From the NCBI RefSeq assembly GCF_004363655.1, contig NZ_SNZH01000013.1, positions 1-64,000 on the forward strand: DNA of 64,000 nucleotides. The letters are read 5' to 3'. This DNA is from Tahibacter aquaticus (GTDB taxonomy: Bacteria; Pseudomonadota; Gammaproteobacteria; Xanthomonadales; Rhodanobacteraceae). The position numbers and the translations under genes were made by a program. This document shows, one piece after another, positions 1-64,000 of this stretch (its first letter is position 1; each line of letters begins with the position of its first letter). The notes below the pieces were generated by a model. That model was not told where the DNA came from, searched no databases, and saw nothing but the letters and a program-made list of their open reading frames with translations.

Positions 1-43
1 TCGCTACCCAACCCCTCGCTCCGCTTAACCACCGCTGCGAAGG

Positions 44-78
44 GCCGCGAATAATACATCCGCTTTCGATTCCGTCAA
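44..78 (-). promoter_or_regulatory. Leftward sigma70 promoter with GC-rich discriminator (proximal copy)
   Basis: Read on the minus strand, a TTGACG hexamer (78-73) is followed after 16 nt by TATTAT (56-51) and then a GC-rich discriminator (TCGCGGCCC). A near-perfect -35, a good -10 and a GC-rich start region are typical of stringently controlled rRNA, tRNA or ribosomal-protein promoters. It fires out of the left edge, so the driven gene is not visible. It lies in a roughly 58-bp block (1-59) repeated at 150-208. Confidence 0.5.
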
Positions 79-190
79 CCCCCGGCAAACGTCTTTCGAC
101 TCCACCGAAAACCAACCTCAAAAACGCCGCATCAACCGCACCAGGTTTCACTACCTGACCCCTCCTCTTCGGCTTGCGCCTCAGCGAAGG

Positions 191-250
191 GGCGCGAATA
201 GTACGCCCCGAGGCTCTGCCTGGGAAGGGGCAAGTGAACGTTTTTTACCG
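191..250 (-). promoter_or_regulatory. Second leftward promoter of the tandem pair, with A-rich upstream tract
   Basis: The minus strand has TACTAT (203-198) followed by the discriminator TCGCGCCCC, nearly the same core as the copy at 44-78. The -35 is poor (TTCCCA, 226-221, 17-nt spacer), but a run of six A residues around 246-241 just upstream could act as an UP element. The similarity of both copies, including the downstream CTTCGC block, suggests tandem P1/P2 promoters for a highly expressed operon to the left. Confidence 0.4.
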
Positions 251-455
251 GAGCAGGAAAACGCAGTGCGCCTGCCTTGCAGTCCAGCCGAGAATCCAGC
301 TCCGTAACGCACTATCCACCTAAGTACATACTGACAGTTGCAGGAACACGAACCGGGCTGCCAAGCCCCGCACCGGGCGCCAGACATTCCATGGCGCCAC
401 GTGCAGAAACAACGCTGTGCTACGATTCTGCGACGTTATCCAGCTGGTTAGAGAC

Positions 456-785
456 ATGGGCGAACTGTACGACGATCGCCGCCAGGAACCCCGTTATGCA
501 ACCGCAGGCATCTATTACCTGCAATCCACGGGACGCGGTATTCCGGGCCGGATTCTCGATCTTTCGGTGAATGGCGCGATGCTGGAGCAGGTGGATGCGC
601 AGCCGCTGATGGAAGGTAGCCGCGTCAATATCGTGCTCAGTTTCAGCGGGCAGCCGGAATTTATCGCCGACGTTCTCGTTCAGCACATCGTCAACGGGCG
701 CGTCGGTGTCGAGTTCTATGACATGTCGCCCGAACATTTCTCCACCCTCGCCACCCTGATCGATCAACACCAGCGCTCACGCTGA
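456..785 (+). CDS. PilZ domain protein, single domain
   Basis: This is a 109-residue single-domain protein with the PilZ signature for cyclic-di-GMP binding: an N-terminal arginine-rich stretch (DDRRQEPRYATAG) followed by DLSVNGAML, which corresponds to the D/N-x-S-x-x-G motif. No transmembrane or enzymatic domain is fused, so it probably works as a small effector that changes a partner when c-di-GMP rises, for example in motility or envelope behaviour. A GTG 13 codons upstream (417) keeps the frame open, but the ATG at 456 places the start just before the arginine motif. The Shine-Dalgarno sequence is weak for both starts. The next gene follows by about 40 nt on the same strand. Confidence 0.8.
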   Translation: MGELYDDRRQEPRYATAGIYYLQSTGRGIPGRILDLSVNGAMLEQVDAQPLMEGSRVNIVLSFSGQPEFIADVLVQHIVNGRVGVEFYDMSPEHFSTLATLIDQHQRSR

Positions 786-825
786 CCGACGTTCGGTGGC
801 CTGCAGCCTCTCGAAGGACTCCTCC

Positions 826-1260
826 ATGTTTCGTCGCACCCTGCGGACCCTGGCCGCATTGAGTTTCGTCGCCTGCTCAGGCGCCCAGGCCCAGGCCATC
901 TCCTATGTCGTGCTCAAGGGCAAAAGCTTCTATGTAGAAGTGGCCGACAATGATCCTGCGCGCATGCAAGGACTGATGTTCCGCGAACAGATGGCCGCCG
1001 ACCGCGGCATGATCTTTCTCTTTCCCGACGAGGCCATGCAGGCGTTCTGGATGAAGAACACCCTGATCCCACTCGATATTCTTTATTTCGACAGCAAGTT
1101 CAGGCTGGTCTCGGCCCAGACCGACGTGCCGCCATGCAAAGCGGATCCCTGCCCGTCTTACCCCACCAGCGCGCCGGCACAGTACGTGCTGGAACTCAAC
1201 GCCGGCATGGCCGACAAGCTAGGCGTCAAGGTAGGCGACAAACTGGAATTCCATCGCTGA
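826..1260 (+). CDS. Exported DUF192 family protein
   Basis: This 144-residue protein starts with a Sec signal peptide (FRRTLRTLAALSFVACSGAQAQA) and continues with a complete DUF192 fold: EVADNDPARMQGLMFRE near the start, then MIFLFPDE and FWMKNTLIPLDILY, the best-conserved family block. DUF192 proteins are small secreted or periplasmic beta-rich proteins without an established enzymatic role. The ATG at 826 is preferred to the GTG at 796 because GAAGGA sits 8 nt upstream and because it puts the signal peptide at the N-terminus. It is co-directional with the PilZ gene and could share its transcript. Confidence 0.85.
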   Translation: MFRRTLRTLAALSFVACSGAQAQAISYVVLKGKSFYVEVADNDPARMQGLMFREQMAADRGMIFLFPDEAMQAFWMKNTLIPLDILYFDSKFRLVSAQTDVPPCKADPCPSYPTSAPAQYVLELNAGMADKLGVKVGDKLEFHR

Positions 1261-1430
1261 TCGGCGCTTGCGGGCGTGGCCGTTGGGGAATCTGAGATCT
1301 TTCCCGTCTGTTCCAGCGCATGGTGACAAGGCAAGCCGGCCTGGTAAGGCACCAGCCTCACCGAAGCGGCCAACAAGGCGTACAGCTCGTCGTCTGTCAG
1401 CGGCACAAACACTTTCATGAGCTTGGCCAT
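1158..1430 (-). CDS. Possible small protein overlapping the DUF192 3' end
   Basis: An open frame of 90 codons begins MAKLMKVFVPLTDDELYAL and continues VRLVPYQAG, which reads like a real small soluble protein. AGGGG lies about 9 nt before the ATG at 1430. The second half runs antisense over the last ~100 bp of the DUF192 gene and looks like shadow sequence, so the frame may be a small gene whose original 3' end has decayed. I do not recognise a function. The rest of the 315-bp interval between the flanking genes shows nothing else. Confidence 0.35.
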   Translation of the reverse strand: MAKLMKVFVPLTDDELYALLAASVRLVPYQAGLPCHHALEQTGKISDSPTATPASADQRWNSSLSPTLTPSLSAMPALSSSTYCAGALVG

Positions 1431-1574
1431 CGATTTACACCCCTGGTGGATGCCGGTCTATTGACGCACGCCGTCGTGCCGAGCTGCTGTCGCACCCATG
1501 GCGGAATCATGACGCTGCCCCTGGCACAGACGGGGGCATGAGTTACCATTCTGTCGTGCTGCCGGAGGCGTCGA

Positions 1575-2405
1575 ATGAACGATCCATGGCTGGGCCTGCA
1601 ACACGCGGCCGATCACGATATTTCCCTGCTTTCCGCGGCACTGCTGGTCGCCAAGGACGAATACCCCGCCCTGGACTGCGTCGACTACGAGCGCCGCATT
1701 GATGACTACGCCCAGCGCCTCGATCAACAACTACCTTTCCACGCCGACGAGGCCTCGCGCCTGAGCCGGCTGAACAGCTTTCTGTTCGAAGAACTGGGCT
1801 TCAAGGGCGACGAGCACAACTACTTCGATCCACGCAACAGCTACCTCAACGAGGTGCTGGACCGGCGCCTGGGCAACCCGATCTCATTGGCGATAGTGCA
1901 GATCACCCTGGCGCAGCGGCTTGACCTGCCGCTGGAAGGCGTCTCTTTCCCCGGACACTTCCTGGTACGCATGCCCCTGGCCGACGGCATCGTGGTACTG
2001 GACCCGTTCCACCGCGGCCGCACACTGGACCTGCCGGAGCTGCGCCGGCGCGCCCGTAGCGAGCTGTCGGCGCGGGATATCGACGACCAGCGCCTGGCGA
2101 ATTTGCTGGAACCGGCCACACACCGCGCCATCGTCACGCGCATGCTGCGCAATCTGCGCGTGGGCTATCTGGAACACGAAGCCTGGGACAAGGCCTTGCG
2201 CTGCACCGCGCGCATCATCACGCTGGATCCGTTCTCTGTGGCCGAATTCCGCGAACGCGGTAACCTGTACCTCAAGCTCGGCCATCACACCGCAGCGCGC
2301 GACGACTTCAAACGCTATCTGGCGCTAGCGCCCCAGGCCGAAGACCGCGACGCCGTGCTGGCATTGATGATTGCCAGCGCAGCCAAGGCCGAGCGCCTGC
2401 ACTGA
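1575..2405 (+). CDS. SirB1 family protein, transglutaminase-like plus TPR
   Basis: The 276-residue protein has the SirB1/YchA architecture. A transglutaminase-like core spans roughly residues 30-170 with the family blocks RLSRLNSFLFEELGFKGD, RLGNPISLAI and GVSFPGHFLVR, and a tetratricopeptide region follows (about 175-265, with LRVGYLEHEAWDKAL and YLKLGHHTAARDDFKRYL). The family lacks the usual transglutaminase cysteine and its biochemical role is unsettled. In many proteobacteria it sits near prmC/hemK; here it stands alone before the rubredoxin. A GGAGG precedes the ATG at 1575 by about 7 nt, supporting this start. Confidence 0.85.
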   Translation: MNDPWLGLQHAADHDISLLSAALLVAKDEYPALDCVDYERRIDDYAQRLDQQLPFHADEASRLSRLNSFLFEELGFKGDEHNYFDPRNSYLNEVLDRRLGNPISLAIVQITLAQRLDLPLEGVSFPGHFLVRMPLADGIVVLDPFHRGRTLDLPELRRRARSELSARDIDDQRLANLLEPATHRAIVTRMLRNLRVGYLEHEAWDKALRCTARIITLDPFSVAEFRERGNLYLKLGHHTAARDDFKRYLALAPQAEDRDAVLALMIASAAKAERLH

Positions 2406-2426
2406 GCGGGCGGACGGCCGAACTTT

Positions 2427-2621
2427 TCAGCCGACCTCGACCATTTCGAAATCCGACTTGGTCACGCCGCAGTCGGGGCAGGTCCAGGTATCCGGGACGT
2501 CTTCCCAACGCGTGCCAGGCTCAATGCCGTCGGCCGGCCAACCTTCCGCTTCGTTGTAGAGGTATCCGCAAACGACACACATGAAGGTGCGATAGGGGGC
2601 TTCTGGCTGAGCTGCGGACAT
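2427..2621 (-). CDS. rubA: Rubredoxin
   Basis: This 64-residue protein is a classic rubredoxin: the first iron ligands lie in CVVCGYLY and the second pair in CPDCGVTK, with the conserved [15 protein letters not shown] between. It carries a single electron on a tetra-cysteinyl iron site in the cytoplasm. The start at 2621 gives the usual family length; the frame stays open upstream to 2672, but those residues look non-coding and would run into the thiE leader. It is divergent from thiE-hemL, an arrangement recurrent in Xanthomonadales. Confidence 0.92.
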
Positions 2622-2725
2622 GGTTACGCGGGCCTGGCGAAAGAGGGCGCGCATTGTCGCAGCGTGATGCACCCGGCTACAAATCAGCCAGAATCATCGG
2701 CCTTGCCGCCGCCGGAGCAACTGCC

Positions 2726-3373
2726 GTGCCACGCCGCCATCCGCTGTTGCCCCGGCCGGGCCTGTACGCCATCACTGACGGTCCGCGGCCGGATCTCGTC
2801 GAGGCCGCGGCCAGCGCATTGCGTGGCGGCGCGGTAATGCTGCAGTACCGCGACAAGACCGCCGATTCTCTGCGCCGCCGCGCGGAAGCGCAGGCGCTGA
2901 GCTTGCTGTGCGAGAACTACGACGCGCTGCTGGTGATCAACGACGATGTCGAGCTGGCACTGGCCTGCGGCGCCCGCGCTGTCCATCTGGGCGAGGATGA
3001 CGGCGCGATTGCCGCCGCGCGCGCCCGGCTCGGCGCTGACGCGCTGATCGGCGTTTCCTGCTACGACGATCTTGAGCGCGCCCGCACGCTTGCGGCCGCA
3101 GGAGCCGACTATCTTGCCTTCGGTGCTTTTTTTCCGTCACCGACCAAGCCGAAAGCGCGGCGCGCCAAGCTGGAACTGCTGCGCGACAGCGCTGCGCTGG
3201 GCCTGCCGCGAGTGGCCATCGGCGGCATCAGGGCCGACAATGCCGCTCCGCTGATCGCCGCCGGCGCCGACTATCTTGCCGTGATCAGCGACGTGTTCGG
3301 CGCAGCCGACATCGCTGCAGCTGCGCGCCGCTTCCAACCCCTGTTCTCTTCTTTCCGGAACGAATCCGCATGA
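2726..3373 (+). CDS. thiE: Thiamine-phosphate synthase
   Basis: ThiE joins HMP-pyrophosphate with thiazole phosphate to make thiamine phosphate. The 215-residue TIM barrel shows the expected landmarks: GLYAITDG near the start, LQYRDK for pyrophosphate, [37 protein letters not shown] and VAIGGI. The GTG at 2726 is chosen because GGAG lies 8 nt before it and it gives normal length; an open extension upstream to 2654 has no family similarity. Its stop overlaps the hemL start by 4 nt (ATGA), so the two are translationally coupled. Unlike thiC at 20.2-22.1 kb, no TPP riboswitch is visible upstream. Confidence 0.93.
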
Positions 3374-4656
3374 CCAGCAACCACGCCTTGTTCGAACGCG
3401 CCCGCCAGCTCATGCCCGGTGGCGTGAACTCACCGGTACGCGCGTTCAAATCTGTCGGCGGCGAACCGTTTTTCACCGCGCGCGCTGACGGCCCATACCT
3501 GTGGGATGTGGAAGGCAAGCGCTATATCGACTATGTCGGCTCCTGGGGGCCGATGATCGTCGGCCACAATCATCCGCTGGTACGCCAGGCGGTGGCCGAC
3601 GCGATCGGGCAAGGCCTTTCCTTCGGCACGCCCTGCCCGGCCGAGGTGACCATGGCCGAAACCATCACGCGGCTGCTGCCCTCGGTCGAGATGGTACGCA
3701 TGGTCAATTCCGGCACCGAGGCGACCATGGCCGCGATCCGCCTGGCGCGCGGCTATACCGGACGCAACAAGATCGTGAAGTTCGAGGGCTGCTATCACGG
3801 CCATGGCGACGCGTTCCTGGTCAAGGCCGGCTCGGGCGCGCTGACCTTCGGTGTACCGACCTCACCCGGCGTGCCGGCCGGCCTGGCCGATCTGACCCTC
3901 ACCCTGCCTTACAACGACCTAGCCGCTGCCGAAGCCCTGTTTGCCGAGCAGGGCCCGGACATCGCCGGACTGATCATCGAGCCGGTCGCCGGCAATATGA
4001 ACTGCATACCGCCGCGCCCAGGCTATCTGGCCGGACTGCGCGAACTGTGTACCCGCCACGGCACCCTGCTGATCTTCGACGAGGTGATGACAGGTTTCCG
4101 CGTCGCCCTCGGCGGCGCCCAGGCGCTTTACGGCATCACGCCGGACCTTTCCACCTTCGGCAAAATCATCGGCGGCGGCATGCCCGTCGGTGCCTACGGC
4201 GGACGGCGCGAGATCATGCAGCAAATCGCCCCCAGCGGTCCGGTCTACCAGGCCGGCACCCTGTCCGGCAATCCGGTGGCCATGGCCGCCGGCCTGGCCA
4301 TGCTGGAACTGATCCAGACGCCAGGCTTCTACGCCGAAATCGATCGCAAGACGCGCGTACTGACCGACGGCCTGCGCGCCATCGCCGTCGAATTGGGCGT
4401 GCCGATGACGACCAACCGCGTCACCGGCATGTTCGGCCTGTTTTTCACTGACCAGACCGTGGAAACCTTCGCTCAGGCCACCGCCTGCGATACCGCGCTG
4501 TTCAACCGCTTCTTCCACGGTATGTTGCAGCGTGGCGTCTATCTGGCGCCGTCGGCGTTCGAGGCTGGCTTCCTCTCCAGCGCACACAACGACGATGTCA
4601 TCGGCGAAACCTTGCGAGCCGCGCGCGACGCGCTGCGCGAAGCCCGTCAGGACTGA
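3370..4656 (+). CDS. hemL: Glutamate-1-semialdehyde 2,1-aminomutase
   Basis: HemL converts glutamate-1-semialdehyde to 5-aminolevulinate in the C5 route to tetrapyrroles. The 428-residue PLP enzyme matches the family along its length: [19 protein letters not shown] at the N-terminus, [19 protein letters not shown], the FDEVMTGFR aspartate loop, [18 protein letters not shown] with the Schiff-base lysine, and [12 protein letters not shown]. It is coupled to thiE through the ATGA overlap. Its 3' end overlaps the convergent aminotransferase gene by 10 bp, so no separate terminator lies between them. Confidence 0.97.
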
Positions 4657-5891
4657 GCCGCCAGGAAATCGCCCAGCGCCTCGCCAAGGCGCGCCAGGCC
4701 GGCCTCGATGTCGGCCGCACCGATGTTCAGCGCCGGCACGAAACGCAGCACGTCCGGGCCTGCCTGCAACAGCAGCAGGCCGCGGCCCGCGGCAAAATCG
4801 AGCATCGCGCCGGCCTTGCCCTTCCAGGGCTGGGCCAGTACCGCGCCCAGCATCAGGCCACGGCCACGCACGAGCTCGAACAGGCCGAGGCGATCGTTCA
4901 GCGCGGCCAGGCCGCGGCGCAGTGCAGCCGCCTGCGTCGCCACATTCTCCAGCAAGTCGTTGGCAGACAGCCGCCGCAGCGCTACACGCGCCACTGCCGC
5001 AGCCAGTGGATTACCGCCGAAGGTCGTGCCATGGCTGCCGAACTGGAACACCTCCGCGGCACGCTCGCCGACCAGTAGCGCGCCGATCGGAAAACCTGCA
5101 CCCAACGCCTTGGCCGTGCTCAGCACATCCGGTGCCACGCCGTCCTGCTGCCAGGCCCAGAGCTTGCCGCTGCGGCCCATGCCGCATTGAATTTCGTCGA
5201 AGACCAGCAACGCCTGATGCCGATCGCACAAGGCACGCAGGCCGGCCAGGAAACCCTCGGCCGCCGGCACGACGCCGCCCTCGCCTTGCACCGGTTCGAC
5301 CAGCACCGCAGCCACGTCGCCCGCGGCCATGGCAGTTTCCACCGCCGCCAGGTCGTTGTAGTCGCAATGGCGGAAACCGCCCGGCAGCGGTTCATAGCCC
5401 TGCTGATACTTGGGTTGCGCCGTCGCGGTAACCGCGGCCAGGGTGCGGCCGTGGAAGGAACCGTGGAAAGTCAGGATCACGCGCCGCTGCGGTTCGCGTC
5501 CGTTCGCCGCGGCCCACTTGCGCACCAGCTTGATGGCCGCCTCGTTCGCTTCAGTGCCCGAATTGCACAGGTATACCCGTTGTGCAAAACCCGACGCCTC
5601 CACCAGTTCCTGCGCCAGCCGCAGCGGAGGCTCGCTGACAAAGACATTGCTGGTATGCCACAGCTTGGCCGCCTGGGTCGTCAGCGCGGCGATCAGCTCA
5701 GGATCGGCATGACCGAGCGAATTGACGGCGATGCCGGCGCCGAAATCGACGTAATCGCGACCTTCACTGTCCCATAGGCGCGAACCCTGGCCGCGCTCCA
5801 GCACGATGCGCCGCGGCTGGTACACGCTGACGTAGTAACGGTCGGCCCGCTCCAGCAGGGCGGCGGTTTCAGGCGAGGGAACAGTGCTCAC
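4647..5891 (-). CDS. argD: Acetylornithine/succinylornithine-type aminotransferase
   Basis: This 414-residue class III PLP aminotransferase follows the ArgD pattern: [20 protein letters not shown], then [61 protein letters not shown] and a Schiff-base lysine in [14 protein letters not shown]. The family works in arginine synthesis (acetylornithine to acetylglutamate semialdehyde) or, as AstC, in arginine breakdown. No other arg or ast genes are nearby, so which applies cannot be told here. The GTG start at 5891 has a GGAG 6 nt upstream. Confidence 0.88.
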
Positions 5892-6033
5892 GGCGACTCC
5901 GGCTTCGATGCAATCGGCACATTATGCGCAGTAAACAGGCCATTCGGTCAGCGCCTGCACGCGGATTGGACCTTTGTCTTTTGACCCTGGGCACACCACA
6001 CTCGAACGCGTTTCCGCCCTAGGAATTCCGCTC

Positions 6034-7170
6034 ATGCGCTTCGAAACCCTGGCCGTCCATGCGGGCGGCGAACCCGATGCCGAAACCGGCGCGATCGCGC
6101 CGCCAATCCACCTTGCCACCACGTTCCGCCATGGACCTGCCGGCGAACGCATTGCCGGCTTCGAATACGTGCGCGAAGGCAATCCGACCCAGGATCGCCT
6201 GGAGACTGCGCTGGCCGCACTGGAACAGGGCGAAGCCGCGCTCGCCTTTGGTTCCGGCATGGCGGCCATGAGCGCCTTGCTGGAATCGCTGCCGAACGGT
6301 TCGCGCGTGCTGATTCCCCGCGACTGCTATACCGGCCTGCGTGTCCTGGCACTCGAATTTCTGCCCCTGCGCGGCATCGAAGCCGTCGCCGTGGATACCG
6401 GCGATGCCGCTGCCGTGGCGGCGGCGCTGGGCGGCAATGTGCGTGCCGTGTGGCTGGAGACGCCATCGAATCCACAATTGCAGGTTGCCGATATTGCCGC
6501 TATTGCCACACTGACCCGTGCCCATGGCGCTTTGCTGTTCTGCGACAACACATTCGCCACGCCGGCCTTGCAGCAGCCACTGGGCCTGGGGGCCGACGTG
6601 GTCATGCATTCGACGACCAAATATTTCGGCGGCCACAGCGACGTGATGGGCGGTGCCCTGGTTTTCGCGCACAAGGCCGACCTGTACGAGCAGATCGCCC
6701 ACCGGCGCCATGTCACCGGCGGAGTGCTGTCGCCGTTCAACGCCTGGCTGACCTTGCGCGGACTGCGTTCCCTGCCCGCGCGCATGAGCTGGCACTGCGC
6801 CAATGCTCGGCGCGTGGCGGAATTCCTGGCCACCCATGCGCAGGTACGGGCCGTGAATTATCCAGGACTGCCCGATCACCCGGGCCATGCGGTGGCCACA
6901 CGGCAGATGCGCGATTTCGGCGCCATGCTGAGCTTTCACGTTGCCGGCGGGCGCGAAGCGGCGCTTGCCGTCGCCGGTCAATTAAAACTTATCCACAACG
7001 CCACAAGCCTCGGCGGCTGCGAAAGCCTGATCGAGCACCGCGCGTCGGTGGAAGGACCGAATCCGTTCTCGCCGCAGGATCTGCTGCGCCTGTCTGTCGG
7101 CATCGAACACGCCGACGACCTGATTGCCGATCTCGACCAGGCATTGCGGGCAGCAGCGCAGCCCAGCTAG
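6034..7170 (+). CDS. Trans-sulfuration PLP enzyme (cystathionine synthase/lyase family)
   Basis: The 378-residue protein belongs to the Cys/Met metabolism PLP family. Landmarks are ETLAVHAGG at the N-terminus, PPIHLATTF, FEYVREGNPTQ, ALAFGSGMAA, VWLETPSNPQL, LFCDNTFATP, the lysine motif VMHSTTKYFGGHSDVMGG and the C-terminal SLGGCESLIEHRAS with LRLSVGIEHADDL. The activity could be cystathionine gamma-synthase, beta-lyase or gamma-lyase; sequence alone does not decide. The ATG at 6034 has AGGA about 9 nt upstream and gives the family N-terminus, so the 20-codon extension to 5974 is discounted. It converges on the glyoxalase gene. Confidence 0.87.
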   Translation: MRFETLAVHAGGEPDAETGAIAPPIHLATTFRHGPAGERIAGFEYVREGNPTQDRLETALAALEQGEAALAFGSGMAAMSALLESLPNGSRVLIPRDCYTGLRVLALEFLPLRGIEAVAVDTGDAAAVAAALGGNVRAVWLETPSNPQLQVADIAAIATLTRAHGALLFCDNTFATPALQQPLGLGADVVMHSTTKYFGGHSDVMGGALVFAHKADLYEQIAHRRHVTGGVLSPFNAWLTLRGLRSLPARMSWHCANARRVAEFLATHAQVRAVNYPGLPDHPGHAVATRQMRDFGAMLSFHVAGGREAALAVAGQLKLIHNATSLGGCESLIEHRASVEGPNPFSPQDLLRLSVGIEHADDLIADLDQALRAAAQPS

Positions 7171-7198
7171 GGGCCGCGCTGCTGCCGTTTCGCGTGCG

Positions 7199-7618
7199 CT
7201 ACCAGGCGCCGATATTCGGCAGCGAAGCCCAGGGTTCGCGCGGCGGCAGCGCATCGCCGTTCTGCAACAGCTCGATCGAGATCTGGTCGGGCGAACGCAC
7301 GAAGGCCATGCGGCCGTCCCGCGGCGGGCGGTTGATGATCACGCCATGCTGCTGCAGACGTTCGCAGGCGGCGTAGATGTCGTCGACAGCGAAGGCGAGA
7401 TGGCCGAAGTTGCGCGCACTGCCGTAATCCTCGTCGTCGTAGTTGTAGGTCAGCTCGACTTCGGCCGCGGGGTTGTCCGGCGCGCCGAGGTAGACCAGGG
7501 TGAATCGCCCTTGCGGGTAGTCCCTGCGCCGGGTCTCGACCAGGCCCAGCGCATCGCGAAAGAAACGCAGACTGGCGTCGAGATCGCGCACTCGCACCAT
7601 GGCATGCAGGTATCGCAT
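7199..7618 (-). CDS. gloA: Lactoylglutathione lyase (glyoxalase I)
   Basis: GloA isomerises the hemithioacetal of methylglyoxal and glutathione to S-lactoylglutathione. The 139-residue protein is a vicinal-oxygen-chelate fold with all four metal ligands in place: His in RYLHAMVRV, Glu in AEVELTYNYD, His in NFGHLAFAV and Glu in ISIELLQNG. The length is typical of the short bacterial, usually Ni/Co-dependent, form. It follows the SDR gene by 42 nt on the same strand and may be cotranscribed. Confidence 0.93.
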   Translation of the reverse strand: MRYLHAMVRVRDLDASLRFFRDALGLVETRRRDYPQGRFTLVYLGAPDNPAAEVELTYNYDDEDYGSARNFGHLAFAVDDIYAACERLQQHGVIINRPPRDGRMAFVRSPDQISIELLQNGDALPPREPWASLPNIGAW

Positions 7619-7660
7619 TGGCTTGCTCCAGAAAACGACCGGGTGAGCGGTGGGGGCGGA

Positions 7661-8482
7661 TCAGTCCAGGAACAAGTCCGGCAGCAAGGTCTTGCCCGGC
7701 GCCACAGCGTAGTGGCTGAAATCCTTGACGCCCGCCCGCTTCAGCGCCTCTTCGTCGAGCAGGAACTGGCCGCTCAGCTGACGCGCCGGCTGGGTCAGGA
7801 TCCAATGTGCCGCATCGGCCATGATCTCAGGCTTGCGGCAGTTTTCCGGCCGCGCCAGGCCGCCCAGCATGGACAGCGCGGCGGTATCGATGACCGTGCG
7901 CGGCCACAGCGCATTGACCGCGATGCCGTCCTTGGCCAGTTCCGCGGCCAGGCCGAACGCGGCCATGCTCATGCCGTATTTGGACATGGTGTAGGCGGTG
8001 TGGTGCTGGAACCATTTCGTCGCCATGTTCAGCGGCGGCGCCAGCATCAGCACATGAGGATTCAGCGATTTTTTCAACGCGCCCAGGCAGGCCTGGGTGC
8101 ACAGATAGCTGCCGCGCACATTCACCTGATGCATCAGGTCGTAGCGTTTCATTGGCGTACCGGACAGGCCGGCCAGCCAGATTGCGCTGGCGTTGTTGAC
8201 CAGGATGTCGATGCCGCCGAAGCGCTCCACCGCCTGGGCCACGGCAGCCTGTACTTCGCCTTCTTCGCGCACGTCGACCTTGAGCGGCAAGGCCTTGCCG
8301 CCCGCCGCCTCGATTTCCGCAGCTGCGGTATAGATGGTGCCAGGCAGCTTGGGATTGGCCACGCTGGATTTGGCCGCGATGACGATATTCGCGCCATCGC
8401 GCGCCGCACGCTTGGCAATCGCCAGGCCGATGCCGCGCGAGGCGCCGGTAATGAATAAGGTGCGGCCTTTCAGATGACTCAT
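7661..8482 (-). CDS. HSDL2-like short-chain dehydrogenase with Ser-to-Ala at the catalytic site
   Basis: This 273-residue Rossmann protein belongs to the SDR branch near the N-terminal domain of hydroxysteroid dehydrogenase-like 2. It has the nucleotide motif TGASRGIGLAIAK, the NNAS motif (ILVNNASAIW) and the YxxxK pair in AYTMSKYGMSM, then AVNALWPRT. The position normally holding the catalytic serine, in the S-P-P motif before the tyrosine, reads MLAPPLN: alanine, codon GCG. Tyrosine and lysine are intact. It may thus be a low-activity or repurposed enzyme, or the serine role may be taken by another residue. The substrate is unknown; the family has been linked to peroxisomal or fatty-acyl metabolism in eukaryotes. 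Confidence 0.85.
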   Translation of the reverse strand: MSHLKGRTLFITGASRGIGLAIAKRAARDGANIVIAAKSSVANPKLPGTIYTAAAEIEAAGGKALPLKVDVREEGEVQAAVAQAVERFGGIDILVNNASAIWLAGLSGTPMKRYDLMHQVNVRGSYLCTQACLGALKKSLNPHVLMLAPPLNMATKWFQHHTAYTMSKYGMSMAAFGLAAELAKDGIAVNALWPRTVIDTAALSMLGGLARPENCRKPEIMADAAHWILTQPARQLSGQFLLDEEALKRAGVKDFSHYAVAPGKTLLPDLFLD

Positions 8483-8545
8483 GGGGCGTTCTCGTCGCGC
8501 AATCCGGGGCTGGTCAGGATCGGCGAGTCACCTGACCACAGCAAG

Positions 8546-9130
8546 CTAAACCGCCTGGAAACGCGGCATGCAGCGCATAAGTCCGTCCAGACGCTGCAAG
8601 GAATCGGTCATCTGCAGCCATTGCTGGCGCTCGGCCATTTCCACCGGCAGCAGTTCGGCCAGGCGAAAACCGACCCAGCTCGCGTCGTCGAAGCAGCGGC
8701 GATCGGCCTTGGCGTGCTCGCCACCGACCTGCTCCAGCAGGCGTTCGAGAATGACCGCGAGCAGGCCGTATTCGGGCGGCAATTCAAGGCTGGGCTCATG
8801 CTCCAGCCAGCTCACGCAACCATGTACCAGCCCGTTGTCGCGCACCCGAGTGGTAGTGGCGCGGAAACGCCGGCTGCCGCGCGCACGAATGCCGAGCAGG
8901 CCGTCGGGCAGCGAGTAGAAATCTTCGATCTGGGCCAGGGTTCCTACCGCCGCCGGCGTGGCCGGATCACCGGCTTCGCGCCCCGCAAGAATCAGGCACA
9001 CCCCGAAACCGCTGCCACTGCGACTGCATTCGCGCACCAGGTCCAGATAGCGCGGCTCGAAAATGCGCAGCGACAGCTGGCCGCCGGGAAACAGCACGGC
9101 GTTGAGTGGAAACAGCGGAATATCGTCCAT
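8546..9130 (-). CDS. LON peptidase substrate-binding domain protein
   Basis: A 194-residue stand-alone LON N-terminal domain: IPLFPLNAVLFPGG followed by LRIFEPRYLDLVRE is the family hallmark. There is no ATPase or protease domain. Such proteins are widespread in proteobacteria and may bind protein substrates, but no firm role is known. The ATG at 9130 begins the domain; an open extension to 9337 overlaps mpl and is rejected. It is the last gene of a leftward group with mpl and the 182-residue membrane protein. Confidence 0.88.
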   Translation of the reverse strand: MDDIPLFPLNAVLFPGGQLSLRIFEPRYLDLVRECSRSGSGFGVCLILAGREAGDPATPAAVGTLAQIEDFYSLPDGLLGIRARGSRRFRATTTRVRDNGLVHGCVSWLEHEPSLELPPEYGLLAVILERLLEQVGGEHAKADRRCFDDASWVGFRLAELLPVEMAERQQWLQMTDSLQRLDGLMRCMPRFQAV

Positions 9131-9185
9131 GGCCACGATCACAGTGTAGTGCCAGCAGGAGGCAGTACGGCAAGCGCCGGGCTGC

Positions 9186-10547
9186 CTAGTGTCCTGTCTC
9201 GACCAGCGCGGCGAAGCGCCGCGGCGCATTGTCGAAACCGCCGTTGGACATGAATACGACATGGTCGCCAGGCAGCGCCTGCACGCGCAGGCGCTGTAGC
9301 AGCGCATCGACGCTGGCGGCCGTTTCGCCGCGGCCATCGAGTGCGGCAGTTACCCGGCCCGCATCCCAGGGCAATTCCGACCGCTGCAGCAGCACGATCG
9401 CATCGGCATCGCGCAACGACGGCGCCAGTTCGTCCGCATGTGCGCCCAGACGCATGGAGTTGGACCGCGGCTCCAGGCCGACCAGGATGCGCGCCGTGCC
9501 GACACGGGCACGCAAGCCAGCCAGGGTCGTTGCTATCGCCGACGGGTGATGGGCGAAATCGTCGTAGATCGCGATGTCGCCAGGTCGGCCGATCAGTTCC
9601 AGTCGGCGCCGCGCACTGCGAAACCCGGCCAATGCGGCAATCGCCTGGTGCGTATCCACGCCGGCCGCCGCCGCGGCAGCCAGCGCCGCCAGCGCGTTCA
9701 TCACGTTGTGCCGCCCGATCAGCCCCCAGCGCACTTCGCCGTGATCCACACCGTCGGCAACGACGTGGAAGGCCGAGCCATCGGCACTGCTCAGGCGCGC
9801 CTGCCAGTCACCGCTGTCCATGCCGAAGCGCGTGACCGGACTCCAGCAACCCTGTGCCAGCACCTCGGACAGGTATTCGTCTTCGGCATTGACGACAAGA
9901 CGGCCGTTGCCGGGCACGGTGCGCACCAGATGATGGAACTGGCGCTGGATCGCGGCCACATCGGGAAAAATATCCGCGTGGTCGAACTCCAGATTGTTCA
10001 AAATGGCAATCTGCGGCCGGTAGTGGACGAACTTGGATCGCTTGTCGAAGAAGGCCGTATCGTATTCGTCGGCCTCGATCACGAACGCCTCGCCGCGGCC
10101 CAGCCGGGCTGACACAGCGAAATTCTGTGGTACGCCGCCGATCAGGAAACCCGGCTCGCGGCCACAGGCATCGAGGATGAAGGCAAGCATCGCCGTCGTC
10201 GTGGTCTTGCCGTGGGTGCCGGCAACCGCGAACACCTGGCGCCGGGCCAGTACCTGTTCGCCCAGCCATTGCGGCCCCGAGATATACGCCAGGCGCGCAT
10301 CGAGGAAATACTCCACCGCTGCATTGCCGCGCGACAGCGCATTGCCGACCACGACCTGGTCCGGCGCTGGCTGCAGGTGCCCGGCGCTGTAGCCCGGCTT
10401 GAGTGCAATGCCGAGCTGTTCCAATTGCGTGCTCATGGGCGGATAGACGTTCTGGTCGGAACCTTCCACCGTATGCCCGAGTTCGCGCGCCAGCGCCGCG
10501 AGGCCACCCATGAACGTGCCGCAGATGCCGAGGATATGCAGATGCAT
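9186..10547 (-). CDS. mpl: UDP-N-acetylmuramate:L-Ala-gamma-D-Glu-meso-DAP ligase
   Basis: Mpl recycles the murein tripeptide by attaching it to UDP-MurNAc in the cytoplasm. The 453-residue Mur ligase begins MHLHILGICGTFMGGLA, has the ATP loop GTHGKTTTTAML, the conserved IEADEYDTAFFDKRSKF (an Mpl hallmark), LNNLEFDHADIF, NVMNALAALAA and DDFAHHPSAI, with the C-terminal ligase domain ending in FMSNGGFDN. The ATG at 10547 starts 2 nt after the stop of the upstream membrane-protein gene, so the two are tightly coupled. Confidence 0.96.
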   Translation of the reverse strand: MHLHILGICGTFMGGLAALARELGHTVEGSDQNVYPPMSTQLEQLGIALKPGYSAGHLQPAPDQVVVGNALSRGNAAVEYFLDARLAYISGPQWLGEQVLARRQVFAVAGTHGKTTTTAMLAFILDACGREPGFLIGGVPQNFAVSARLGRGEAFVIEADEYDTAFFDKRSKFVHYRPQIAILNNLEFDHADIFPDVAAIQRQFHHLVRTVPGNGRLVVNAEDEYLSEVLAQGCWSPVTRFGMDSGDWQARLSSADGSAFHVVADGVDHGEVRWGLIGRHNVMNALAALAAAAAAGVDTHQAIAALAGFRSARRRLELIGRPGDIAIYDDFAHHPSAIATTLAGLRARVGTARILVGLEPRSNSMRLGAHADELAPSLRDADAIVLLQRSELPWDAGRVTAALDGRGETAASVDALLQRLRVQALPGDHVVFMSNGGFDNAPRRFAALVETGH

Positions 10548-10549
10548 GG

Positions 10550-11098
10550 TCAGGCTCCGGCGACCGATTTGCCGAACAGGGCGACGAGCATCACGGCGAC
10601 GGCGAACTCCATGGCAAATGCGATCAGCAGCGCCAGCACGAAACGGACTTCCAGCGCGTGGCGAAGGATGTGCGCGTCGACGACGAACTTCCACAGGCCG
10701 ATCGCCGAGATCACCAGCATGGTCAGCAACTGCACGCCGGTGACCGTTTCGGGCTTGGTTTCCGGCGTCGGCAACGGGCCCGACATGGCCAGCACCGGCA
10801 GTAGCAGTACGGCGGCCACCGCCGCGACCAACACACTGGCCAAGGCCGTCTGGACGAAACGCGCCTGCAATTGCTTGGTCATGAGCACGAGGTGGAGCAC
10901 GCCCAGGCTCAAGCCGACGCCGACAGCCGTGCGTAACATGGCCATGTCGGCTGCATCGCCGAGCAGCGCGTTGGCCAGGCCTGAAAAGACGATCGTCGCC
11001 ACCGTTACCGTCAGCAACAAACGCGGTGAATGCGGCAGCTCCTGCGGCCCGCGCCGCAACAGCACGATATCGCGCAGGATCAACAGGAATTCAGGCAT
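10550..11098 (-). CDS. Hypothetical multi-pass membrane protein upstream of mpl
   Basis: The 182-residue protein has about five hydrophobic segments, among them LLLTVTVATIVFSGLANALL, ASVLVAAVAAVLLLPVLAM, LLTMLVISAIGLWKFVV and VLALLIAFAMEFAVAVML. I do not recognise a named family; the layout recalls small Yip1-like inner-membrane proteins. It sits between adk and mpl on the same strand, only 2 nt before mpl, so coexpression with murein recycling is likely, though no functional link can be read from sequence. Confidence 0.75.
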   Translation of the reverse strand: MPEFLLILRDIVLLRRGPQELPHSPRLLLTVTVATIVFSGLANALLGDAADMAMLRTAVGVGLSLGVLHLVLMTKQLQARFVQTALASVLVAAVAAVLLLPVLAMSGPLPTPETKPETVTGVQLLTMLVISAIGLWKFVVDAHILRHALEVRFVLALLIAFAMEFAVAVMLVALFGKSVAGA

Positions 11099-11176
11099 GG
11101 GCAGTCCCGTTCCGTCATCCAGGCTGCAGCGGCCAGAAGCAGCTGTCGCCCGGACGGGGCAAACGTCGTGCGGCGC

Positions 11177-11749
11177 TCAGGCCGCTTTGCGCGGCAATGC
11201 CGACAGAATGCGCTGGAAAACGTCGGACAGTTCGCCGACGCCGTCGAGCACGGTCAGGCGTCCCTTGCCTTCGTAGAAACCGGCTACTGGCGCGGTCTGT
11301 TCTGCATAGACACGCAGGCGCTCGCGCACGGTTTCCGGCGTATCGTCCTTGCGCCCCTGATCGGCGGCGCGACCGGCCAGGCGTTCGACGATATGCTCGC
11401 TGGGCACGACCAGTTGCAAGGCAACGTCGACCGGCTGCTGCAGGCGCTCAAGCAGCCGTTCCAGCGCTTCGCACTGGGCCAGGTTGCGCGGGTAGCCATC
11501 GAGGATGAAACCCGCGCGGGCGTCGGACTGGGCCAGGCGCTCTTCCAGCATGCCCAGCACAATGTCGTCGGACACCAGCTGGCCTGCATCCATGACGGCC
11601 TTGGCCTTGAGCCCCAGCGGCGAGCCGGCGGCTACGGCAGCACGCAGCAAGTCACCAGTGGAAATGTGCGGAATGTTCAATTCGGCCTTCAGCAGACCCG
11701 CCTGGGTGCCCTTGCCCGAACCGGGCGCCCCGAGTAGCACGATACGCAT
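11177..11749 (-). CDS. adk: Adenylate kinase, short form
   Basis: Adk interconverts 2 ADP with ATP and AMP. The 190-residue protein has the P-loop GAPGSGKGT, the AMP-site STGDLLRAA, FILDGYPRN and a short LID (RLAGRAADQGRKDDTPETV) lacking the ~27-residue insertion of the long form found in E. coli. Short Adk is usual in Xanthomonadales. It is divergent from the PPi-phosphofructokinase gene across 208 bp that must carry both promoters. Confidence 0.95.
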   Translation of the reverse strand: MRIVLLGAPGSGKGTQAGLLKAELNIPHISTGDLLRAAVAAGSPLGLKAKAVMDAGQLVSDDIVLGMLEERLAQSDARAGFILDGYPRNLAQCEALERLLERLQQPVDVALQLVVPSEHIVERLAGRAADQGRKDDTPETVRERLRVYAEQTAPVAGFYEGKGRLTVLDGVGELSDVFQRILSALPRKAA

Positions 11750-11957
11750 GGATGGATGGTTTCCTGGAGAGGCCGCGGCGGACCGGGCCTAGGTTAGACT
11801 CTGGCGCGAACGCTAACGGGCGCCACCCGGTTAGTCAAACAACCGCCAGTGCCGGCCGGCACCGCCAGATCGCCCTGCGGCAGCCGCACCAGCCTCGGCA
11901 AAATCCTGCTCACCCCCGCAATCCGGCCGCCTTGCGTGGCCCGTCAAGGAGTTCCTC

Positions 11958-13220
11958 ATGCGTCAAGGCAAGCTCTTGTATGCCCAGTCCGGCGGCGTAA
12001 CCGCCGTGATCAACGCCACTGCTGCCGCGGTGATCGAGACAGCGCGCGCCAACGGCGTACCGGTACTGGCCGGACGCAACGGCATCATCGGCGTGCTGCG
12101 CGAAGAGCTGATCGACACACGCAAGGAAAGCGCTGCGGCCATTGCGGCATTACGCCACACCCCCGGCGGCGCCTTCGGCTCCTGCCGCTTCAAGCTGAAA
12201 TCGCTGGAACAGAGCCGCGCCCAGTACGAACGCCTGATCGACGTACTGCGCGCCCACGACATCCGCTATTTCCTCTACAACGGCGGCAACGATTCCGCCG
12301 ACACCTCACACAAGATCTCGCAGATCGCCCAGGCGCTGGACTATCCGCTGACCTGCATCGGCGTGCCCAAGACAGTCGACAACGACCTCGCCGTGACCGA
12401 CTGCTGCCCCGGCTTTGGCTCGGTGGCCAAGTACACCGCGCTGTCCATTCTCGAAGCGGGCTACGACGTCGAGTCCATGGCCGAGTCTTCGACCAAAGTC
12501 TTCATCATGGAAGTAATGGGCCGTCACGCCGGCTGGATTGCCGCCGCCGCCGGCCTGGCGGCGAAGAACGCCGACGAGCCGCCGCACCTGATCCTGTTCC
12601 CGGAAATCGCCTTCGACGAAGACGCCTTCCTGGCCAAGGTCAAGGCCACGGTGGAACGCGTCGGCTATTGCACCGTCGTCGCCTCGGAAGGGCTGAAGAA
12701 CGCCGCCGGCGAATTCCTCGCCGAAGCCGGCACGCGCGATGCGTTCGGCCACAGCCAGCTCGGCGGACTGGCACCGGTACTGGCGCAGCTGGTCAAGAGC
12801 AAGCTGGGCTACAAATACCATTGGGCACTGCCGGACTATCTGCAGCGCTCGGCCCGGCATATCGCCTCGCAGACCGATTTCGACCACGCCACTGCCGTAG
12901 GCAAGGCCGCGGTGGAAATGGCCTTGGCCGGCAAGAACGCCAGCATGCCGGTGATCAAGCGCACCTCGGACGCGCCCTACCGCTGGAAAATCGAGGCAGC
13001 GCCGCTGTCCAAGGTAGCCAACCACGAAAAGAAGCTGCCGAAGAGCTACATCCGCAAGGACGGCTACGGCATTACCGAAGCGGCGCGCAGCTACCTGGAA
13101 CCGCTGATCCGCGGCGAAGCCTATCCGCCGTACGCCAAGGACGGCCTGCCGAAATATGTGCGGCTGAAAAAAATGCTCGTGGCGAAAAAATTGCCTGAGT
13201 ACGTCATCGCCGACAAGTAA
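11958..13220 (+). CDS. pfp: Pyrophosphate-dependent 6-phosphofructokinase
   Basis: The 420-residue protein is a group-II phosphofructokinase. The phosphoryl-donor site reads YNGGNDSADT and the catalytic loop IGVPKTVDNDL: aspartate after GGN and lysine in PKT are the two positions that favour pyrophosphate over ATP. EVMGRHAGWIAAA contributes to fructose-6-phosphate binding. The GGND variant differs from the common GGDD of PPi enzymes and may mark a subclade. The enzyme makes glycolysis reversible at this step and spends PPi instead of ATP. The neighbourhood (adk, hppA, ppa) fits a PPi-centred energy economy. A 15-bp hairpin follows the stop. Confidence 0.93.
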   Translation: MRQGKLLYAQSGGVTAVINATAAAVIETARANGVPVLAGRNGIIGVLREELIDTRKESAAAIAALRHTPGGAFGSCRFKLKSLEQSRAQYERLIDVLRAHDIRYFLYNGGNDSADTSHKISQIAQALDYPLTCIGVPKTVDNDLAVTDCCPGFGSVAKYTALSILEAGYDVESMAESSTKVFIMEVMGRHAGWIAAAAGLAAKNADEPPHLILFPEIAFDEDAFLAKVKATVERVGYCTVVASEGLKNAAGEFLAEAGTRDAFGHSQLGGLAPVLAQLVKSKLGYKYHWALPDYLQRSARHIASQTDFDHATAVGKAAVEMALAGKNASMPVIKRTSDAPYRWKIEAAPLSKVANHEKKLPKSYIRKDGYGITEAARSYLEPLIRGEAYPPYAKDGLPKYVRLKKMLVAKKLPEYVIADK

Positions 13221-13235
13221 ACGCATCGCAGTCGC

Positions 13236-13276
13236 GGCATCCGCCAGCGCACCCCCGGCTGGCGCTGGCGGATGCC
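13236..13276. terminator. 15-bp perfect GC-rich hairpin between convergent genes
   Basis: GGCATCCGCCAGCGC (13236-13250) pairs exactly with 13262-13276 around an 11-nt loop, 15 bp after the pfp stop and 12 bp before the end of the convergent DUF805 gene. There is no U-tract, so it could be a bidirectional terminator or a 3'-end protecting stem. Confidence 0.6.
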
Positions 13277-13287
13277 GGCCGCGTTAC

Positions 13288-13647
13288 TCAGCTGGCATTG
13301 CCGAAACGATTCGGCCCCGGCGTACCCGGCAGGAAGCCGTTGAAGACCAGTGCGATCAGGCCGCCCACTGCCGGCACCAGGCCGATCAGGATCCACCAGG
13401 CAGATTTGTCCACGTCATGCCAGCGCTTGGCCTGGATGGCCAGGGCCGGCCAGATGACGGCCAGTCCGGCGAGTCCCATCAAAATTCCGCCCAGGCCCGA
13501 TCCGGCCTGCGGATTGCTCATGTCCGTGGTCATGAACATCACCCCGGCGAGCAGGCCAAACAGCACGAGCACCGCAACGGTGAAACCCCAATACACGCCG
13601 CGACCGACGCGACCATCGAACGAAAACAGCAGTTGCCCCCAGTTCAT
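13288..13647 (-). CDS. DUF805 membrane protein, copy 1
   Basis: This 119-residue inner-membrane protein has the DUF805 start MNWGQLLFSFDGRVGR, three to four hydrophobic segments, the AKRWHDVDKSAWW block and an ending (FLPGTPGPNRFG) typical of the family. The function of DUF805 is unknown. A strong GGAGGT lies 7 nt before the ATG at 13647. The next upstream gene on this strand is a paralogue with the same end motif (PGTPRANRFG), so the pair arose by tandem duplication. Confidence 0.88.
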   Translation of the reverse strand: MNWGQLLFSFDGRVGRGVYWGFTVAVLVLFGLLAGVMFMTTDMSNPQAGSGLGGILMGLAGLAVIWPALAIQAKRWHDVDKSAWWILIGLVPAVGGLIALVFNGFLPGTPGPNRFGNAS

Positions 13648-13793
13648 GACTGACCTCCGTTGAGTGGAAACGCCCGGCGGGCGGCAGTGTCTGTGCCTGA
13701 AATGCCGGGTTCCCCCTAACAAACGCCAGGGAAGGGCAGAACGAACGGGCTGTCTTGCCGCCGCCCCGGCGGCCGCGCCAGGCGGGTACCGCC

Positions 13794-14147
13794 TCAGCAT
13801 GGCTGGCCGAAGCGGTTGGCCCGTGGCGTGCCAGGCACGAAGCCGGTGAATGCCACGGCGATCAATCCGCCGACGAAAGGAATGGCACCGAGCAGCATCC
13901 ACCAGCCGGACATATCCACGTCATGCCAGCGCTTGGCGGTCACTGCCAACGACGGCCAGACCACCAGCAGCCAGAACAACGCGGTCACGAGGTCGACGAT
14001 GCCCATGCCCGCCTGGGCCTTTTCGCCGCTCATCACAGCGATGCATTCGAGCAGGCCGAACAACACCAGCAGCACGACGCCGAACAGCCAGAACACCGTC
14101 CGATTCACCCGTCCGCGGAACGAAAACAGCAACTGACCCCAGCTCAT
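13794..14147 (-). CDS. DUF805 membrane protein, copy 2
   Basis: At 117 residues, it parallels copy 1 throughout: MSWGQLLFSFRGRVNR, AKRWHDVDMSGWW and FVPGTPRANRFG. Hydrophobic segments are WLFGVVLLVLFGLLECIAV, LVTALFWLLVVWPSLAV and MLLGAIPFVGGLIAVAF. AAGG precedes the ATG at 14147. Codon usage is like its surroundings, so the duplication need not be recent. It is divergent from hppA over about 400 bp. Confidence 0.88.
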   Translation of the reverse strand: MSWGQLLFSFRGRVNRTVFWLFGVVLLVLFGLLECIAVMSGEKAQAGMGIVDLVTALFWLLVVWPSLAVTAKRWHDVDMSGWWMLLGAIPFVGGLIAVAFTGFVPGTPRANRFGQPC

Positions 14148-14543
14148 CCGGATCTGCCTTGCGTCAACGCCGGACCGGCTATCGGTCCGACTCAAGTCCC
14201 GCCGTCTGCGCAGCGGGTGTACTTGTGCAAAGCGCCAGGAACAGCAAAACCGAATGGCACTGCGGGCTGGACGGCAGCGGCTTTTGTATTGCAGCGCAAA
14301 AAACCACAAGCGCAATCCGTGGCTATACTCGGCCGGTAGGTCTGCTGTACTTCCGCTTGAGTGTTCCGTCAGGTTCGCCATTCCCAGGGGATGGGGTAGC
14401 GAACAGGGGAGAGTTCGTGTCCGGAAGCTGGCCGCCGCTGTTGCGCAGAGGCGGTACGGTACTGCTGGTCCGGCTGGTCGAACGCCGTTCCCACGGCGGT
14501 CCGCTCAAGTATTTCGGTAGTTGAGTTAGGACGGGAGGGTTCG
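14148..14543 (+). promoter_or_regulatory. Intergenic region with probable hppA promoter and long leader
   Basis: The 396 bp between the DUF805 gene and hppA have no credible gene. TATACT at 14324-14329, preceded by TG, is a plausible -10, which would give a 5' leader of about 205 nt. The leader has several inverted segments; CTTGAG near 14351 can pair with CTCAAG near 14505, closing a large structured domain just before the ribosome site GGGAGGG. It matches no riboswitch class I know. Confidence 0.35.
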
Positions 14544-16589
<2,046 letters not shown>

Positions 16590-16615
16590 GCCGCAACACC
16601 GCTCCACCGCGTCAC

Positions 16616-16646
16616 GAAAAAGCCCCGCAACGGCGGGGCTTTTTCT
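16616..16646 (+). terminator. Rho-independent terminator after hppA
   Basis: AGCCCCGC (16621-16628), a 4-nt loop and GCGGGGCT (16633-16640) form an 8-bp stem flanked by A4 before and T5 after. It separates hppA from ppa. Confidence 0.9.
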
Positions 16647-16750
16647 TTTGCGGCATAAGCCGGCCGCCCGGGTTTGGTGCGTTGCACAAGGGTTTTGTCT
16701 TATCCTTCGCGCCCTTCTGCCCCGCCCGGGGCCTAAACCTGGATACTGCA

Positions 16751-17296
16751 ATGGGCCTGGACCGCGTTCCGACCGGCAAAGATGTGCCGCACGAAATCAA
16801 CGTCATCATCGAAATTCCCAAGGATGCGGAACCGGTGAAATACGAGGTGGACAAGGCCAGCGGCGCCATTTTCGTCGACCGCGTGCTGTCCACCCCGATG
16901 CGCTACCCCTGCAACTACGGCTACGTGCCGAATACCCTCGGCGGCGACGGCGACCCGCTCGACGCGCTGGTGATCCTGCCGCTGCCGCTGGTGCCCGGCG
17001 CGGTCATCCGTTGCCGTCCGGTCGGCGTGCTGCGCATGACCGACGAGGCCGGCAGCGACGAAAAGCTGGTGGTGGTGCCGATTTCCAAGGTCTTCGCCGG
17101 CTATGCCCATATCGAAGACATCAAGCAGGTTTCGGCGCACTGGCTGGAACGCATCGGCCACTTCTTCGAGCACTACAAAGACCTGGAAAAGGGCAAGTGG
17201 GTCAAGGTCGAAGGCTGGGACGGCGCGGAAGGGGCCAAGAAAGACGTACTGGACGGCATTGCCCGCTATCAGGCCGACCAGGACGAAAACGGCTGA
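16751..17296 (+). CDS. ppa: Soluble inorganic pyrophosphatase (family I)
   Basis: Ppa hydrolyses PPi in the cytosol, pulling biosynthetic reactions forward. The 181-residue protein has the family I order: INVIIEIPKDAEPVKYEVDK, RYPCNYGYVPNTL, the metal-binding signature DGDPLDALVI and DIKQVSAHWLERIGHFFEHY. The ATG at 16751 gives the standard bacterial length; an in-frame start at 16682 is unlikely. It has its own interval after the hppA terminator, so the two pyrophosphatases are probably separately transcribed. The cell can therefore waste PPi here or conserve its energy through HppA and Pfp. Confidence 0.96.
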   Translation: MGLDRVPTGKDVPHEINVIIEIPKDAEPVKYEVDKASGAIFVDRVLSTPMRYPCNYGYVPNTLGGDGDPLDALVILPLPLVPGAVIRCRPVGVLRMTDEAGSDEKLVVVPISKVFAGYAHIEDIKQVSAHWLERIGHFFEHYKDLEKGKWVKVEGWDGAEGAKKDVLDGIARYQADQDENG

Positions 17297-17321
17297 ACGC
17301 CGCAAAAAACCATCAATGAAA

Positions 17322-17345
17322 AAGGCGGCCAAGGCCGCCTTTTTC
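17322..17345. terminator. Terminator shared by ppa and the convergent DUF2333 gene
   Basis: AAGGCGGCC (17322-17330), loop AA, GGCCGCCTT (17333-17341), followed by T3; A-rich on the other side, so it can work in both directions. Confidence 0.85.
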
Positions 17346-17367
17346 ATTTCCCTGGCCGGGCCGCCCG

Positions 17368-18390
17368 TCAACCGCTGCGCAGCAATTCCGCCAGCTCCAG
17401 CACTGCCGTATTCGCGCGCGAGACGTAGTTGGCCATTACCAGCGAATGGTTGGCGAAGAAGCCGAACGGCGAACCGTTGAGCACGACCGGTGAACCCAGT
17501 CCGTTCTGTGCCTCTTCCAGTTCGCGCACCACCTGCTGCAGGCTGACTCTCGCATTCTTGTTGACCAGCACCGGTTCGAAATCGCGCTGCATCGCGTGCA
17601 GCTGCTGCAGCAGCGCCCAGGTATAGCCGCGCGCTTCGTAGAACACATCGTCGATCTGGTTCCACGGCGTCTGCACCAGGCGCGGGCTTTCGCCGGGCTT
17701 GGACTGCTGCGCATTGCGGTCGCCGGCCAGGTCGGTATCCAGGCGAACCTGGCCGACACTGGCCGAAAGGCGCTGCGACAGCGAACCCAGGCGGATCGAA
17801 GCCTGGTCGAGATATTTGGCCAGGTTGTCGGCGCGGGTATAGAACTGCGCGTCCGACTGGTCGTTGTCACCCAGCCGGTTCAGATAGGAATTCAGGTAAC
17901 CGACCGCCTTGCGGTATTGGCTTTCCGAGCTGGGAAGCAGCCAGCGGTCGTTAGGGCTGGACAGCAGCGGCTCGGCTTCCCGCAAGTCCTTGTCGTCGGT
18001 GCTCTGGGTCTGCGAACGGCTGAAATCATTGCGCAGCGAGCGGCTCAGATCGCGACTGGCGGTCAGCACACCGAATTCCCAGTTCGGTACGTTATCCATC
18101 AGCACACCCGGCGGCAGCAGATCGTTGGACAGATAGCCGCCGCGCTTGTCCAGCAAGGTTTCCAGCGTCGCAATCAACGTCGCCGTGGTTACGCTGCCGA
18201 CGACGACCGGCTGACTGACCAGCTGGGCGCGGCGCTCGGCCTCCTTTTGCACGTCCAGCGACGCCGGCTCGTAGTCCCACCACCACATCAGGCCGAGCAA
18301 ACCCAATAACAGGATGCCCAGCAAGGTGCCAAGGGCGCTCAGCCAGGGCCGGCGTTTGCGCGTCGCAATCAGGCTTTCGGTCGAGCTCAT
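17368..18390 (-). CDS. DUF2333 family inner-membrane protein
   Basis: The 340-residue protein has one N-terminal membrane anchor (WLSALGTLLGILLLGLLGLM) followed by WWWDYEP and a soluble periplasmic domain. Family blocks include LLDKRGGYLSNDLLPPG, DNVPNWEFGVLTASRDLS and GSLSQRLSASVG. DUF2333 is common in gammaproteobacteria and has no known function. The ATG at 18390 begins just before the anchor; a longer open frame beyond it is antisense to the beta-helix gene and is rejected. Confidence 0.88.
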   Translation of the reverse strand: MSSTESLIATRKRRPWLSALGTLLGILLLGLLGLMWWWDYEPASLDVQKEAERRAQLVSQPVVVGSVTTATLIATLETLLDKRGGYLSNDLLPPGVLMDNVPNWEFGVLTASRDLSRSLRNDFSRSQTQSTDDKDLREAEPLLSSPNDRWLLPSSESQYRKAVGYLNSYLNRLGDNDQSDAQFYTRADNLAKYLDQASIRLGSLSQRLSASVGQVRLDTDLAGDRNAQQSKPGESPRLVQTPWNQIDDVFYEARGYTWALLQQLHAMQRDFEPVLVNKNARVSLQQVVRELEEAQNGLGSPVVLNGSPFGFFANHSLVMANYVSRANTAVLELAELLRSG

Positions 18391-18535
18391 GACATCAGCA
18401 TCCTTGTTGTAAGTAACTGCATTCTTGGGGCGGGCGGCCGCGGCGATCAAGTGCGCAAAGCGATGCAGGCACGGTATTGGCTTGTGCTTGCCGCTACCAT
18501 CCGCGCCGGGGGCCAGCCGGCCAGAAGGGGAAACC

Positions 18536-20146
18536 ATGCAGTACTTGTATTTGCGGCGCCATGAAGGTGCCGTGTGTTCGCGCATGCGCGTGCTGTTTGC
18601 ATTGGGGACAGGGCTGGCTATGGCGCTGCCCGTCGCGGCAACGGCAGCCTCATTCGCGGTCGCCAATCTCAACGACAGCGGCAGCGGCAGCCTGCGCGAT
18701 GCCATCGACCAGGCCAATCGCACGAGCGGTGCCGACAACGTCACGTTCAACAGTGGATTGAGCGGCACGATTACGCTGAGCTCCGGCGAAATCGCCATCT
18801 TCGACGCGCTGACCCTCGACGGTCCCGGTGCCAGCCGGCTTACGCTGAGCGGCGCCAACACATCGCGGATTTTCCGCATCGGTCCGCAAGCCGGCACGCC
18901 GGATGTATTTGCGACCAGCATCAGCGGCCTGAGCTTCAGCAGCGGCAGCTCGGCCGACGAAGGCGGCGCCATCTTCGTCGACGACAGCAACCTCACGGTC
19001 ACCGATTGCGTATTCCGCAATAACGCGGCGCAGCGCGGCGGCGGCCTGTACGCGTTTCCCAGCGCATCGACGACATTGAACCTGCGCCGCACCCGCTTCG
19101 AAAACAATATGGCCAACGCCGACGGCGGCGGCTTCGGTGCGCAGGACATCGATGCCGTCACACTGGATGCCGTCACAGCCAGCGGCAATAGCGCCGGCAA
19201 GAACGGGGGCGGCGGCTTCGTGCGCGGCGTAAACGTCAGCGTGGTCGACAGCGAATTCCGCGGCAATACCGACAGCACGCTGCCGCCGGGCATCGGCGGT
19301 ATTTCCGGGGGCGCCGGCCTGCGCCTGGACGGCTCCAAGCCTACGGCGACGATGACGATCAGCGATTCGCGCTTCGTCGGCAATACCAGCCAGCGCGGCC
19401 AGGGCGGCGCGCTGTGGCTGAGCGCAGTACCGCCGGAAACACTGCCCATCGTTGCCACCGTTGTGCTGGATCGCCTGCAACTCAGCAGCAACAGTGCGGA
19501 ACTTGGCGGCGGCGGCATCTATGGCAACAACATCAATGCGAGCCTGAGCGATTCGTCGCTCAGCGCCAACACGGCACAGCAGGCCGGCGGTGGCCTGGCC
19601 TGGCAGAGCTCAGGCAGCCTGTCACTGGTCAACGCTACGCTGAGCGGCAACAGCAGCGTACTGGGCAGCGGCGGCGGCATCTACAGCAGCAGCGCGACGG
19701 CGCTCGCACTGGCCTCCAGCACACTGGCCGGCAACACGGCCGGCAGCAGCGGTGGCGGCATACGCCGCGACGGCAGCAGCGCCAGCTTGCGCAACAGCAT
19801 CGTCGCCAACAACACTGCCGGCAGCGGTGCCGACCTCAGCGGGTCTTTTGCACCGAATTACAGCTTGATAAAAAACAACAGCGGCGCAAGCCTGACCGCC
19901 GGCAGCGGCAATCTCGCCACCGGCACCGATCCTTTGCTGGGCGGCCTGGACATTTACGGCGGCCCTACCCTGTCACTGTTGCCGGCGGCCGGCAGCCCGG
20001 TACTGAACGTTGGCGATCCCGCCGGCAGCGGCCTGCCGGGCAAGGATCAGCGCGGTCTTGTGCGCATCGCCGCCGGTCGCGTCGATATCGGTGCCGTCGA
20101 ACGGCAATTGCCCGAGGAGATGATCTTCCGCAACGGCCTGCAATAG
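18536..20146 (+). CDS. Secreted right-handed beta-helix protein with choice-of-anchor Q-type repeats
   Basis: The 536-residue protein has a signal peptide (VLFALGTGLAMALPVAATAA) and a long region of Ser/Gly/Asn-rich coils. LNDSGSGSLRDAIDQAN opens the domain as in polymorphic outer-membrane and choice-of-anchor Q proteins; repeats of the type GGG-(I/L)-x-n-S-x-x-L and SGNS follow every 20-25 residues, then LLGGLDIYGGPTLSLLPAAGSP and DQRGLVR. It ends EEMIFRNGLQ, like the tails of four other secreted proteins in this window. AAGGGG precedes the ATG at 18536; the ATG at 18584 is an alternative that shortens the signal peptide region. Role unknown; likely a surface or extracellular protein. Confidence 0.8.
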   Translation: MQYLYLRRHEGAVCSRMRVLFALGTGLAMALPVAATAASFAVANLNDSGSGSLRDAIDQANRTSGADNVTFNSGLSGTITLSSGEIAIFDALTLDGPGASRLTLSGANTSRIFRIGPQAGTPDVFATSISGLSFSSGSSADEGGAIFVDDSNLTVTDCVFRNNAAQRGGGLYAFPSASTTLNLRRTRFENNMANADGGGFGAQDIDAVTLDAVTASGNSAGKNGGGGFVRGVNVSVVDSEFRGNTDSTLPPGIGGISGGAGLRLDGSKPTATMTISDSRFVGNTSQRGQGGALWLSAVPPETLPIVATVVLDRLQLSSNSAELGGGGIYGNNINASLSDSSLSANTAQQAGGGLAWQSSGSLSLVNATLSGNSSVLGSGGGIYSSSATALALASSTLAGNTAGSSGGGIRRDGSSASLRNSIVANNTAGSGADLSGSFAPNYSLIKNNSGASLTAGSGNLATGTDPLLGGLDIYGGPTLSLLPAAGSPVLNVGDPAGSGLPGKDQRGLVRIAAGRVDIGAVERQLPEEMIFRNGLQ

Positions 20147-20150
20147 GCAT

Positions 20151-20186
20151 CGCTGCCGCAGGCCGTCGCGTCGGCCTGCGGCAGCG
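20151..20186. terminator. 14-bp perfect hairpin between convergent genes
   Basis: CGCTGCCGCAGGCC (20151-20164) pairs exactly with 20173-20186 around an 8-nt loop, 5 bp after the beta-helix stop and 6 bp before the thiC end. No U-tract is present. Confidence 0.55.
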
Positions 20187-20191
20187 TCGGC

Positions 20192-22208
<2,017 letters not shown>

Positions 22209-22268
22209 AGTCGCGCATTCAAGCATGAAGCGGGGGCGCGGTGCGAGCGACCGTTTGCGGCGCTGCTG

Positions 22269-22913
22269 TCAGGCAGCGCCGCGGCAGGGCGAATACGCAC
22301 GCAAAAACATGTCTACCGTCGCATTGATATGGTCTTCGGTTGCCGTTTCGCAGAACGGTTCCGAGCAGCCGCACATCATGCGCGCGTGCAGTTCGCCCTT
22401 GAGCAGACAAAAGAACTGCGAGGTGGCGCGCCAGACTTCGGGAATCTCCAGCTGGCCGCCGTCGACCTCAGCCTGCAGGAACGCTTCGAATGCGGCCTGC
22501 AGCTTCTTCGGACCCGCCTCCCAGAACAGCTGGGCCAGCTTCGTCGGCTGCGCTTGCGAGGTCATCATGCGGTGCAGCGCGATCGATTCTTCGGCAGTAA
22601 TCAGCGCGAAAAACGCCCTGGCTATGGTCAGCAGCTGACCACGGATAGGCCCCTGCAGATCGGCCAGGAACAATTCCGGCGGCAGTTGTTCCTCGCATTT
22701 CGCCTCGATCACCGACTTGAACAAGGTTTCCTTGTCGGTGAAGTGGCTATAGACGGTGAGTTTGGACACACCAGCTTCCGCGGCAATCGCGTCCATGCTG
22801 GTGCCATCGAAACCCTGGCGGGGGAAAAGGCGCTTGCCGGCTTGAAGAATAGCCGCACGCTTTTCCAGATCTTTGGGCCGCCCGGGAGCGGCCTGTTTCA
22901 TCAATGATGACAT
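22269..22913 (-). CDS. TetR family repressor of the adjacent RND pump
   Basis: The 214-residue regulator has a TetR helix-turn-helix at residues ~20-60 (AAILQAGKRLFPRQGFDGTS, then IAAEAGVSKLTVYSHFTDKE) and a divergent ligand domain resembling the AefR/AcrR-type C-terminal domain. It is divergent from the efflux adaptor gene, with less than 100 bp between, so it probably represses the pump and itself until a substrate binds. The ATG at 22913 is used; TTG at 22919 and ATG at 22901 are alternatives. Confidence 0.9.
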   Translation of the reverse strand: MSSLMKQAAPGRPKDLEKRAAILQAGKRLFPRQGFDGTSMDAIAAEAGVSKLTVYSHFTDKETLFKSVIEAKCEEQLPPELFLADLQGPIRGQLLTIARAFFALITAEESIALHRMMTSQAQPTKLAQLFWEAGPKKLQAAFEAFLQAEVDGGQLEIPEVWRATSQFFCLLKGELHARMMCGCSEPFCETATEDHINATVDMFLRAYSPCRGAA

Positions 22914-22926
22914 GGCCAAATGAAAT

Positions 22927-22973
22927 ACTAGACAGTGCAGTTTAGTAATGATACTGTACCGAGCAGTTTAGGT
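22927..22973. promoter_or_regulatory. Probable TetR operator with repeated half-sites
   Basis: ACTAGAC-N6-GTTTAGT (22927-22946) is a palindrome with one mismatch. The sequence GCAGTTTAG recurs at about 22963-22971, where it follows an ACTG forming a second, shorter inverted repeat. Both lie between the divergent TetR and adaptor genes, in an AT-rich stretch likely to contain both promoters. Confidence 0.5.
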
Positions 22974-23009
22974 AAACCCGCCCGCTGAATTCCTTTGAGG
23001 ATTGTAACA

Positions 23010-24143
23010 ATGCGTGCCCCCGTCGCCCCCAGTCCGCTGAACCGTTTGAGCCGGCTGGGCCTAGGCCTGATTCTCGCGCTCCCCACTGTCCTTTGGTTGT
23101 CCGGCTGCAGCACTCACGCCGAAGTACAGGATCCCATCCGCCCCGCCATCGTCGCGCAACCGCAATCCGCGGCTGCCGAATCCGGCACTCTTTATAGTGG
23201 GGACATTAAAGCCCGTTACGAGAGCGCCCTCGGTTTCCGCGTCGGCGGCAAGATCCGCCAGCGCCATGTCGATGTCGGCGCACACGTAAAAGCCGGCGAT
23301 CTCATCGCCGAACTCGACCCGCAAGACCTTCATCTCCAGGCCGGCAGTGCAAGGGCTGCGCTGGCCGCAGCCGACGCCGATCTGGCCACGGCAAAGTCCG
23401 AGCGTACGCGCTATGAAGCGCTGCGCGGCAAGAATTTCGTCAGCGAAACCCAATTTGACGCGGTCGACAACCGTCTCAAGGCCGCTGCGGCGCGTGCGAC
23501 CGAGGCCCGAGCTGCCCTGAATGTGGCACAGAACCAGGCCGGCTACTCCGAATTGCGCGCCGACCATGACGGCGTCATCACCAGCATGATGGCCGAAGCC
23601 GGCCAAGTGGTAGCACCTGGCCAGAGCATCGCCACCCTGGCCCGCGACGGCGAGCGCGAAGTCGAGATCAGCGTGCCCGAAAACCGCATTGCCGATTACA
23701 GGAAAGACCAGGCCGCCATTGTCGAACTCTGGGCCGAAGCCGGCAAGCATCTCTCCGGCACCTTGCGCGAGATCTCACCAGAAGCCGACGCCACTACGCG
23801 AACCTTCCGTGTCCGCGTAGCCTTGGGCGAGAACTCCGGCTCGGCCAAACTGGGCCAGACCGCCCGGGTGTTCTTTGCCGGCGGCGAGCTCGAATCGGCT
23901 CATCTGATCCCGCTTTCGGCGCTGTACGAGCACGAGGGCAAGCCGGCTGTCTGGATACTCGATACAAAAACGCGTCAGGTGCACATCAAGCCGGTCACGG
24001 TCAGCGCCTATCGCGAACAAGGTGTCGTACTGAAGGACGGACTCGGCAACCAGGATTGGATCGTCGCGGCCGGCGTGCACAAGTTGCGCGAAGGCCAGTC
24101 GGTTAATCCGGTCGACCACAGCAACAAGCCGCTGACACTCTGA
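23010..24143 (+). CDS. RND efflux periplasmic adaptor (membrane fusion) lipoprotein
   Basis: The 377-residue protein has a lipoprotein signal with the lipobox LSGC (Cys at about residue 33), so it is anchored to a membrane by lipid. The mature protein follows the HlyD/AcrA order: GYVRVGGKI-type beta-strand (LGFRVGGKIRQRHVDVGAHV, lipoyl half), a helical hairpin with A-rich coiled coil (ALAAADADLATAKSE), the second lipoyl half (GYSELRADHDGVITSMMAEA) and the beta-barrel. It links the inner-membrane pump encoded downstream with an outer-membrane channel. Nearby tolC could supply the latter. Confidence 0.93.
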   Translation: MRAPVAPSPLNRLSRLGLGLILALPTVLWLSGCSTHAEVQDPIRPAIVAQPQSAAAESGTLYSGDIKARYESALGFRVGGKIRQRHVDVGAHVKAGDLIAELDPQDLHLQAGSARAALAAADADLATAKSERTRYEALRGKNFVSETQFDAVDNRLKAAAARATEARAALNVAQNQAGYSELRADHDGVITSMMAEAGQVVAPGQSIATLARDGEREVEISVPENRIADYRKDQAAIVELWAEAGKHLSGTLREISPEADATTRTFRVRVALGENSGSAKLGQTARVFFAGGELESAHLIPLSALYEHEGKPAVWILDTKTRQVHIKPVTVSAYREQGVVLKDGLGNQDWIVAAGVHKLREGQSVNPVDHSNKPLTL

Positions 24144-24320
24144 CCGACAACGCTTCCCCGCCCGTCCGCTGTCCGCCGCTCTCCCCCCCCCTCCCGGCGG
24201 CCTGACAGCGGACCGGGCACCTCCTTGCGCGGCGCCGTGTGACTGCACAGCGCCGAACCCACCACCGCAACGACGCAACCGCCCAGCCGGCCGGCGTCGA
24301 CACTCGCCATAAAAACAACA

Positions 24321-27300
24321 ATGAGCCGATTCAACCTGTCCGAGTGGGCCCTGCGCAATCAGTCCATCGTGCGCTACTTCATCGTGGTACTGGCCCTGGT
24401 CGGCATACTTGCCTACCGTTCGCTGGGCCAGTCCGAGGATCCGCCGTTCACCTTCAAGGCCATGGTCATCCATACCACCTGGCCAGGTGCGACCGCCGCG
24501 GAAATCAACGAACAAATCACTGAACGCATCGAAAAGAAGCTGCAGGAGTTGCCGGACCTGGAATTCCTGCGCAGCTACGCGCGTCCGGGCGAATCGCAGA
24601 TCATCGTCGTAGCCAAGGATTCGCTCGACTCGCGCTACGTACCCGACCTCTGGTACCAGGTGCGCAAGAAGGTCAGCGATATCCGCCACACCCTGCCGCC
24701 CGGGGCGCAGGGGCCGTTCTTCAACGACGAGTTCGGCGACACCTTCGGCAATATCTACGCGCTGACCGGCGAAGGCTTTTCGTATGCCCAGCTGAAAGAC
24801 TACGCCGAGCGCCTGAAGCTGGAACTGCTGCGCGTGCCCAATGTGGCCAAGGTCGACCTGATCGGCCTGCAGGACGAAAAAATCTATATCGAAGTATCCA
24901 ACGCCAAGCTGGCCACCCTCGGTGTGAGCTTCGCCCAGGTCCAGGCCACGCTCGAAGCGCAGAACGCCATCACGCCGGCGGGCAGCTTCGAAACCGTGTC
25001 CGACCGCATCTATCTGCGCACCAGCGGTGCCTTCGATTCGGCCGACGCGATCCGCGACATCGCCATCCGTGCCAACGGCCGCCTGTTCCGCCTCGGCGAC
25101 GTAGCCGAGGTGCACCGTGGCTACAGCGACCCGCCGCAGCCGCGCCTGCGCTTCATGGGCAAGGACGGCCTCGGCATCGCCGTATCGATGAAAAAAGGCG
25201 GCGACATCATCCAGCTCGGCCGCGACCTGGACGCTGCGACCCAGCGCCTGGAAACCAGCCTGCCCATAGGCCTGGAGCTATCGCGCGTGGCCGATCAGCC
25301 GCATGCGGTGCAGCGTTCGGTCAACGAATTCGTGCGCACCCTGGCCGAAGCCGTAATCATCGTGCTGCTGGTCAGCTTTTTCTCGCTGGGCTTCCGCACC
25401 GGACTGGTAGTGGCATTGTCGATTCCGCTGGTATTGGCGATGACCTTCGCCGCCATGCGCTATTTCGGCATCGACCTGCACAAGATCTCGCTGGGCGCAC
25501 TGGTGCTGGCGCTGGGACTGCTGGTCGACGATGCCATCATCGCCGTGGAAATGATGGCGGTGAAGATGGAACAGGGTTATGACCGCGTCAGCGCAGCGGC
25601 CTTCGCCTACACCTCGACCGCGTTCCCCATGCTGACCGGCACGCTGGTCACTGCTGCAGGCTTTCTGCCTATCGCCACCGCGCAATCAGGCACAGGCGAA
25701 TACACACGTTCCATTTTCCAGGTTGTGACGATTGCACTGATCATTTCCTGGGTGGCTGCGGTGATCTTCATCCCCTACCTCGGCTACAAGCTGCTGCCCG
25801 ACCTGGGCAAGCCGGCAGAACCACCGCCGCCGGGCTCGTTCGGTGCACGCGCAGACTCGCTGCGCCGGCGCGCGATCGGTCTGCTGCCGCGGCGCCTGCG
25901 CGGCGTACTCGCCGGCGGGCCGCCTCAAGGCCATGCACACGATCCATATGCAACACCGTTCTACCGCCGCTTCCGCGATCTGGTCGAATGGTGCGTATCG
26001 CATCGCCGCATCGTGATCGTCGCGACGCTGCTGCTGTTCGTCGGTTCCATCGTCGGCTTCCGCTTCGTGCAACAGCAGTTCTTTCCGGATTCGACCCGGC
26101 CTGAGCTGATGGTCGACATGAAGCTGACCGAAGGCTCCTCGCTCGAAGCGACCGCGACCCAGGTGAAGAAACTGGAAGCCTGGCTGGCCCAGCGGCCGGA
26201 GCTGGAGAACTATGTCTCCTATGTCGGCACGGGTTCGCCGCGTTTCTACCTGCCGCTGGACCAGCAGCTGCCGCAGGCCAGCTTCGCCCAGTTCGTGCTG
26301 CTGACCAAGGGCCCGCAGGAACGCGAAAAGCTGCGCGCCGACCTGCTCAGGCTGTTCGAAGTCGATTTCCCGGAGCTGCGCGGCCGCGTGCTGCGCCTGG
26401 AAAACGGCCCTCCCGTTGGCTATCCGATCCAGTTCCGCATCTCCGGCGAAGACATTGCACTGGTACGCACCTATGCGCGCCAGGTGGCCGAGCAAGTGCG
26501 CAAGAATCCGCATATGCGCAATGTGAACCTGGACTGGGATGAGCCCAGCAAGGTGATCCGCCTGGTCATCGACCAGGACCGCGCCCGCGTACTCGGCGTC
26601 AGTTCGCAGGATCTGTCGAATTTCCTGCAAAGCTCGCTGTCCGGCGTACCGATCTCGATCTATCGCGAAAAGGACGAGCTGATCCAGGTGCAACTGCGCG
26701 GCCCGGCCGAAGAACGCGCCCAGCTGTCGCTGCTGGAAAACCTCGCCGTACCCACCGCCTCAGGCAAGACCGTGTCGCTGGGGCAGATCGCCAAGCTCGA
26801 ATACGCGGTGGAAGAAGGCATCATCTGGCGCCGCAACCGCCTGCCCACGATCACCGTGCGCGGCGATACCGACGGCCTGATGCAGCCGCCGACCATCACC
26901 GCGGCGATCGACCCCACGCTGGAGAATATCCGCGCCAAGCTGCCCGCCGGCTATCTGCTGGAAGTCGGCGGCACGGTCGAGGACTCGGGCAAAGGCCAGC
27001 GTTCGGTCAATGCCGGTGTGCCGCTGTTCCTGTTCGTGGTGCTGACCCTGCTCATGCTGCAATTGAAGAGCTTCAGCCGCACCATCATGGTGTTCCTGAC
27101 CGCACCACTGGGACTGATCGGCGTAACCCTGTTCCTGCTCGTCTTCAACGTGCCGTTCGGTTTTGTCGCCATGCTCGGCACGATTGCGCTGTCAGGCATG
27201 ATCATGCGCAACTCGGTCATCCTGATCGACCAGATCGAACAGGACATCGGCAAGGGCCACGCGCCCTGGGAAGCGATCATCGACGCGACCGTCCGGCGCT

Positions 27301-27506
27301 TCCGCCCCATCGTACTCACCGCGCTGGCCGCGATCCTGGCCATGATTCCGCTCTCGCGCAGCGCATTTTTCGGACCGATGGCCGTTGCCATCATGGGTGG
27401 CCTGTTCGTTGCAACGGCGCTGACCCTGCTCTTTCTGCCAGCCCTCTACGCCGCCTGGTTCCGGGTGAAACGCCCGGACGTGGCAGCAGCACCGGCCGGC
27501 GCATAG
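24321..27506 (+). CDS. RND efflux pump, AcrB/TriC-like
   Basis: The 1061-residue inner-membrane pump has the RND layout of 12 transmembrane helices and two large periplasmic loops. The proton-relay aspartates of helix 4 are in LGLLVDDAIIAVEMM; FRTGLVVALSIPLVLAMTF resembles the TriC group. The substrate is probably drugs or toxic hydrophobic molecules. It is 177 bp downstream of the adaptor gene on the same strand; that gap contains a C-rich run and no gene. Control presumably comes from the TetR protein. Confidence 0.95.
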   Translation: MSRFNLSEWALRNQSIVRYFIVVLALVGILAYRSLGQSEDPPFTFKAMVIHTTWPGATAAEINEQITERIEKKLQELPDLEFLRSYARPGESQIIVVAKDSLDSRYVPDLWYQVRKKVSDIRHTLPPGAQGPFFNDEFGDTFGNIYALTGEGFSYAQLKDYAERLKLELLRVPNVAKVDLIGLQDEKIYIEVSNAKLATLGVSFAQVQATLEAQNAITPAGSFETVSDRIYLRTSGAFDSADAIRDIAIRANGRLFRLGDVAEVHRGYSDPPQPRLRFMGKDGLGIAVSMKKGGDIIQLGRDLDAATQRLETSLPIGLELSRVADQPHAVQRSVNEFVRTLAEAVIIVLLVSFFSLGFRTGLVVALSIPLVLAMTFAAMRYFGIDLHKISLGALVLALGLLVDDAIIAVEMMAVKMEQGYDRVSAAAFAYTSTAFPMLTGTLVTAAGFLPIATAQSGTGEYTRSIFQVVTIALIISWVAAVIFIPYLGYKLLPDLGKPAEPPPPGSFGARADSLRRRAIGLLPRRLRGVLAGGPPQGHAHDPYATPFYRRFRDLVEWCVSHRRIVIVATLLLFVGSIVGFRFVQQQFFPDSTRPELMVDMKLTEGSSLEATATQVKKLEAWLAQRPELENYVSYVGTGSPRFYLPLDQQLPQASFAQFVLLTKGPQEREKLRADLLRLFEVDFPELRGRVLRLENGPPVGYPIQFRISGEDIALVRTYARQVAEQVRKNPHMRNVNLDWDEPSKVIRLVIDQDRARVLGVSSQDLSNFLQSSLSGVPISIYREKDELIQVQLRGPAEERAQLSLLENLAVPTASGKTVSLGQIAKLEYAVEEGIIWRRNRLPTITVRGDTDGLMQPPTITAAIDPTLENIRAKLPAGYLLEVGGTVEDSGKGQRSVNAGVPLFLFVVLTLLMLQLKSFSRTIMVFLTAPLGLIGVTLFLLVFNVPFGFVAMLGTIALSGMIMRNSVILIDQIEQDIGKGHAPWEAIIDATVRRFRPIVLTALAAILAMIPLSRSAFFGPMAVAIMGGLFVATALTLLFLPALYAAWFRVKRPDVAAAPAGA

Positions 27507-27516
27507 GACCCTGTCA

Positions 27517-27834
27517 ATGTCATCCATCGCCGAACTACGCCTTTCCCAATCCTTCAAACTCGCCCAGCGCAGCTTCGCCGCCCTGCTCGACGGCCGTCAT
27601 TTCGATGCCAGCCTGGCCATGGCAGCGCGTGTACGCATCGCGGCGCTGGACAAGCTTGACCTTGGCCGGCTGACCCGCTGGCTGGCCTGGCAGAGCTGGG
27701 TACGCAACCACCAGGCGCTGACGCGCATCGAACGCGTCGACCAGCGTTTGGCGGCCAGTGTCCTGCACGCCCGTTCGCGACTTCCCGCAGACGGACGTCC
27801 GGCCCTGTCCGGAAACCCGCGCCGGACAGCGTAA
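27517..27834 (+). CDS. Small hypothetical protein after the RND pump
   Basis: The 105-residue frame begins 10 nt after the pump stop, with AGGA overlapping that stop codon and placed 8 nt before the ATG, which argues for translation. The sequence is Arg/Ala/Leu-rich, with predicted helices (SQSFKLAQRSFAALLDG, ALDKLDLGRLTRWLAWQSW) and no signal peptide or membrane segment. I recognise no family. It may be a lineage-specific cytoplasmic protein or a weakly translated frame. Confidence 0.5.
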   Translation: MSSIAELRLSQSFKLAQRSFAALLDGRHFDASLAMAARVRIAALDKLDLGRLTRWLAWQSWVRNHQALTRIERVDQRLAASVLHARSRLPADGRPALSGNPRRTA

Positions 27835-27967
27835 GGTGAGGAATGTCAGACACTTGCGGTGACTTCCGGCACTAACTGCCGGGCCTGCAAGCAGCGATCC
27901 TGAATTTGCTGTAACGGGCGACAGCGCCTATGCTTTCGCCCCTTTTCCGTTGCGCTGGAGTGCTGCC

Positions 27968-28624
27968 GTGTCCCTGAATCTCGAAAGGGCCCGTTTCAAC
28001 ATGATCGAGCAGCAGGTACGTCCCTGGGACGTGCTGGACGCGCGCGTGCTCGCCGTGCTGGGCCAAGTGCAGCGCGAACACTATGTCAGTACCGAACACC
28101 GCCAGCTCGCCTTTGCCGACCTGCAACTGCCGCTGGGCCACGGCGAATTCATGATGAAGCCGGTCATCGAAGGCCGCGTGCTGCAGGCCGTCGAGGTACA
28201 GCCCGGCGACAGCGTGCTGGAAATCGGCACGGGTTCGGGTTTCCTTACCGCCTGCCTGGCCAGGCTGGGCCGCGAGGTCGTCAGCGTGGAACAGCATGCC
28301 GACCTGGCCGCCGGTGCCAGCGAGCGGCTGCAACGCGACGGCATCGCCAATGCACAGGTGCAAGTGGCCGAGGCCATTCAGGGTTTCGAACCCAGGCGCG
28401 AGTTCGACGTCATCGTGCTGACCGGCGCCGTTTTTGCACTACCTGAAAAAATCAAGAACTGGCTCAAGCCCGGCGGACGGCTTTTTGCCGTGATCGGCGA
28501 ATCTCCGGTGCAGCAGGCCATTGTTTTTACGCGCGATGGCTCCACTGTGCGCGAGACCTCTTTGTTCGAAACCGATCTTGCCTATCTGACGAACGCGGCG
28601 CCGCCCAAGCGCTTCAGTCTGTAA
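27968..28624 (+). CDS. pcm: Protein-L-isoaspartate O-methyltransferase-like protein
   Basis: The 218-residue protein has the SAM-binding motif VLEIGTGSGFLTACLARLG and the FNMIEQQVRPWDVLD N-terminus seen in Pcm homologues encoded beside tolC in Xanthomonadales. The active-site loop is divergent (LQLPLGHGEFMMKP) compared with the ALPIGxGQTISQP of E. coli Pcm, so the true substrate is uncertain. The GTG at 27968 has GGAG 8 nt upstream. It is followed 75 bp later by tolC on the same strand. Confidence 0.85.
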   Translation: MSLNLERARFNMIEQQVRPWDVLDARVLAVLGQVQREHYVSTEHRQLAFADLQLPLGHGEFMMKPVIEGRVLQAVEVQPGDSVLEIGTGSGFLTACLARLGREVVSVEQHADLAAGASERLQRDGIANAQVQVAEAIQGFEPRREFDVIVLTGAVFALPEKIKNWLKPGGRLFAVIGESPVQQAIVFTRDGSTVRETSLFETDLAYLTNAAPPKRFSL

Positions 28625-28699
28625 CGTTCTTCGGCCGAGCGAGTTCGCTAAACTTTATTTGAGCCTTAACTCCAGGACGGCTCCTTCCAGGAAGCGACA

Positions 28700-30094
28700 A
28701 TGACCAAGCGAATCCCGTTCAAGCTGCTGCCCCTGTCACTGGCTTTGATGCTGGTGCCGGCCCTCGCATCGGCCGAAGACCTGACCCAGGTATACGACCT
28801 GGCCCGCCAGAACGACCCCGTCCTGTCCGGCGCAGAAGCCCAGCGCCTGTCCGTCGGCGAAGGCGTCGACCAGGCCACCGCGCAGCTGCTGCCGCAGATT
28901 GCCGCCACGTTCGACTTCGGCGACAGCCGCAGCACGCGCTACAGCTCCGGCATCGGGCAGGACCAGGAAGGCAATTTCGGCATCCGCGTCATCACCAGCG
29001 AATCCGACGGCCGCAGCACGACCCTGTCGGGCCAGTTGACCCAGTCCATCATCGATTTCTCGAAGTGGACGGCGCGCAAGGCGGCCAAGGAACTCGCCCT
29101 GCGCGGCGATGCGCAATACCTGCAGGCAGAACAGGGCCTTGCCATCCGCGTCTCGACGGCTTATTTCGCCGTGCTGACCGCGGAAGACACGCTGACCTTC
29201 TCCCAGGCCGAGGAAAAAGCCTTGAGCCGCCAGTTGGACCAGGCGCAGCAGCGTTTCGAAGTGGGCCTGTCGGCGATCACCGATGTGAACGAAGCCAAGG
29301 CCCAGTATGACTCGGCCCGCGCCGCAACCATCCTGGCGCAGAACTCGCTGGAAGACGCCCGCGAAGCCCTGCGCGAAATCACCGGCAAGGAGCCCGGCGC
29401 CCTGTCCCGCCTGCGCGCCGATCTGCCGCTGAAAGAGCCGGTACCGAACGACATGCAGGCCTGGGTCGATCGCGCCCTGGCGGAAAATCCCTCGCTGAAG
29501 GCCCAGGAATACGCCGTCGAAGCGGCCAAGGCGAACATCAATACCGCCCGCTCCGGCCACCTGCCGACCCTGTCCGGCACCATCAGCTATCAGCGCAACC
29601 CGAGCTGGGGCGACGGCTCGTCCAGCCAGAACCCGACGCCGGGCGACATCCACAGCAACGGCCGCGACACCAATCGCAGCATCGGCCTGCGCCTGAGCGT
29701 GCCGATCTTCACCGGTGGCTATACCCAGTCGCGCGTGCGCCAGGCCGTCTACGACCGCGATGCGGCCACCGATCTGCTGGAACAGAACAAGCGCGCGCTG
29801 GTGCGCAATACGCGCCTGAACTTCCGCTCGGTCGTCGCCGGCATCAGCGAAGTGGAAGCACGCAAGCAGGCCGTGGTTTCGGCCAACAGCGCACTGGAAG
29901 CGACCCAGGCCGGCTTCGAAGTCGGTACCCGCACCATCGTCGACGTGCTGCTGTCCCAGCGCCAGCTGTACCAGGCCCAGCGCGACCATTCGCAGGCCCG
30001 CCACAGCTTCGTGCTGAACCAGCTGCTGCTGCGCCAGTCCGCCGGCAACGTCGGGCCCAAGGATCTGCAGGAAGTCAACGCGCTGCTCGAATGA
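28700..30094 (+). CDS. tolC: TolC family outer-membrane channel protein
   Basis: The 464-residue protein carries a signal peptide (LLPLSLALMLVPALASAE) and two OEP repeats, each starting with a helix like LTQVYDLARQNDPVLSGAEA and including LGEARYQAG-type segments (QQRFEVGLSAITDVNEAKAQ and QAGFEVGTRTIVDVLLSQRQ). It forms the trimeric outer-membrane tunnel used by tripartite pumps and type I secretion, and may serve the RND pump upstream. A strong terminator follows the gene. Confidence 0.94.
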   Translation: MTKRIPFKLLPLSLALMLVPALASAEDLTQVYDLARQNDPVLSGAEAQRLSVGEGVDQATAQLLPQIAATFDFGDSRSTRYSSGIGQDQEGNFGIRVITSESDGRSTTLSGQLTQSIIDFSKWTARKAAKELALRGDAQYLQAEQGLAIRVSTAYFAVLTAEDTLTFSQAEEKALSRQLDQAQQRFEVGLSAITDVNEAKAQYDSARAATILAQNSLEDAREALREITGKEPGALSRLRADLPLKEPVPNDMQAWVDRALAENPSLKAQEYAVEAAKANINTARSGHLPTLSGTISYQRNPSWGDGSSSQNPTPGDIHSNGRDTNRSIGLRLSVPIFTGGYTQSRVRQAVYDRDAATDLLEQNKRALVRNTRLNFRSVVAGISEVEARKQAVVSANSALEATQAGFEVGTRTIVDVLLSQRQLYQAQRDHSQARHSFVLNQLLLRQSAGNVGPKDLQEVNALLE

Positions 30095-30120
30095 TCGGGC
30101 ACGCGTAAAAAGCCACAAAG

Positions 30121-30149
30121 AAAAAAGCGGACTACGGTCCGCTTTTTTC
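30121..30149 (+). terminator. Rho-independent terminator after tolC
   Basis: A6 then GCGGAC (30127-30132), a 4-nt loop and GTCCGC (30137-30142) followed by T6. With the A/T pairs included the stem is at least 11 bp. Confidence 0.92.
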
Positions 30150-30157
30150 TTTTGCGT

Positions 30158-30334
30158 CGCAGGTTGGGTTAAGCCGCAGGCGCACCCGGCATCAAAGTGT
30201 TGCACCGGCAAAGAACCCATGCCGGAGGAACACTCACTTCGGCGGAACACATGCCAAAGTATTCCTCCGGCATGGGCTTTTGATGTGGAAATACCTCGAT
30301 GCCGGGGTGCGCCTTGCAGCTTGCCCCAACCAAC
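30158..30334. repeat. Palindromic intergenic repeat, copy A (~177 bp)
   Basis: The ends are inverted repeats (GGTTGGGTTAAGCCGCAGG at left; GCAGCTTGCCCCAACC at right, read on the same strand), and an internal stem pairs CCCATGCCGGAGGAA with its exact complement. A second copy at 39765-39943 shares ends, spacing and the internal stem position. It has no coding capacity and looks like a MITE or REP-type element without a transposase here. Confidence 0.75.
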
Positions 30335-30343
30335 GCCCCCCTG

Positions 30344-31618
30344 TCAGCTCTCTTCCAGCACCCGCTCGATCGCTGCCATATTGCGCGCCACGGCGCCGCG
30401 TTCGCGTTCGAACACCAGGCGCGCCTGCGCGCCCATGCGTCGCCGCGCAGCTTCGTCGGCGAGGTATTTCACGATCGTCGCCCCTAGCGCGTCCGCGTCG
30501 GCAATCTGCGCCGCACCGCCCTGTTCCACCAGGCTTAGCGTGATCGCTTCGAAATTGAAGGTATCCGGCCCGACCACTACGGGTACCGACAGCGCTGCGG
30601 GTTCGAGCACGTTGTGCCCGCCGATCGGTACCAGGCTGCCGCCGACAAAGGCCACGTCCGAGGCCGCGTAGTAGCGCAGCAGTTCGCCCAGGGTATCGAT
30701 CACGAAGCATTGGCAGTTGCTGTCGGCCCAGACGTCTTCGTTGCGTGTACAGGTGGCAAAGCCCAGGTTGCGGCAAGCCAGCGCAACCGGGCGGAAGCGC
30801 TCGGGATGCCGCGGCGCAATCAGCAGCAAGGCATCGGGAAAGCGCCGCAGCACGGCCGCATGCGCCTTCAGCACGGCCAGTTCCTCGCCTTCGTGCGTGC
30901 TCGCGGCAATCCACACCGGCCGGTGCGGCCCCCACTGCGCGCGCAATTCGCGTCCGGTGGACTGCAGCTCTTCCGGTACAGCCATGTCGAACTTGATATT
31001 GCCCAGTACCGACAGGCGCTGCGGGTCAGCCCCCAGTTCCAGCAGACGCTTGGCATCCGCCTCCGACTGCGCCGCCACATGCCGGGCCGAGCGTATCGCC
31101 ACCCGCGCCAGCGGCCGCACCGGGCCGTAGCCGCGCAGGCTTTTCTGCGACAGGCGCGCATTCGCCACCACCAGGGGAATCTTGCGCCGGGCGCACTCGT
31201 GGAACAGATTGGGCCAGATCTCGGTTTCCATGATCACGCCCAGGCGCGGCCGCACCCGGTCGAGGAAGCGCGCCACCGATGCCGGCAGGTCATACGGCAG
31301 GTAGACATGGAATACGCGCTCACCGAACAGTTTCTGTACGCGTTCCGAGCCGGTAGGCGTGATCGTGGTGATGACCAGTGGCAGGTCCGCATGCCGGCGC
31401 ATCAGCGCCTCAATCAGCGGCACCGCCGCATTGACCTCGCCTACCGACACCGCATGGATCCAGATGCTCTGGGTAAACCCCGGCGCCGGAAAAAATCCGA
31501 AACGCTCGCGCCAGCGGCCCAGATAGCTGCGGTAATGCAGCCCGCGCCGCGCCAGCCGGATCAGGATCACCGGCGTCAACAGGTACATCACCAAGGTATA
31601 GAGGGAGCGTGGAAACAC
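30344..31618 (-). CDS. waaA: Kdo transferase (3-deoxy-D-manno-octulosonic acid transferase)
   Basis: WaaA adds Kdo to lipid A precursor at the inner-membrane face. The protein has a single N-terminal anchor (YTLVMYLLTPVILIRLARRG), WIHAVSVGEVNAAVPLI, the METEIWPN block and the C-terminal GT30 signature GGSLVPIGGHNVLEPAA. The GTG at 31618 gives 424 residues and an N-terminus aligning with E. coli WaaA (~425). The in-frame ATG at 31648 lies within a TATAATG, a possible -10 box, and so may be upstream of the transcript. No SD is obvious for either start. Confidence 0.93.
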   Translation of the reverse strand: MFPRSLYTLVMYLLTPVILIRLARRGLHYRSYLGRWRERFGFFPAPGFTQSIWIHAVSVGEVNAAVPLIEALMRRHADLPLVITTITPTGSERVQKLFGERVFHVYLPYDLPASVARFLDRVRPRLGVIMETEIWPNLFHECARRKIPLVVANARLSQKSLRGYGPVRPLARVAIRSARHVAAQSEADAKRLLELGADPQRLSVLGNIKFDMAVPEELQSTGRELRAQWGPHRPVWIAASTHEGEELAVLKAHAAVLRRFPDALLLIAPRHPERFRPVALACRNLGFATCTRNEDVWADSNCQCFVIDTLGELLRYYAASDVAFVGGSLVPIGGHNVLEPAALSVPVVVGPDTFNFEAITLSLVEQGGAAQIADADALGATIVKYLADEAARRRMGAQARLVFERERGAVARNMAAIERVLEES

Positions 31619-31655
31619 GTCCGCAGCCGGCTGTCGAAGGCGGCGCATTATACGG

Positions 31656-31695
31656 GAGCGCCCGAACCGCCCCCTCAGGGCGGGTTCGGGCGCTC
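31656..31695 (-). terminator. Long GC-rich hairpin upstream of waaA
   Basis: GAGCGCCCGAACC (31656-31668) pairs perfectly with 31683-31695, and the stem extends inward with one bulged G. It lies between the small membrane-protein gene (ends 31732) and waaA, and could terminate the first or modulate entry into waaA. Confidence 0.5.
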
Positions 31696-31731
31696 ACCAG
31701 CCGCCGTCCCAGGCCATCGGCGCGAGCGGAC

Positions 31732-32010
31732 TCAGCCCAGGCGCAGCCCGCGCACCCGCCGCCACAATTCGCGCCGCGCCTCGAACAGACGCACGCCCAG
31801 CACGGCCGCAGTCAGCCAGAACAGGCCTTCCGTCGTCACTGCCGCGGCCAGGACCAGGCCCAGGCGCAGGCCCTTGTCCACGCCGATGAACAGGCCGACA
31901 CCCAGCGCCACCCAGCAGACCAGGCACACGGCGGCGCCGACGGCGATGAACCACCATTTGCGCGAACGCGGCGCCGGGCTTGCGGAAATTTCTTTTTCTA
32001 TACTTTGCAT
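31732..32010 (-). CDS. Small two-helix membrane protein, divergent from ECF sigma
   Basis: The 92-residue protein has two hydrophobic helices (WWFIAVGAAVCLVCWVALGV and LGLVLAAAVTTEGLFWLTAAV) after a short charged N-terminus (MQSIEKEISAS), ending in Arg-rich FEARRELWRRVRGLRLG. No family is recognised. It is divergent from the sigma-factor gene across 208 bp and may be part of the same membrane-associated regulation, but that is only inference. Confidence 0.65.
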   Translation of the reverse strand: MQSIEKEISASPAPRSRKWWFIAVGAAVCLVCWVALGVGLFIGVDKGLRLGLVLAAAVTTEGLFWLTAAVLGVRLFEARRELWRRVRGLRLG

Positions 32011-32218
32011 TGCCGTTCCTCGATTGTCCACGGAAGGTCGCGCTCGGCGCGACCGGAACCTGCCAACGTGGAGCCATCGCCGGCAGGCTTTGGTTTCAGT
32101 CGTGCCCTGGCGGAAAAACCTTACAGTCCCTCACAGCGCCTGCCGCTGTAAGAAAATCCGGCGTCGTAGCGACTACCCTGCTACGGCGCTGCCGCGCCCT
32201 GCCGGAAACCGAATCGCG

Positions 32219-32695
32219 ATGCATGCCGCCTGGCCCGAGGTCGAACGCTGTCTGCCGCAACTGTGGCGCACCGTGCGCGGCTACGAAGCCAATCCGGCCT
32301 TGCAGGAAGAACTCATGCAGGAGGTACTGCTGGCGATCTGGCGCAGCCTGGACAAACTGCGCGAAAGCGAACGCCTCGCTCCCTTCGTGTTGCGCATTGC
32401 GCACAACCTCGGCGCCAGCCATGTCCGCGCTGCGGTGCGCGCACCGCAGCGGCTCGACCTGGACGAAGCCGCCGCCGAACTTCCCGGCAGCGAAGCACAG
32501 GACGAAGAAATGCGCTGGCTGCTCAAGGCCGTGCGGCGCCTGCCCCTGCCGCTGCGCCAGGTATTGCTGCTGCAGCTGGAAGGTTTCGACTACCGCGAGA
32601 TCGGCGAACTGCTCGGCCTGGGCGTCGACAACGTCGGCGTGCGCGCCCACCGCGCGCGCAAGCAACTACAGGAGATGCTCGATGGACGCCGATGA
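32219..32695 (+). CDS. ECF-type RNA polymerase sigma factor
   Basis: The 158-residue protein has sigma region 2 (WRTVRGYEANPALQEELMQE, VLLAIWRSLDKL, FVLRIAHNLGASHVR) and region 4 (LPLPLRQVLLLQLEGFDYRE, IGELLGLGVDNVGVRAHRAR). Region 4 helix-turn-helix differs from the most common ECF groups in V-G-V-R-A-H-R-A-R. The start at 32219 fits the family; larger open frames upstream are antisense shadows of waaA. It overlaps the next gene by 14 nt, a typical sigma/anti-sigma arrangement. Confidence 0.9.
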   Translation: MHAAWPEVERCLPQLWRTVRGYEANPALQEELMQEVLLAIWRSLDKLRESERLAPFVLRIAHNLGASHVRAAVRAPQRLDLDEAAAELPGSEAQDEEMRWLLKAVRRLPLPLRQVLLLQLEGFDYREIGELLGLGVDNVGVRAHRARKQLQEMLDGRR

Positions 32696-33242
32696 CCGCC
32701 TGCGCGCGCTGTGGCAGGGCCAGTCCTTGCCGGTGCTGGCACCGGCGCAATTGCTGGCCCAGATGCGCCGCTACCAGTGGCGTCTGCGCCTGCGACGCGC
32801 GCTGGAACTGGCGATCACCCTGGCCGCGCTGATCTGGTTCGCGCTGGTGCCGCTGTGGCGAGCGTATACGCCGCTGGAATGGCTGCAGCTGCCGTTCTTC
32901 GGCGTATTCCTGCCGGTGGTGTGGAGCATCAATCTGCGCCGCCGCCACAACTGGCCGCTGGCGAACGAAAACAGCCGCGTCTACGCCGGCCTGCGCCTGG
33001 CCCAGTTGCGCAACAGCCTGCGCGAATTGCGCCTGGCCGACAGCGGTGCCCTGGCCCTGCTGATCTACGCCGTCGCCGTGCAGACGCTTACCGCACTGCG
33101 CGGACGCGATGCCTGGTTCGATGCCGCCACCACCCTGGTCGTCGCCGCGCTGCTGTGGGCGCTGGCCAGCCGCCTCTACGTCAAGGCGGTGCGCGCACGG
33201 TGCCATCGCGAATACCGCAACCTGCGCCGCTTGCGACGCTGA
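32682..33242 (+). CDS. Membrane protein coupled to ECF sigma, putative anti-sigma
   Basis: The 186-residue protein starts inside the sigma gene (14-nt overlap; GGAG about 8 nt before the ATG). A ~40-residue cytoplasmic N-terminus (DADDRLRALWQGQSL) precedes four hydrophobic segments, including LELAITLAALIWFALVPLW, LQLPFFGVFLPVVWSINL and AATTLVVAALLWALASRLY. The N-terminus is short for a classic anti-sigma domain and lacks a zinc HxxxCxxC motif. By position it is the best candidate for the sigma's membrane regulator. Confidence 0.75.
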   Translation: MDADDRLRALWQGQSLPVLAPAQLLAQMRRYQWRLRLRRALELAITLAALIWFALVPLWRAYTPLEWLQLPFFGVFLPVVWSINLRRRHNWPLANENSRVYAGLRLAQLRNSLRELRLADSGALALLIYAVAVQTLTALRGRDAWFDAATTLVVAALLWALASRLYVKAVRARCHREYRNLRRLRR

Positions 33243-33634
33243 CAGGCACTAACGCGGCCATCCACCAATGACTGGAGTACATCGCGCAAATTCATGCATG
33301 CGCCGCACATTGTGATCGGGTCGTACAGCAGGCTGCACCAAGCTCGACAGCGCAACTATTTCATCAGTCCCGCACTGTAGTCCGATGCGTATGTCGCCCT
33401 GCCGCCACTGCGGCGGGAGACGCTACATCAATCGTACGCAGCGCTGGTGAACGGTACTGCGGTGGAGAGCTTCTCGCCGGCTACGCGCCTGATACGCGAA
33501 CCGGCTACGGATGCGGGCGGCAACGCCCCGTATATCCGCCAACGCCAAAGAAGTGCGGCCGCCGCCTGCGCCGGCCGCCCGTTTTTTTATTACAAATATA
33601 CGTATTCACTCTTTTTCATCGAGTGGAGGTCAGC
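33243..33634. other. Non-coding interval with a possible terminator
   Basis: No credible gene fills these 392 bp. GCGGCCG (33555-33561) pairs with CGGCCGC (33572-33578) and is followed by T7 at 33582-33588: a likely terminator for the ECF operon. The last 45 bp are AT-rich and lead into a strong SD for the next frame. Confidence 0.6.
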
Positions 33635-33985
33635 ATGAAAGGGGTTGAACAGCGGCGACGTGCGTCGCTGGTTGCGGCTATTGCCGCCATCGTCTGCAGC
33701 GCCGGTGCGGCGGCGTGTAGTCTCGGCGAAGCCGAGTCCGTCGGCGCCGACACGGCAGACATCGCGTACCGCGTCGTCACCGCTACGCCCGGCGGCCAGC
33801 CGCAGGTACGCTCCAGGGGTCGTAACTGCCGAACCACCACAGCTGGCCTTCCGGATCGCGGCAGCTGTAGGCGCGGCCGCCGAATTCGGGACTGTGCAAT
33901 TCGTCGACGATCTGCGCTCCCGCTGCCTTGGCCTGGGCGTAGTGCGCATCGGGATCGGCCACCAGGCAACAGCAGCTCTGGGTGA
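33635..33985 (+). CDS. Short exported or lipoprotein-like frame overlapping the VOC gene antisense
   Basis: GGAGGT lies 5 nt before the ATG. The first ~30 residues form a signal peptide (RRRASLVAAIAAIVCSAGAA, then ACSLGEAE), and the predicted protein is plausible to about residue 55. After that it runs antisense over the 3' end of the VOC gene and turns into Arg/Pro-rich shadow sequence. It may be a real small secreted protein, or the 5' remnant of a gene truncated when the VOC region arrived. Confidence 0.35.
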   Translation: MKGVEQRRRASLVAAIAAIVCSAGAAACSLGEAESVGADTADIAYRVVTATPGGQPQVRSRGRNCRTTTAGLPDRGSCRRGRRIRDCAIRRRSALPLPWPGRSAHRDRPPGNSSSG

Positions 33986-34226
33986 CGCGATTGCCGATGT
34001 CGGCCGGCGCGGCAAAACGGCGGCCCCAGTCGTCGTCCCGGGCCGAGCCCAGCATCAGCAGGCCGTCGCCGAAACTCAGCTGCGCGTGGGCAATGCCGCC
34101 CTCGCCGTCTTCGTAGACCGCATGCCGCTGGAAGCCCAGCGCGCGACACAGCCAGTCGATCATGGCCGGCGCATCGCGATAGCGCAGGCTGGGAATCAGG
34201 GTGCTGCGCACGGTTCTGCTGGTCAT
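33783..34226 (-). CDS. VOC family protein (bleomycin resistance/glyoxalase fold)
   Basis: The 147-residue protein begins TSRTVRSTLIPSLRYRDAP and shows IDWLCRALGFQ, HAQLSFGDGLLMLGS, a middle CCLVADPDAHYAQAKAAGA and the ending DPEGQLWWFGSYDPW, typical of the PhnB/YdeI-like branch of vicinal-oxygen-chelate proteins. Its ligand is unknown. The ATG at 34226 has GGAGAAGA upstream; a longer start at 34274 is less likely. Its 3' end lies antisense to the frame at 33635-33985. Confidence 0.85.
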   Translation of the reverse strand: MTSRTVRSTLIPSLRYRDAPAMIDWLCRALGFQRHAVYEDGEGGIAHAQLSFGDGLLMLGSARDDDWGRRFAAPADIGNRVTQSCCCLVADPDAHYAQAKAAGAQIVDELHSPEFGGRAYSCRDPEGQLWWFGSYDPWSVPAAGRRA

Positions 34227-34337
34227 CGGGTCTTCTCCGTCGGGTGCGAGTCGCCAGCGTAACGGCGCAACCATGACCCTGGCGATACGGCGTCGGCGTT
34301 TTCCGCCATCGCACCGTTGCCGCTAAACTTCGCGCGC

Positions 34338-35258
34338 ATGTCCGAGCCTTCCGCCGTACCCAAGCCGTCCTTGTCCTCGCCGCGCTACTGGCCTTCGCGC
34401 CTGGGCCTGGCCCTGGTGCGCAGTGTCGCGCGCCTGCCGCTGCCCTGGCTGCGCCGCCTTGCCCGCCTGCTGGGCTGGCTCGCCAGCGTACTGCTGATCG
34501 GACGCAGGCACGTCGCCGCGCGCAATCTTTCCCTGTGCTTTCCCGAACTGGACGAGGCACAGCGCGCGCAGCTGCTGCGCGACAACCTGCACGACAGCGG
34601 CCATATGCTGGTGGAGTTCGCCCTGGCCTGGTTCGGCAGCGATGCCAGGATCGGCGCCATCCCCTGCCGCGTCGACGGGCTGGAACACCTCGAAGCCGCC
34701 CGCGCCCAGGGCCGCGGCACCCTCCTGGTCGGCGGACATTTTTCCCATCTGGAATTGTGCGCACGCCTGGTCTCGCGGCGCATCCGCATCAGCGGCATGT
34801 ACCGCGTGATGGACAACGCGGTGTTCGAACAGGCCGTGCTGGCCGCGCGCCTGCACTACGCCGAAAGCATGTTCACCAAGGACGAACTGCGCGCGACGGT
34901 GAAGCACCTCAAGCGCGGCGGCACGGTCTGGTACGCGCCCGACCAGGACATGCGCGGCAAGGAATCGGTATTCGTGCCGTTCTTCGACGTGCCTGCCTCG
35001 ACCATCACCGCCACGCATCACCTGGCGCGCCTGTCCGGTGCCCAGGTGCTGCCGTTCTTCCACCGGCGCGAAGCCGACGGCAGCTATGTGCTGCGCCTGG
35101 AAGCACCGCTGGCGAATTTTCCCAGCGACGATGCCGAAGCCGACACGGCCTGTGTCAATCGCGCCATCGAAGCCATGGTGCGCGAGGCGCCGGCGCAGTA
35201 CCTGTGGTTGCATAAACGCTTCAAGACGCGCCCACCCGGCAGCGCGCCGGTGTACTGA
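34338..35258 (+). CDS. Lipid A biosynthesis lauroyl/palmitoleoyl acyltransferase (LpxL/HtrB type)
   Basis: This 306-residue membrane-anchored acyltransferase adds secondary acyl chains to Kdo-lipid A. It has an N-terminal hydrophobic anchor (LARLLGWLASVLLIGRRHVA), RNLSLCFPELDE, the H(x)4E catalytic motif in GGHFSHLELCAR, YRVMDNAVFEQ, YAPDQDMRGKESVFVPFF and QYLWLHKRFKTRPPG at the end. It lies among other LPS genes (waaA, waaL-like, glycosyltransferases). An upstream ATG at 34317 is in frame; 34338 fits the family better. Confidence 0.92.
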   Translation: MSEPSAVPKPSLSSPRYWPSRLGLALVRSVARLPLPWLRRLARLLGWLASVLLIGRRHVAARNLSLCFPELDEAQRAQLLRDNLHDSGHMLVEFALAWFGSDARIGAIPCRVDGLEHLEAARAQGRGTLLVGGHFSHLELCARLVSRRIRISGMYRVMDNAVFEQAVLAARLHYAESMFTKDELRATVKHLKRGGTVWYAPDQDMRGKESVFVPFFDVPASTITATHHLARLSGAQVLPFFHRREADGSYVLRLEAPLANFPSDDAEADTACVNRAIEAMVREAPAQYLWLHKRFKTRPPGSAPVY

Positions 35259-35357
35259 TCCGCGCGGTATCACGCGGCGATACCCGTGCAACCGGTCGCG
35301 ACGGCCCGCCTGGCAAGGGCTAGAGTGTGAACAACGCGTTCATACGGAGCTGTCGCC

Positions 35358-38303
35358 ATGGCTTGGCTGTTGGGTTTGATCGGAACCTTCATCGGTGCCT
35401 TCCTCGGAGGCACGGTGTTGCGCGACGAAATGGGCTGGATCAGCGCAGTCTTCGGCGCCGCCATCGGCGTGCTGTTCGCCCGCGTGCTAGCGCTGCGCGA
35501 CCAGGTCAAGTCGCTGCGCGAAGGCCTCCACGGACTCGGCATCGAGCAGGCCGCCCATGCCGCGCAGACCGCACAAGGCCTGCAGGCGGCCATGGCCGCC
35601 ATAGCCCGGCGCCCGGCCGCGCCGCCGGCAGCCGCCAGCGACGCCGCGCCTGTGTCGGCCGCGCCTGCACGGGCCAGCGTGCTCGAACTGGAACCGCTTG
35701 AACCCGCGCCGGCCGCAGAACCACAGCGCCCGGTAGCCGCCACCGCAGCAGCGCCGCTGTTGCGCAGCGCGCCGGCCGACCTTCCCACGCTCGACCTGCC
35801 AGAGCTCGACCCCATCCTCATGACCGAACCACCACCGCCGCCGCCGAAACCCGGCCGCGCCGTATTCGACATTGGCGCTGCGCCGCCGCAAAAACCGGCG
35901 CCGAAGACACCACCACCGGTGCCGCGCGCAACGCGTCCCGCACCGCCGCGCCCCGCCGTCTCGCGCGTACCCGACGAACCCGATTTCATCGAACGCGCCA
36001 TTGGCGCCATCAAACGCTGGTTCACCGAGGGCAATATCCCGGTGAAGATCGGCGTGCTGGTGCTGTTCCTCGGCGTCGGCGCGCTGATGAAATATGCCGC
36101 CGACCAGGGCTGGTTCACCGTGCCCATCGAAATGCGCCTGGGCGGCATTGCGCTGGCGGCCATCGCCGGACTGATCTTCGGCTGGCGCAAACGCGACAGC
36201 CATCGCTCCTTCGCCCTGTCGCTGCAAGGCGGCGCCATCGGCATGCTGCTGCTGGTCGTATTCGGCAGCTACAAGCTGTACGGGCTGATTCCGCCCAGCC
36301 TGGCCTTCGTACTGCTGATCGTCATCGTTGCCGCGGCCGGCATTCTCGCCGTGCTGCAGGACGCCCTGGCCCTGGCCTTGCTCGCCATCGTCGGCGGCTT
36401 CCTCGCCCCCATACTCACGGCCAGCGACAGCGGCAATCATGTCGCCTTGTTCACTTATTACGCTGTACTCAATGCAGCGATCTTCGCCATCGCCTGGGTC
36501 AAGCCCTGGCGTGCGCTGAACCTGCTCGGCTTTGTCTTCACCTTCGGCATCGGCACGGCCTGGGGCCTGCTCAAGTACAAGCCGGAACTGTTCGCCTCGA
36601 CCGAACCCTTCCTGATCCTGTTCTACGCCTTCTACCTGATCATTCCGCTGCTGTACGCCCTGCGCCAGCCCGAAGGCAGCCGCGGCCTGGTCGACGGCAG
36701 CCTGGTATTCGGCACGCCGCTGCTGGCCTTCCCGCTGCAGGCCGCCCTGCTCCAGGGCGATGCGATGAGCCTGGCCCTGTCCGCGCTGGTACTGGCCATT
36801 GCGCATATGGCCATCGCCTGGTTCGCCTTCCGCCGCCTGGCCATGACGGTGCTGGGCCAGTCGCATGCCCTGCTCGCGCTGGGCTTTGCCACCCTGGCCG
36901 TGCCGCTGGCCTTGTCCGCCCGCGCTACGGCCTGCGCCTGGGCGGTGGAAGGTGCAGCCCTGGTCTGGCTGGGCCTGCGCCAGCAGCGCCAACTGCCGCG
37001 CGTGGCCGGCTACCTGCTGCAACTGGCCGCCGGCGGCTCGATGCTGATCGCCCTGGGCGGCCGCGACCCGCTCGATACGCTGCTGCCGCTGCTCAACGGC
37101 AATTTCCTCGCCTTGCTGCTGATCAGCCTGGCCGGTTTCGCCAGTGCACGCCTGGAACAGCGGGCCGATGCCTCGTCGGTCGTCAGCAAGCTGCTGTTTG
37201 CCTGGGGCCTGATCTGGTGGCTGCTGACGGGCCTGCACGAAATCGACCGCTTCGCCGCACCGGGCCAGACGGCCAACCTCGTACTGGGCTTCGCCGCACT
37301 GACCACCCTGCTCGCCGCAGAAACCGCGCGCCGCCTGAACTGGAGCGAGTTCCGCTACCCGGCCTATGCCGGCATCGTCATCGCGCCGCTGTTCATCGCG
37401 GCGACGGCGGCGGCCAACCCGAACGGTCCGCTCAGCGACTACGGCATGCTGGCCTGGGCAGGCTGGTTCGCCGCCAGTCTGCGCAGCCAGCGCAATCTGC
37501 AACAACTGGAAATGCCGGCACTGTCCAGTCTGCACTTTATCCACTGCTGGACCTGGATAGCCCTGTTCAGCGCACAGCTGATCCACCTGAGCCGTGTGCA
37601 ATGGCAGCTCTCCACCATCTGGCAGGTTCTGCTGGCCCTGCTGCCTGCGGCGCTCGCCTTCGGCGGCACCCTGGCGCGCTGGGCGGTCGTACGCTTCCCG
37701 CTGAGCGATGCGGCCGAACGCGCCCGCCCCGTGCTGCTGGCGACCCTGGCCAGCCTGCTCGGCCTGTTCTGGGTGCTGGGCCTGGTCGCCGAAGGCAACC
37801 CGCTGCCGCTGCCCTACCTGCCCATCGTCAACCCGCTGGAGCTGGCGCAGATCGCCTTCGTGCTGGCCTTGCTGGGCTGGTTCCGCCAGGCTGGCAATGC
37901 CGGCGAGGCCATCCTCGACGCCCAGTTCCGCGCCCAGGCCCTGGCCGTGGTGGGCTTCGCCCTGCTCACCAGCGTCACCTTGCGCAGCGTGCATTTCCTC
38001 GGCGACGTGCCGTGGGATGAAGCCCTGCTGCACTCGGCGCTGGCCCAGGCAGCGCTATCGGTGGTCTGGTGCGCAACCGGCCTTGCCGCGATGCTGATCG
38101 GCGCCCGACGCGTGTCGCGCCCGATCTGGATCGGTGGCGCAGTGCTGGTCGGCCTGGTCATCGTCAAGCTGATCCTGATCGACCGCACGCACCTGAAAGA
38201 CATCTACGCCATCCTCGGCGTGCTCGCGGTAGGCAGCCTGCTGATGGTGGTCGGCTACTTCGCACCGAACCCGCCCAAGCAAGCCGGCGAGGTGGAACCA
38301 TGA
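35358..38303 (+). CDS. DUF2339 domain large membrane protein
   Basis: The 981-residue protein begins with a hydrophobic helix (LLGLIGTFIGAFLGGTVLRD), has an Ala/Pro-rich linker (about residues 70-210) and then more than 20 transmembrane segments starting at GNIPVKIGVLVLFLGVGALM and LQGGAIGMLLLVVFGSYKLY, the DUF2339 core. The role is unknown; the family is often paired with DUF3999, as here, where the next ATG overlaps this stop by 4 nt. It may be an inner-membrane component of the cell envelope. Confidence 0.9.
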   Translation: MAWLLGLIGTFIGAFLGGTVLRDEMGWISAVFGAAIGVLFARVLALRDQVKSLREGLHGLGIEQAAHAAQTAQGLQAAMAAIARRPAAPPAAASDAAPVSAAPARASVLELEPLEPAPAAEPQRPVAATAAAPLLRSAPADLPTLDLPELDPILMTEPPPPPPKPGRAVFDIGAAPPQKPAPKTPPPVPRATRPAPPRPAVSRVPDEPDFIERAIGAIKRWFTEGNIPVKIGVLVLFLGVGALMKYAADQGWFTVPIEMRLGGIALAAIAGLIFGWRKRDSHRSFALSLQGGAIGMLLLVVFGSYKLYGLIPPSLAFVLLIVIVAAAGILAVLQDALALALLAIVGGFLAPILTASDSGNHVALFTYYAVLNAAIFAIAWVKPWRALNLLGFVFTFGIGTAWGLLKYKPELFASTEPFLILFYAFYLIIPLLYALRQPEGSRGLVDGSLVFGTPLLAFPLQAALLQGDAMSLALSALVLAIAHMAIAWFAFRRLAMTVLGQSHALLALGFATLAVPLALSARATACAWAVEGAALVWLGLRQQRQLPRVAGYLLQLAAGGSMLIALGGRDPLDTLLPLLNGNFLALLLISLAGFASARLEQRADASSVVSKLLFAWGLIWWLLTGLHEIDRFAAPGQTANLVLGFAALTTLLAAETARRLNWSEFRYPAYAGIVIAPLFIAATAAANPNGPLSDYGMLAWAGWFAASLRSQRNLQQLEMPALSSLHFIHCWTWIALFSAQLIHLSRVQWQLSTIWQVLLALLPAALAFGGTLARWAVVRFPLSDAAERARPVLLATLASLLGLFWVLGLVAEGNPLPLPYLPIVNPLELAQIAFVLALLGWFRQAGNAGEAILDAQFRAQALAVVGFALLTSVTLRSVHFLGDVPWDEALLHSALAQAALSVVWCATGLAAMLIGARRVSRPIWIGGAVLVGLVIVKLILIDRTHLKDIYAILGVLAVGSLLMVVGYFAPNPPKQAGEVEP

Positions 38304-39769
38304 GCAGATGGAGCCTGCTGATGCTGCTGGCCGCAGCCCCTGTCGCCTCCGGCGGCGAGCATCGCGACTATGCGCGCGAATGGCCGCTGACCCTGTCGCG
38401 GGACGACGGCGGCGCCTACCGCGTCGTGCTGACCGAAGAGATCTACCGCGCCGCGCAGGACGCCAACCTCGCCGACATTGAAGTGTTCAATGCCAACGGC
38501 GAGGCGCTGCCGGTCACCCTGCAGGGACCGGAAAGCGCCGGTGCGCAGGAATGGCCGCGGGAAATGCGCGGCCTGCCCTGGTTTCCGCTGGCCGCCGACG
38601 CCGGCAGCCCGGCGTCGCCGGACCTGCATCTGAAGGCCCAGCTTGACGGCGATGGCCGCATCGTCGGCCTCGATGCGTCGGTGCGCGGCGGCCAGAACGC
38701 CGGCGGCGTGGCCGCCCATGGCGGTCTGCGTGGCAGCAGCGGCGTGGCCGTGGAAGCCCGCCCCGCGCAGACCTATCTGATCGACCTGAGTCAGCACAAG
38801 ACGCCGTTCTCCTCGCTGCAGCTGCAATGGAACGCAGATACGCGACCATTCCAGAGCCAGGTGCACGTGTCCGGCAGCGACGACCTGCAGAACTGGAACC
38901 CGCTCGCCGCCGCGGCCCTGGCCGACCTGTCCAACGGCCCCAACAGCCTGCGCCGCGACCGCATCGAGATCGCGCGGCAGCACACATTTCGTTATCTGCG
39001 CCTCAGCGCCAGCGGCGGCGATCCGCTGCCCGCGATCAGCGCGATCAACGCCGAAGCACCGCCGCCGCCGCCGGAGCCGGAATGGCGCTGGCTCAGCGTC
39101 GACGGCGAGCCGCAGCAGGAAAAAGACCGCATCTGGTATCGCTATGCCTTGCCCGCGCGCATTCCCGCCCGCCAGCTCGACGTACGCCCCGAAGCAGGCA
39201 ACACGGCCGTCACCTGGACCGTCAGCAGCCGCGAAGGCGAGCCGCGCCCGTGGACAGGCCGCGCCGGCCCCTGGACCGGCTACCGCGTCGCCTCCGGCGA
39301 CAGTGTGGAAAGTTCCACCCCACAATTTCTGACCGCCCCCGTGCGCGAACGCGAATGGCGCGTCGATGCGGCGCAAGGCCTGAACGCGCCGCCGACCCTA
39401 CTGCTGGGCTATCGGCCCGAAGTGCTGGTCTTCCTGGCCCAGGGGCCGGGCCCTTACACCGTGGCGGCCGGCAGCGCCAAAGCCCGACGCGTGGACGCGC
39501 CCCTGTCCACGCTGCTCGACGCCCTGCGCCGCCGCCACGGTGCCGACTGGAAGCCATACCCGGCCAAGCCCGGCACGGCGGCAATCGTCAGCGGCGAGGC
39601 AGCATTGCAGCCGCCGCCAGTGCCGCCCAGGCCGATGGAATGGAAATCGTGGCTGCTCTGGGGCCTGCTGATTGCCGGCACCGTCGTCGTTTCGGCCATG
39701 GCGATGAGTCTGTTGCAGCAGCGCAAGGACGACGAACAAGCGGACGAAAAAACGAACGAAAATCCGTAG
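38300..39769 (+). CDS. DUF3999 exported protein, partner of DUF2339
   Basis: The 489-residue protein has a Sec signal (WSLLMLLAAAPVASGG), a large periplasmic region (for example EWPLTLSRDDGGAYRVVLTE, LADIEVFNANGEALP, and FRYLRLSASGGDPLPAI, which resembles a discoidin-like fold), and a C-terminal transmembrane helix (WLLWGLLIAGTVVVSAMAM). It is translationally coupled to DUF2339 (ATGA). The stop codon TAG (39767-39769) lies inside the left end of palindromic repeat copy B, so the insertion may have changed the C-terminus. Confidence 0.9.
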   Translation: MSRWSLLMLLAAAPVASGGEHRDYAREWPLTLSRDDGGAYRVVLTEEIYRAAQDANLADIEVFNANGEALPVTLQGPESAGAQEWPREMRGLPWFPLAADAGSPASPDLHLKAQLDGDGRIVGLDASVRGGQNAGGVAAHGGLRGSSGVAVEARPAQTYLIDLSQHKTPFSSLQLQWNADTRPFQSQVHVSGSDDLQNWNPLAAAALADLSNGPNSLRRDRIEIARQHTFRYLRLSASGGDPLPAISAINAEAPPPPPEPEWRWLSVDGEPQQEKDRIWYRYALPARIPARQLDVRPEAGNTAVTWTVSSREGEPRPWTGRAGPWTGYRVASGDSVESSTPQFLTAPVREREWRVDAAQGLNAPPTLLLGYRPEVLVFLAQGPGPYTVAAGSAKARRVDAPLSTLLDALRRRHGADWKPYPAKPGTAAIVSGEAALQPPPVPPRPMEWKSWLLWGLLIAGTVVVSAMAMSLLQQRKDDEQADEKTNENP

Positions 39770-39943
39770 GTTGGGGCAAGCCGCAGGCGCACCCCAACAT
39801 CAAGGCATCGCACCGACCCAAAGCCCCTGCCGAACGAACTGTACTACTGCTGTTCCGGCGAAACGAAGATTCCTTCGGCACGGGTTCTCTGATGGCGAAC
39901 CACCTTGATGTCGGTGTGCGCCCGCGGCCTACCCAAGCCTACG
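39765..39943. repeat. Palindromic intergenic repeat, copy B (~179 bp)
   Basis: CGTAGG (39765-39770) and CCTACG (39938-39943) are the outermost inverted ends; left GTTGGGGCAAGCCGCAGGCG matches the complement of the right end, and an internal imperfect stem (CCCCTGCCGAACGAA with TTCCTTCGGCACGGG) sits where copy A has its perfect 15-bp stem. The left end supplies the DUF3999 stop, and the right end encodes the last four residues (RRLG) and the stop of the convergent glycosyltransferase. Confidence 0.75.
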
Positions 39944-40687
39944 CTTTTGTTCTTCGTACACTTTTGCGTATTTCAGAAATACGTAATACGCCGCACTCAC
40001 CGCATTGATGAAGCCGGCCCAGCCGTCGAGAAACCAGCGCTTGCCGATGTACTGGCGCAGGAAGAACACGCCGGGATAGAGCACCAGCCGAGCACCCATC
40101 CAGCGCACGCGCTTGCGCTGCTTGTGCGCGACCAGTCCGCTGGAATACGCATTGATCTTGGCTACCTTGGTGTGGATGTCGGGCTCGCCGTAGTGCACGA
40201 ACACCGCCTCGCCCAGGGTCGCCACCGGCTCGCGCGTCGCCGGCGCCGCATGCACGGGCACGTCGTTCATGCGCACGCGCTCACGGTCGAACAGGCGCAG
40301 ATGCGTATTCAGGCGCACGCCGCGGTGGTTGAAGGTCCAGAACACCTGCTCGCGCCGCGGCAGGCGGAACCCGGCGACGGCCGGCGCCTGCAAGGCCAGC
40401 TCGATCGCTGCGCGGGCGTTGGCGCCGTCCAGCGCCTCGTCCGCATCCAGCAGCAATACCCAGCGCGATGCAGCCTTGTCGATCGCACTCTGCTTCTGTG
40501 CCGCATAGCCCTTGAACGGTTCGCTGAATAGTGTCGCGCCGTAGCGCTGTGCGATCTGCAGCGTGGCATCGCTGGAACCCGAGTCCAGCAGCACGATGGC
40601 ATCGGCCCAGGCCGCGCTGGCCAGGCAACGCTCCAGCGTGGCCGCGTTGTTCAAGGTGGTGACGACCAGGGTCAGGCGCTCACGCAT
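39929..40687 (-). CDS. Family 2 glycosyltransferase (LPS core type)
   Basis: The 252-residue cytoplasmic enzyme has a GT2 fold: LTLVVTTLNNAATLERCLAS, the nucleotide-sugar aspartates IVLLDSGSSD and the metal-binding LLLDADEALD. HYGEPDIHTKVAKINAYSS and the following helix match WaaE/KdtX-like core glycosyltransferases. Its start overlaps the upstream ligase gene by 8 nt. Its final codons and stop lie in palindromic repeat copy B. Confidence 0.88.
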   Translation of the reverse strand: MRERLTLVVTTLNNAATLERCLASAAWADAIVLLDSGSSDATLQIAQRYGATLFSEPFKGYAAQKQSAIDKAASRWVLLLDADEALDGANARAAIELALQAPAVAGFRLPRREQVFWTFNHRGVRLNTHLRLFDRERVRMNDVPVHAAPATREPVATLGEAVFVHYGEPDIHTKVAKINAYSSGLVAHKQRKRVRWMGARLVLYPGVFFLRQYIGKRWFLDGWAGFINAVSAAYYVFLKYAKVYEEQKRRLG

Positions 40688-41945
40688 GGCTGTTTGCCCT
40701 CGATTCGTGCTCGCCCCGCAGCGCCGCGCAATACAGTGCAATCAGCCACCAGAACAGCAGGCCCCACCAGGCCGAGTAGAAGGCCAGGTGCGTATTCAAC
40801 GGAAAGGCCATCGCGATCAGGCAAAGGCCCGGCACGAACGCCGCCTCGCGTGCCGCCGCCGTGGCCGCGCGCCAGGCGCGCAGCGCCAGGGCAATGCCGC
40901 CGAACCACAGCAACAGGCCCAGCACACCGGTTTCGCTCAACACTTCCAGAATCCATTGATGCGCGTGCGCCGCGCCAAGGCCGTCGGCCTGTACGAAGGC
41001 ATCGCCCGGCGCGGCGTAGTGGAAATAGGCGTAGCGGAAACCGCGCACGCCGACGCCGTTGAGCGGATGCGCCTGGATCATTGCTGCCGCCGTATGCCAG
41101 ATGCGGCTGCGCCCGGCCAGGGCGAAATCCACCTCGCCACCGGAACCGTTCAGGGCCAGCAAGGTGCGGTCCATGCGCGCATCGAACGCGGCCGAGCTGT
41201 ACCAGGCAACGCCGACCGCCGCAGCGGCACCCAGGCCCAGCGCCAGGCACCAGGCCAGAAACTGCGCCGGCCGGCGCGTTTCGCGCCAGAGGAAAACCAG
41301 CGCCACCAGGCCGAAGGCGAGCCAGCTTGCCCGCGAGCCCGCCAGCAGCACCGGCCCCAGCACCAGCAGAAAAGCCAGCAGCAGACCGCGCCGGCCCCAG
41401 CGTTCCCGCGCGCTGTGCAGCAGGAACGGCGACAGCGTGGCCAGCACCGGTCCCAGTTTCAGATTGTCATTGCCGAAGATACCGCTGACGCGCTCGGCCT
41501 CGGGCAGGCCGCCCAGGCTCCAGCCGGTCAGGGCCTGCACCCAGGCGTCGACCAGCCACAGCAGCAGAAACAACGCTACGCCGTCGGCCAGCCAGCGGCC
41601 ATGCCCCGGCCGCGGCAAGACCAACGCGGCGTAGATGCCCAGCGGCAGCAGACGCAGCGCCGCCAGCACCGTGCTCCAGCTTTTGTCCGGGTTGACCGAG
41701 TCGAAACAGGAAAACAGCGCCGCCGCGGTATAGCAGGCCCACAGCAGCAAAAACAGCGAACCCGTCCGCCACTCGTGCCGGAGTTCAGGCTGGCGCCGCA
41801 ACAGCAGCGCACACCCCGCCAGCGCCAGCACCACGCCTGCCTCGGCCGAGCGCCCGAACGGCAGCAAGGCAACCACAGCCAGCAGGGGCAGCAGCGCGGG
41901 GCGGAACAGGGTCGCGAATAGCTCGCGCGGCAAGGACGTCGTCAT
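40680..41945 (-). CDS. O-antigen ligase / polymerase-like membrane protein
   Basis: The 421-residue inner-membrane protein has about 11-12 transmembrane segments and a Wzy_C periplasmic loop with GRSRIWHTAAAMIQAHPLNG, followed by GVRGFRYAYFHYA and HAHQWILEVLSETGVLGLL, the conserved H-x-H-x-x-x-L-E region. WaaL ligates O-antigen onto the lipid A-core; the same domain occurs in polymerases and in protein glycosylation ligases. The GT2 gene downstream favours an LPS role. Confidence 0.87.
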   Translation of the reverse strand: MTTSLPRELFATLFRPALLPLLAVVALLPFGRSAEAGVVLALAGCALLLRRQPELRHEWRTGSLFLLLWACYTAAALFSCFDSVNPDKSWSTVLAALRLLPLGIYAALVLPRPGHGRWLADGVALFLLLWLVDAWVQALTGWSLGGLPEAERVSGIFGNDNLKLGPVLATLSPFLLHSARERWGRRGLLLAFLLVLGPVLLAGSRASWLAFGLVALVFLWRETRRPAQFLAWCLALGLGAAAAVGVAWYSSAAFDARMDRTLLALNGSGGEVDFALAGRSRIWHTAAAMIQAHPLNGVGVRGFRYAYFHYAAPGDAFVQADGLGAAHAHQWILEVLSETGVLGLLLWFGGIALALRAWRAATAAAREAAFVPGLCLIAMAFPLNTHLAFYSAWWGLLFWWLIALYCAALRGEHESRANSHA

Positions 41946-42015
41946 GCGGGGCGGGATGATAGCCCGCAGCATTGCCGATTCAGCAACGCCCGGGCGAGCT
42001 TCGCCGCGCGCCGGC

Positions 42016-43161
42016 TCAACTCATCGCAATGGTCGAGCGCAGGCTCGCCGCGTCGTCATTGGCCAGGGCGTGATACAGCGCCAGGGTGGCGCGCTGCATG
42101 TCCGCCAGCTGGTAGCTCCGCAGCGGCGGAATGGCCGGGGCCAGGCGCAGCAGCTCGGCCGCGCGTTCGACCAGGCGGCCGAAATCGTCGAACGGCACGC
42201 GGCCGGCGGGATACAGCTCGGTCAGCAACTCGCCCACGCCGCCGTGGGCATAGCCCAGCACCGGCCGGCACAGGGCCAGCGCCTCGATAACGGTGCGGCC
42301 AAAGGCTTCGGGCTTGTTCGACAGCTGCACGATCAGTGCGCTGGCCGCATACACATCGCGCACATCCGAGCGCGCTGCGGCGAAGACCACATCGTCGGCC
42401 ACGCCGCGCTCGTCGGCCAGGCGCTGCAGTTCGGCGACGTAGTTCATGCGGCTGGGCTCCACCACGCCCAGCAGCAGCAGCCGCGTCGCAATACCGCGCG
42501 TCTTCAGCGCGGCAATCAGTTCGATCGCGTCGCGATGGCCCTTGATGCGCGTACCGCGCCCCGGCAGTGTGAGCAGCGGCGCGCCGCGCAGGCGCGGAAA
42601 CTCGATGAAGAAATTGCGCAGCCATTCCTCGTCGGGGCGATGGCCGTAAGGCCATTCGTCCAGATCGATGCCGCGGGGAATCACCACGATGCGCTCGGGC
42701 TCGATCTCGTAATGACTGATCAGGAAATCGCGCACCGTATGCGAGACGGCAATCACGCGTTCGCCCCGGGTCATGATGGCGCTGTAGCGGCCTGGCGTGT
42801 TCAGGCCATGCGCCGTTGTCACGAAGTGCATGGACCTGGGCGCGTTCTTCAGCGCGAAATGCGCCAGCCAGGCCGGCAGGCGCGAGCGCGCGTGGACAAT
42901 GTCAGGTTTCAACTCGTGGAACAGGCTGCGCAGGCCGGCGATATGGCGCAGGCTCAGCAGCGACTTGGCACCGATGGTGCGCTGGATATGCTCGCTGCCC
43001 TCCGCCAGCAGTCTGGGCACCAACCGCCCGCCGGCGGAGACGACGACCGAGCGGTGGCCGGCTGCCGCCAGGGCGGCACCGACTTCGAGCGTGGACCGCT
43101 CCACCCCGCCTGTTTCCAGTGCGGGTACCAGTTGTACGACCGTGAGCCGTCGTCCCTGCAC
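42016..43161 (-). CDS. Family 4 glycosyltransferase (GT-B)
   Basis: The 381-residue GT-B enzyme starts LTVVQLVPALETGGVERS, has KPDIVHARSRLPAWLA, the VIAVSHTVRDFL hinge, PGRGTRIKGHRDAIELIAAL and the C-terminal E-x7-E region SNKPEAFGRTVIEALALCRP. It probably transfers a sugar to the LPS core or O-antigen. It starts 10 nt after the stop of the zinc-finger gene. Confidence 0.9.
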   Translation of the reverse strand: MQGRRLTVVQLVPALETGGVERSTLEVGAALAAAGHRSVVVSAGGRLVPRLLAEGSEHIQRTIGAKSLLSLRHIAGLRSLFHELKPDIVHARSRLPAWLAHFALKNAPRSMHFVTTAHGLNTPGRYSAIMTRGERVIAVSHTVRDFLISHYEIEPERIVVIPRGIDLDEWPYGHRPDEEWLRNFFIEFPRLRGAPLLTLPGRGTRIKGHRDAIELIAALKTRGIATRLLLLGVVEPSRMNYVAELQRLADERGVADDVVFAAARSDVRDVYAASALIVQLSNKPEAFGRTVIEALALCRPVLGYAHGGVGELLTELYPAGRVPFDDFGRLVERAAELLRLAPAIPPLRSYQLADMQRATLALYHALANDDAASLRSTIAMS

Positions 43162-43171
43162 GGAAATCCGA

Positions 43172-43381
43172 TCAGTCTTTCAGCACGAAGTGCGCGCCGC
43201 AGTAGGCACACACCGACTCGCCGCCCTCGTCTTCGATGGGCAAATACACCTTGGGGTGCGAATTCCACAGGCTCATGCCCGGCATGGGGCAGGACAAGGG
43301 CAGGTCCGCACGCGTCACTTCGTAACGGTTCTCGGCATTGGCAGGCGTGGTCTGCGCCGCCGCTGGGTTGGTTCTGGCCAT
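43172..43381 (-). CDS. Zinc-finger protein, zf-CHCC family
   Basis: The 69-residue protein has the CHCC pattern in LSCPMPG, NSHPKVYLPI and CAYCGAHFVLKD, as in the short bacterial relatives of a mitochondrial complex I subunit (NDUFS6-like). Function in bacteria is not established. It precedes the GT4 gene by 10 nt on the same strand and is divergent from the Yip1 gene. Confidence 0.9.
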   Translation of the reverse strand: MARTNPAAAQTTPANAENRYEVTRADLPLSCPMPGMSLWNSHPKVYLPIEDEGGESVCAYCGAHFVLKD

Positions 43382-43577
43382 GGAAATTCCGGTCAGGCGA
43401 GTGAACGGGCGAGTTTACCAGTTCATATCCTGTGATCGGATGCACGCTTTGTGCCGGTACGCGGTCACGCAAGGATTGCGGTATTAATGCCGGGTAAACG
43501 GCGCCATACCAGTCTAGAATCGGACGGATTGTGCCGGTGGCCACAGTGCGCGCCACCATCGACCGGGGCTGGAGAAA

Positions 43578-44159
43578 ATGGATATCAACAAGCTGATCGA
43601 ACGCGTAAAGAACATCCTGCTGACACCGAAGACGGAATGGCCGGTGATCGCCCAGGAGCAAACCGACGTGGCCAAGCTGTATACGGGCTACATCATGATC
43701 CTGGCGGCCATACCGGCCGTGTTCCAGTTCCTCGTCTACACGATAGGCGGCAGTCCGATCGCCGGCCTGGTCGTTGCAGTCCTCAGCTATGCACTGGCGC
43801 TGGTCATCACCTTCGTCATGGCCCTGATCGTCGATGCGCTGGCACCGACTTTCGGCGCGGAGAAAAGCCAGATCCAGGCGCTGAAGACCGTTGCCTATGC
43901 CAATACAGCCGGCTGGGTTGCCGGCGTATTCCTCATCATTCCCATCATCGGCTGGCTGCTCGCCTTCGCGGCGGCCATCTACGGCTATGTACTGATGTAC
44001 TTCGGCCTGCCGCATACGATGAAATCGCCACCGGAAAAGACCGGCGGCTATTTCGCCGTGATCATCGTGATCGGTATCGTGCTGGGTGCCGTCGTCGGCA
44101 TGGTCCTGGCTGGCATCGCCGCGACAATGCTGGTCGGCGCGGCCATGGTCAGAGGCTGA
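43578..44159 (+). CDS. Yip1 family inner-membrane protein
   Basis: The 193-residue protein shows the Yip1 N-terminal motif VKNILLTPKTEWPVIAQE followed by five hydrophobic segments (YIMILAAIPAVFQFLVYTI, LSYALALVITFVMALIVD, GVFLIIPIIGWLLAFAAAIY, YFAVIIVIGIVLGAVVGMVL). Role unknown. GGAG precedes the ATG by about 7 nt; a terminator follows. Confidence 0.9.
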   Translation: MDINKLIERVKNILLTPKTEWPVIAQEQTDVAKLYTGYIMILAAIPAVFQFLVYTIGGSPIAGLVVAVLSYALALVITFVMALIVDALAPTFGAEKSQIQALKTVAYANTAGWVAGVFLIIPIIGWLLAFAAAIYGYVLMYFGLPHTMKSPPEKTGGYFAVIIVIGIVLGAVVGMVLAGIAATMLVGAAMVRG

Positions 44160-44178
44160 CCGAACCGCACCGCCACAC

Positions 44179-44210
44179 GAAAAAGGGCCGCGCAATGCGG
44201 CCCTTTTTTG
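44179..44210 (+). terminator. Rho-independent terminator after the Yip1 gene
   Basis: GGGCCGC (44185-44191), a 5-nt loop and GCGGCCC (44197-44203) followed by T6, with A5 before the stem. Confidence 0.9.
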
Positions 44211-44256
44211 TTGCCTGTTGCACAGTGCGCGACCTTGCCGCGCACCGCCTGCCGGC

Positions 44257-45738
44257 TTATTGCCGCTGCAGTTCGACCGTGCCGATCACCGGCTTGGCCT
44301 CACTCTTCGGCTCGCCATCGGGCACGATGACCACGCTGGGCGTGTCGCCCAGGGCCTTCTTGCCGCCCAGGCGCTTAAGCTGCGCGGTCACGTCGAAGCT
44401 GTAGAACTTGTCGCCGTCGCCATGCCCTTCGTGATGACCGCCGCCGTCGCCATGGTCCAGCTTCTGCGCGTCGAAGAAGCTGAAGCTGCCGACACGGTTC
44501 TCGTCGGTGACCGACGCTTCCTTGCCCGGCTCGCCGACATAGACGTTGTACAGCACCTCCGGCTGGGCCTGCGCTTCCAGGCCGCGCAGCACCAGGTACA
44601 GGCGCTGGTTTTCGGTCAGCCTGGCTACGGTTTCCTGCAGGGTCGCCGGCTTCGCGCCTTCTTCCGTGCCCTTGGCCAGATCCAGCGCGATCACCACCGG
44701 CGCCGCGGACAATTCCACCCGCTTGGCCGCCTTGGCGGTCAGCGAGGGCTTGGCCTTGGCCGCGACCGCTTCCAAACGCAGCGCCGACTTGGGCTTGGGT
44801 TCCAGCTTCTCGTAGCTGTAGCCCAGCTTGGCGATATCGAAGAAGTCCGACGCCTTGCCCGTGACTGCCGTGCCCTTGGCATCGGCAAAGGTGAACACGG
44901 AATTGCCCCAGGATTCGTTCGGGTTCTTGCCACCGTTGGCATTCCAGCTCGCCCACAGTCGATCGATATTGCAGTGGTGTACCCAGAACACCGGATCGTT
45001 CGCCGCCCAGGGCACCGCGCCCATGTTCTGGCCGGCGCCGGTCAGCACGTGCACATTGCCGTGCAGTACCGAATCGAGCTTGAGGCAGAAGCCCTGCAGC
45101 GCACCGCTGGGGGAATAGGTCGCCTCGCGCAGCGCATCGAGGTTCAAGGCGCCGGGCTTGTTCTTGTCGATCGGCTCGCCGCTGTTGGCCAGGGCGTTGC
45201 GATCCTTCACGAACAAGGCACCGAAGGTGGGATCGCTGCCATTGAGGAACTGCGGCGGCAGCTTGCCGTGGGTGGCGTCGTCGGCAGAATAATTCCAATA
45301 GGGCAAAGTGAAATCATCGCGTTTACTCACCGCACGGATGATTTCCTCGAAGTAGTACACGTACATGCGATGCCAGGGCAGGAACAGGTTTTCATCCTGT
45401 CCGCTGTGCGAACGGCAGGTATTCCACATTGCCGTCGCCAAGGCCTTGTGCGGACTGGAACCGCTGCCGAAGATGCGCGTCAGCTCAGCGCCCTTGTCGG
45501 TGGAACTCTTGACGAAGTGGGTATACCACTGGAATACCCAGTTGCTCGGATCCGTGGCGCCGAGATTCTTCATCGCGGCGACTGCGCCGGCGTAAATCTT
45601 CAGCATTTCCACGCCCTTGGCGCTGCGCACGTCGTAGCGCACGCGCGGCCCGGCCGCACCCAGCCGATTCATCATCCACAGCGAAAACGGAATAGCAGCG
45701 ACGCCGCGCACGAAGTCGCGGCGGGTAAAAGTGGCCAT
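44257..45738 (-). CDS. Tat-exported tyrosinase/polyphenol oxidase with plant-type C-terminal domain
   Basis: The 493-residue protein begins with a twin-arginine signal (TRRDFVRGVAAIPFSLW). Type-3 copper ligands are visible: CuA His74 (WYTHF), His111 (CRSHSGQ) and His123 (FLPWHRMY); CuB His226/His230 (LHGNVH) and His254/255 (DPVFWVHHCNIDRLW). Residues ~375-490 form a PPO1_KFDV-like C-terminal domain (LYLVLRGLEA, VGSFSFFD, YSFDVTAQLKRLGG, SVVIVPDG), normally a plant polyphenol oxidase feature that covers the active site. A His/Gly-rich insert (DHGDGGGHHEGHGDGDK) within it may bind metal. It is 589 bp downstream of the gene at 46328-46879 and could oxidise phenols in the periplasm. Confidence 0.9.
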   Translation of the reverse strand: MATFTRRDFVRGVAAIPFSLWMMNRLGAAGPRVRYDVRSAKGVEMLKIYAGAVAAMKNLGATDPSNWVFQWYTHFVKSSTDKGAELTRIFGSGSSPHKALATAMWNTCRSHSGQDENLFLPWHRMYVYYFEEIIRAVSKRDDFTLPYWNYSADDATHGKLPPQFLNGSDPTFGALFVKDRNALANSGEPIDKNKPGALNLDALREATYSPSGALQGFCLKLDSVLHGNVHVLTGAGQNMGAVPWAANDPVFWVHHCNIDRLWASWNANGGKNPNESWGNSVFTFADAKGTAVTGKASDFFDIAKLGYSYEKLEPKPKSALRLEAVAAKAKPSLTAKAAKRVELSAAPVVIALDLAKGTEEGAKPATLQETVARLTENQRLYLVLRGLEAQAQPEVLYNVYVGEPGKEASVTDENRVGSFSFFDAQKLDHGDGGGHHEGHGDGDKFYSFDVTAQLKRLGGKKALGDTPSVVIVPDGEPKSEAKPVIGTVELQRQ

Positions 45739-46327
45739 GGCGATCTCCCCAAGAGAAAGGCTGCACTAAATACGATACAACGCCACAGGTATACTATGAA
45801 ACATCGATCCCGGCAACAGCAGATTCAGCGGCGCGGGAAGGCATCGACGGCACTGTGGCGCGGTCGGGAAAAAAACGGTCGCCGCAGCGAATCCGGCGCA
45901 AGCTCTGCTGGACCTGGCCCTCCCTCTCGGAGGAAAGCCGGCCCGGCGAGACGGCCAGTGCCGCACGCGGCCGAAGCCACGGCGAGCCCCCCAGGCGCTC
46001 GCCGCGTTCCGTACTGATCCGCCCCCTGAGACGGCTCCGGCCTGCCGTCGCTACAACCCCTAGTGCGGCGACGTCCGCGGCACGGACAGAAGACCGTGCG
46101 GCGACCAGACAAGCCAGGCGCAAATCGGCCGGCCTACCTATCACTGCCCGGTGCACACTCCGCCGGCGCGGCTGCCCGGCCCTGCTTCCCGGCCGATACC
46201 TCCGGCGAAATCCGCCGCATCGCCGTAAAACCTCATGCGGCGAGGCGGCGCCACAGCGCCATGCCGGCACCAGGCAAGGACATGCGGCAGCCGCCGCATC
46301 ATTCAGCAGTAACAGCAGGACAGGACG
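45739..46327. other. Non-coding interval between the tyrosinase and its small neighbour
   Basis: 589 bp of very GC-rich sequence. Long open frames exist on both strands, but they are Arg-rich with no family resemblance, so I see no gene. The first ~40 bp upstream of the tyrosinase start are AT-rich (ACTATG, TATACTATGAAAC on the plus strand) and likely contain its promoter. Confidence 0.5.
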
Positions 46328-46879
46328 CTATTGCAGCACCAGCGAAATTTTCCCGATCTCCACTTGCGTATCTGCTGCGGCCTCTTCGCCGGCGACAACA
46401 CGCAACGACACCGGCCCGTGCCCCAGCAGTTTGCGCAGCGAACCGGTCACCTCGAAGCTGCGCTGCGCCGTCGCGCCTTCCGCATGCGATACGCCATACA
46501 CCGCGAAATCGCCTGCCGCCGCCGCGGCCGGCACTTCATTGCCGCGCGAGCCGGCGCCGAACAGTTCTACCCGCAGCATCGCGCCCGGGTCTTTCACCAC
46601 GCGCAGCCGGTCGATCAGCAGATAGACCTTGCGGCCCGCCCCTTCCTTGTCCAGCCGCGCCGCCAGCGCGGTCGATTCGGCGCTGCTCAGGATCTGTTTC
46701 TCTGCCGCGCGCCGCTTCACCAGCAGCGGCGCCGACACGGTCTTGAGTACCTCGTGCGCCTGCGTTTCCATCGTCGCCTCCACCCCGGCGGACTGAACCG
46801 TTGTCGCCGACCAGGCCGGCAGGGCTGTCACCAGCCCCGCCAGCACTACATACCCCCAGCCCTTCATACACCTACGCAT
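46328..46879 (-). CDS. Small exported protein resembling a free-standing tyrosinase C-terminal domain
   Basis: The 183-residue protein has a Sec signal (GWGYVVLAGLVTALPAWSA). The mature part follows the order of the tyrosinase C-terminal domain next door: a SAP-hydrophobic start, VYLLIDRLRVVKDPG, a GDFAVYGV strand, SFEVTGSLRKLLG and SLRVVAG ending IGKISLVL. The tyrosinase has YLVLRGLEAQAQPE, GSFSFFDA, SFDVTAQLKRLGG, SVVIVPDG and IGTVEL at matching places. The relation is read by eye and not verified. GGGAGAG precedes the ATG at 46879. If right, it may shield or load copper into the tyrosinase in trans. Confidence 0.7.
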   Translation of the reverse strand: MRRCMKGWGYVVLAGLVTALPAWSATTVQSAGVEATMETQAHEVLKTVSAPLLVKRRAAEKQILSSAESTALAARLDKEGAGRKVYLLIDRLRVVKDPGAMLRVELFGAGSRGNEVPAAAAAGDFAVYGVSHAEGATAQRSFEVTGSLRKLLGHGPVSLRVVAGEEAAADTQVEIGKISLVLQ

Positions 46880-47016
46880 GGTTACTCTCCCAGGACAGAC
46901 CGCATCCCTCGATACCGCAGCGCGGCGCCAAGTTCCCCGCCGCTTGCATGGACAGCAGCCGGCCAGCTGAGTAAAACGACACTCACTGCCGACGTACCGC
47001 CGGGGAGCGGTCGCCC

Positions 47017-47739
47017 ATGATCTATGTGTTGGTCACTTTGATAGCACTCAGCCTCGTCGCGCTGGGCTTGTGGCTGGGCCGCCGCCAGAACCGGCCCAAC
47101 CAGGCCCGTGGCGGCCGCGGCGGCAGCGTCGACGAAGTCGACGACGAACTGCGCGGCGTGTTCATCAACGAAGTGAAATCCGAGATCGGCAATCTGCGCC
47201 GCAACCTGATGCTATGGAAAGCCGCGCCGACCAACCTCGGCCGCCTGATGCCCCTGCGCCGCAGCTTCCACACCTTGAAGGGCAGCAGCCGCATGGTTGG
47301 CGTGCCGGCCCTGGGCGATTTCAACGCCCGCTTCGAGCGTCTGCTCGACCGCGTCATCGACAAGTCCCTCAATCCCGACCCGCCGGTCGTCGCCGTGGTC
47401 GAACAGGCCGTCGGCGCCCTGCCCGAGCTGCTGGCCCAGTACGAAGGCATCCGTTCGCCACGCGTCGATATCGCCGCGATCATGAAAACCGCCGACCGGC
47501 TGATCAAATCCGAGCGCGCCGTGGTAAGACCGCTGCGGCCGAGCACGGCAAGTGGCAGCGACTACGCCGGCACGGCGGCTGCGCTGGTCCTGGGCAGCGC
47601 TGCCGCGGCGCAACTCGCTGCCGAGCAGTCTGAGCTGCAAAGCGGCGTGGCGAGCGGTGAAGGCGGCTATGAGTCGTCTTCGTACGGCGGCGACGCAGCC
47701 GCGGCACCTGACTCTGGTGGGACAAGCGGCGTCGATTAG
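47017..47739 (+). CDS. Membrane-anchored histidine phosphotransfer (Hpt) protein
   Basis: The 240-residue protein has one N-terminal helix (VLVTLIALSLVALGLWLG), an Hpt domain with the phosphorylatable histidine at about residue 85 in LRRSFHTLKGSSRMVG, and a Gly/Ala/Ser-rich C-terminal tail (EGGYESSSYGGDAAAA). The Hpt sequence resembles an Hpt of the ChpA/PilL type of type IV pilus signalling hubs, but no kinase or receiver domain is fused or encoded nearby. It may be a stand-alone phosphorelay node at the membrane. GGGGAG precedes the ATG by 9 nt. Confidence 0.85.
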   Translation: MIYVLVTLIALSLVALGLWLGRRQNRPNQARGGRGGSVDEVDDELRGVFINEVKSEIGNLRRNLMLWKAAPTNLGRLMPLRRSFHTLKGSSRMVGVPALGDFNARFERLLDRVIDKSLNPDPPVVAVVEQAVGALPELLAQYEGIRSPRVDIAAIMKTADRLIKSERAVVRPLRPSTASGSDYAGTAAALVLGSAAAAQLAAEQSELQSGVASGEGGYESSSYGGDAAAAPDSGGTSGVD

Positions 47740-48143
47740 GTTCGTCGTGGAAAAGCGTTCCCCCGCGCGCATCGAACTGCCGGCGTCAATCCCGACATGT
47801 ACACGCCCGGGCCGGGCGTGGTGCGTGCTAAGACATTCTGCATAAATACACCTCGAAGCAACGACCGCAGCGTACGGCCATGCGCGCGGCGGCATCTGAC
47901 GCCGGAATCCCGCCGTCGCCGGCCCAACTGATCGGGCCGGCGACGTAGACGACCCGGCCAAGACTGCGAGCGGAGCGAAAACCGTCATCCGCCAGGCGGC
48001 GAATTACCTGTTCGGGCACCTTGAACCCGACCTGCGAAGCACCATCGCTGTGGCCGGGCCGCCAGCCGGCGCAACTGCCGCTGGCGGCCGCCGCAAAACC
48101 CTGCACACTGCATCGCCGCATTCCACAACCTGCGAGAACGTCC
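47740..48143. other. Non-coding interval
   Basis: 404 bp between the Hpt and metallo-hydrolase genes. No frame on either strand resembles a protein, and no repeat or hairpin stands out. The promoter of the next gene is presumably near its right end. Confidence 0.4.
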
Positions 48144-49130
48144 ATGCGCCATGACAGCACCTCTCCCGCTCGCCGCAACCCGTTTTCCCTGCTCAAGCAA
48201 TCGCTGCTCGCACTGGCCCTGGCTGGCCTGGCGGGTGCCGCGCTGGCCGCCACGCCGGCAGTGAAGACGCAGCCGGGCTATTACCGCTTTTCGCTCGGCA
48301 AGTTCGAAATCACCGCGTTGTCCGACGGCACCTTGTCGCTGGAACCGCTCAAGCTGCTGAGCGGCCGCACGCCGGAACTGATCACGCAAGACCTGGACGC
48401 CGCGCATATCAAGCAGCCGGTCGATACCTCGATGAACGCCTACCTGATCAATACCGGCAGCAAGCTGGTCCTGATCGACACCGGCGGCGCCGCCACCATG
48501 GGTCCGAACGGCAACCAGTTGCTGCAAAGCCTGAAGAATGCGGGCTATGCGCCGGCCCAGATCGACGAGATCTATCTCACCCATCTGCACGGCGACCATG
48601 TCGGTGGCCTGGTCAGCAACGGCGAGCGCAATTTTCCCAATGCCATCGTTCGCGCCGACAAGGCCGACGCGGCGTTCTGGCTGGACGAGGCCACCGCCAA
48701 CGCCGCGCCGGAAGGCAGCAAGCCGTTCTTCAAGCTGGCGATGGACGCGATCAACCCATACGCCAAAGCCGGCAAGTTCAAGCCGTTCGAGACGAATGCC
48801 GAACTCGTGCCGGGCATCCGCAGCGTTGCCCAGCACGGCCACACGCCGGGGCATAACAGTTACCTCGTCGAGAGCGAGCAGCAGAAGCTGGAAGTGATCG
48901 GCGACATGATCCATGTCGGTGCCGTGCAGTTTCCGCATCCGGAAGTAGTGATCGGCTTCGACAGCGACAGCAAGCAGGCCGCCGCCGACCGGCGCAAGGC
49001 TTTCGACGCCGCAGCAAAAGACGGCCACCTGATCGCCGCGGCACACCTGTCGTTTCCGGGCCTGGGCTATATCAATGCGGAAGGCACGGGCTATCGCTGG
49101 GTGCCGGTGAACTACGCGCTGGCGAAGTAA
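48144..49130 (+). CDS. Exported MBL-fold metallo-hydrolase
   Basis: The 328-residue protein has a Sec signal (LLALALAGLAGAALAATPA) and the zinc motif THLHGDH (about residues 146-152), with further ligands in GHTPGHNSYL and GDMIHVG and a terminal histidine in AAHLSFPGLG. It resembles periplasmic lactonase or methyl-parathion hydrolase-like enzymes; the substrate cannot be assigned. The ATG at 48144 is used; an open extension upstream to 48021 is not signal-like. It converges on the PHP gene across a strong hairpin. Confidence 0.9.
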   Translation: MRHDSTSPARRNPFSLLKQSLLALALAGLAGAALAATPAVKTQPGYYRFSLGKFEITALSDGTLSLEPLKLLSGRTPELITQDLDAAHIKQPVDTSMNAYLINTGSKLVLIDTGGAATMGPNGNQLLQSLKNAGYAPAQIDEIYLTHLHGDHVGGLVSNGERNFPNAIVRADKADAAFWLDEATANAAPEGSKPFFKLAMDAINPYAKAGKFKPFETNAELVPGIRSVAQHGHTPGHNSYLVESEQQKLEVIGDMIHVGAVQFPHPEVVIGFDSDSKQAAADRRKAFDAAAKDGHLIAAAHLSFPGLGYINAEGTGYRWVPVNYALAK

Positions 49131-49147
49131 CCGGCAAGACTGCACTA

Positions 49148-49176
49148 CGCCGCCTGGGCATTGCGCCCAGGCGGCG
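49148..49176. terminator. 12-bp perfect hairpin between convergent genes
   Basis: CGCCGCCTGGGC (49148-49159) pairs exactly with 49165-49176 around a 5-nt loop, 17 bp after the MBL stop and 24 bp before the PHP gene end. Confidence 0.6.
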
Positions 49177-49200
49177 TTGTCGAACACCGGTTTCGCCGTA

Positions 49201-51666
49201 TCAGCGGGTCAGCAGGCTCACATCGTCGACCACAAACGACGTCGCCACCTGCGAACCCTCCACGCCCTTGAAATACACGCGTACGGTCTGGCCCTTGTAG
49301 GCCAGCAGGTCGAAACTCTTCTGCGTATAGCCGCCCGGCGCGTTGAGATTGGAATACGTCCCCAAGGTCGCAATGACCGCATTGCTGCTGTTGCGCAGCT
49401 CCACGGTCAAGGTATCCCAGGCCTGGGTAGTGCTGGTTTCGTCGGTGATCACGTCGAGCCAGAAGCTCAGCGTCGCCTGCGTCGCCGCCGCCGGAATCGC
49501 CACGGACTGGTAGACCGTATCGGTCGCCGCACTGCCGTAGCCGTTCATCCAGGCTTTCCAGCTGCCGCCGTGCGCGGCTACGCTGGCGGAACTGGTGATC
49601 ACGCCGCTGGTGGCAGTCCACGAGCCCGAGCCGGCTTCGAAGCTGCCGTTGACGATGCGTTCTACCAGGGTGCCGCCGCTGGTATTGCTGACACTGAAGT
49701 TCACCGCGCTGGAGTTGGTGCTGTTGCCCGCCGCATCGTAGGCGCGGGTCACCAGGCTGTGGCTGCCGTTGCTCAGCGTGGTCGAGTCCAGGCTCAGCGA
49801 ATACGGCGAACTGCTGTCGCTGCCCTTGAGCGTACCGTCGACACGGAATTCGACGCGGTCGACGCCGACGTTGTCGCTGGCCGTGGCATTCAGCGCGATG
49901 GTGCCGCTGCTGCCGCTGACGCTGGCACCGACCGTCGGCGGCGTGGTATCGCCGCCGCCGCTGCCCTGGGTCACCCAGATCGGTGCGGACCAGAGAATCT
50001 TGCCGTCGTCCTGGGTCACTTTGGCATAGTAGAAATGTGCACCGGCGCTGGGCGTGACGGTGATGCTGCCGGTGGCAGCCAGCTGCGTGACCGTGCCGTT
50101 GCGGCCGGGCACGCCTTCATAGATGCGCACCTGCGAAGCCGTGCGGCCGGCGCTGTTGGCGAAATTCGCCACCAGGTTCAGGCTGCCGCTGTTGCTGAAT
50201 CGCTCGCCCATCACCCGGCCGTTGGCGGTGAAGATCAGCTGCGAGTTCTTGTCCATGCTGGCGTAGACGCGGCGGGCCTTGAGCGCGGCGACGAAGTTGG
50301 CTTCGTTCAAGGCCTGTCCACTGGGCAGCAGTACGCCGGTGCGGTTGGTGTACGACGCGCCCCAGTTGGCGCAGTGGTTATCCTGGTTGCTGGTCGGCGC
50401 GATATGAAAGCCGCGCTCCAGCAGCTTGTTGAAGGCACCCTCGTAGGTACTGCGGCTGGTCTCGGTTTCGCTGGTATTGGACGAGAAGGCCGACGTGTTG
50501 AGAATTTCCGCCGCCACCATCACCTCGTCGCCGTCGGCGCTGTAGCCCATGACGGTGCTGCCAACGGGGAACTGATCCGAAGTGTCCGGATGATTGAACT
50601 GGCCTACCCAGCCGCGTTCGCGCATGGTCGTATACAAAGCGCTGTAGTTGCTCTTTGGCGTCAGCAGGTCGCCGAGCAGCTGGTTGGAACTGTTGTATTC
50701 CCAGGCCGCGAGCAGGTTGGCGTTGACGATATTGAGATGGCCGCCGCCGGAGATCACGCCCCATTCCATGCCATACAGCGCGAGGAAGCCTGGATTGGCG
50801 CTGTTGAAGCTGCTCGCCGCGCTGCGTCCGGCGGCGTAGCGGTTTTTCGCCGTGGCCGGCGTGGCCGAGGCATTGGTGCCGGACGAGCCGTCGAAATAGT
50901 GGTTGTGCTCGGAGGTCATGAGGAAATCCAGACCCTTGCCGCGCGCATACGGAAACGCTGCCGCCGGGCCGTATTGCCCGCTTTGCGCTGCCTGCGACGA
51001 GGTGCAGGAAGCGATCGCGCCACCGCCGTCGGAATCATTGGTCTGGCTATGCAGATTGCCGAAATACACCGTATAGGGAAGGCCGCCCGTAGCCGGCGCA
51101 CTCTTGGCCAGCGCTTCGCCGGCACTGCCGACCGGCAAGGCCTTGAACACCGGCATGACCGGACGCGCCGGCGTGCCGACTTCGACATCCCAGCTCTGCT
51201 CGATGCGCAGATCGGCGCCCGCCAGTACCTGCTCGACGCGCTGCTCCAGCGCGCCGGCAGGCGTACGCGTCAGCAACGGTTCGCCCGTAGTGGCTAGCAA
51301 CTTGATGCGGTAGTGCCCGTTGTCCAGGGCCTTGCGTTGCGCATCGCGGCCGTCCCAGGGCACGCGCACGACGACAGGCTTGCCGTAGAACGGCACTTCG
51401 CCGTACCAGTGCTGCAGGCGAGCGCCGTCGGCATCGGTCAATTCCAGGCGCCAGGCTACCGTTGCCGGATCGGTCGCATCCGGATAGGCAAAATTCAGCA
51501 CGAATTCGCGCGCCTCGCCTTTTTCGCCGCGATAGGGCGCTTCCAGCGTGGCTTCGAATTCGTGATGATCCGGACTGGCGGCGTATACCGTGCCGCTAAT
51601 TTGCGCGGACGCAAAAATACCCATCACGGCACGCCAGGCGGCCGCGGTCTTGTTGAAACTCCCCAT
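49201..51666 (-). CDS. Exported CehA/PHP-type phosphoesterase with Ig-like and carbohydrate-binding-like modules
   Basis: The 821-residue protein has an N-terminal signal (AVMGIFASAQISGTVYAAS), then a PHP-like domain about residues 200-470: FGNLHSQTNDSDGGG, LMTSEHNHYFDG, GMEWGVISGGGHLNIV, FNHPDTSDQ and TSNQDNHCANWG contribute metal ligands, although the first motif has Gln where the PHP H-x-H has a second His. An Ig-like module with TPPTVGASVSGSSG and DNVGVDRVEFRVDG follows, then a C-terminal jelly-roll-like domain (NGSFEAGSGSWTAT to VDDVSLL). It is probably a secreted hydrolase of phosphate or carbamate esters. GGAGGGG precedes the ATG. Confidence 0.85.
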   Translation of the reverse strand: MGSFNKTAAAWRAVMGIFASAQISGTVYAASPDHHEFEATLEAPYRGEKGEAREFVLNFAYPDATDPATVAWRLELTDADGARLQHWYGEVPFYGKPVVVRVPWDGRDAQRKALDNGHYRIKLLATTGEPLLTRTPAGALEQRVEQVLAGADLRIEQSWDVEVGTPARPVMPVFKALPVGSAGEALAKSAPATGGLPYTVYFGNLHSQTNDSDGGGAIASCTSSQAAQSGQYGPAAAFPYARGKGLDFLMTSEHNHYFDGSSGTNASATPATAKNRYAAGRSAASSFNSANPGFLALYGMEWGVISGGGHLNIVNANLLAAWEYNSSNQLLGDLLTPKSNYSALYTTMRERGWVGQFNHPDTSDQFPVGSTVMGYSADGDEVMVAAEILNTSAFSSNTSETETSRSTYEGAFNKLLERGFHIAPTSNQDNHCANWGASYTNRTGVLLPSGQALNEANFVAALKARRVYASMDKNSQLIFTANGRVMGERFSNSGSLNLVANFANSAGRTASQVRIYEGVPGRNGTVTQLAATGSITVTPSAGAHFYYAKVTQDDGKILWSAPIWVTQGSGGGDTTPPTVGASVSGSSGTIALNATASDNVGVDRVEFRVDGTLKGSDSSSPYSLSLDSTTLSNGSHSLVTRAYDAAGNSTNSSAVNFSVSNTSGGTLVERIVNGSFEAGSGSWTATSGVITSSASVAAHGGSWKAWMNGYGSAATDTVYQSVAIPAAATQATLSFWLDVITDETSTTQAWDTLTVELRNSSNAVIATLGTYSNLNAPGGYTQKSFDLLAYKGQTVRVYFKGVEGSQVATSFVVDDVSLLTR

Positions 51667-51868
51667 TTCCCCACCCCTCCCAAATACGCCCTATGGCGCA
51701 AAAACGAGACGTATAACGGTGCAGTATGGCAGCACGATTGCATTGCGACGACGTTGGCGGCTTTGACTGGCGCGCTGCAGCACGAGTGGGACGCAGTCCG
51801 CAGCTTTGTCCTGTAGCCACGCGGTTTTACGCTTGAGCCGGCAATTGCACAGGGCACGGGAGCAGGCA

Positions 51869-53407
51869 ATGCGACGGCGGATTCGAGGGAGCATTCTGGC
51901 CCTGTGCCTGGCCATGGCGGGCACGGGCCAGGCACAGATCTTGCCGAGTTTTCCCGGCGCCGAAGGCTTCGGCGCCGAGGCCAGCGGCGGCCGCGGCGGG
52001 CGTGTGCTGTACGTGACCACGCTGGATGCCGATGCCGCCGGCACCAACGGCAGCGGCAACAGCGGATCGCTCAACTGGGCGCTGCGCCAGAACGGTGCGC
52101 GCACGGTGCTGTTCAAGGTGAGCGGTGTGATCGACGGCATTGCCACGGTGCGCGCCGGCGACGTGACGATTGCCGGGCAAAGTTCGCCCGGCGGCGTGAT
52201 CGTGCGCGGCCTTGTCTGCGGCACCCACTACGGCGGCGTGGCCTGCGACAACCTGGTCGTGCGCCACCTACGCTCACGCCCGGCCTGTCAGCTCAGCTCC
52301 GCCGGCAACTGCCCAGGCAGCGACGATGCCTTGCGCCTGGACGGCATGCGCACAGCCATGATCGACCATGTTTCGCTGGCCAATGCCAGCGACGAGGCGA
52401 TCCAACTGAGCTGGGCTTCGCGCATCACAATACAGAATTCCATTATTGCGGAAACCGTGGGCGACCACGCGACTTACGGCGGCGTGCTGCTGAACTATTC
52501 CAGCAACGCCTATCCGTTGGACGGCATCACGCTGGCGCGCAACCTGTGGTACCGGATCAAGGGACGGCTGCCGGAAATCACTTGCGAATCCAGTTCGCAG
52601 GACGATATGCCGCCGCGCCTGATCGATGCCTGCCAGAACCTGCCGCTGCGGCTGGAGGTCAGCAACAACTACTACTTCGATCCGGGCTATTTCATCGACT
52701 ACGGGCCCTGGGTCGACGCCGATGCGGTCAACGGGCCGTTTCGCGTGCAATTGAACCTGGTCGGCAACCGCTTCCGGGTACGCCATGATTTCTCTTTCGG
52801 CCTGGCCGCCTACAGCCTGCTCGGCGGCGATGCCGGCGATCCGCCGCGGCAGAATTCGCTTTTCGTCAGCGACAACCGCATCGATCGCTTCGCCGGGCTG
52901 GCCGACTACCAGCTGTTCTATTGCTGCAATGATTTTCCACCCGGCCCCAGCGGCAATACCGCCTTGGGCACATCGCAGCGCCGCAGTACACGGCACGACT
53001 TTCCGCTGCTGGACTACCGCCCCGGCAACGGCCTGCGCCAGAGTCTCGCCCTCGCCGCCGGCGCGCTGCCGCACGATGCGATGGACCGGCGCTACCAGGC
53101 CTCCGTGCTGTCCGCCAGCATTCCCGAGCTGCCGCAGGAACAGCCAGTGGCTGCGGACGCGCTCACCCTGGATTTTCCGTCGGGCCTGCCACCGCCCGCG
53201 CCGACCGACAGCGACGGCGACGGCCTGCCCGATGCGTTCGAGGCTCAACACACCGCACTGGGCCTGAATGCCGCCTTGGCGGACAACAACGGCATGCAGC
53301 TGTCCTCGCCGCTGCTCGGCGTCGCCGGGTATACGAATATTGAAGTGTATTTAGAATTTTTGGCACGCAGTCGCAGCGACCTGCTGTTTACCGACAGCTT
53401 CGACTGA
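51869..53407 (+). CDS. Secreted pectate lyase-like (PL1) protein
   Basis: The 512-residue protein has a signal peptide (GSILALCLAMAGTGQAQ) and begins with FPGAEGFGAEASGGRGG, the usual opening of PL1 enzymes, followed by GSLNWALRQNGARTVLF, DNLVVRHLRSRPA, DDALRLDG and IDHVSLANASDEAIQLSWAS. A calcium-type DSDGDGLPDAFE repeat lies near the C-terminus, as in thrombospondin type 3 repeats. The tail is RSDLLFTDSFD. It probably cuts polygalacturonate or a related acidic glycan outside the cell. GGAG precedes the ATG at 51869 by 5 nt. Confidence 0.87.
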   Translation: MRRRIRGSILALCLAMAGTGQAQILPSFPGAEGFGAEASGGRGGRVLYVTTLDADAAGTNGSGNSGSLNWALRQNGARTVLFKVSGVIDGIATVRAGDVTIAGQSSPGGVIVRGLVCGTHYGGVACDNLVVRHLRSRPACQLSSAGNCPGSDDALRLDGMRTAMIDHVSLANASDEAIQLSWASRITIQNSIIAETVGDHATYGGVLLNYSSNAYPLDGITLARNLWYRIKGRLPEITCESSSQDDMPPRLIDACQNLPLRLEVSNNYYFDPGYFIDYGPWVDADAVNGPFRVQLNLVGNRFRVRHDFSFGLAAYSLLGGDAGDPPRQNSLFVSDNRIDRFAGLADYQLFYCCNDFPPGPSGNTALGTSQRRSTRHDFPLLDYRPGNGLRQSLALAAGALPHDAMDRRYQASVLSASIPELPQEQPVAADALTLDFPSGLPPPAPTDSDGDGLPDAFEAQHTALGLNAALADNNGMQLSSPLLGVAGYTNIEVYLEFLARSRSDLLFTDSFD

Positions 53408-53511
53408 ACGCAGCACAGGCAGGAACGCCTGCCGCTGCGCAAGCATCTGCCGCCGGCGCAGCGGGCCGGCGGGCTGCCTATACTTCGCGTAAAACCAGCG
53501 GAGCAAGCTCG

Positions 53512-54393
53512 ATGCCAAATCAGCCCAGTAGCGCCGACGAGCAACCCGGTGCCACGGTCAGGCGGACGACACTATTGGCCGGACTCGCCGCTGCCGCGTT
53601 GGCCCTGCTTTCCGCCGGCCCGGCCGCTGCCGCGCGCATCGCCATGGACGGCTGGTCGCTGCAGCTGCCGGCAGGCTGCAAAGCGCAGTGGCAACGCATT
53701 CCCGCGACACCGCTGTACGACGCGCAGGCACGCAAGGACCTGGCGGCCGATCCGCTGCTGTCGCTCAAGCCCGACTTCAGCAATATGCCCGAGCATCTCA
53801 GTATCGACCTTTCCACCTGCTATCCAGGCGAAGGCGCGTTCGGCACCGCCTTGCGCGTGCTGCCGGTGGAGCCGTACCTGCATATCTACGACAAGAGCGA
53901 CGACGACAACGAACCCGCGCAGCAGGAAGAACTGGCCAGGCTGCAACAGTGGATCGCCGGCGATCCGCAGGCCATGCCGGACTGGCCCTTCCTGCCCTTC
54001 GTCGACATGCACGCCCAGCACAGTACCCAGCGCAAGACCCTGCACTTCGGCCCGGGCGGCCGCGGCATCCGCCTCCTGGCGCAGTTCATGCCCGACGACG
54101 GCTTCGCCTGGGCAGACAAGTTCACTTATATCTTTCAAGGCCTCAGCGACGATGGCACCTGCTTCGTGCTGCTGACCGTGCCGGTCGGCATCGACGGCCT
54201 CGCCACGGACGATGCAAAAGAGCACCTGGGTTTCGGCGACAACGACGTTTTTGAGAATCGCGACAGCTACCGTCGCTACGAAAAAGCCGTGGCCGACCTG
54301 TTCGACAGCGGCGCAGCCCGCGTTCGGCCGATACCGGCCGAACTCGACGAACTGATCCTCGGCCTGCGCCGCCACGCCAAAGCGCGACGCTGA
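53512..54393 (+). CDS. Unknown exported protein
   Basis: The 293-residue protein has an N-terminal signal with twin arginines (VRRTTLLAGLAAAALALLSA), possibly Tat. The mature part has DGWSLQLPAGCKAQWQRIP, a Cys in LSTCYPGEGAFG, RVLPVEPYLHIYDKS, LHFGPGGRGIRLLAQFMPDD and FTYIFQGLSDDGTCFVLL, which recalls globular secreted proteins of unknown function in Xanthomonadales. No motif for catalysis is clear. GGAG precedes the ATG. It is not obviously linked to either neighbour. Confidence 0.75.
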   Translation: MPNQPSSADEQPGATVRRTTLLAGLAAAALALLSAGPAAAARIAMDGWSLQLPAGCKAQWQRIPATPLYDAQARKDLAADPLLSLKPDFSNMPEHLSIDLSTCYPGEGAFGTALRVLPVEPYLHIYDKSDDDNEPAQQEELARLQQWIAGDPQAMPDWPFLPFVDMHAQHSTQRKTLHFGPGGRGIRLLAQFMPDDGFAWADKFTYIFQGLSDDGTCFVLLTVPVGIDGLATDDAKEHLGFGDNDVFENRDSYRRYEKAVADLFDSGAARVRPIPAELDELILGLRRHAKARR

Positions 54394-55232
54394 GGCAGCG
54401 GACATTCCTGTCCGGCCCGAATCCGTCGCATTCGCTTGAGGTAGTCGACGCAGGCAGCCAGGGCCCGGACGTGTCGTCGTACACGTGTCTTGCAAAGTGA
54501 CACGGCGACCGTCCTGGCCGCCGTGTCTGGGCCCATGCGCAGCTCTCGGACTGCGCCTGCTCCCCCTGGTGATCCTCGTGGCCAGCCATAACCCAGGCCA
54601 GTCCCACGCGCCGGTGAAGACTAGCGGCAAGCTATCGCCAGCGCGCACGCGTCACATTTCTTTGCAGTCGACAGGGTAGGGAATCGCGGAATCCAAGCGT
54701 GCGCCTGGAGTAAGGGTGCAGGTTTGTCCTGTGGACATAAGTCGAAAGGACATGAAAGTCCGTCGATTCCTGTCCCGGCGACAGCCAGGAAGCTGTTGAA
54801 ATGGAGGGAAAATTTTCAAAACGAGAGCAGCTCGCCGGGGAACACCGCGAACGTGAAGCCCCGTTGCGGCCTGGCGCCGATCCAGCCCCTTTCGTCGCCC
54901 CGGCAAAGCGTCATCGGCAGGAAAAGCGCTGACGCAGGGTGCGATGCGCGCAGCGAATTGCGCCGCCTGCCCCCGATCGACGCCCTGCTGCCGGCAACAC
55001 ATGCGGTGCAATTCGCGTTGCTCATCCCCCGCTACCGAGGACGCCCTTGCCATTGCCGCTGTGTCTGCGCGCAAGGAGATTGACTATTGCCTTGCGAAGG
55101 CACCCGGAAAAATCCAGCAAGGTCGCTCACTTAACCGCCTACCCCTCTTCCGGCCGCGCCCCCAAGCAAAAAGTTTGAGGGAAAGTGGCAAAAGAAGAGA
55201 GCCGCCTTGCCGCACTGTCGACCATACATCTT

Positions 55233-55262
55233 GCCGTAGCCGTAGCCGTAGCCGTAGCCGTA
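55233..55262. repeat. Five tandem GCCGTA hexamers
   Basis: GCCGTA is repeated five times without error, followed by a GCT/GTT-rich segment to about 55320. It is likely prone to slippage. Confidence 0.9.
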
Positions 55263-55385
55263 GCTCGTGATTGTGCTTTAGCCATTGCTGTTGCTCTGGC
55301 TGTTGCTGTTGCTTTGGCCGTTTGCTTCTGCGCGCAGGAAGCGCGCCTCTTCCGGGGCCCCATATGCCGCGGCATCTGGGATGCC

Positions 55386-55433
55386 CTTTCTCTTTGCCTT
55401 CTTTCTCTTCGGGCCAAGCAAAGAGAAAGAAGG
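55386..55433. other. Overlapping mutually exclusive hairpins
   Basis: CTTTCTCTTTGC (55386-55397) pairs exactly with 55418-55429. Alternatively CCTTCTTTCTCTT (55397-55409) pairs exactly with 55421-55433 with an 11-nt loop. The right arm AAGAGAAAG is shared, so only one stem can form at once. Confidence 0.7.
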
Positions 55434-55439
55434 TCGCGC

Positions 55440-55632
55440 GCCGCAGGCGGGCGAAACCGCCTTTGCTTATGTGACTTCGAGCCCAACAGCGACCTACGCC
55501 GCTGGCGGGCGAAACCGCTGTTGCCGCTCGCTGCGAATCGAACAAAGCCGCAAACCGCCGGCAAGCAAAACCGCCCTCGCCCGTCTTCAGCACACAAAGA
55601 TAGAAAAGGCCACCGCAGACGGAAAAAACCGC
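55440..55632. repeat. Four regularly spaced 15-bp repeats (period 56-58 bp)
   Basis: GGCGGGCGAAACCGC occurs at 55446 and 55504 identically, GGCAAGCAAAACCGC at 55560 and GACGGAAAAAACCGC at 55618. The spacing is 58, 56 and 58 bp. Preceding bases fit (G/A)CCGC(A/T/C), so the conserved unit is about 20 bp. In the best two copies GGCGG and CCGC(C) can pair around GCGAAA. Not a CRISPR by size or fidelity, but the spacing is not random. Confidence 0.75.
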
Positions 55633-55658
55633 CCCATTCCCCAGGAATGGACCAAAAC

Positions 55659-56939
55659 CTAAACCCCCAATACCAAATCATCCACCCCCACATTCCCAAT
55701 TCGAATGTGATTGGCAAACAACGAAAACGCCAGCATCCCCGCCAGGCCATTCGCCCGCTGCGCCCACGGCGGCAGATACAGCGGCTGCGCGATATACCCC
55801 GATTCGAAATACGGCTCCAGCGCAATCACGTCGTGCAAGGTCATCTTGCCGGCGAACAAGGCGCGGGAAAGATTCAGGCGACGATGCTTCAGCGCCCAGC
55901 GGAAGAAGGTATGCACGGTGAGCAGGCCGTGCAGGTAGACGTTGTCCTTGGTGAAAGCCGCGCCGCCGCTGACGGGCACGCCGCGGAATACGCGCTGGGT
56001 CGAGGAGAAACTGTCGGACTCGGTCTGGCCGGTATCGAGGAAATACTGGAATACCTCGATGAAATTGGCACCGCACAAAGCCATGTCGATGGCGACGATG
56101 CGCAGCGAAATGCGCTTCATGCGTTCGATGTCGATGGAGCCGGAGATCAGCTCGGCAAACACCGCCAGACCTTCCTGGGTCGCGGTTACGCGCGGCGAGG
56201 AACGCCCCAGGGATTTCAGGTTCGGCTGCTCGCGACCGTTGAGACCAGTGAGCGAATGCACAAAGGCTTCGTGCTCGACCAGCTGGTGGCGGTCGTATTC
56301 CGAGAAACACGTCGCCGAGCGCAGGCGGATGCGGGTAGGTCCGGCCGCGGCCTTGGCGATCAGGTCGGGGTCGATCTCGACCTGTATCTTGTGGAAGCGG
56401 AAGAACGCATCGAGCTGGGTTTGCAGTTCGGCCTGCAGGGTTTCGGCCGGAATGCAGTAGTCGGCCTCGCTGGCGAGGATTTCCTGGTCCAGCTCGCCGG
56501 CCAGGCCGATGAAATGGCGCGCGGCGTCGAGGTTGGTCTGTTCCGAGCCCGGCAGCGTATCGCCGGGGCGGCCGAACAGGCGTACCGAATGCTCGGTCAC
56601 GCCAGCGGTGCCTACCGCGTGCAGCAGGTCGGTCGCGATGCGCCAGGACTCGGCGCTGCGGCGCAGGTAGTCGCCGACCGGATGGCCGGCATCGGCCTGC
56701 TGGTAGATGCTGACAAGCTCTTCGCGCGCCTGGGAAAGATCGGGTGCCTGATAGCGCACGTCGGGCAGGCTGCGCTGGCCCCGGCGCCAGTTGTCGATGA
56801 AACGCTGCTGGGCCGAGGCGGGCCAGCTCACGGTCTGCAGCAGGCGGATACCGCGAATGGCCTGGACCAGGCGCGCGTCCAGCTCAGTACAGCGGGCAAG
56901 GATGCGGGTTTCTGTCGCGTCGTGGGCGGTCGCACTCAT
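55659..56939 (-). CDS. DUF1704 family metallopeptidase-like protein (QEGLA motif)
   Basis: The 426-residue protein has the zinc-peptidase motif HEAFVH (in LVEHEAFVHSLTG) with a downstream TQEGLAVFAE glutamate, and family blocks ADYCIPAETLQAELQ, GANFIEVFQYFLD, RVFRGVPVSGGAAFTKD and FSLFANHIRIGNVG. DUF1704 is annotated in bacteria as flavohemoglobin expression-modulating QEGLA protein; eukaryotic relatives are tyrosine carboxypeptidases of tubulin. A peptidase action on a protein C-terminus is therefore possible, but the substrate here is unknown. ATG at 56939 preferred; ATG at 56948 is in frame. Confidence 0.88.
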   Translation of the reverse strand: MSATAHDATETRILARCTELDARLVQAIRGIRLLQTVSWPASAQQRFIDNWRRGQRSLPDVRYQAPDLSQAREELVSIYQQADAGHPVGDYLRRSAESWRIATDLLHAVGTAGVTEHSVRLFGRPGDTLPGSEQTNLDAARHFIGLAGELDQEILASEADYCIPAETLQAELQTQLDAFFRFHKIQVEIDPDLIAKAAAGPTRIRLRSATCFSEYDRHQLVEHEAFVHSLTGLNGREQPNLKSLGRSSPRVTATQEGLAVFAELISGSIDIERMKRISLRIVAIDMALCGANFIEVFQYFLDTGQTESDSFSSTQRVFRGVPVSGGAAFTKDNVYLHGLLTVHTFFRWALKHRRLNLSRALFAGKMTLHDVIALEPYFESGYIAQPLYLPPWAQRANGLAGMLAFSLFANHIRIGNVGVDDLVLGV

Positions 56940-57094
56940 GCGCCGCATGATAGCGCGGGCCTGCAGCGGCGCTCACCCGCCCCTACGGCCATACGCAATC
57001 GGCAACACGCCCGGGCGCCGGCGCCACGGTGCATCGCCGCCGCGAAACGCGATTGCTATGCTCGGCCTCTCTTTTTTCGTGCGCCGAGGTTGCC

Positions 57095-57781
57095 GTGAGC
57101 TATGTCATTCCTGCCCCAAGCGTCGCCAGCGTGCCGGTACTCGATAGCGCACTGCGCTTTCCGGTGCATCGCATCTACTGCGTAGGCCGCAACTACGCCG
57201 ACCACGCCAAGGAGATGGGCGCCGAAGTCAATCGCAGCCAGCCAACGTTCTTCATGAAACCGGCCGATGCCGTCGTCACCGACGGCGCCGACGTGCCCTA
57301 CCCGTCGGCAACGGCCGACCTGCACCACGAAGTGGAAATGGTGGTGGCACTGCACAGCGGCGGCCGCGACATCGCTGTCGCGCAGGCGCTGTCGCATGTG
57401 TTCGGCTATGCAGTCGGACTGGACCTGACCCGGCGCGACCTGCAGGCCGCGGCCAAGGCCAAGGGCATGCCCTGGGATATCGCCAAGGGCTTCGACGCCT
57501 CGGCACCGATCTCAGCCATTCGCCCGCTGGGCGAGCAGCATCATCCGGAACATGCCGACCTGGCCCTGCTGGTCAACGGCGAGCCGCGCCAGCGCACCGA
57601 TATCGCCCAGATGGTGTTCAGCGTGGCCGAGATCATCCACGAGCTGTCCAAACTGTATGAGCTGGCTGCCGGCGATCTGATTTTCACCGGCACACCGGCC
57701 GGCGTGGCCGCACTGCAGCGCGGCGATACCTTCGAGGCCACGCTGGGCGGCATCGCCACCTTCAAGGGCCGTATTGTTTGA
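57095..57781 (+). CDS. Fumarylacetoacetate hydrolase family protein
   Basis: The 228-residue enzyme has the FAH fold: RIYCVGRNYADHAKEMG, FMKPADAV, LHHEVEMVVAL with metal-binding acidic residues, GYAVGLDLTRRDLQ and DLIFTGTPAGVAAL. It resembles fumarylpyruvate or acylpyruvate hydrolases, which split beta-diketones from aromatic or related breakdown. The GTG at 57095 has GAGG 6 nt upstream and begins at the family N-terminus. No pathway partner is next to it. Confidence 0.9.
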   Translation: MSYVIPAPSVASVPVLDSALRFPVHRIYCVGRNYADHAKEMGAEVNRSQPTFFMKPADAVVTDGADVPYPSATADLHHEVEMVVALHSGGRDIAVAQALSHVFGYAVGLDLTRRDLQAAAKAKGMPWDIAKGFDASAPISAIRPLGEQHHPEHADLALLVNGEPRQRTDIAQMVFSVAEIIHELSKLYELAAGDLIFTGTPAGVAALQRGDTFEATLGGIATFKGRIV

Positions 57782-57881
57782 ACAAGTGCAATCGTGCCGG
57801 AGACGCCGGATTCATTCGTGATACAAACCCCTCGCCGCGGCAAGGGGGCCACGGAATACGCTAATCAACAGGAGACGGACG

Positions 57882-58286
57882 ATGAGCTTCTTCAGCGAGT
57901 TCAAAGCTTTTGCAATGCGCGGCAATGTCATCGACCTCGCCGTCGGCGTGGTGATTGGTGCAGCCTTCGGCAAGATCGTCACCTCTCTGGTGGATCAGGT
58001 GATCATGCCGCCGATAGGTCTCCTGATCGGCGGTGTAGATTTCTCATCGTATAAATGGGTGCTGCAGGCTGCCGGTGCCGATGGCAAGGGCGAAGTGGCG
58101 ATCCAGTTCGGCGCCTTCTTCAATACGATGATCCAGTTCGCCATCGTCGCGTTCGCGATTTTCCTCGTGATCAAGCTGATGAACCGGCTGATCAAGAAAG
58201 AAGAAGCCGCGCCGGCACCGCCGCCGCCGGAAGTGGAGCTGCTGACCGAGATCCGCGACCTGCTCAAGAGCAATCCGCCGCGCTGA
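57882..58286 (+). CDS. mscL: Large-conductance mechanosensitive channel
   Basis: MscL opens under membrane tension to release solutes in osmotic downshock. The 134-residue protein has the family N-terminus [20 protein letters not shown], the constriction helix with [24 protein letters not shown], a second helix ([18 protein letters not shown]) and the C-terminal bundle [10 protein letters not shown] after a Pro/Ala linker. GGAG precedes the ATG by about 8 nt. It converges on the first Asp-box protein gene. Confidence 0.97.
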
Positions 58287-58292
58287 ACCAGC

Positions 58293-58327
58293 GCCTGCCG
58301 CCCGTCCTGCCGGGACGTGCGGCAGGC
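58293..58327. terminator. Hairpin between convergent genes
   Basis: GCCTGCCGC (58293-58301) pairs with GCGGCAGGC (58319-58327), with a smaller nested GTCC/GGAC stem inside. It lies directly between the mscL stop and the Asp-box gene end; no U-tract. Confidence 0.5.
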
Positions 58328-58336
58328 AGGCCCCGC

Positions 58337-60568
58337 TCAGATTTCGCGGTCGCTGAAAATACGATCCACCGGCACCAGGCCTTCCCAGACGCCGCGGTCG
58401 GTAGCCAGCACTACGCGCTGGCGGTCGTTCGGATCCTGGCGCAGCTCGTGGATCTGCGACACCGGCAGGCCATTCCCGCCGAGTGAGGTCCAGCTGGCAC
58501 CGCCGTCCAGGCTGCGCCAGACACAGCCCGGATTTCCGTCCACGCCATGGCCGGAGGCAAACACGACATTCGGGGCCAGTGCATCGACCTGCAGGTCGCG
58601 TACATCGCAGTTGTCCAGCACCGGGCCGCTGGCAAACCAGTTGGCGCCGCCGTCCAGCGTCTTGTAGATGCGCGAGGCGCCGCCGTCGATCACGCTGGAT
58701 GCCCACAGCACGCCGCCCTGCACAGGATGGGAAACCAGCGCGAAGACGTTCTGATGCGTGCTGGCCGAACCGGGAACCAGCGGCAGGCCGTTGCTGCGAT
58801 CGCTCCAGGTGGTACCGCGGTTGTCGCTGCGGAACACGCCGTTGCGGATAGCGGGAATGCGCGGCGAGCCATCATCGTTTTCCCAGACACCGAAGGTAGC
58901 GACATAGATCGCCGAGCTGGCCGCGTCGAACTCCAGGTCGATAGGCCATACCGAGTCGTAGCCGGTGTCGGTCGTGATTCCACTGGGCAGGGCGCTGCCG
59001 ACCGGCGTCCAGTTGGCCCCGGCCTGCGTGCTGCGCACCACGCTCCAGCCCGCACCGGCGCCGCTGGAGCCCAGCGCATAGGCAATCTGCAGCGGCCCCT
59101 GGGTACAGGCGCCCTGGGCCGGTGGACTGGCGCAGGAACGCGGATCGAGCTTGATCTTGCGCATCGTGCTCATGCGCACGCCGCCGCCGCTGCCGGTGTT
59201 CGGCGGCAGGCCCTGGTCGAGCGCGACCCAGTTGCTGCCGCCGTCCACGCTCTTGAAGATGCCGCCGACCAGCGGCCCGCTGCCGTTGCGTATGCCCTGC
59301 CCGGTACCGTACAGGTGAACCCCGCCTGGATTCGCCAGCGTGGTCTTGTCGACTTCGATATAGCGCAGGGCGTTGGTCAGGCCGGTCATGCCGGCGGTCC
59401 AGCTTGCGCCCCGGTCGTTGCTGCGCAGGAATTTCGCATCGGCTGCCAGGCCGTTGTAACGGCCCGCCAGCAGGGTCTGCGGACGACCGGGCAGCAAGGC
59501 CAGGCCGCGCACGGGCATGTTGTGCAATCCTGCGTTGCTCGGCGCCCAGGCCGGCGAGGCCGAGGACAACGCGTTTATCCCAATGACGCGGTCATTGGCC
59601 AATACGCGCCAGCCCTCCGTTGCGTCGGCAACCGCGGCAATGCTGGGATACATCTCGCTGTTCGGGCGCAGCCCGCTGGTGCAGGCGACAGCATCGGCAA
59701 ATTCGTTGTCGCTCATCAGGCATTCTGTGTTGCTGATGGCAAACAGCCGGCCGGTCTGCGCAATACGCACCAGGCGCGTGCCGAACACGACCGAGCGGCG
59801 CGGCAGCCAGCTGCGGCCATTGTCTTCGCTGGTGCTGATCGAGTCGTTGTAGATGGCGATCAGGCGGCCGTCGCCGAGAAAGGTCAGGTCTTGCACGTAG
59901 GCGGACTGGTTGCCGGGCGTCTGCACCTCCCAGGTGGCGCCGGCGTCGCCGCTGCGCACGACCCAGGCGCCGCCGAACTGCTGCGGATATTCCGTGGTGC
60001 CGTACAGCACCTGCGGGTTGGCCGGATCGAAGGCCAGTTCACGCAGGTCGCGCGACCACAGCAGGCCCAGGTTGAAAAATTCGAAGCTCGCGCCGTTGTC
60101 GGTGCTTTTCAGCAGGTACCCGCCGGGAAGCGCCAGCAACAGGCTGTTCTGGCTGCCGGGCACATCTTGCAGGACCACACCCGAAACCGGGTTGTTGTCG
60201 GCGGGCAGGGTGAAACCAGTGGCCGTCCAGGTCGCTGCGGCATCGTCGCTGCGGAACAGCTGGCCGGTGAGATCGATCAGGTACAGACGGCCAGGCACGT
60301 CCGCATCGGCGATGAACTGCTTCGGATTCGCCTCGTTGCCCGACAATCCGCGCCCCTGGCCACTCCAGCTGCGCCCCGCGTCGTCGGAGCGGAACACACC
60401 GCCGTCACCGATGGCATAGACGCGGCGGCTGACGTTGGGATCGGCCAGGATATTCCTTACCGCACCACTGGCCGGGCCGCGCCCTGTCCATTGCGCGGCA
60501 GCGCCCGGTGCGATGCATGCCAGCAGCAAAGCCACGGCAAGCGGCTGAAGACGAAGAACGCTTTTCAT
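58337..60568 (-). CDS. Secreted Asp-box (BNR) beta-propeller protein, paralogue 1
   Basis: The 743-residue protein has a signal peptide (LQPLAVALLLACIAPGAAAQ) and about eleven Asp-boxes (S-x-D-x-G-x-x-W), for example FRSDDAGRSW, VRSGDAGATW, STSEDNGRSW, FKSVDGGSNW and WRSLDGGASW. These mark a sialidase/sortilin-like beta-propeller, here without a recognised catalytic residue set. A conserved LDPRSCASPPAQGAC segment and LDNCDVRDLQVD with a later GCVWRS suggest disulfides. It ends VDRIFSDREI. AGGGGT precedes the ATG at 60568. It is probably secreted or surface-bound, with unknown ligand. Confidence 0.85.
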   Translation of the reverse strand: MKSVLRLQPLAVALLLACIAPGAAAQWTGRGPASGAVRNILADPNVSRRVYAIGDGGVFRSDDAGRSWSGQGRGLSGNEANPKQFIADADVPGRLYLIDLTGQLFRSDDAAATWTATGFTLPADNNPVSGVVLQDVPGSQNSLLLALPGGYLLKSTDNGASFEFFNLGLLWSRDLRELAFDPANPQVLYGTTEYPQQFGGAWVVRSGDAGATWEVQTPGNQSAYVQDLTFLGDGRLIAIYNDSISTSEDNGRSWLPRRSVVFGTRLVRIAQTGRLFAISNTECLMSDNEFADAVACTSGLRPNSEMYPSIAAVADATEGWRVLANDRVIGINALSSASPAWAPSNAGLHNMPVRGLALLPGRPQTLLAGRYNGLAADAKFLRSNDRGASWTAGMTGLTNALRYIEVDKTTLANPGGVHLYGTGQGIRNGSGPLVGGIFKSVDGGSNWVALDQGLPPNTGSGGGVRMSTMRKIKLDPRSCASPPAQGACTQGPLQIAYALGSSGAGAGWSVVRSTQAGANWTPVGSALPSGITTDTGYDSVWPIDLEFDAASSAIYVATFGVWENDDGSPRIPAIRNGVFRSDNRGTTWSDRSNGLPLVPGSASTHQNVFALVSHPVQGGVLWASSVIDGGASRIYKTLDGGANWFASGPVLDNCDVRDLQVDALAPNVVFASGHGVDGNPGCVWRSLDGGASWTSLGGNGLPVSQIHELRQDPNDRQRVVLATDRGVWEGLVPVDRIFSDREI

Positions 60569-60829
60569 CGATGTACCCCTGATTCGAATTCTGCAAACTG
60601 GAAATCCGTTGTCTTCCGGCACTGCCGCAGAAACCGATGGGGCGCCTGCGACAGCCTGCGCCAACAAAGCGGCGCCGCGGTAGCGCAGAGAACCCGGTTT
60701 TCCCCTGATGGTCCGGCGAGTGCACAGGCCGGCGGCGCAGCAGTCCCTGCGCCCATGCCAACCCTTCACGCAAAACGGCGGCGAACATGCTCCGGCGCCT
60801 GGCACTGCGACCAGGCCGATGCGCGGCGC

Positions 60830-63043
60830 CTACTCGACGTCGTCGAAAATCCGGTCGCCCGGCGCTTCCACCGACCAGATGCCGTGGTCGCTGGCGACAA
60901 CCAGTCGGCGTGAATTTTGCGGATCCTTGCGCACCTCGTACACCGCGGCAACCGGCAATTGCGCATGCAAGGGTGTCCAGCTTGTGCCGCCGTCTTCGCT
61001 GCGCAGTACACAGCCATTGCTCTGATTCAGGGCGAAGCCGGCCGCGTAGAGCACCTGCGGCGCAGCGGGGTCGACCTGCAGATCGCGTACGTCGCAGTTG
61101 TCCAGCGCGGCGCCAGCCGCTGTCCAATGGGCGCCGCTGTCGTCGCTGCGGTAGATACGTGTGGCCTGTCCAATCTCGGCCGTCGTCGCCCAGAGCACGC
61201 CCGCCTTGCGCGGATGCACCGCCAGCGCGAATACGTCGCGTGTTGTCGTGGCCGAACCGCCGACCAGGGGCAGGCCGGTATTGCTGGCTGCCCAGGTGCT
61301 GCCGCCATCGCTGCTGCGGAACACCCCGCTGGCACTGCTGGGAATGCGTGGCGTGCCGTCGTCGTTGTAGTAGACGCCAAACAACGAAACATAGATGGCG
61401 TCGCCGGAGCGATCCATTTCGATATCGATGGGAAGTACGTACTCGCTCCAGTCGCTGCCCACGATCGCATCAGGCAGAGACGCGCCGACGCCGCTCCAGT
61501 TGGCACCGCCTTCGTGGCTTCGGATCAGGCGATAAGCGGCGTCGGAGCCGCCCTCGGCCAGCGCGAACACGGTATCGAGCGGACCGGCCGCGCAGGGGCC
61601 TTGCGGCGGCGGCGCGGCGCAGGAACGCGGATCCAGCTTGACCTTGCGTACCGTGCCGATCATGACGCGTGGCGGGTCGCCGCTTGACGGCAGGCCGCTG
61701 TCGAGCGCTTGCCAGCTGGCGCCGCCGTCGCTGCTCTTGAATACGCCGCTGTTGTTGAAAACGGGCTGCGCGCTGAATCCGACGCCGGACGCGTAGATCC
61801 GCGTCGAGTCCGGGCCGCCGGCCAGCGACGTGGGATCGAATTCGATGCTGCGTATGGCCCGTGCGTAGCGGCCCAGGTCGTATTGCCAGAACTCGCCGCC
61901 GTCCCTGGTCATGCGCAGCGGTTCGTTGTCGCTGTGGGGTAGCCAGTGACCGGTGAGAATCCAGTTCGAATCGGTCGGCGCAATGGCCAGTCCGCGCGTC
62001 GGCACACCGAACAGCTCGATGCCATTGGGCGACCAGCTATTGGCGTACGGGTTGTAGCTGAGCACACCGTAGCGGCGTGCGTTGATCAGTACCCGCGGGG
62101 CGCCATTGAGCGACCTTGCGTATTCGATCGTGCTGAAACCGGCCGAACCCCATTCCCACTGCGGCAGGCCATCGGCGCAGGAAGTGGGGGCCGTGGCGAA
62201 GAAGTTGCTCGAGCGAAAACAGTTGCGACCGTCGGTCAGCAGAAGTTGTACCGTGCCGGCCTCGACACGGACGACCCTGCCGCCACTCAGCTGGAACAGC
62301 AACTGCCAGTTCTGGCCCGCATCGGTGCTGCGGTAGACCGCGCCGTCGAGGGAAACGACGGTGGAGCCGTCCGACACGTATTCGATCTCGGTGACATTGC
62401 CGGGCGGCAATCCGGCCAGCGGCGTCCAGCGGGTACCGCCATCGGTACTGCGATACAGGCTGGCGTCACCGGGTGTGAATGGCCCCAGGAATGCACCGGC
62501 CAGGACCACCTGCGGCTGCTGCGGGTTGATCGCCATCACGCCCATCGGCTGGCCGGCAGGCAGGTCCGCGACCGGCGCGAAGGTGGCGCCGACGTCCGTA
62601 CTGCGCAGCACACCGGAATAGTGCGAAATCAGCAGGCCGTCGGTGGTGACCGTCATGGCCACCGGTGTGTCGAAAGCCGGATGCACATAGCCGGTCGGCG
62701 CCCACGACTCGCCGCCATCCTCGCTGCGCAGCAGGCGGCCGCCGCTGTCGAGCAGGAAAAACTGCAAGGGCAAAACCGGCGACGCCGCCAGCAGACGAAT
62801 GCCAGTGCCGCCTGTAGCGAACAGACCGACGGCGGTGCTGCGCCAGCGCTGGCCCTCGCCGATGGAAAGGAACAGGCCGTTCTCGGTAGCAGCGAGGATG
62901 CGGCTGCTGTTGCCGCTGGCAGCCACCAGGGCGCTGACGCGGGCGCCGCGGGGGCCTAGCGGCTGCCAGTCCTGCGCGGCGGCACAGGTACTGGCAACGG
63001 CAAGGAAAACACCTGCCAGGCGGCAGTAGGTCAAGCGCTTCAT
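60830..63043 (-). CDS. Secreted Asp-box (BNR) beta-propeller protein, paralogue 2
   Basis: The 737-residue protein matches paralogue 1 in order and in conserved segments: signal peptide YCRLAGVFLAVASTCAAAQ, LRSEDGGESW, YRSTDGGTRW, LDPRSCAAPPPQGPC, FRSSDGGSTW, LDNCDVRDLQVD and LRSEDGGTSW. It ends GDRIFDDVE. Closest similarity is in the last third. The ATG at 63043 gives a normal signal peptide although the upstream SD is poor; an ATG at 63073 is in frame. It lies 261 bp upstream of paralogue 1, same strand, and that gap has no gene. Confidence 0.85.
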   Translation of the reverse strand: MKRLTYCRLAGVFLAVASTCAAAQDWQPLGPRGARVSALVAASGNSSRILAATENGLFLSIGEGQRWRSTAVGLFATGGTGIRLLAASPVLPLQFFLLDSGGRLLRSEDGGESWAPTGYVHPAFDTPVAMTVTTDGLLISHYSGVLRSTDVGATFAPVADLPAGQPMGVMAINPQQPQVVLAGAFLGPFTPGDASLYRSTDGGTRWTPLAGLPPGNVTEIEYVSDGSTVVSLDGAVYRSTDAGQNWQLLFQLSGGRVVRVEAGTVQLLLTDGRNCFRSSNFFATAPTSCADGLPQWEWGSAGFSTIEYARSLNGAPRVLINARRYGVLSYNPYANSWSPNGIELFGVPTRGLAIAPTDSNWILTGHWLPHSDNEPLRMTRDGGEFWQYDLGRYARAIRSIEFDPTSLAGGPDSTRIYASGVGFSAQPVFNNSGVFKSSDGGASWQALDSGLPSSGDPPRVMIGTVRKVKLDPRSCAAPPPQGPCAAGPLDTVFALAEGGSDAAYRLIRSHEGGANWSGVGASLPDAIVGSDWSEYVLPIDIEMDRSGDAIYVSLFGVYYNDDGTPRIPSSASGVFRSSDGGSTWAASNTGLPLVGGSATTTRDVFALAVHPRKAGVLWATTAEIGQATRIYRSDDSGAHWTAAGAALDNCDVRDLQVDPAAPQVLYAAGFALNQSNGCVLRSEDGGTSWTPLHAQLPVAAVYEVRKDPQNSRRLVVASDHGIWSVEAPGDRIFDDVE

Positions 63044-63260
63044 GAGGAGTCCGGGAGCTGGGACGCGGAACATAGTGGCCCGTTGCCATGCGCAGTTGCG
63101 CTGCACGCGGCGCCACTGCATCAATCGCAGAACGGCAACTCCACAGGATCATTCACCCGTACCTGCTACCGCAAGCCTGGAATTGCGCCAGACCCTGCCT
63201 GGCCCGCATCCACACGCCACCACCGGCACTGACGCCGGCCGCGGCCTGCCGCCAGACCCA

Positions 63261-64000
63261 TCAGCCTTCGTCAAGACCTGTGTTGAAGATGCGATCGCCC
63301 GGTGCGTCCGCCGTCCAGATGCCACGCTCGCTGCTGACGACCAGGCGGCGCGGGTTGCCCGGCTGCTGGCGCACATCGTTCACCGCGGCCACCGGCAGCT
63401 GCGCGTGCAAGGCAGTCCAGCTGTCGCCGCTGTCTTCGCTGCGCAGCAGACAGCCGCGCTGCTGCTGCAAGGCCGTACCTGCGGCATACAGCACCTGCGG
63501 CGCCGCCGCATCGACCTGCAGGTCATGCACGGCGCAACCCGGCGGCAGCGCGCCGGCCTGGGTCCAGCTCAGGCCACCGTCGCTGCTGCGGTAGATGCTG
63601 GAGGACAGGCCGGGTTCGCCCAGCGCGGCCCAGAGCACACCGCTGCGGCGCGGATGCACAGCCAGCGCAGGCACATCGCGTGTGGTAGTGCTGGAGCCAG
63701 TGAACAGAGGCAGGCCACTGTTGCGCGCCGTCCAGGTGCTGCCACCGTCGGTGCTGGCGAAAACGCCGCTGACGATGCCGGGCGCCTGCGGGGTGTCGCC
63801 GAATTGCAGGTAGTTGCCGACCAGGGCGAGGTAGAGGGTCTGCCCCGCGGCGTCGAACTCCAGATCGACCGGATGCACCGACTGGATGAACTCGTCGGCC
63901 TCGATGCGTGCCGGCAGGCCAGCGCCGACGGCGCTCCACTGTGCGCCGCCCTGGGTACTGCGGATGACGCGGAAATCGCCGTCCTGGCCCGAGCCCTTGC
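63261..64000 (-). CDS. Secreted Asp-box (BNR) protein, paralogue 3 (5' end outside window)
   Basis: Only the C-terminal ~246 residues are inside the window; the frame is open to the right edge and begins beyond it. The visible part contains VIRSTQGGAQW, FASTDGGSTW, YRSSDGGLSW and LRSEDSGDSW, with a CAVHDLQVD cysteine segment and GCLLRS as in the two paralogues, and ends GDRIFNTGLDEG. It is encoded 217 bp upstream of paralogue 2 in the same direction, making a tandem array of at least three. Confidence 0.85.
   Translation of the reverse strand, partial: KGSGQDGDFRVIRSTQGGAQWSAVGAGLPARIEADEFIQSVHPVDLEFDAAGQTLYLALVGNYLQFGDTPQAPGIVSGVFASTDGGSTWTARNSGLPLFTGSSTTTRDVPALAVHPRRSGVLWAALGEPGLSSSIYRSSDGGLSWTQAGALPPGCAVHDLQVDAAAPQVLYAAGTALQQQRGCLLRSEDSGDSWTALHAQLPVAAVNDVRQQPGNPRRLVVSSERGIWTADAPGDRIFNTGLDEG

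Follow-up and report, generated by a model that had tools for sequence, protein, structure and literature searches.

A tyrosinase lid homologue encoded as a separate protein beside a lidded tyrosinase in Tahibacter

Several ways of covering the copper site of a tyrosinase have been described, and the accounts given here follow excerpts of the reports cited. The C-terminal lid of the apple polyphenol oxidase is a stable, independently folding domain and is reported to remain bound after cleavage (PMC11608171). In HcTyr1 of Hahella (8b74), the lid residue Phe397 protrudes towards the copper site, and loss of the lid raises activity about tenfold (PMC11609597). The lid change Phe453Ala in vsTyr of Verrucomicrobium likewise increases activity and leaves the copper sites underloaded (PMC10526336). 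The tyrosinases of Streptomyces have no fused lid and are accompanied by a caddie protein that also serves secretion (PMC11608171). In the caddie MelC1, the partner of tyrosinase MelC2, an aromatic residue, Tyr98, enters the copper site (PMC6312201, PMC10526336), where it is oxidised; this is thought to lead to aggregation of the caddie and release of the enzyme (PMC6312201). Marinomonas has a two-gene tyrosinase operon, PpoB1-PpoB2, in which a separate helper takes part in copper transfer (PMC2855505).

The locus described here lies in a window of 64,000 nucleotides (the whole stretch of DNA analysed) from Tahibacter aquaticus, and shares traits with each of these systems. Its tyrosinase, like HcTyr1 and vsTyr, is a bacterial enzyme whose fused lid has an aromatic residue at the placeholder position, but it adjoins a gene for a second, free-standing lid protein (the free lid), of which the excerpts on HcTyr1 and vsTyr make no mention (PMC11609597, PMC10526336). 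As with MelC1, the free lid is a small separate protein whose gene is found beside that of the tyrosinase, in all four genomes that carry it, and its Tyr128 may take a role matching that of Tyr98. Unlike the Streptomyces enzymes, however, the tyrosinase of the window has a fused lid, and the two proteins each appear to carry an export signal. The free lid is predicted to share the fold of the plant lid (PPO1_KFDV; apple MdPPO1, 6elt and 6elv). In plant polyphenol oxidases, in contrast, the lid is made within the enzyme and freed by cleavage, whereas here it is the product of its own gene and stands beside an enzyme that retains a fused lid. As in Marinomonas, a tyrosinase gene is joined by a gene for a separate putative helper; PpoB2 (COG5486, PF09948) differs in being putatively membrane-spanning. 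Kinship with either of these known helpers is rejected, as none of the four free lids matches the profile of MelC1 (PF06236) or of PpoB2 at E<=5. The MelC1 profile was also silent across the eight genomes of the genus; the control genomes were equally silent, so this search is uninformative on absence.

Both genes of the pair are on the minus strand, with the free-lid gene upstream and a gap of 589 bp between them, and their positions and spacing agree with an earlier reading made from the letters of the window alone (the sequence-only reading). The tyrosinase (positions 44257-45738, minus strand, 493 aa) consists of a twin-arginine signal, a type-3 copper domain and a fused C-terminal lid. 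Its Tat-type signal region (45652-45738, minus strand), identified by reading the sequence, contains the motif TRRDFVRG; three of the four other tyrosinases that we aligned have SRRDFVRG and the fourth has SRRNFVRS, while the TAT_signal profile (PF10518) gives a weak match to one of the five (E 0.029). The free lid (46328-46879, minus strand, 183 aa) is putatively exported. Its Sec-type signal peptide (46802-46879, minus strand), also recognized by reading, has a basic start followed by a hydrophobic core and, by eye, would be cut near AWSA. These signals suggest that the tyrosinase is exported via Tat and the free lid via Sec. The pair is flanked upstream by a divergent Hpt-domain gene and downstream by a convergent Yip1-domain gene; a divergent and a convergent gene also bracket it in G001, a Rhodanobacteraceae metagenome-assembled genome (MAG). 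Pattern scans of the locus for sigma-70-like promoters and for terminators found none beyond chance and give no support for a single transcript. A repeat scan of the gap and its surroundings likewise yielded nothing informative.

The tyrosinase of the window matches PF00264 (E 6.3e-33) and PF12142 (PPO1_DWL; E 8.1e-5). In an alignment with four other tyrosinases, which are 48-65% identical to it, His74, 111, 123, 226, 230, 254 and 255 are invariant in all five sequences, accounting for the six histidines expected of the copper site, with either His254 or His255 among them. The fused lid occupies approximately residues 340-493 (44257-44721, minus strand), a region assigned by alignment and by the presence of DUF7868 (PF25271) in relatives: of the five tyrosinases scanned, this profile matches all except the window copy, whose C-terminal part has no Pfam match at E<=5. 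The alignment of the tyrosinase profile with the Hahella tyrosinase 8b74 extends from position 44 to 491. The fused lid also contains a histidine-rich insert (H429, H435, H436 and H439), for which a metal-sensing site had been suggested from the sequence. The comparison speaks against this suggestion: only the first of these histidines is invariant among the five aligned orthologues, the remaining ones vary, and the insert is missing from the free protein.

That the 183-aa protein is a free-standing homologue of this lid is confirmed. Taken alone, the two proteins of the window show a modest likeness (BLASTP E 0.009, with 1 of 1000 shuffles reaching the local score); the addition of relatives makes the homology decisive. 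In hhalign, the four free proteins aligned with six fused C-terminal domains over 129 columns with a probability of 97.9% (E 4e-13). The score of 83.8 lies far above those of 200 column shuffles (11.8 on average and 19.6 at most) and of the reversed profile (12.4). All four free lids match DUF7868 at E<=5, with a best E of 1.1e-6; the curated cut-off of this family is 25 bits, and in G002, a Lysobacteraceae MAG, the fused lid reaches 51.7 bits and the free lid 27.2, both over it, while the free lid of the window, at 17.4 bits, falls below. Conversely, a profile built from the free lids recovers the fused lids in G002, G549 and G653. The sequence-only reading had recognized a lid at the end of the tyrosinase and the same domain in the small protein, and both identifications hold. 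It had further called the domain of the tyrosinase KFDV-like. One of five tyrosinases matches PPO1_KFDV (PF12143; E 0.0027), and none of the four free lids does so at E<=5.

Free and fused lids thus share ancestry, and in a tree the free lids form a single clade (support 100/99), which branches outside the order's fused lids. An alternative topology that groups the free lids with five fused lids from Tahibacter was not rejected (p-AU 0.116). The free lids of the three other genomes are 39-41% identical to the window copy, compared with 62-65% for the tyrosinases of the same genomes, and 38 of 142 positions of the free-lid domain are unchanged across the four genomes.

Structure prediction is consistent with this relationship. 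An AlphaFold2 model of the free lid, built with the four free proteins alone as input, has a pLDDT of 74.8, with residues 1-6 and 13-39 below 50, and its secondary structure elements follow the order E-E-H-E-E-E-E-H-E-E. The model of the tyrosinase is poor (pLDDT 54.4); its tail has the element order of the free lid plus one extra short helix. When the free-lid model was compared with the PDB using Foldseek, the first and second ranks went to the isolated C-terminal domain of apple MdPPO1 (6elv and 6elt; E 3.4e-5 and 4.0e-5), and among the 50 matches listed 17 are polyphenol oxidases or tyrosinases, Hahella 8b74 included. Nine matches have E<=0.001, four of them to polyphenol oxidases and five to jelly rolls of other kinds, of which two are chains from a TGF-beta complex and three are chains from virus coats. 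The rmsd values are high because the jelly roll is a common fold. We conclude that the free lid probably has the jelly-roll fold of the lid, with modest Foldseek support. This match to known lids bears indirectly on the superposition of the two folds, which the sequence-only reading had named as a test.

In the alignment with 8b74, Phe397 of HcTyr1 falls in the same column as Phe422 of the window tyrosinase (codon 44473-44475, minus strand), the predicted placeholder, or gatekeeper, of its fused lid. We extended this column to 18 lids, comprising the four free lids and 14 fused ones, of which 11 come from the order and three are distant. It holds Phe in all 14 fused lids and Y, F, F and Y in the four free lids; in the window the residue is Tyr128 (codon 46496-46498, minus strand), the predicted placeholder of the free lid. 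Four residues further on, His132 (codon 46484-46486, minus strand) is conserved in every free lid and in each of the 11 fused lids from the order, and is missing from the three distant ones. Around the placeholder the free lids are most alike, with 13 of 25 positions invariant in residues 121-145 against 25 of 117 elsewhere (Fisher p 0.005, for a segment picked post hoc). The most conserved stretch of the fused lids lies away from this segment. From the alignment, Tyr128 or its Phe equivalent would plug the copper site in the free lid, and an aromatic residue at this position fits a shield or caddie-like role.

Pairing in relatives, which the sequence-only reading had named as a test of its proposal, is found in four of the eight Tahibacter genomes: the window genome (G000), G001, G002 and G006 (Tahibacter harae), which are the genomes of the genus with the tyrosinase locus intact. 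In all four, the free-lid gene lies just upstream of the tyrosinase gene and shares its strand; the gaps measure 589, 102, 260 and 152 bp, respectively. Each of these genomes has one tyrosinase only (PF00264, E<=0.001), making this enzyme the only obvious partner of the free lid. Among the remaining genomes, the tyrosinase of G005 is cut by a contig end, so that pairing is unreadable there, and G007 has neither gene of the pair at the locus. G003 keeps the flanking genes without tyrosinase and free lid; between them lies a stretch of 28 residues that is 50% identical (E 0.009) to the tail of the tyrosinase. This indicates that the tyrosinase was lost there and that the free lid is gone as well or was never present. 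G004 encodes, at another locus, a tyrosinase 48% identical to that of the window, and no free lid was found adjoining it.

Outside the genus, no free lid was found by single-sequence search of 119 relatives, by profile searches of 299 genomes from the order and 369 from the class, or with DUF7868 in 398 genomes of the phylum. Where a genome offered more candidates, the profile searches scored the best 9-11, so weak members may be missed. Matches to the free-lid profile outside the genus, in the order and class searches, fall in frames of 526-1248 aa, with the exception of one piece in G018 that lies in a 163-aa frame with two stops; matches to DUF7868 above the cut-off in the phylum search fall in frames of 500-561 aa. 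A plasmid search with two of the four free lids gave no match. Searching the open-licence literature by title or start of abstract, we found no report of a free-standing plant-type lid, and no publication in that literature on Tahibacter together with tyrosinase, or on DUF7868.

A different small exported protein is encoded directly downstream of the tyrosinases in G004, G007 and G134. It is lid-like by eye only: hhalign gives it a probability of 0.1% and 0.5% against the free and the fused lids, respectively, and it doubled as a negative control for the lid comparison. Its kin amount to two weak matches in 369 genomes, one of which (L108) is antisense to a long unrelated frame.

How might an enzyme with its own lid use a second one? 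We propose, at even confidence, that the free lid is a periplasmic lid that docks in trans on the tyrosinase and replaces the fused lid when that has opened or been cut, with Tyr128 in the pocket. Both genes would then serve a single exported tyrosinase as a unit. The enzyme would be exported through Tat in folded form, still carrying its lid, and the free lid would cross through Sec and, once in the periplasm, fold into a second lid of this family that is not attached to the enzyme. It would dock over the entrance to the copper site and point Tyr128 (Phe in two relatives) into the pocket, substituting for the fused lid once the latter opens or is cleaved. The effect would be to keep the enzyme quiet until it is needed, with both coppers staying or becoming bound, and the free lid could possibly have a part in copper loading. 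Since the enzyme begins with a Tat signal and the free lid with a Sec signal, the two would meet only in the periplasm, pointing to a role after export. The sequence-only reading had offered a shield, copper chaperone or assembly factor acting in trans: the aromatic plug residue fits a shield, and the two kinds of export signal argue against a chaperone acting before export.

Several observations stand against a lid acting in trans. The enzyme's own lid is apparently intact, Phe422 included, so a second lid is in principle unneeded; the tyrosinase of G004 does without an adjoining free lid; the Foldseek matches lend modest support; conservation in the fused lids is highest away from the plug segment; and the pair is known from one genus only. 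A more elaborate version, which we consider unlikely, is that the caddie strategy has been reinvented from a plant-type lid: the fused lid would be removed during maturation, and Tyr128 of the free lid would then serve as a single-use plug of the copper site, whose oxidation there, followed by departure of the free lid, ties activation to copper and oxygen.

Docking in trans on the exported enzyme competes with a reading in which the free lid is mainly a copper-delivery factor and not a shield. It would bind apo-tyrosinase in the periplasm, hand over copper, with His132 near the opening of the site, and leave, doing the job of PpoB2, the membrane copper chaperone known from other tyrosinase operons. 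PpoB2 (PF09948) was not found in six of the eight genomes of the genus, including three of the four with a free lid (G000, G001 and G006), and is encoded directly downstream of two DUF7868-lidded tyrosinases (G226 and G310); a fused lid is therefore compatible with a separate copper helper. His132 is conserved, as copper delivery would ask, but the order's fused lids have it too, so it is not peculiar to the free form. By eye, the free lids share one His in the plug loop, have no invariant Cys, and their sole invariant Met is Met1; moreover, G002 carries both a free lid and, elsewhere in the genome, PpoB2. On this evidence delivery of copper as the main function is doubtful.

It is decidedly unlikely that the free lid is an anchor or binding module, a jelly roll that plays no part at the copper site and instead tethers the enzyme to the envelope or binds polysaccharide. 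Carbohydrate-binding or carbohydrate-processing proteins are reported to come next in fold similarity to such lids (PMC10526336, in excerpt), and the Foldseek matches listed for the free lid also take in lectins and a carbohydrate-binding module. However, the top two matches are the apple lid, about a third of those listed are polyphenol oxidases or tyrosinases, and conservation among the free lids peaks in the placeholder segment, albeit one chosen post hoc. That the free lid is a relic, left over from a tandem tyrosinase copy after loss of the catalytic domain and retained by chance without function, appears very improbable. Tandem tyrosinases do occur in the order, with three in a row in G653, and divergence is faster among the free lids than among the tyrosinases encoded beside them; yet the open reading frame, the signal-like start, the plug residue and the unchanged domain positions are all preserved in four genomes, and the free lids form one well-supported clade. 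Action on a different exported protein, for which gaps of 102-589 bp leave room for separate promoters and the promoter and terminator scans leave a single transcript without support, is the least probable reading, given that the free lid adjoins the tyrosinase on the same strand wherever it is found, that the pair is bracketed by the same arrangement of genes in the window and G001, and that the locus of G003 is without both genes.

What appears to be new here is an outsourced tyrosinase lid, caddie-like in its presumed function but drawn from the plant-type lid family and accompanying an enzyme that retains its own lid. The covers described in the reports cited are either fused to the enzyme or, in Streptomyces, a separate caddie without a match to the free-lid family; a natural free plant-type lid beside a lidded enzyme would link the fused-lid and caddie arrangements. 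The Tahibacter pair would offer a ready system for lid action in trans, for the part of the plug residue in copper loading and for the latency of polyphenol oxidases, and may thereby bear on browning enzymes and on bacterial phenol oxidation.

The genome G003, a member of the genus in which a free lid was not detected, retains a scar at the tyrosinase/free-lid locus: between the two flanking genes lie 28 residues resembling the tail of the tyrosinase lid (L091:2169-2252), but neither the other parts of that enzyme nor a free lid. In a second such genome, G004, a different tyrosinase (L043:5787-7655), which matches the Pfam lid family PPO1_KFDV with an E-value of 4.5e-5, under the family cut-off, adjoins the glycosyltransferase gene next to which the tyrosinase and free lid are encoded in other genomes. 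Because of this shared neighbor, the site may have housed unlike tyrosinases.

The CuA loop of the window tyrosinase (45370-45417) reads C-x-x-H, with the next histidine after 11 residues; by our own reading of the ligands, this spacing is longer than the H-X8-H given in a review (PMC11608171). In the wider comparison, G653 encodes three consecutive tyrosinases (L097:4469-9640), each with a fused lid and all on the same strand.

Tyrosinases also have other neighbors. A PpoB2 copper chaperone (PF09948) is encoded approximately 10 bp downstream of a tyrosinase with a fused DUF7868 lid in G226 (L098:5551-6330) and in G310 (L099:4447-5205), a gene order like that of the Marinomonas operon. Directly downstream of plant-type tyrosinases, a small exported protein other than the free lid is encoded in G004 (L043:5157-5636, 151 bp away), G007 (L044:6572-7075, 127 bp) and G134 (L100:5672-6097, 16 bp). 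The G004 and G007 proteins share 37% identity but those of G134 and G004 only 28%, and the G134 protein perhaps belongs to another family. None of the three has a Pfam match with E < 0.1, and profile comparison gave no support for counting this small downstream protein among the lids; it is a possible further tyrosinase helper.
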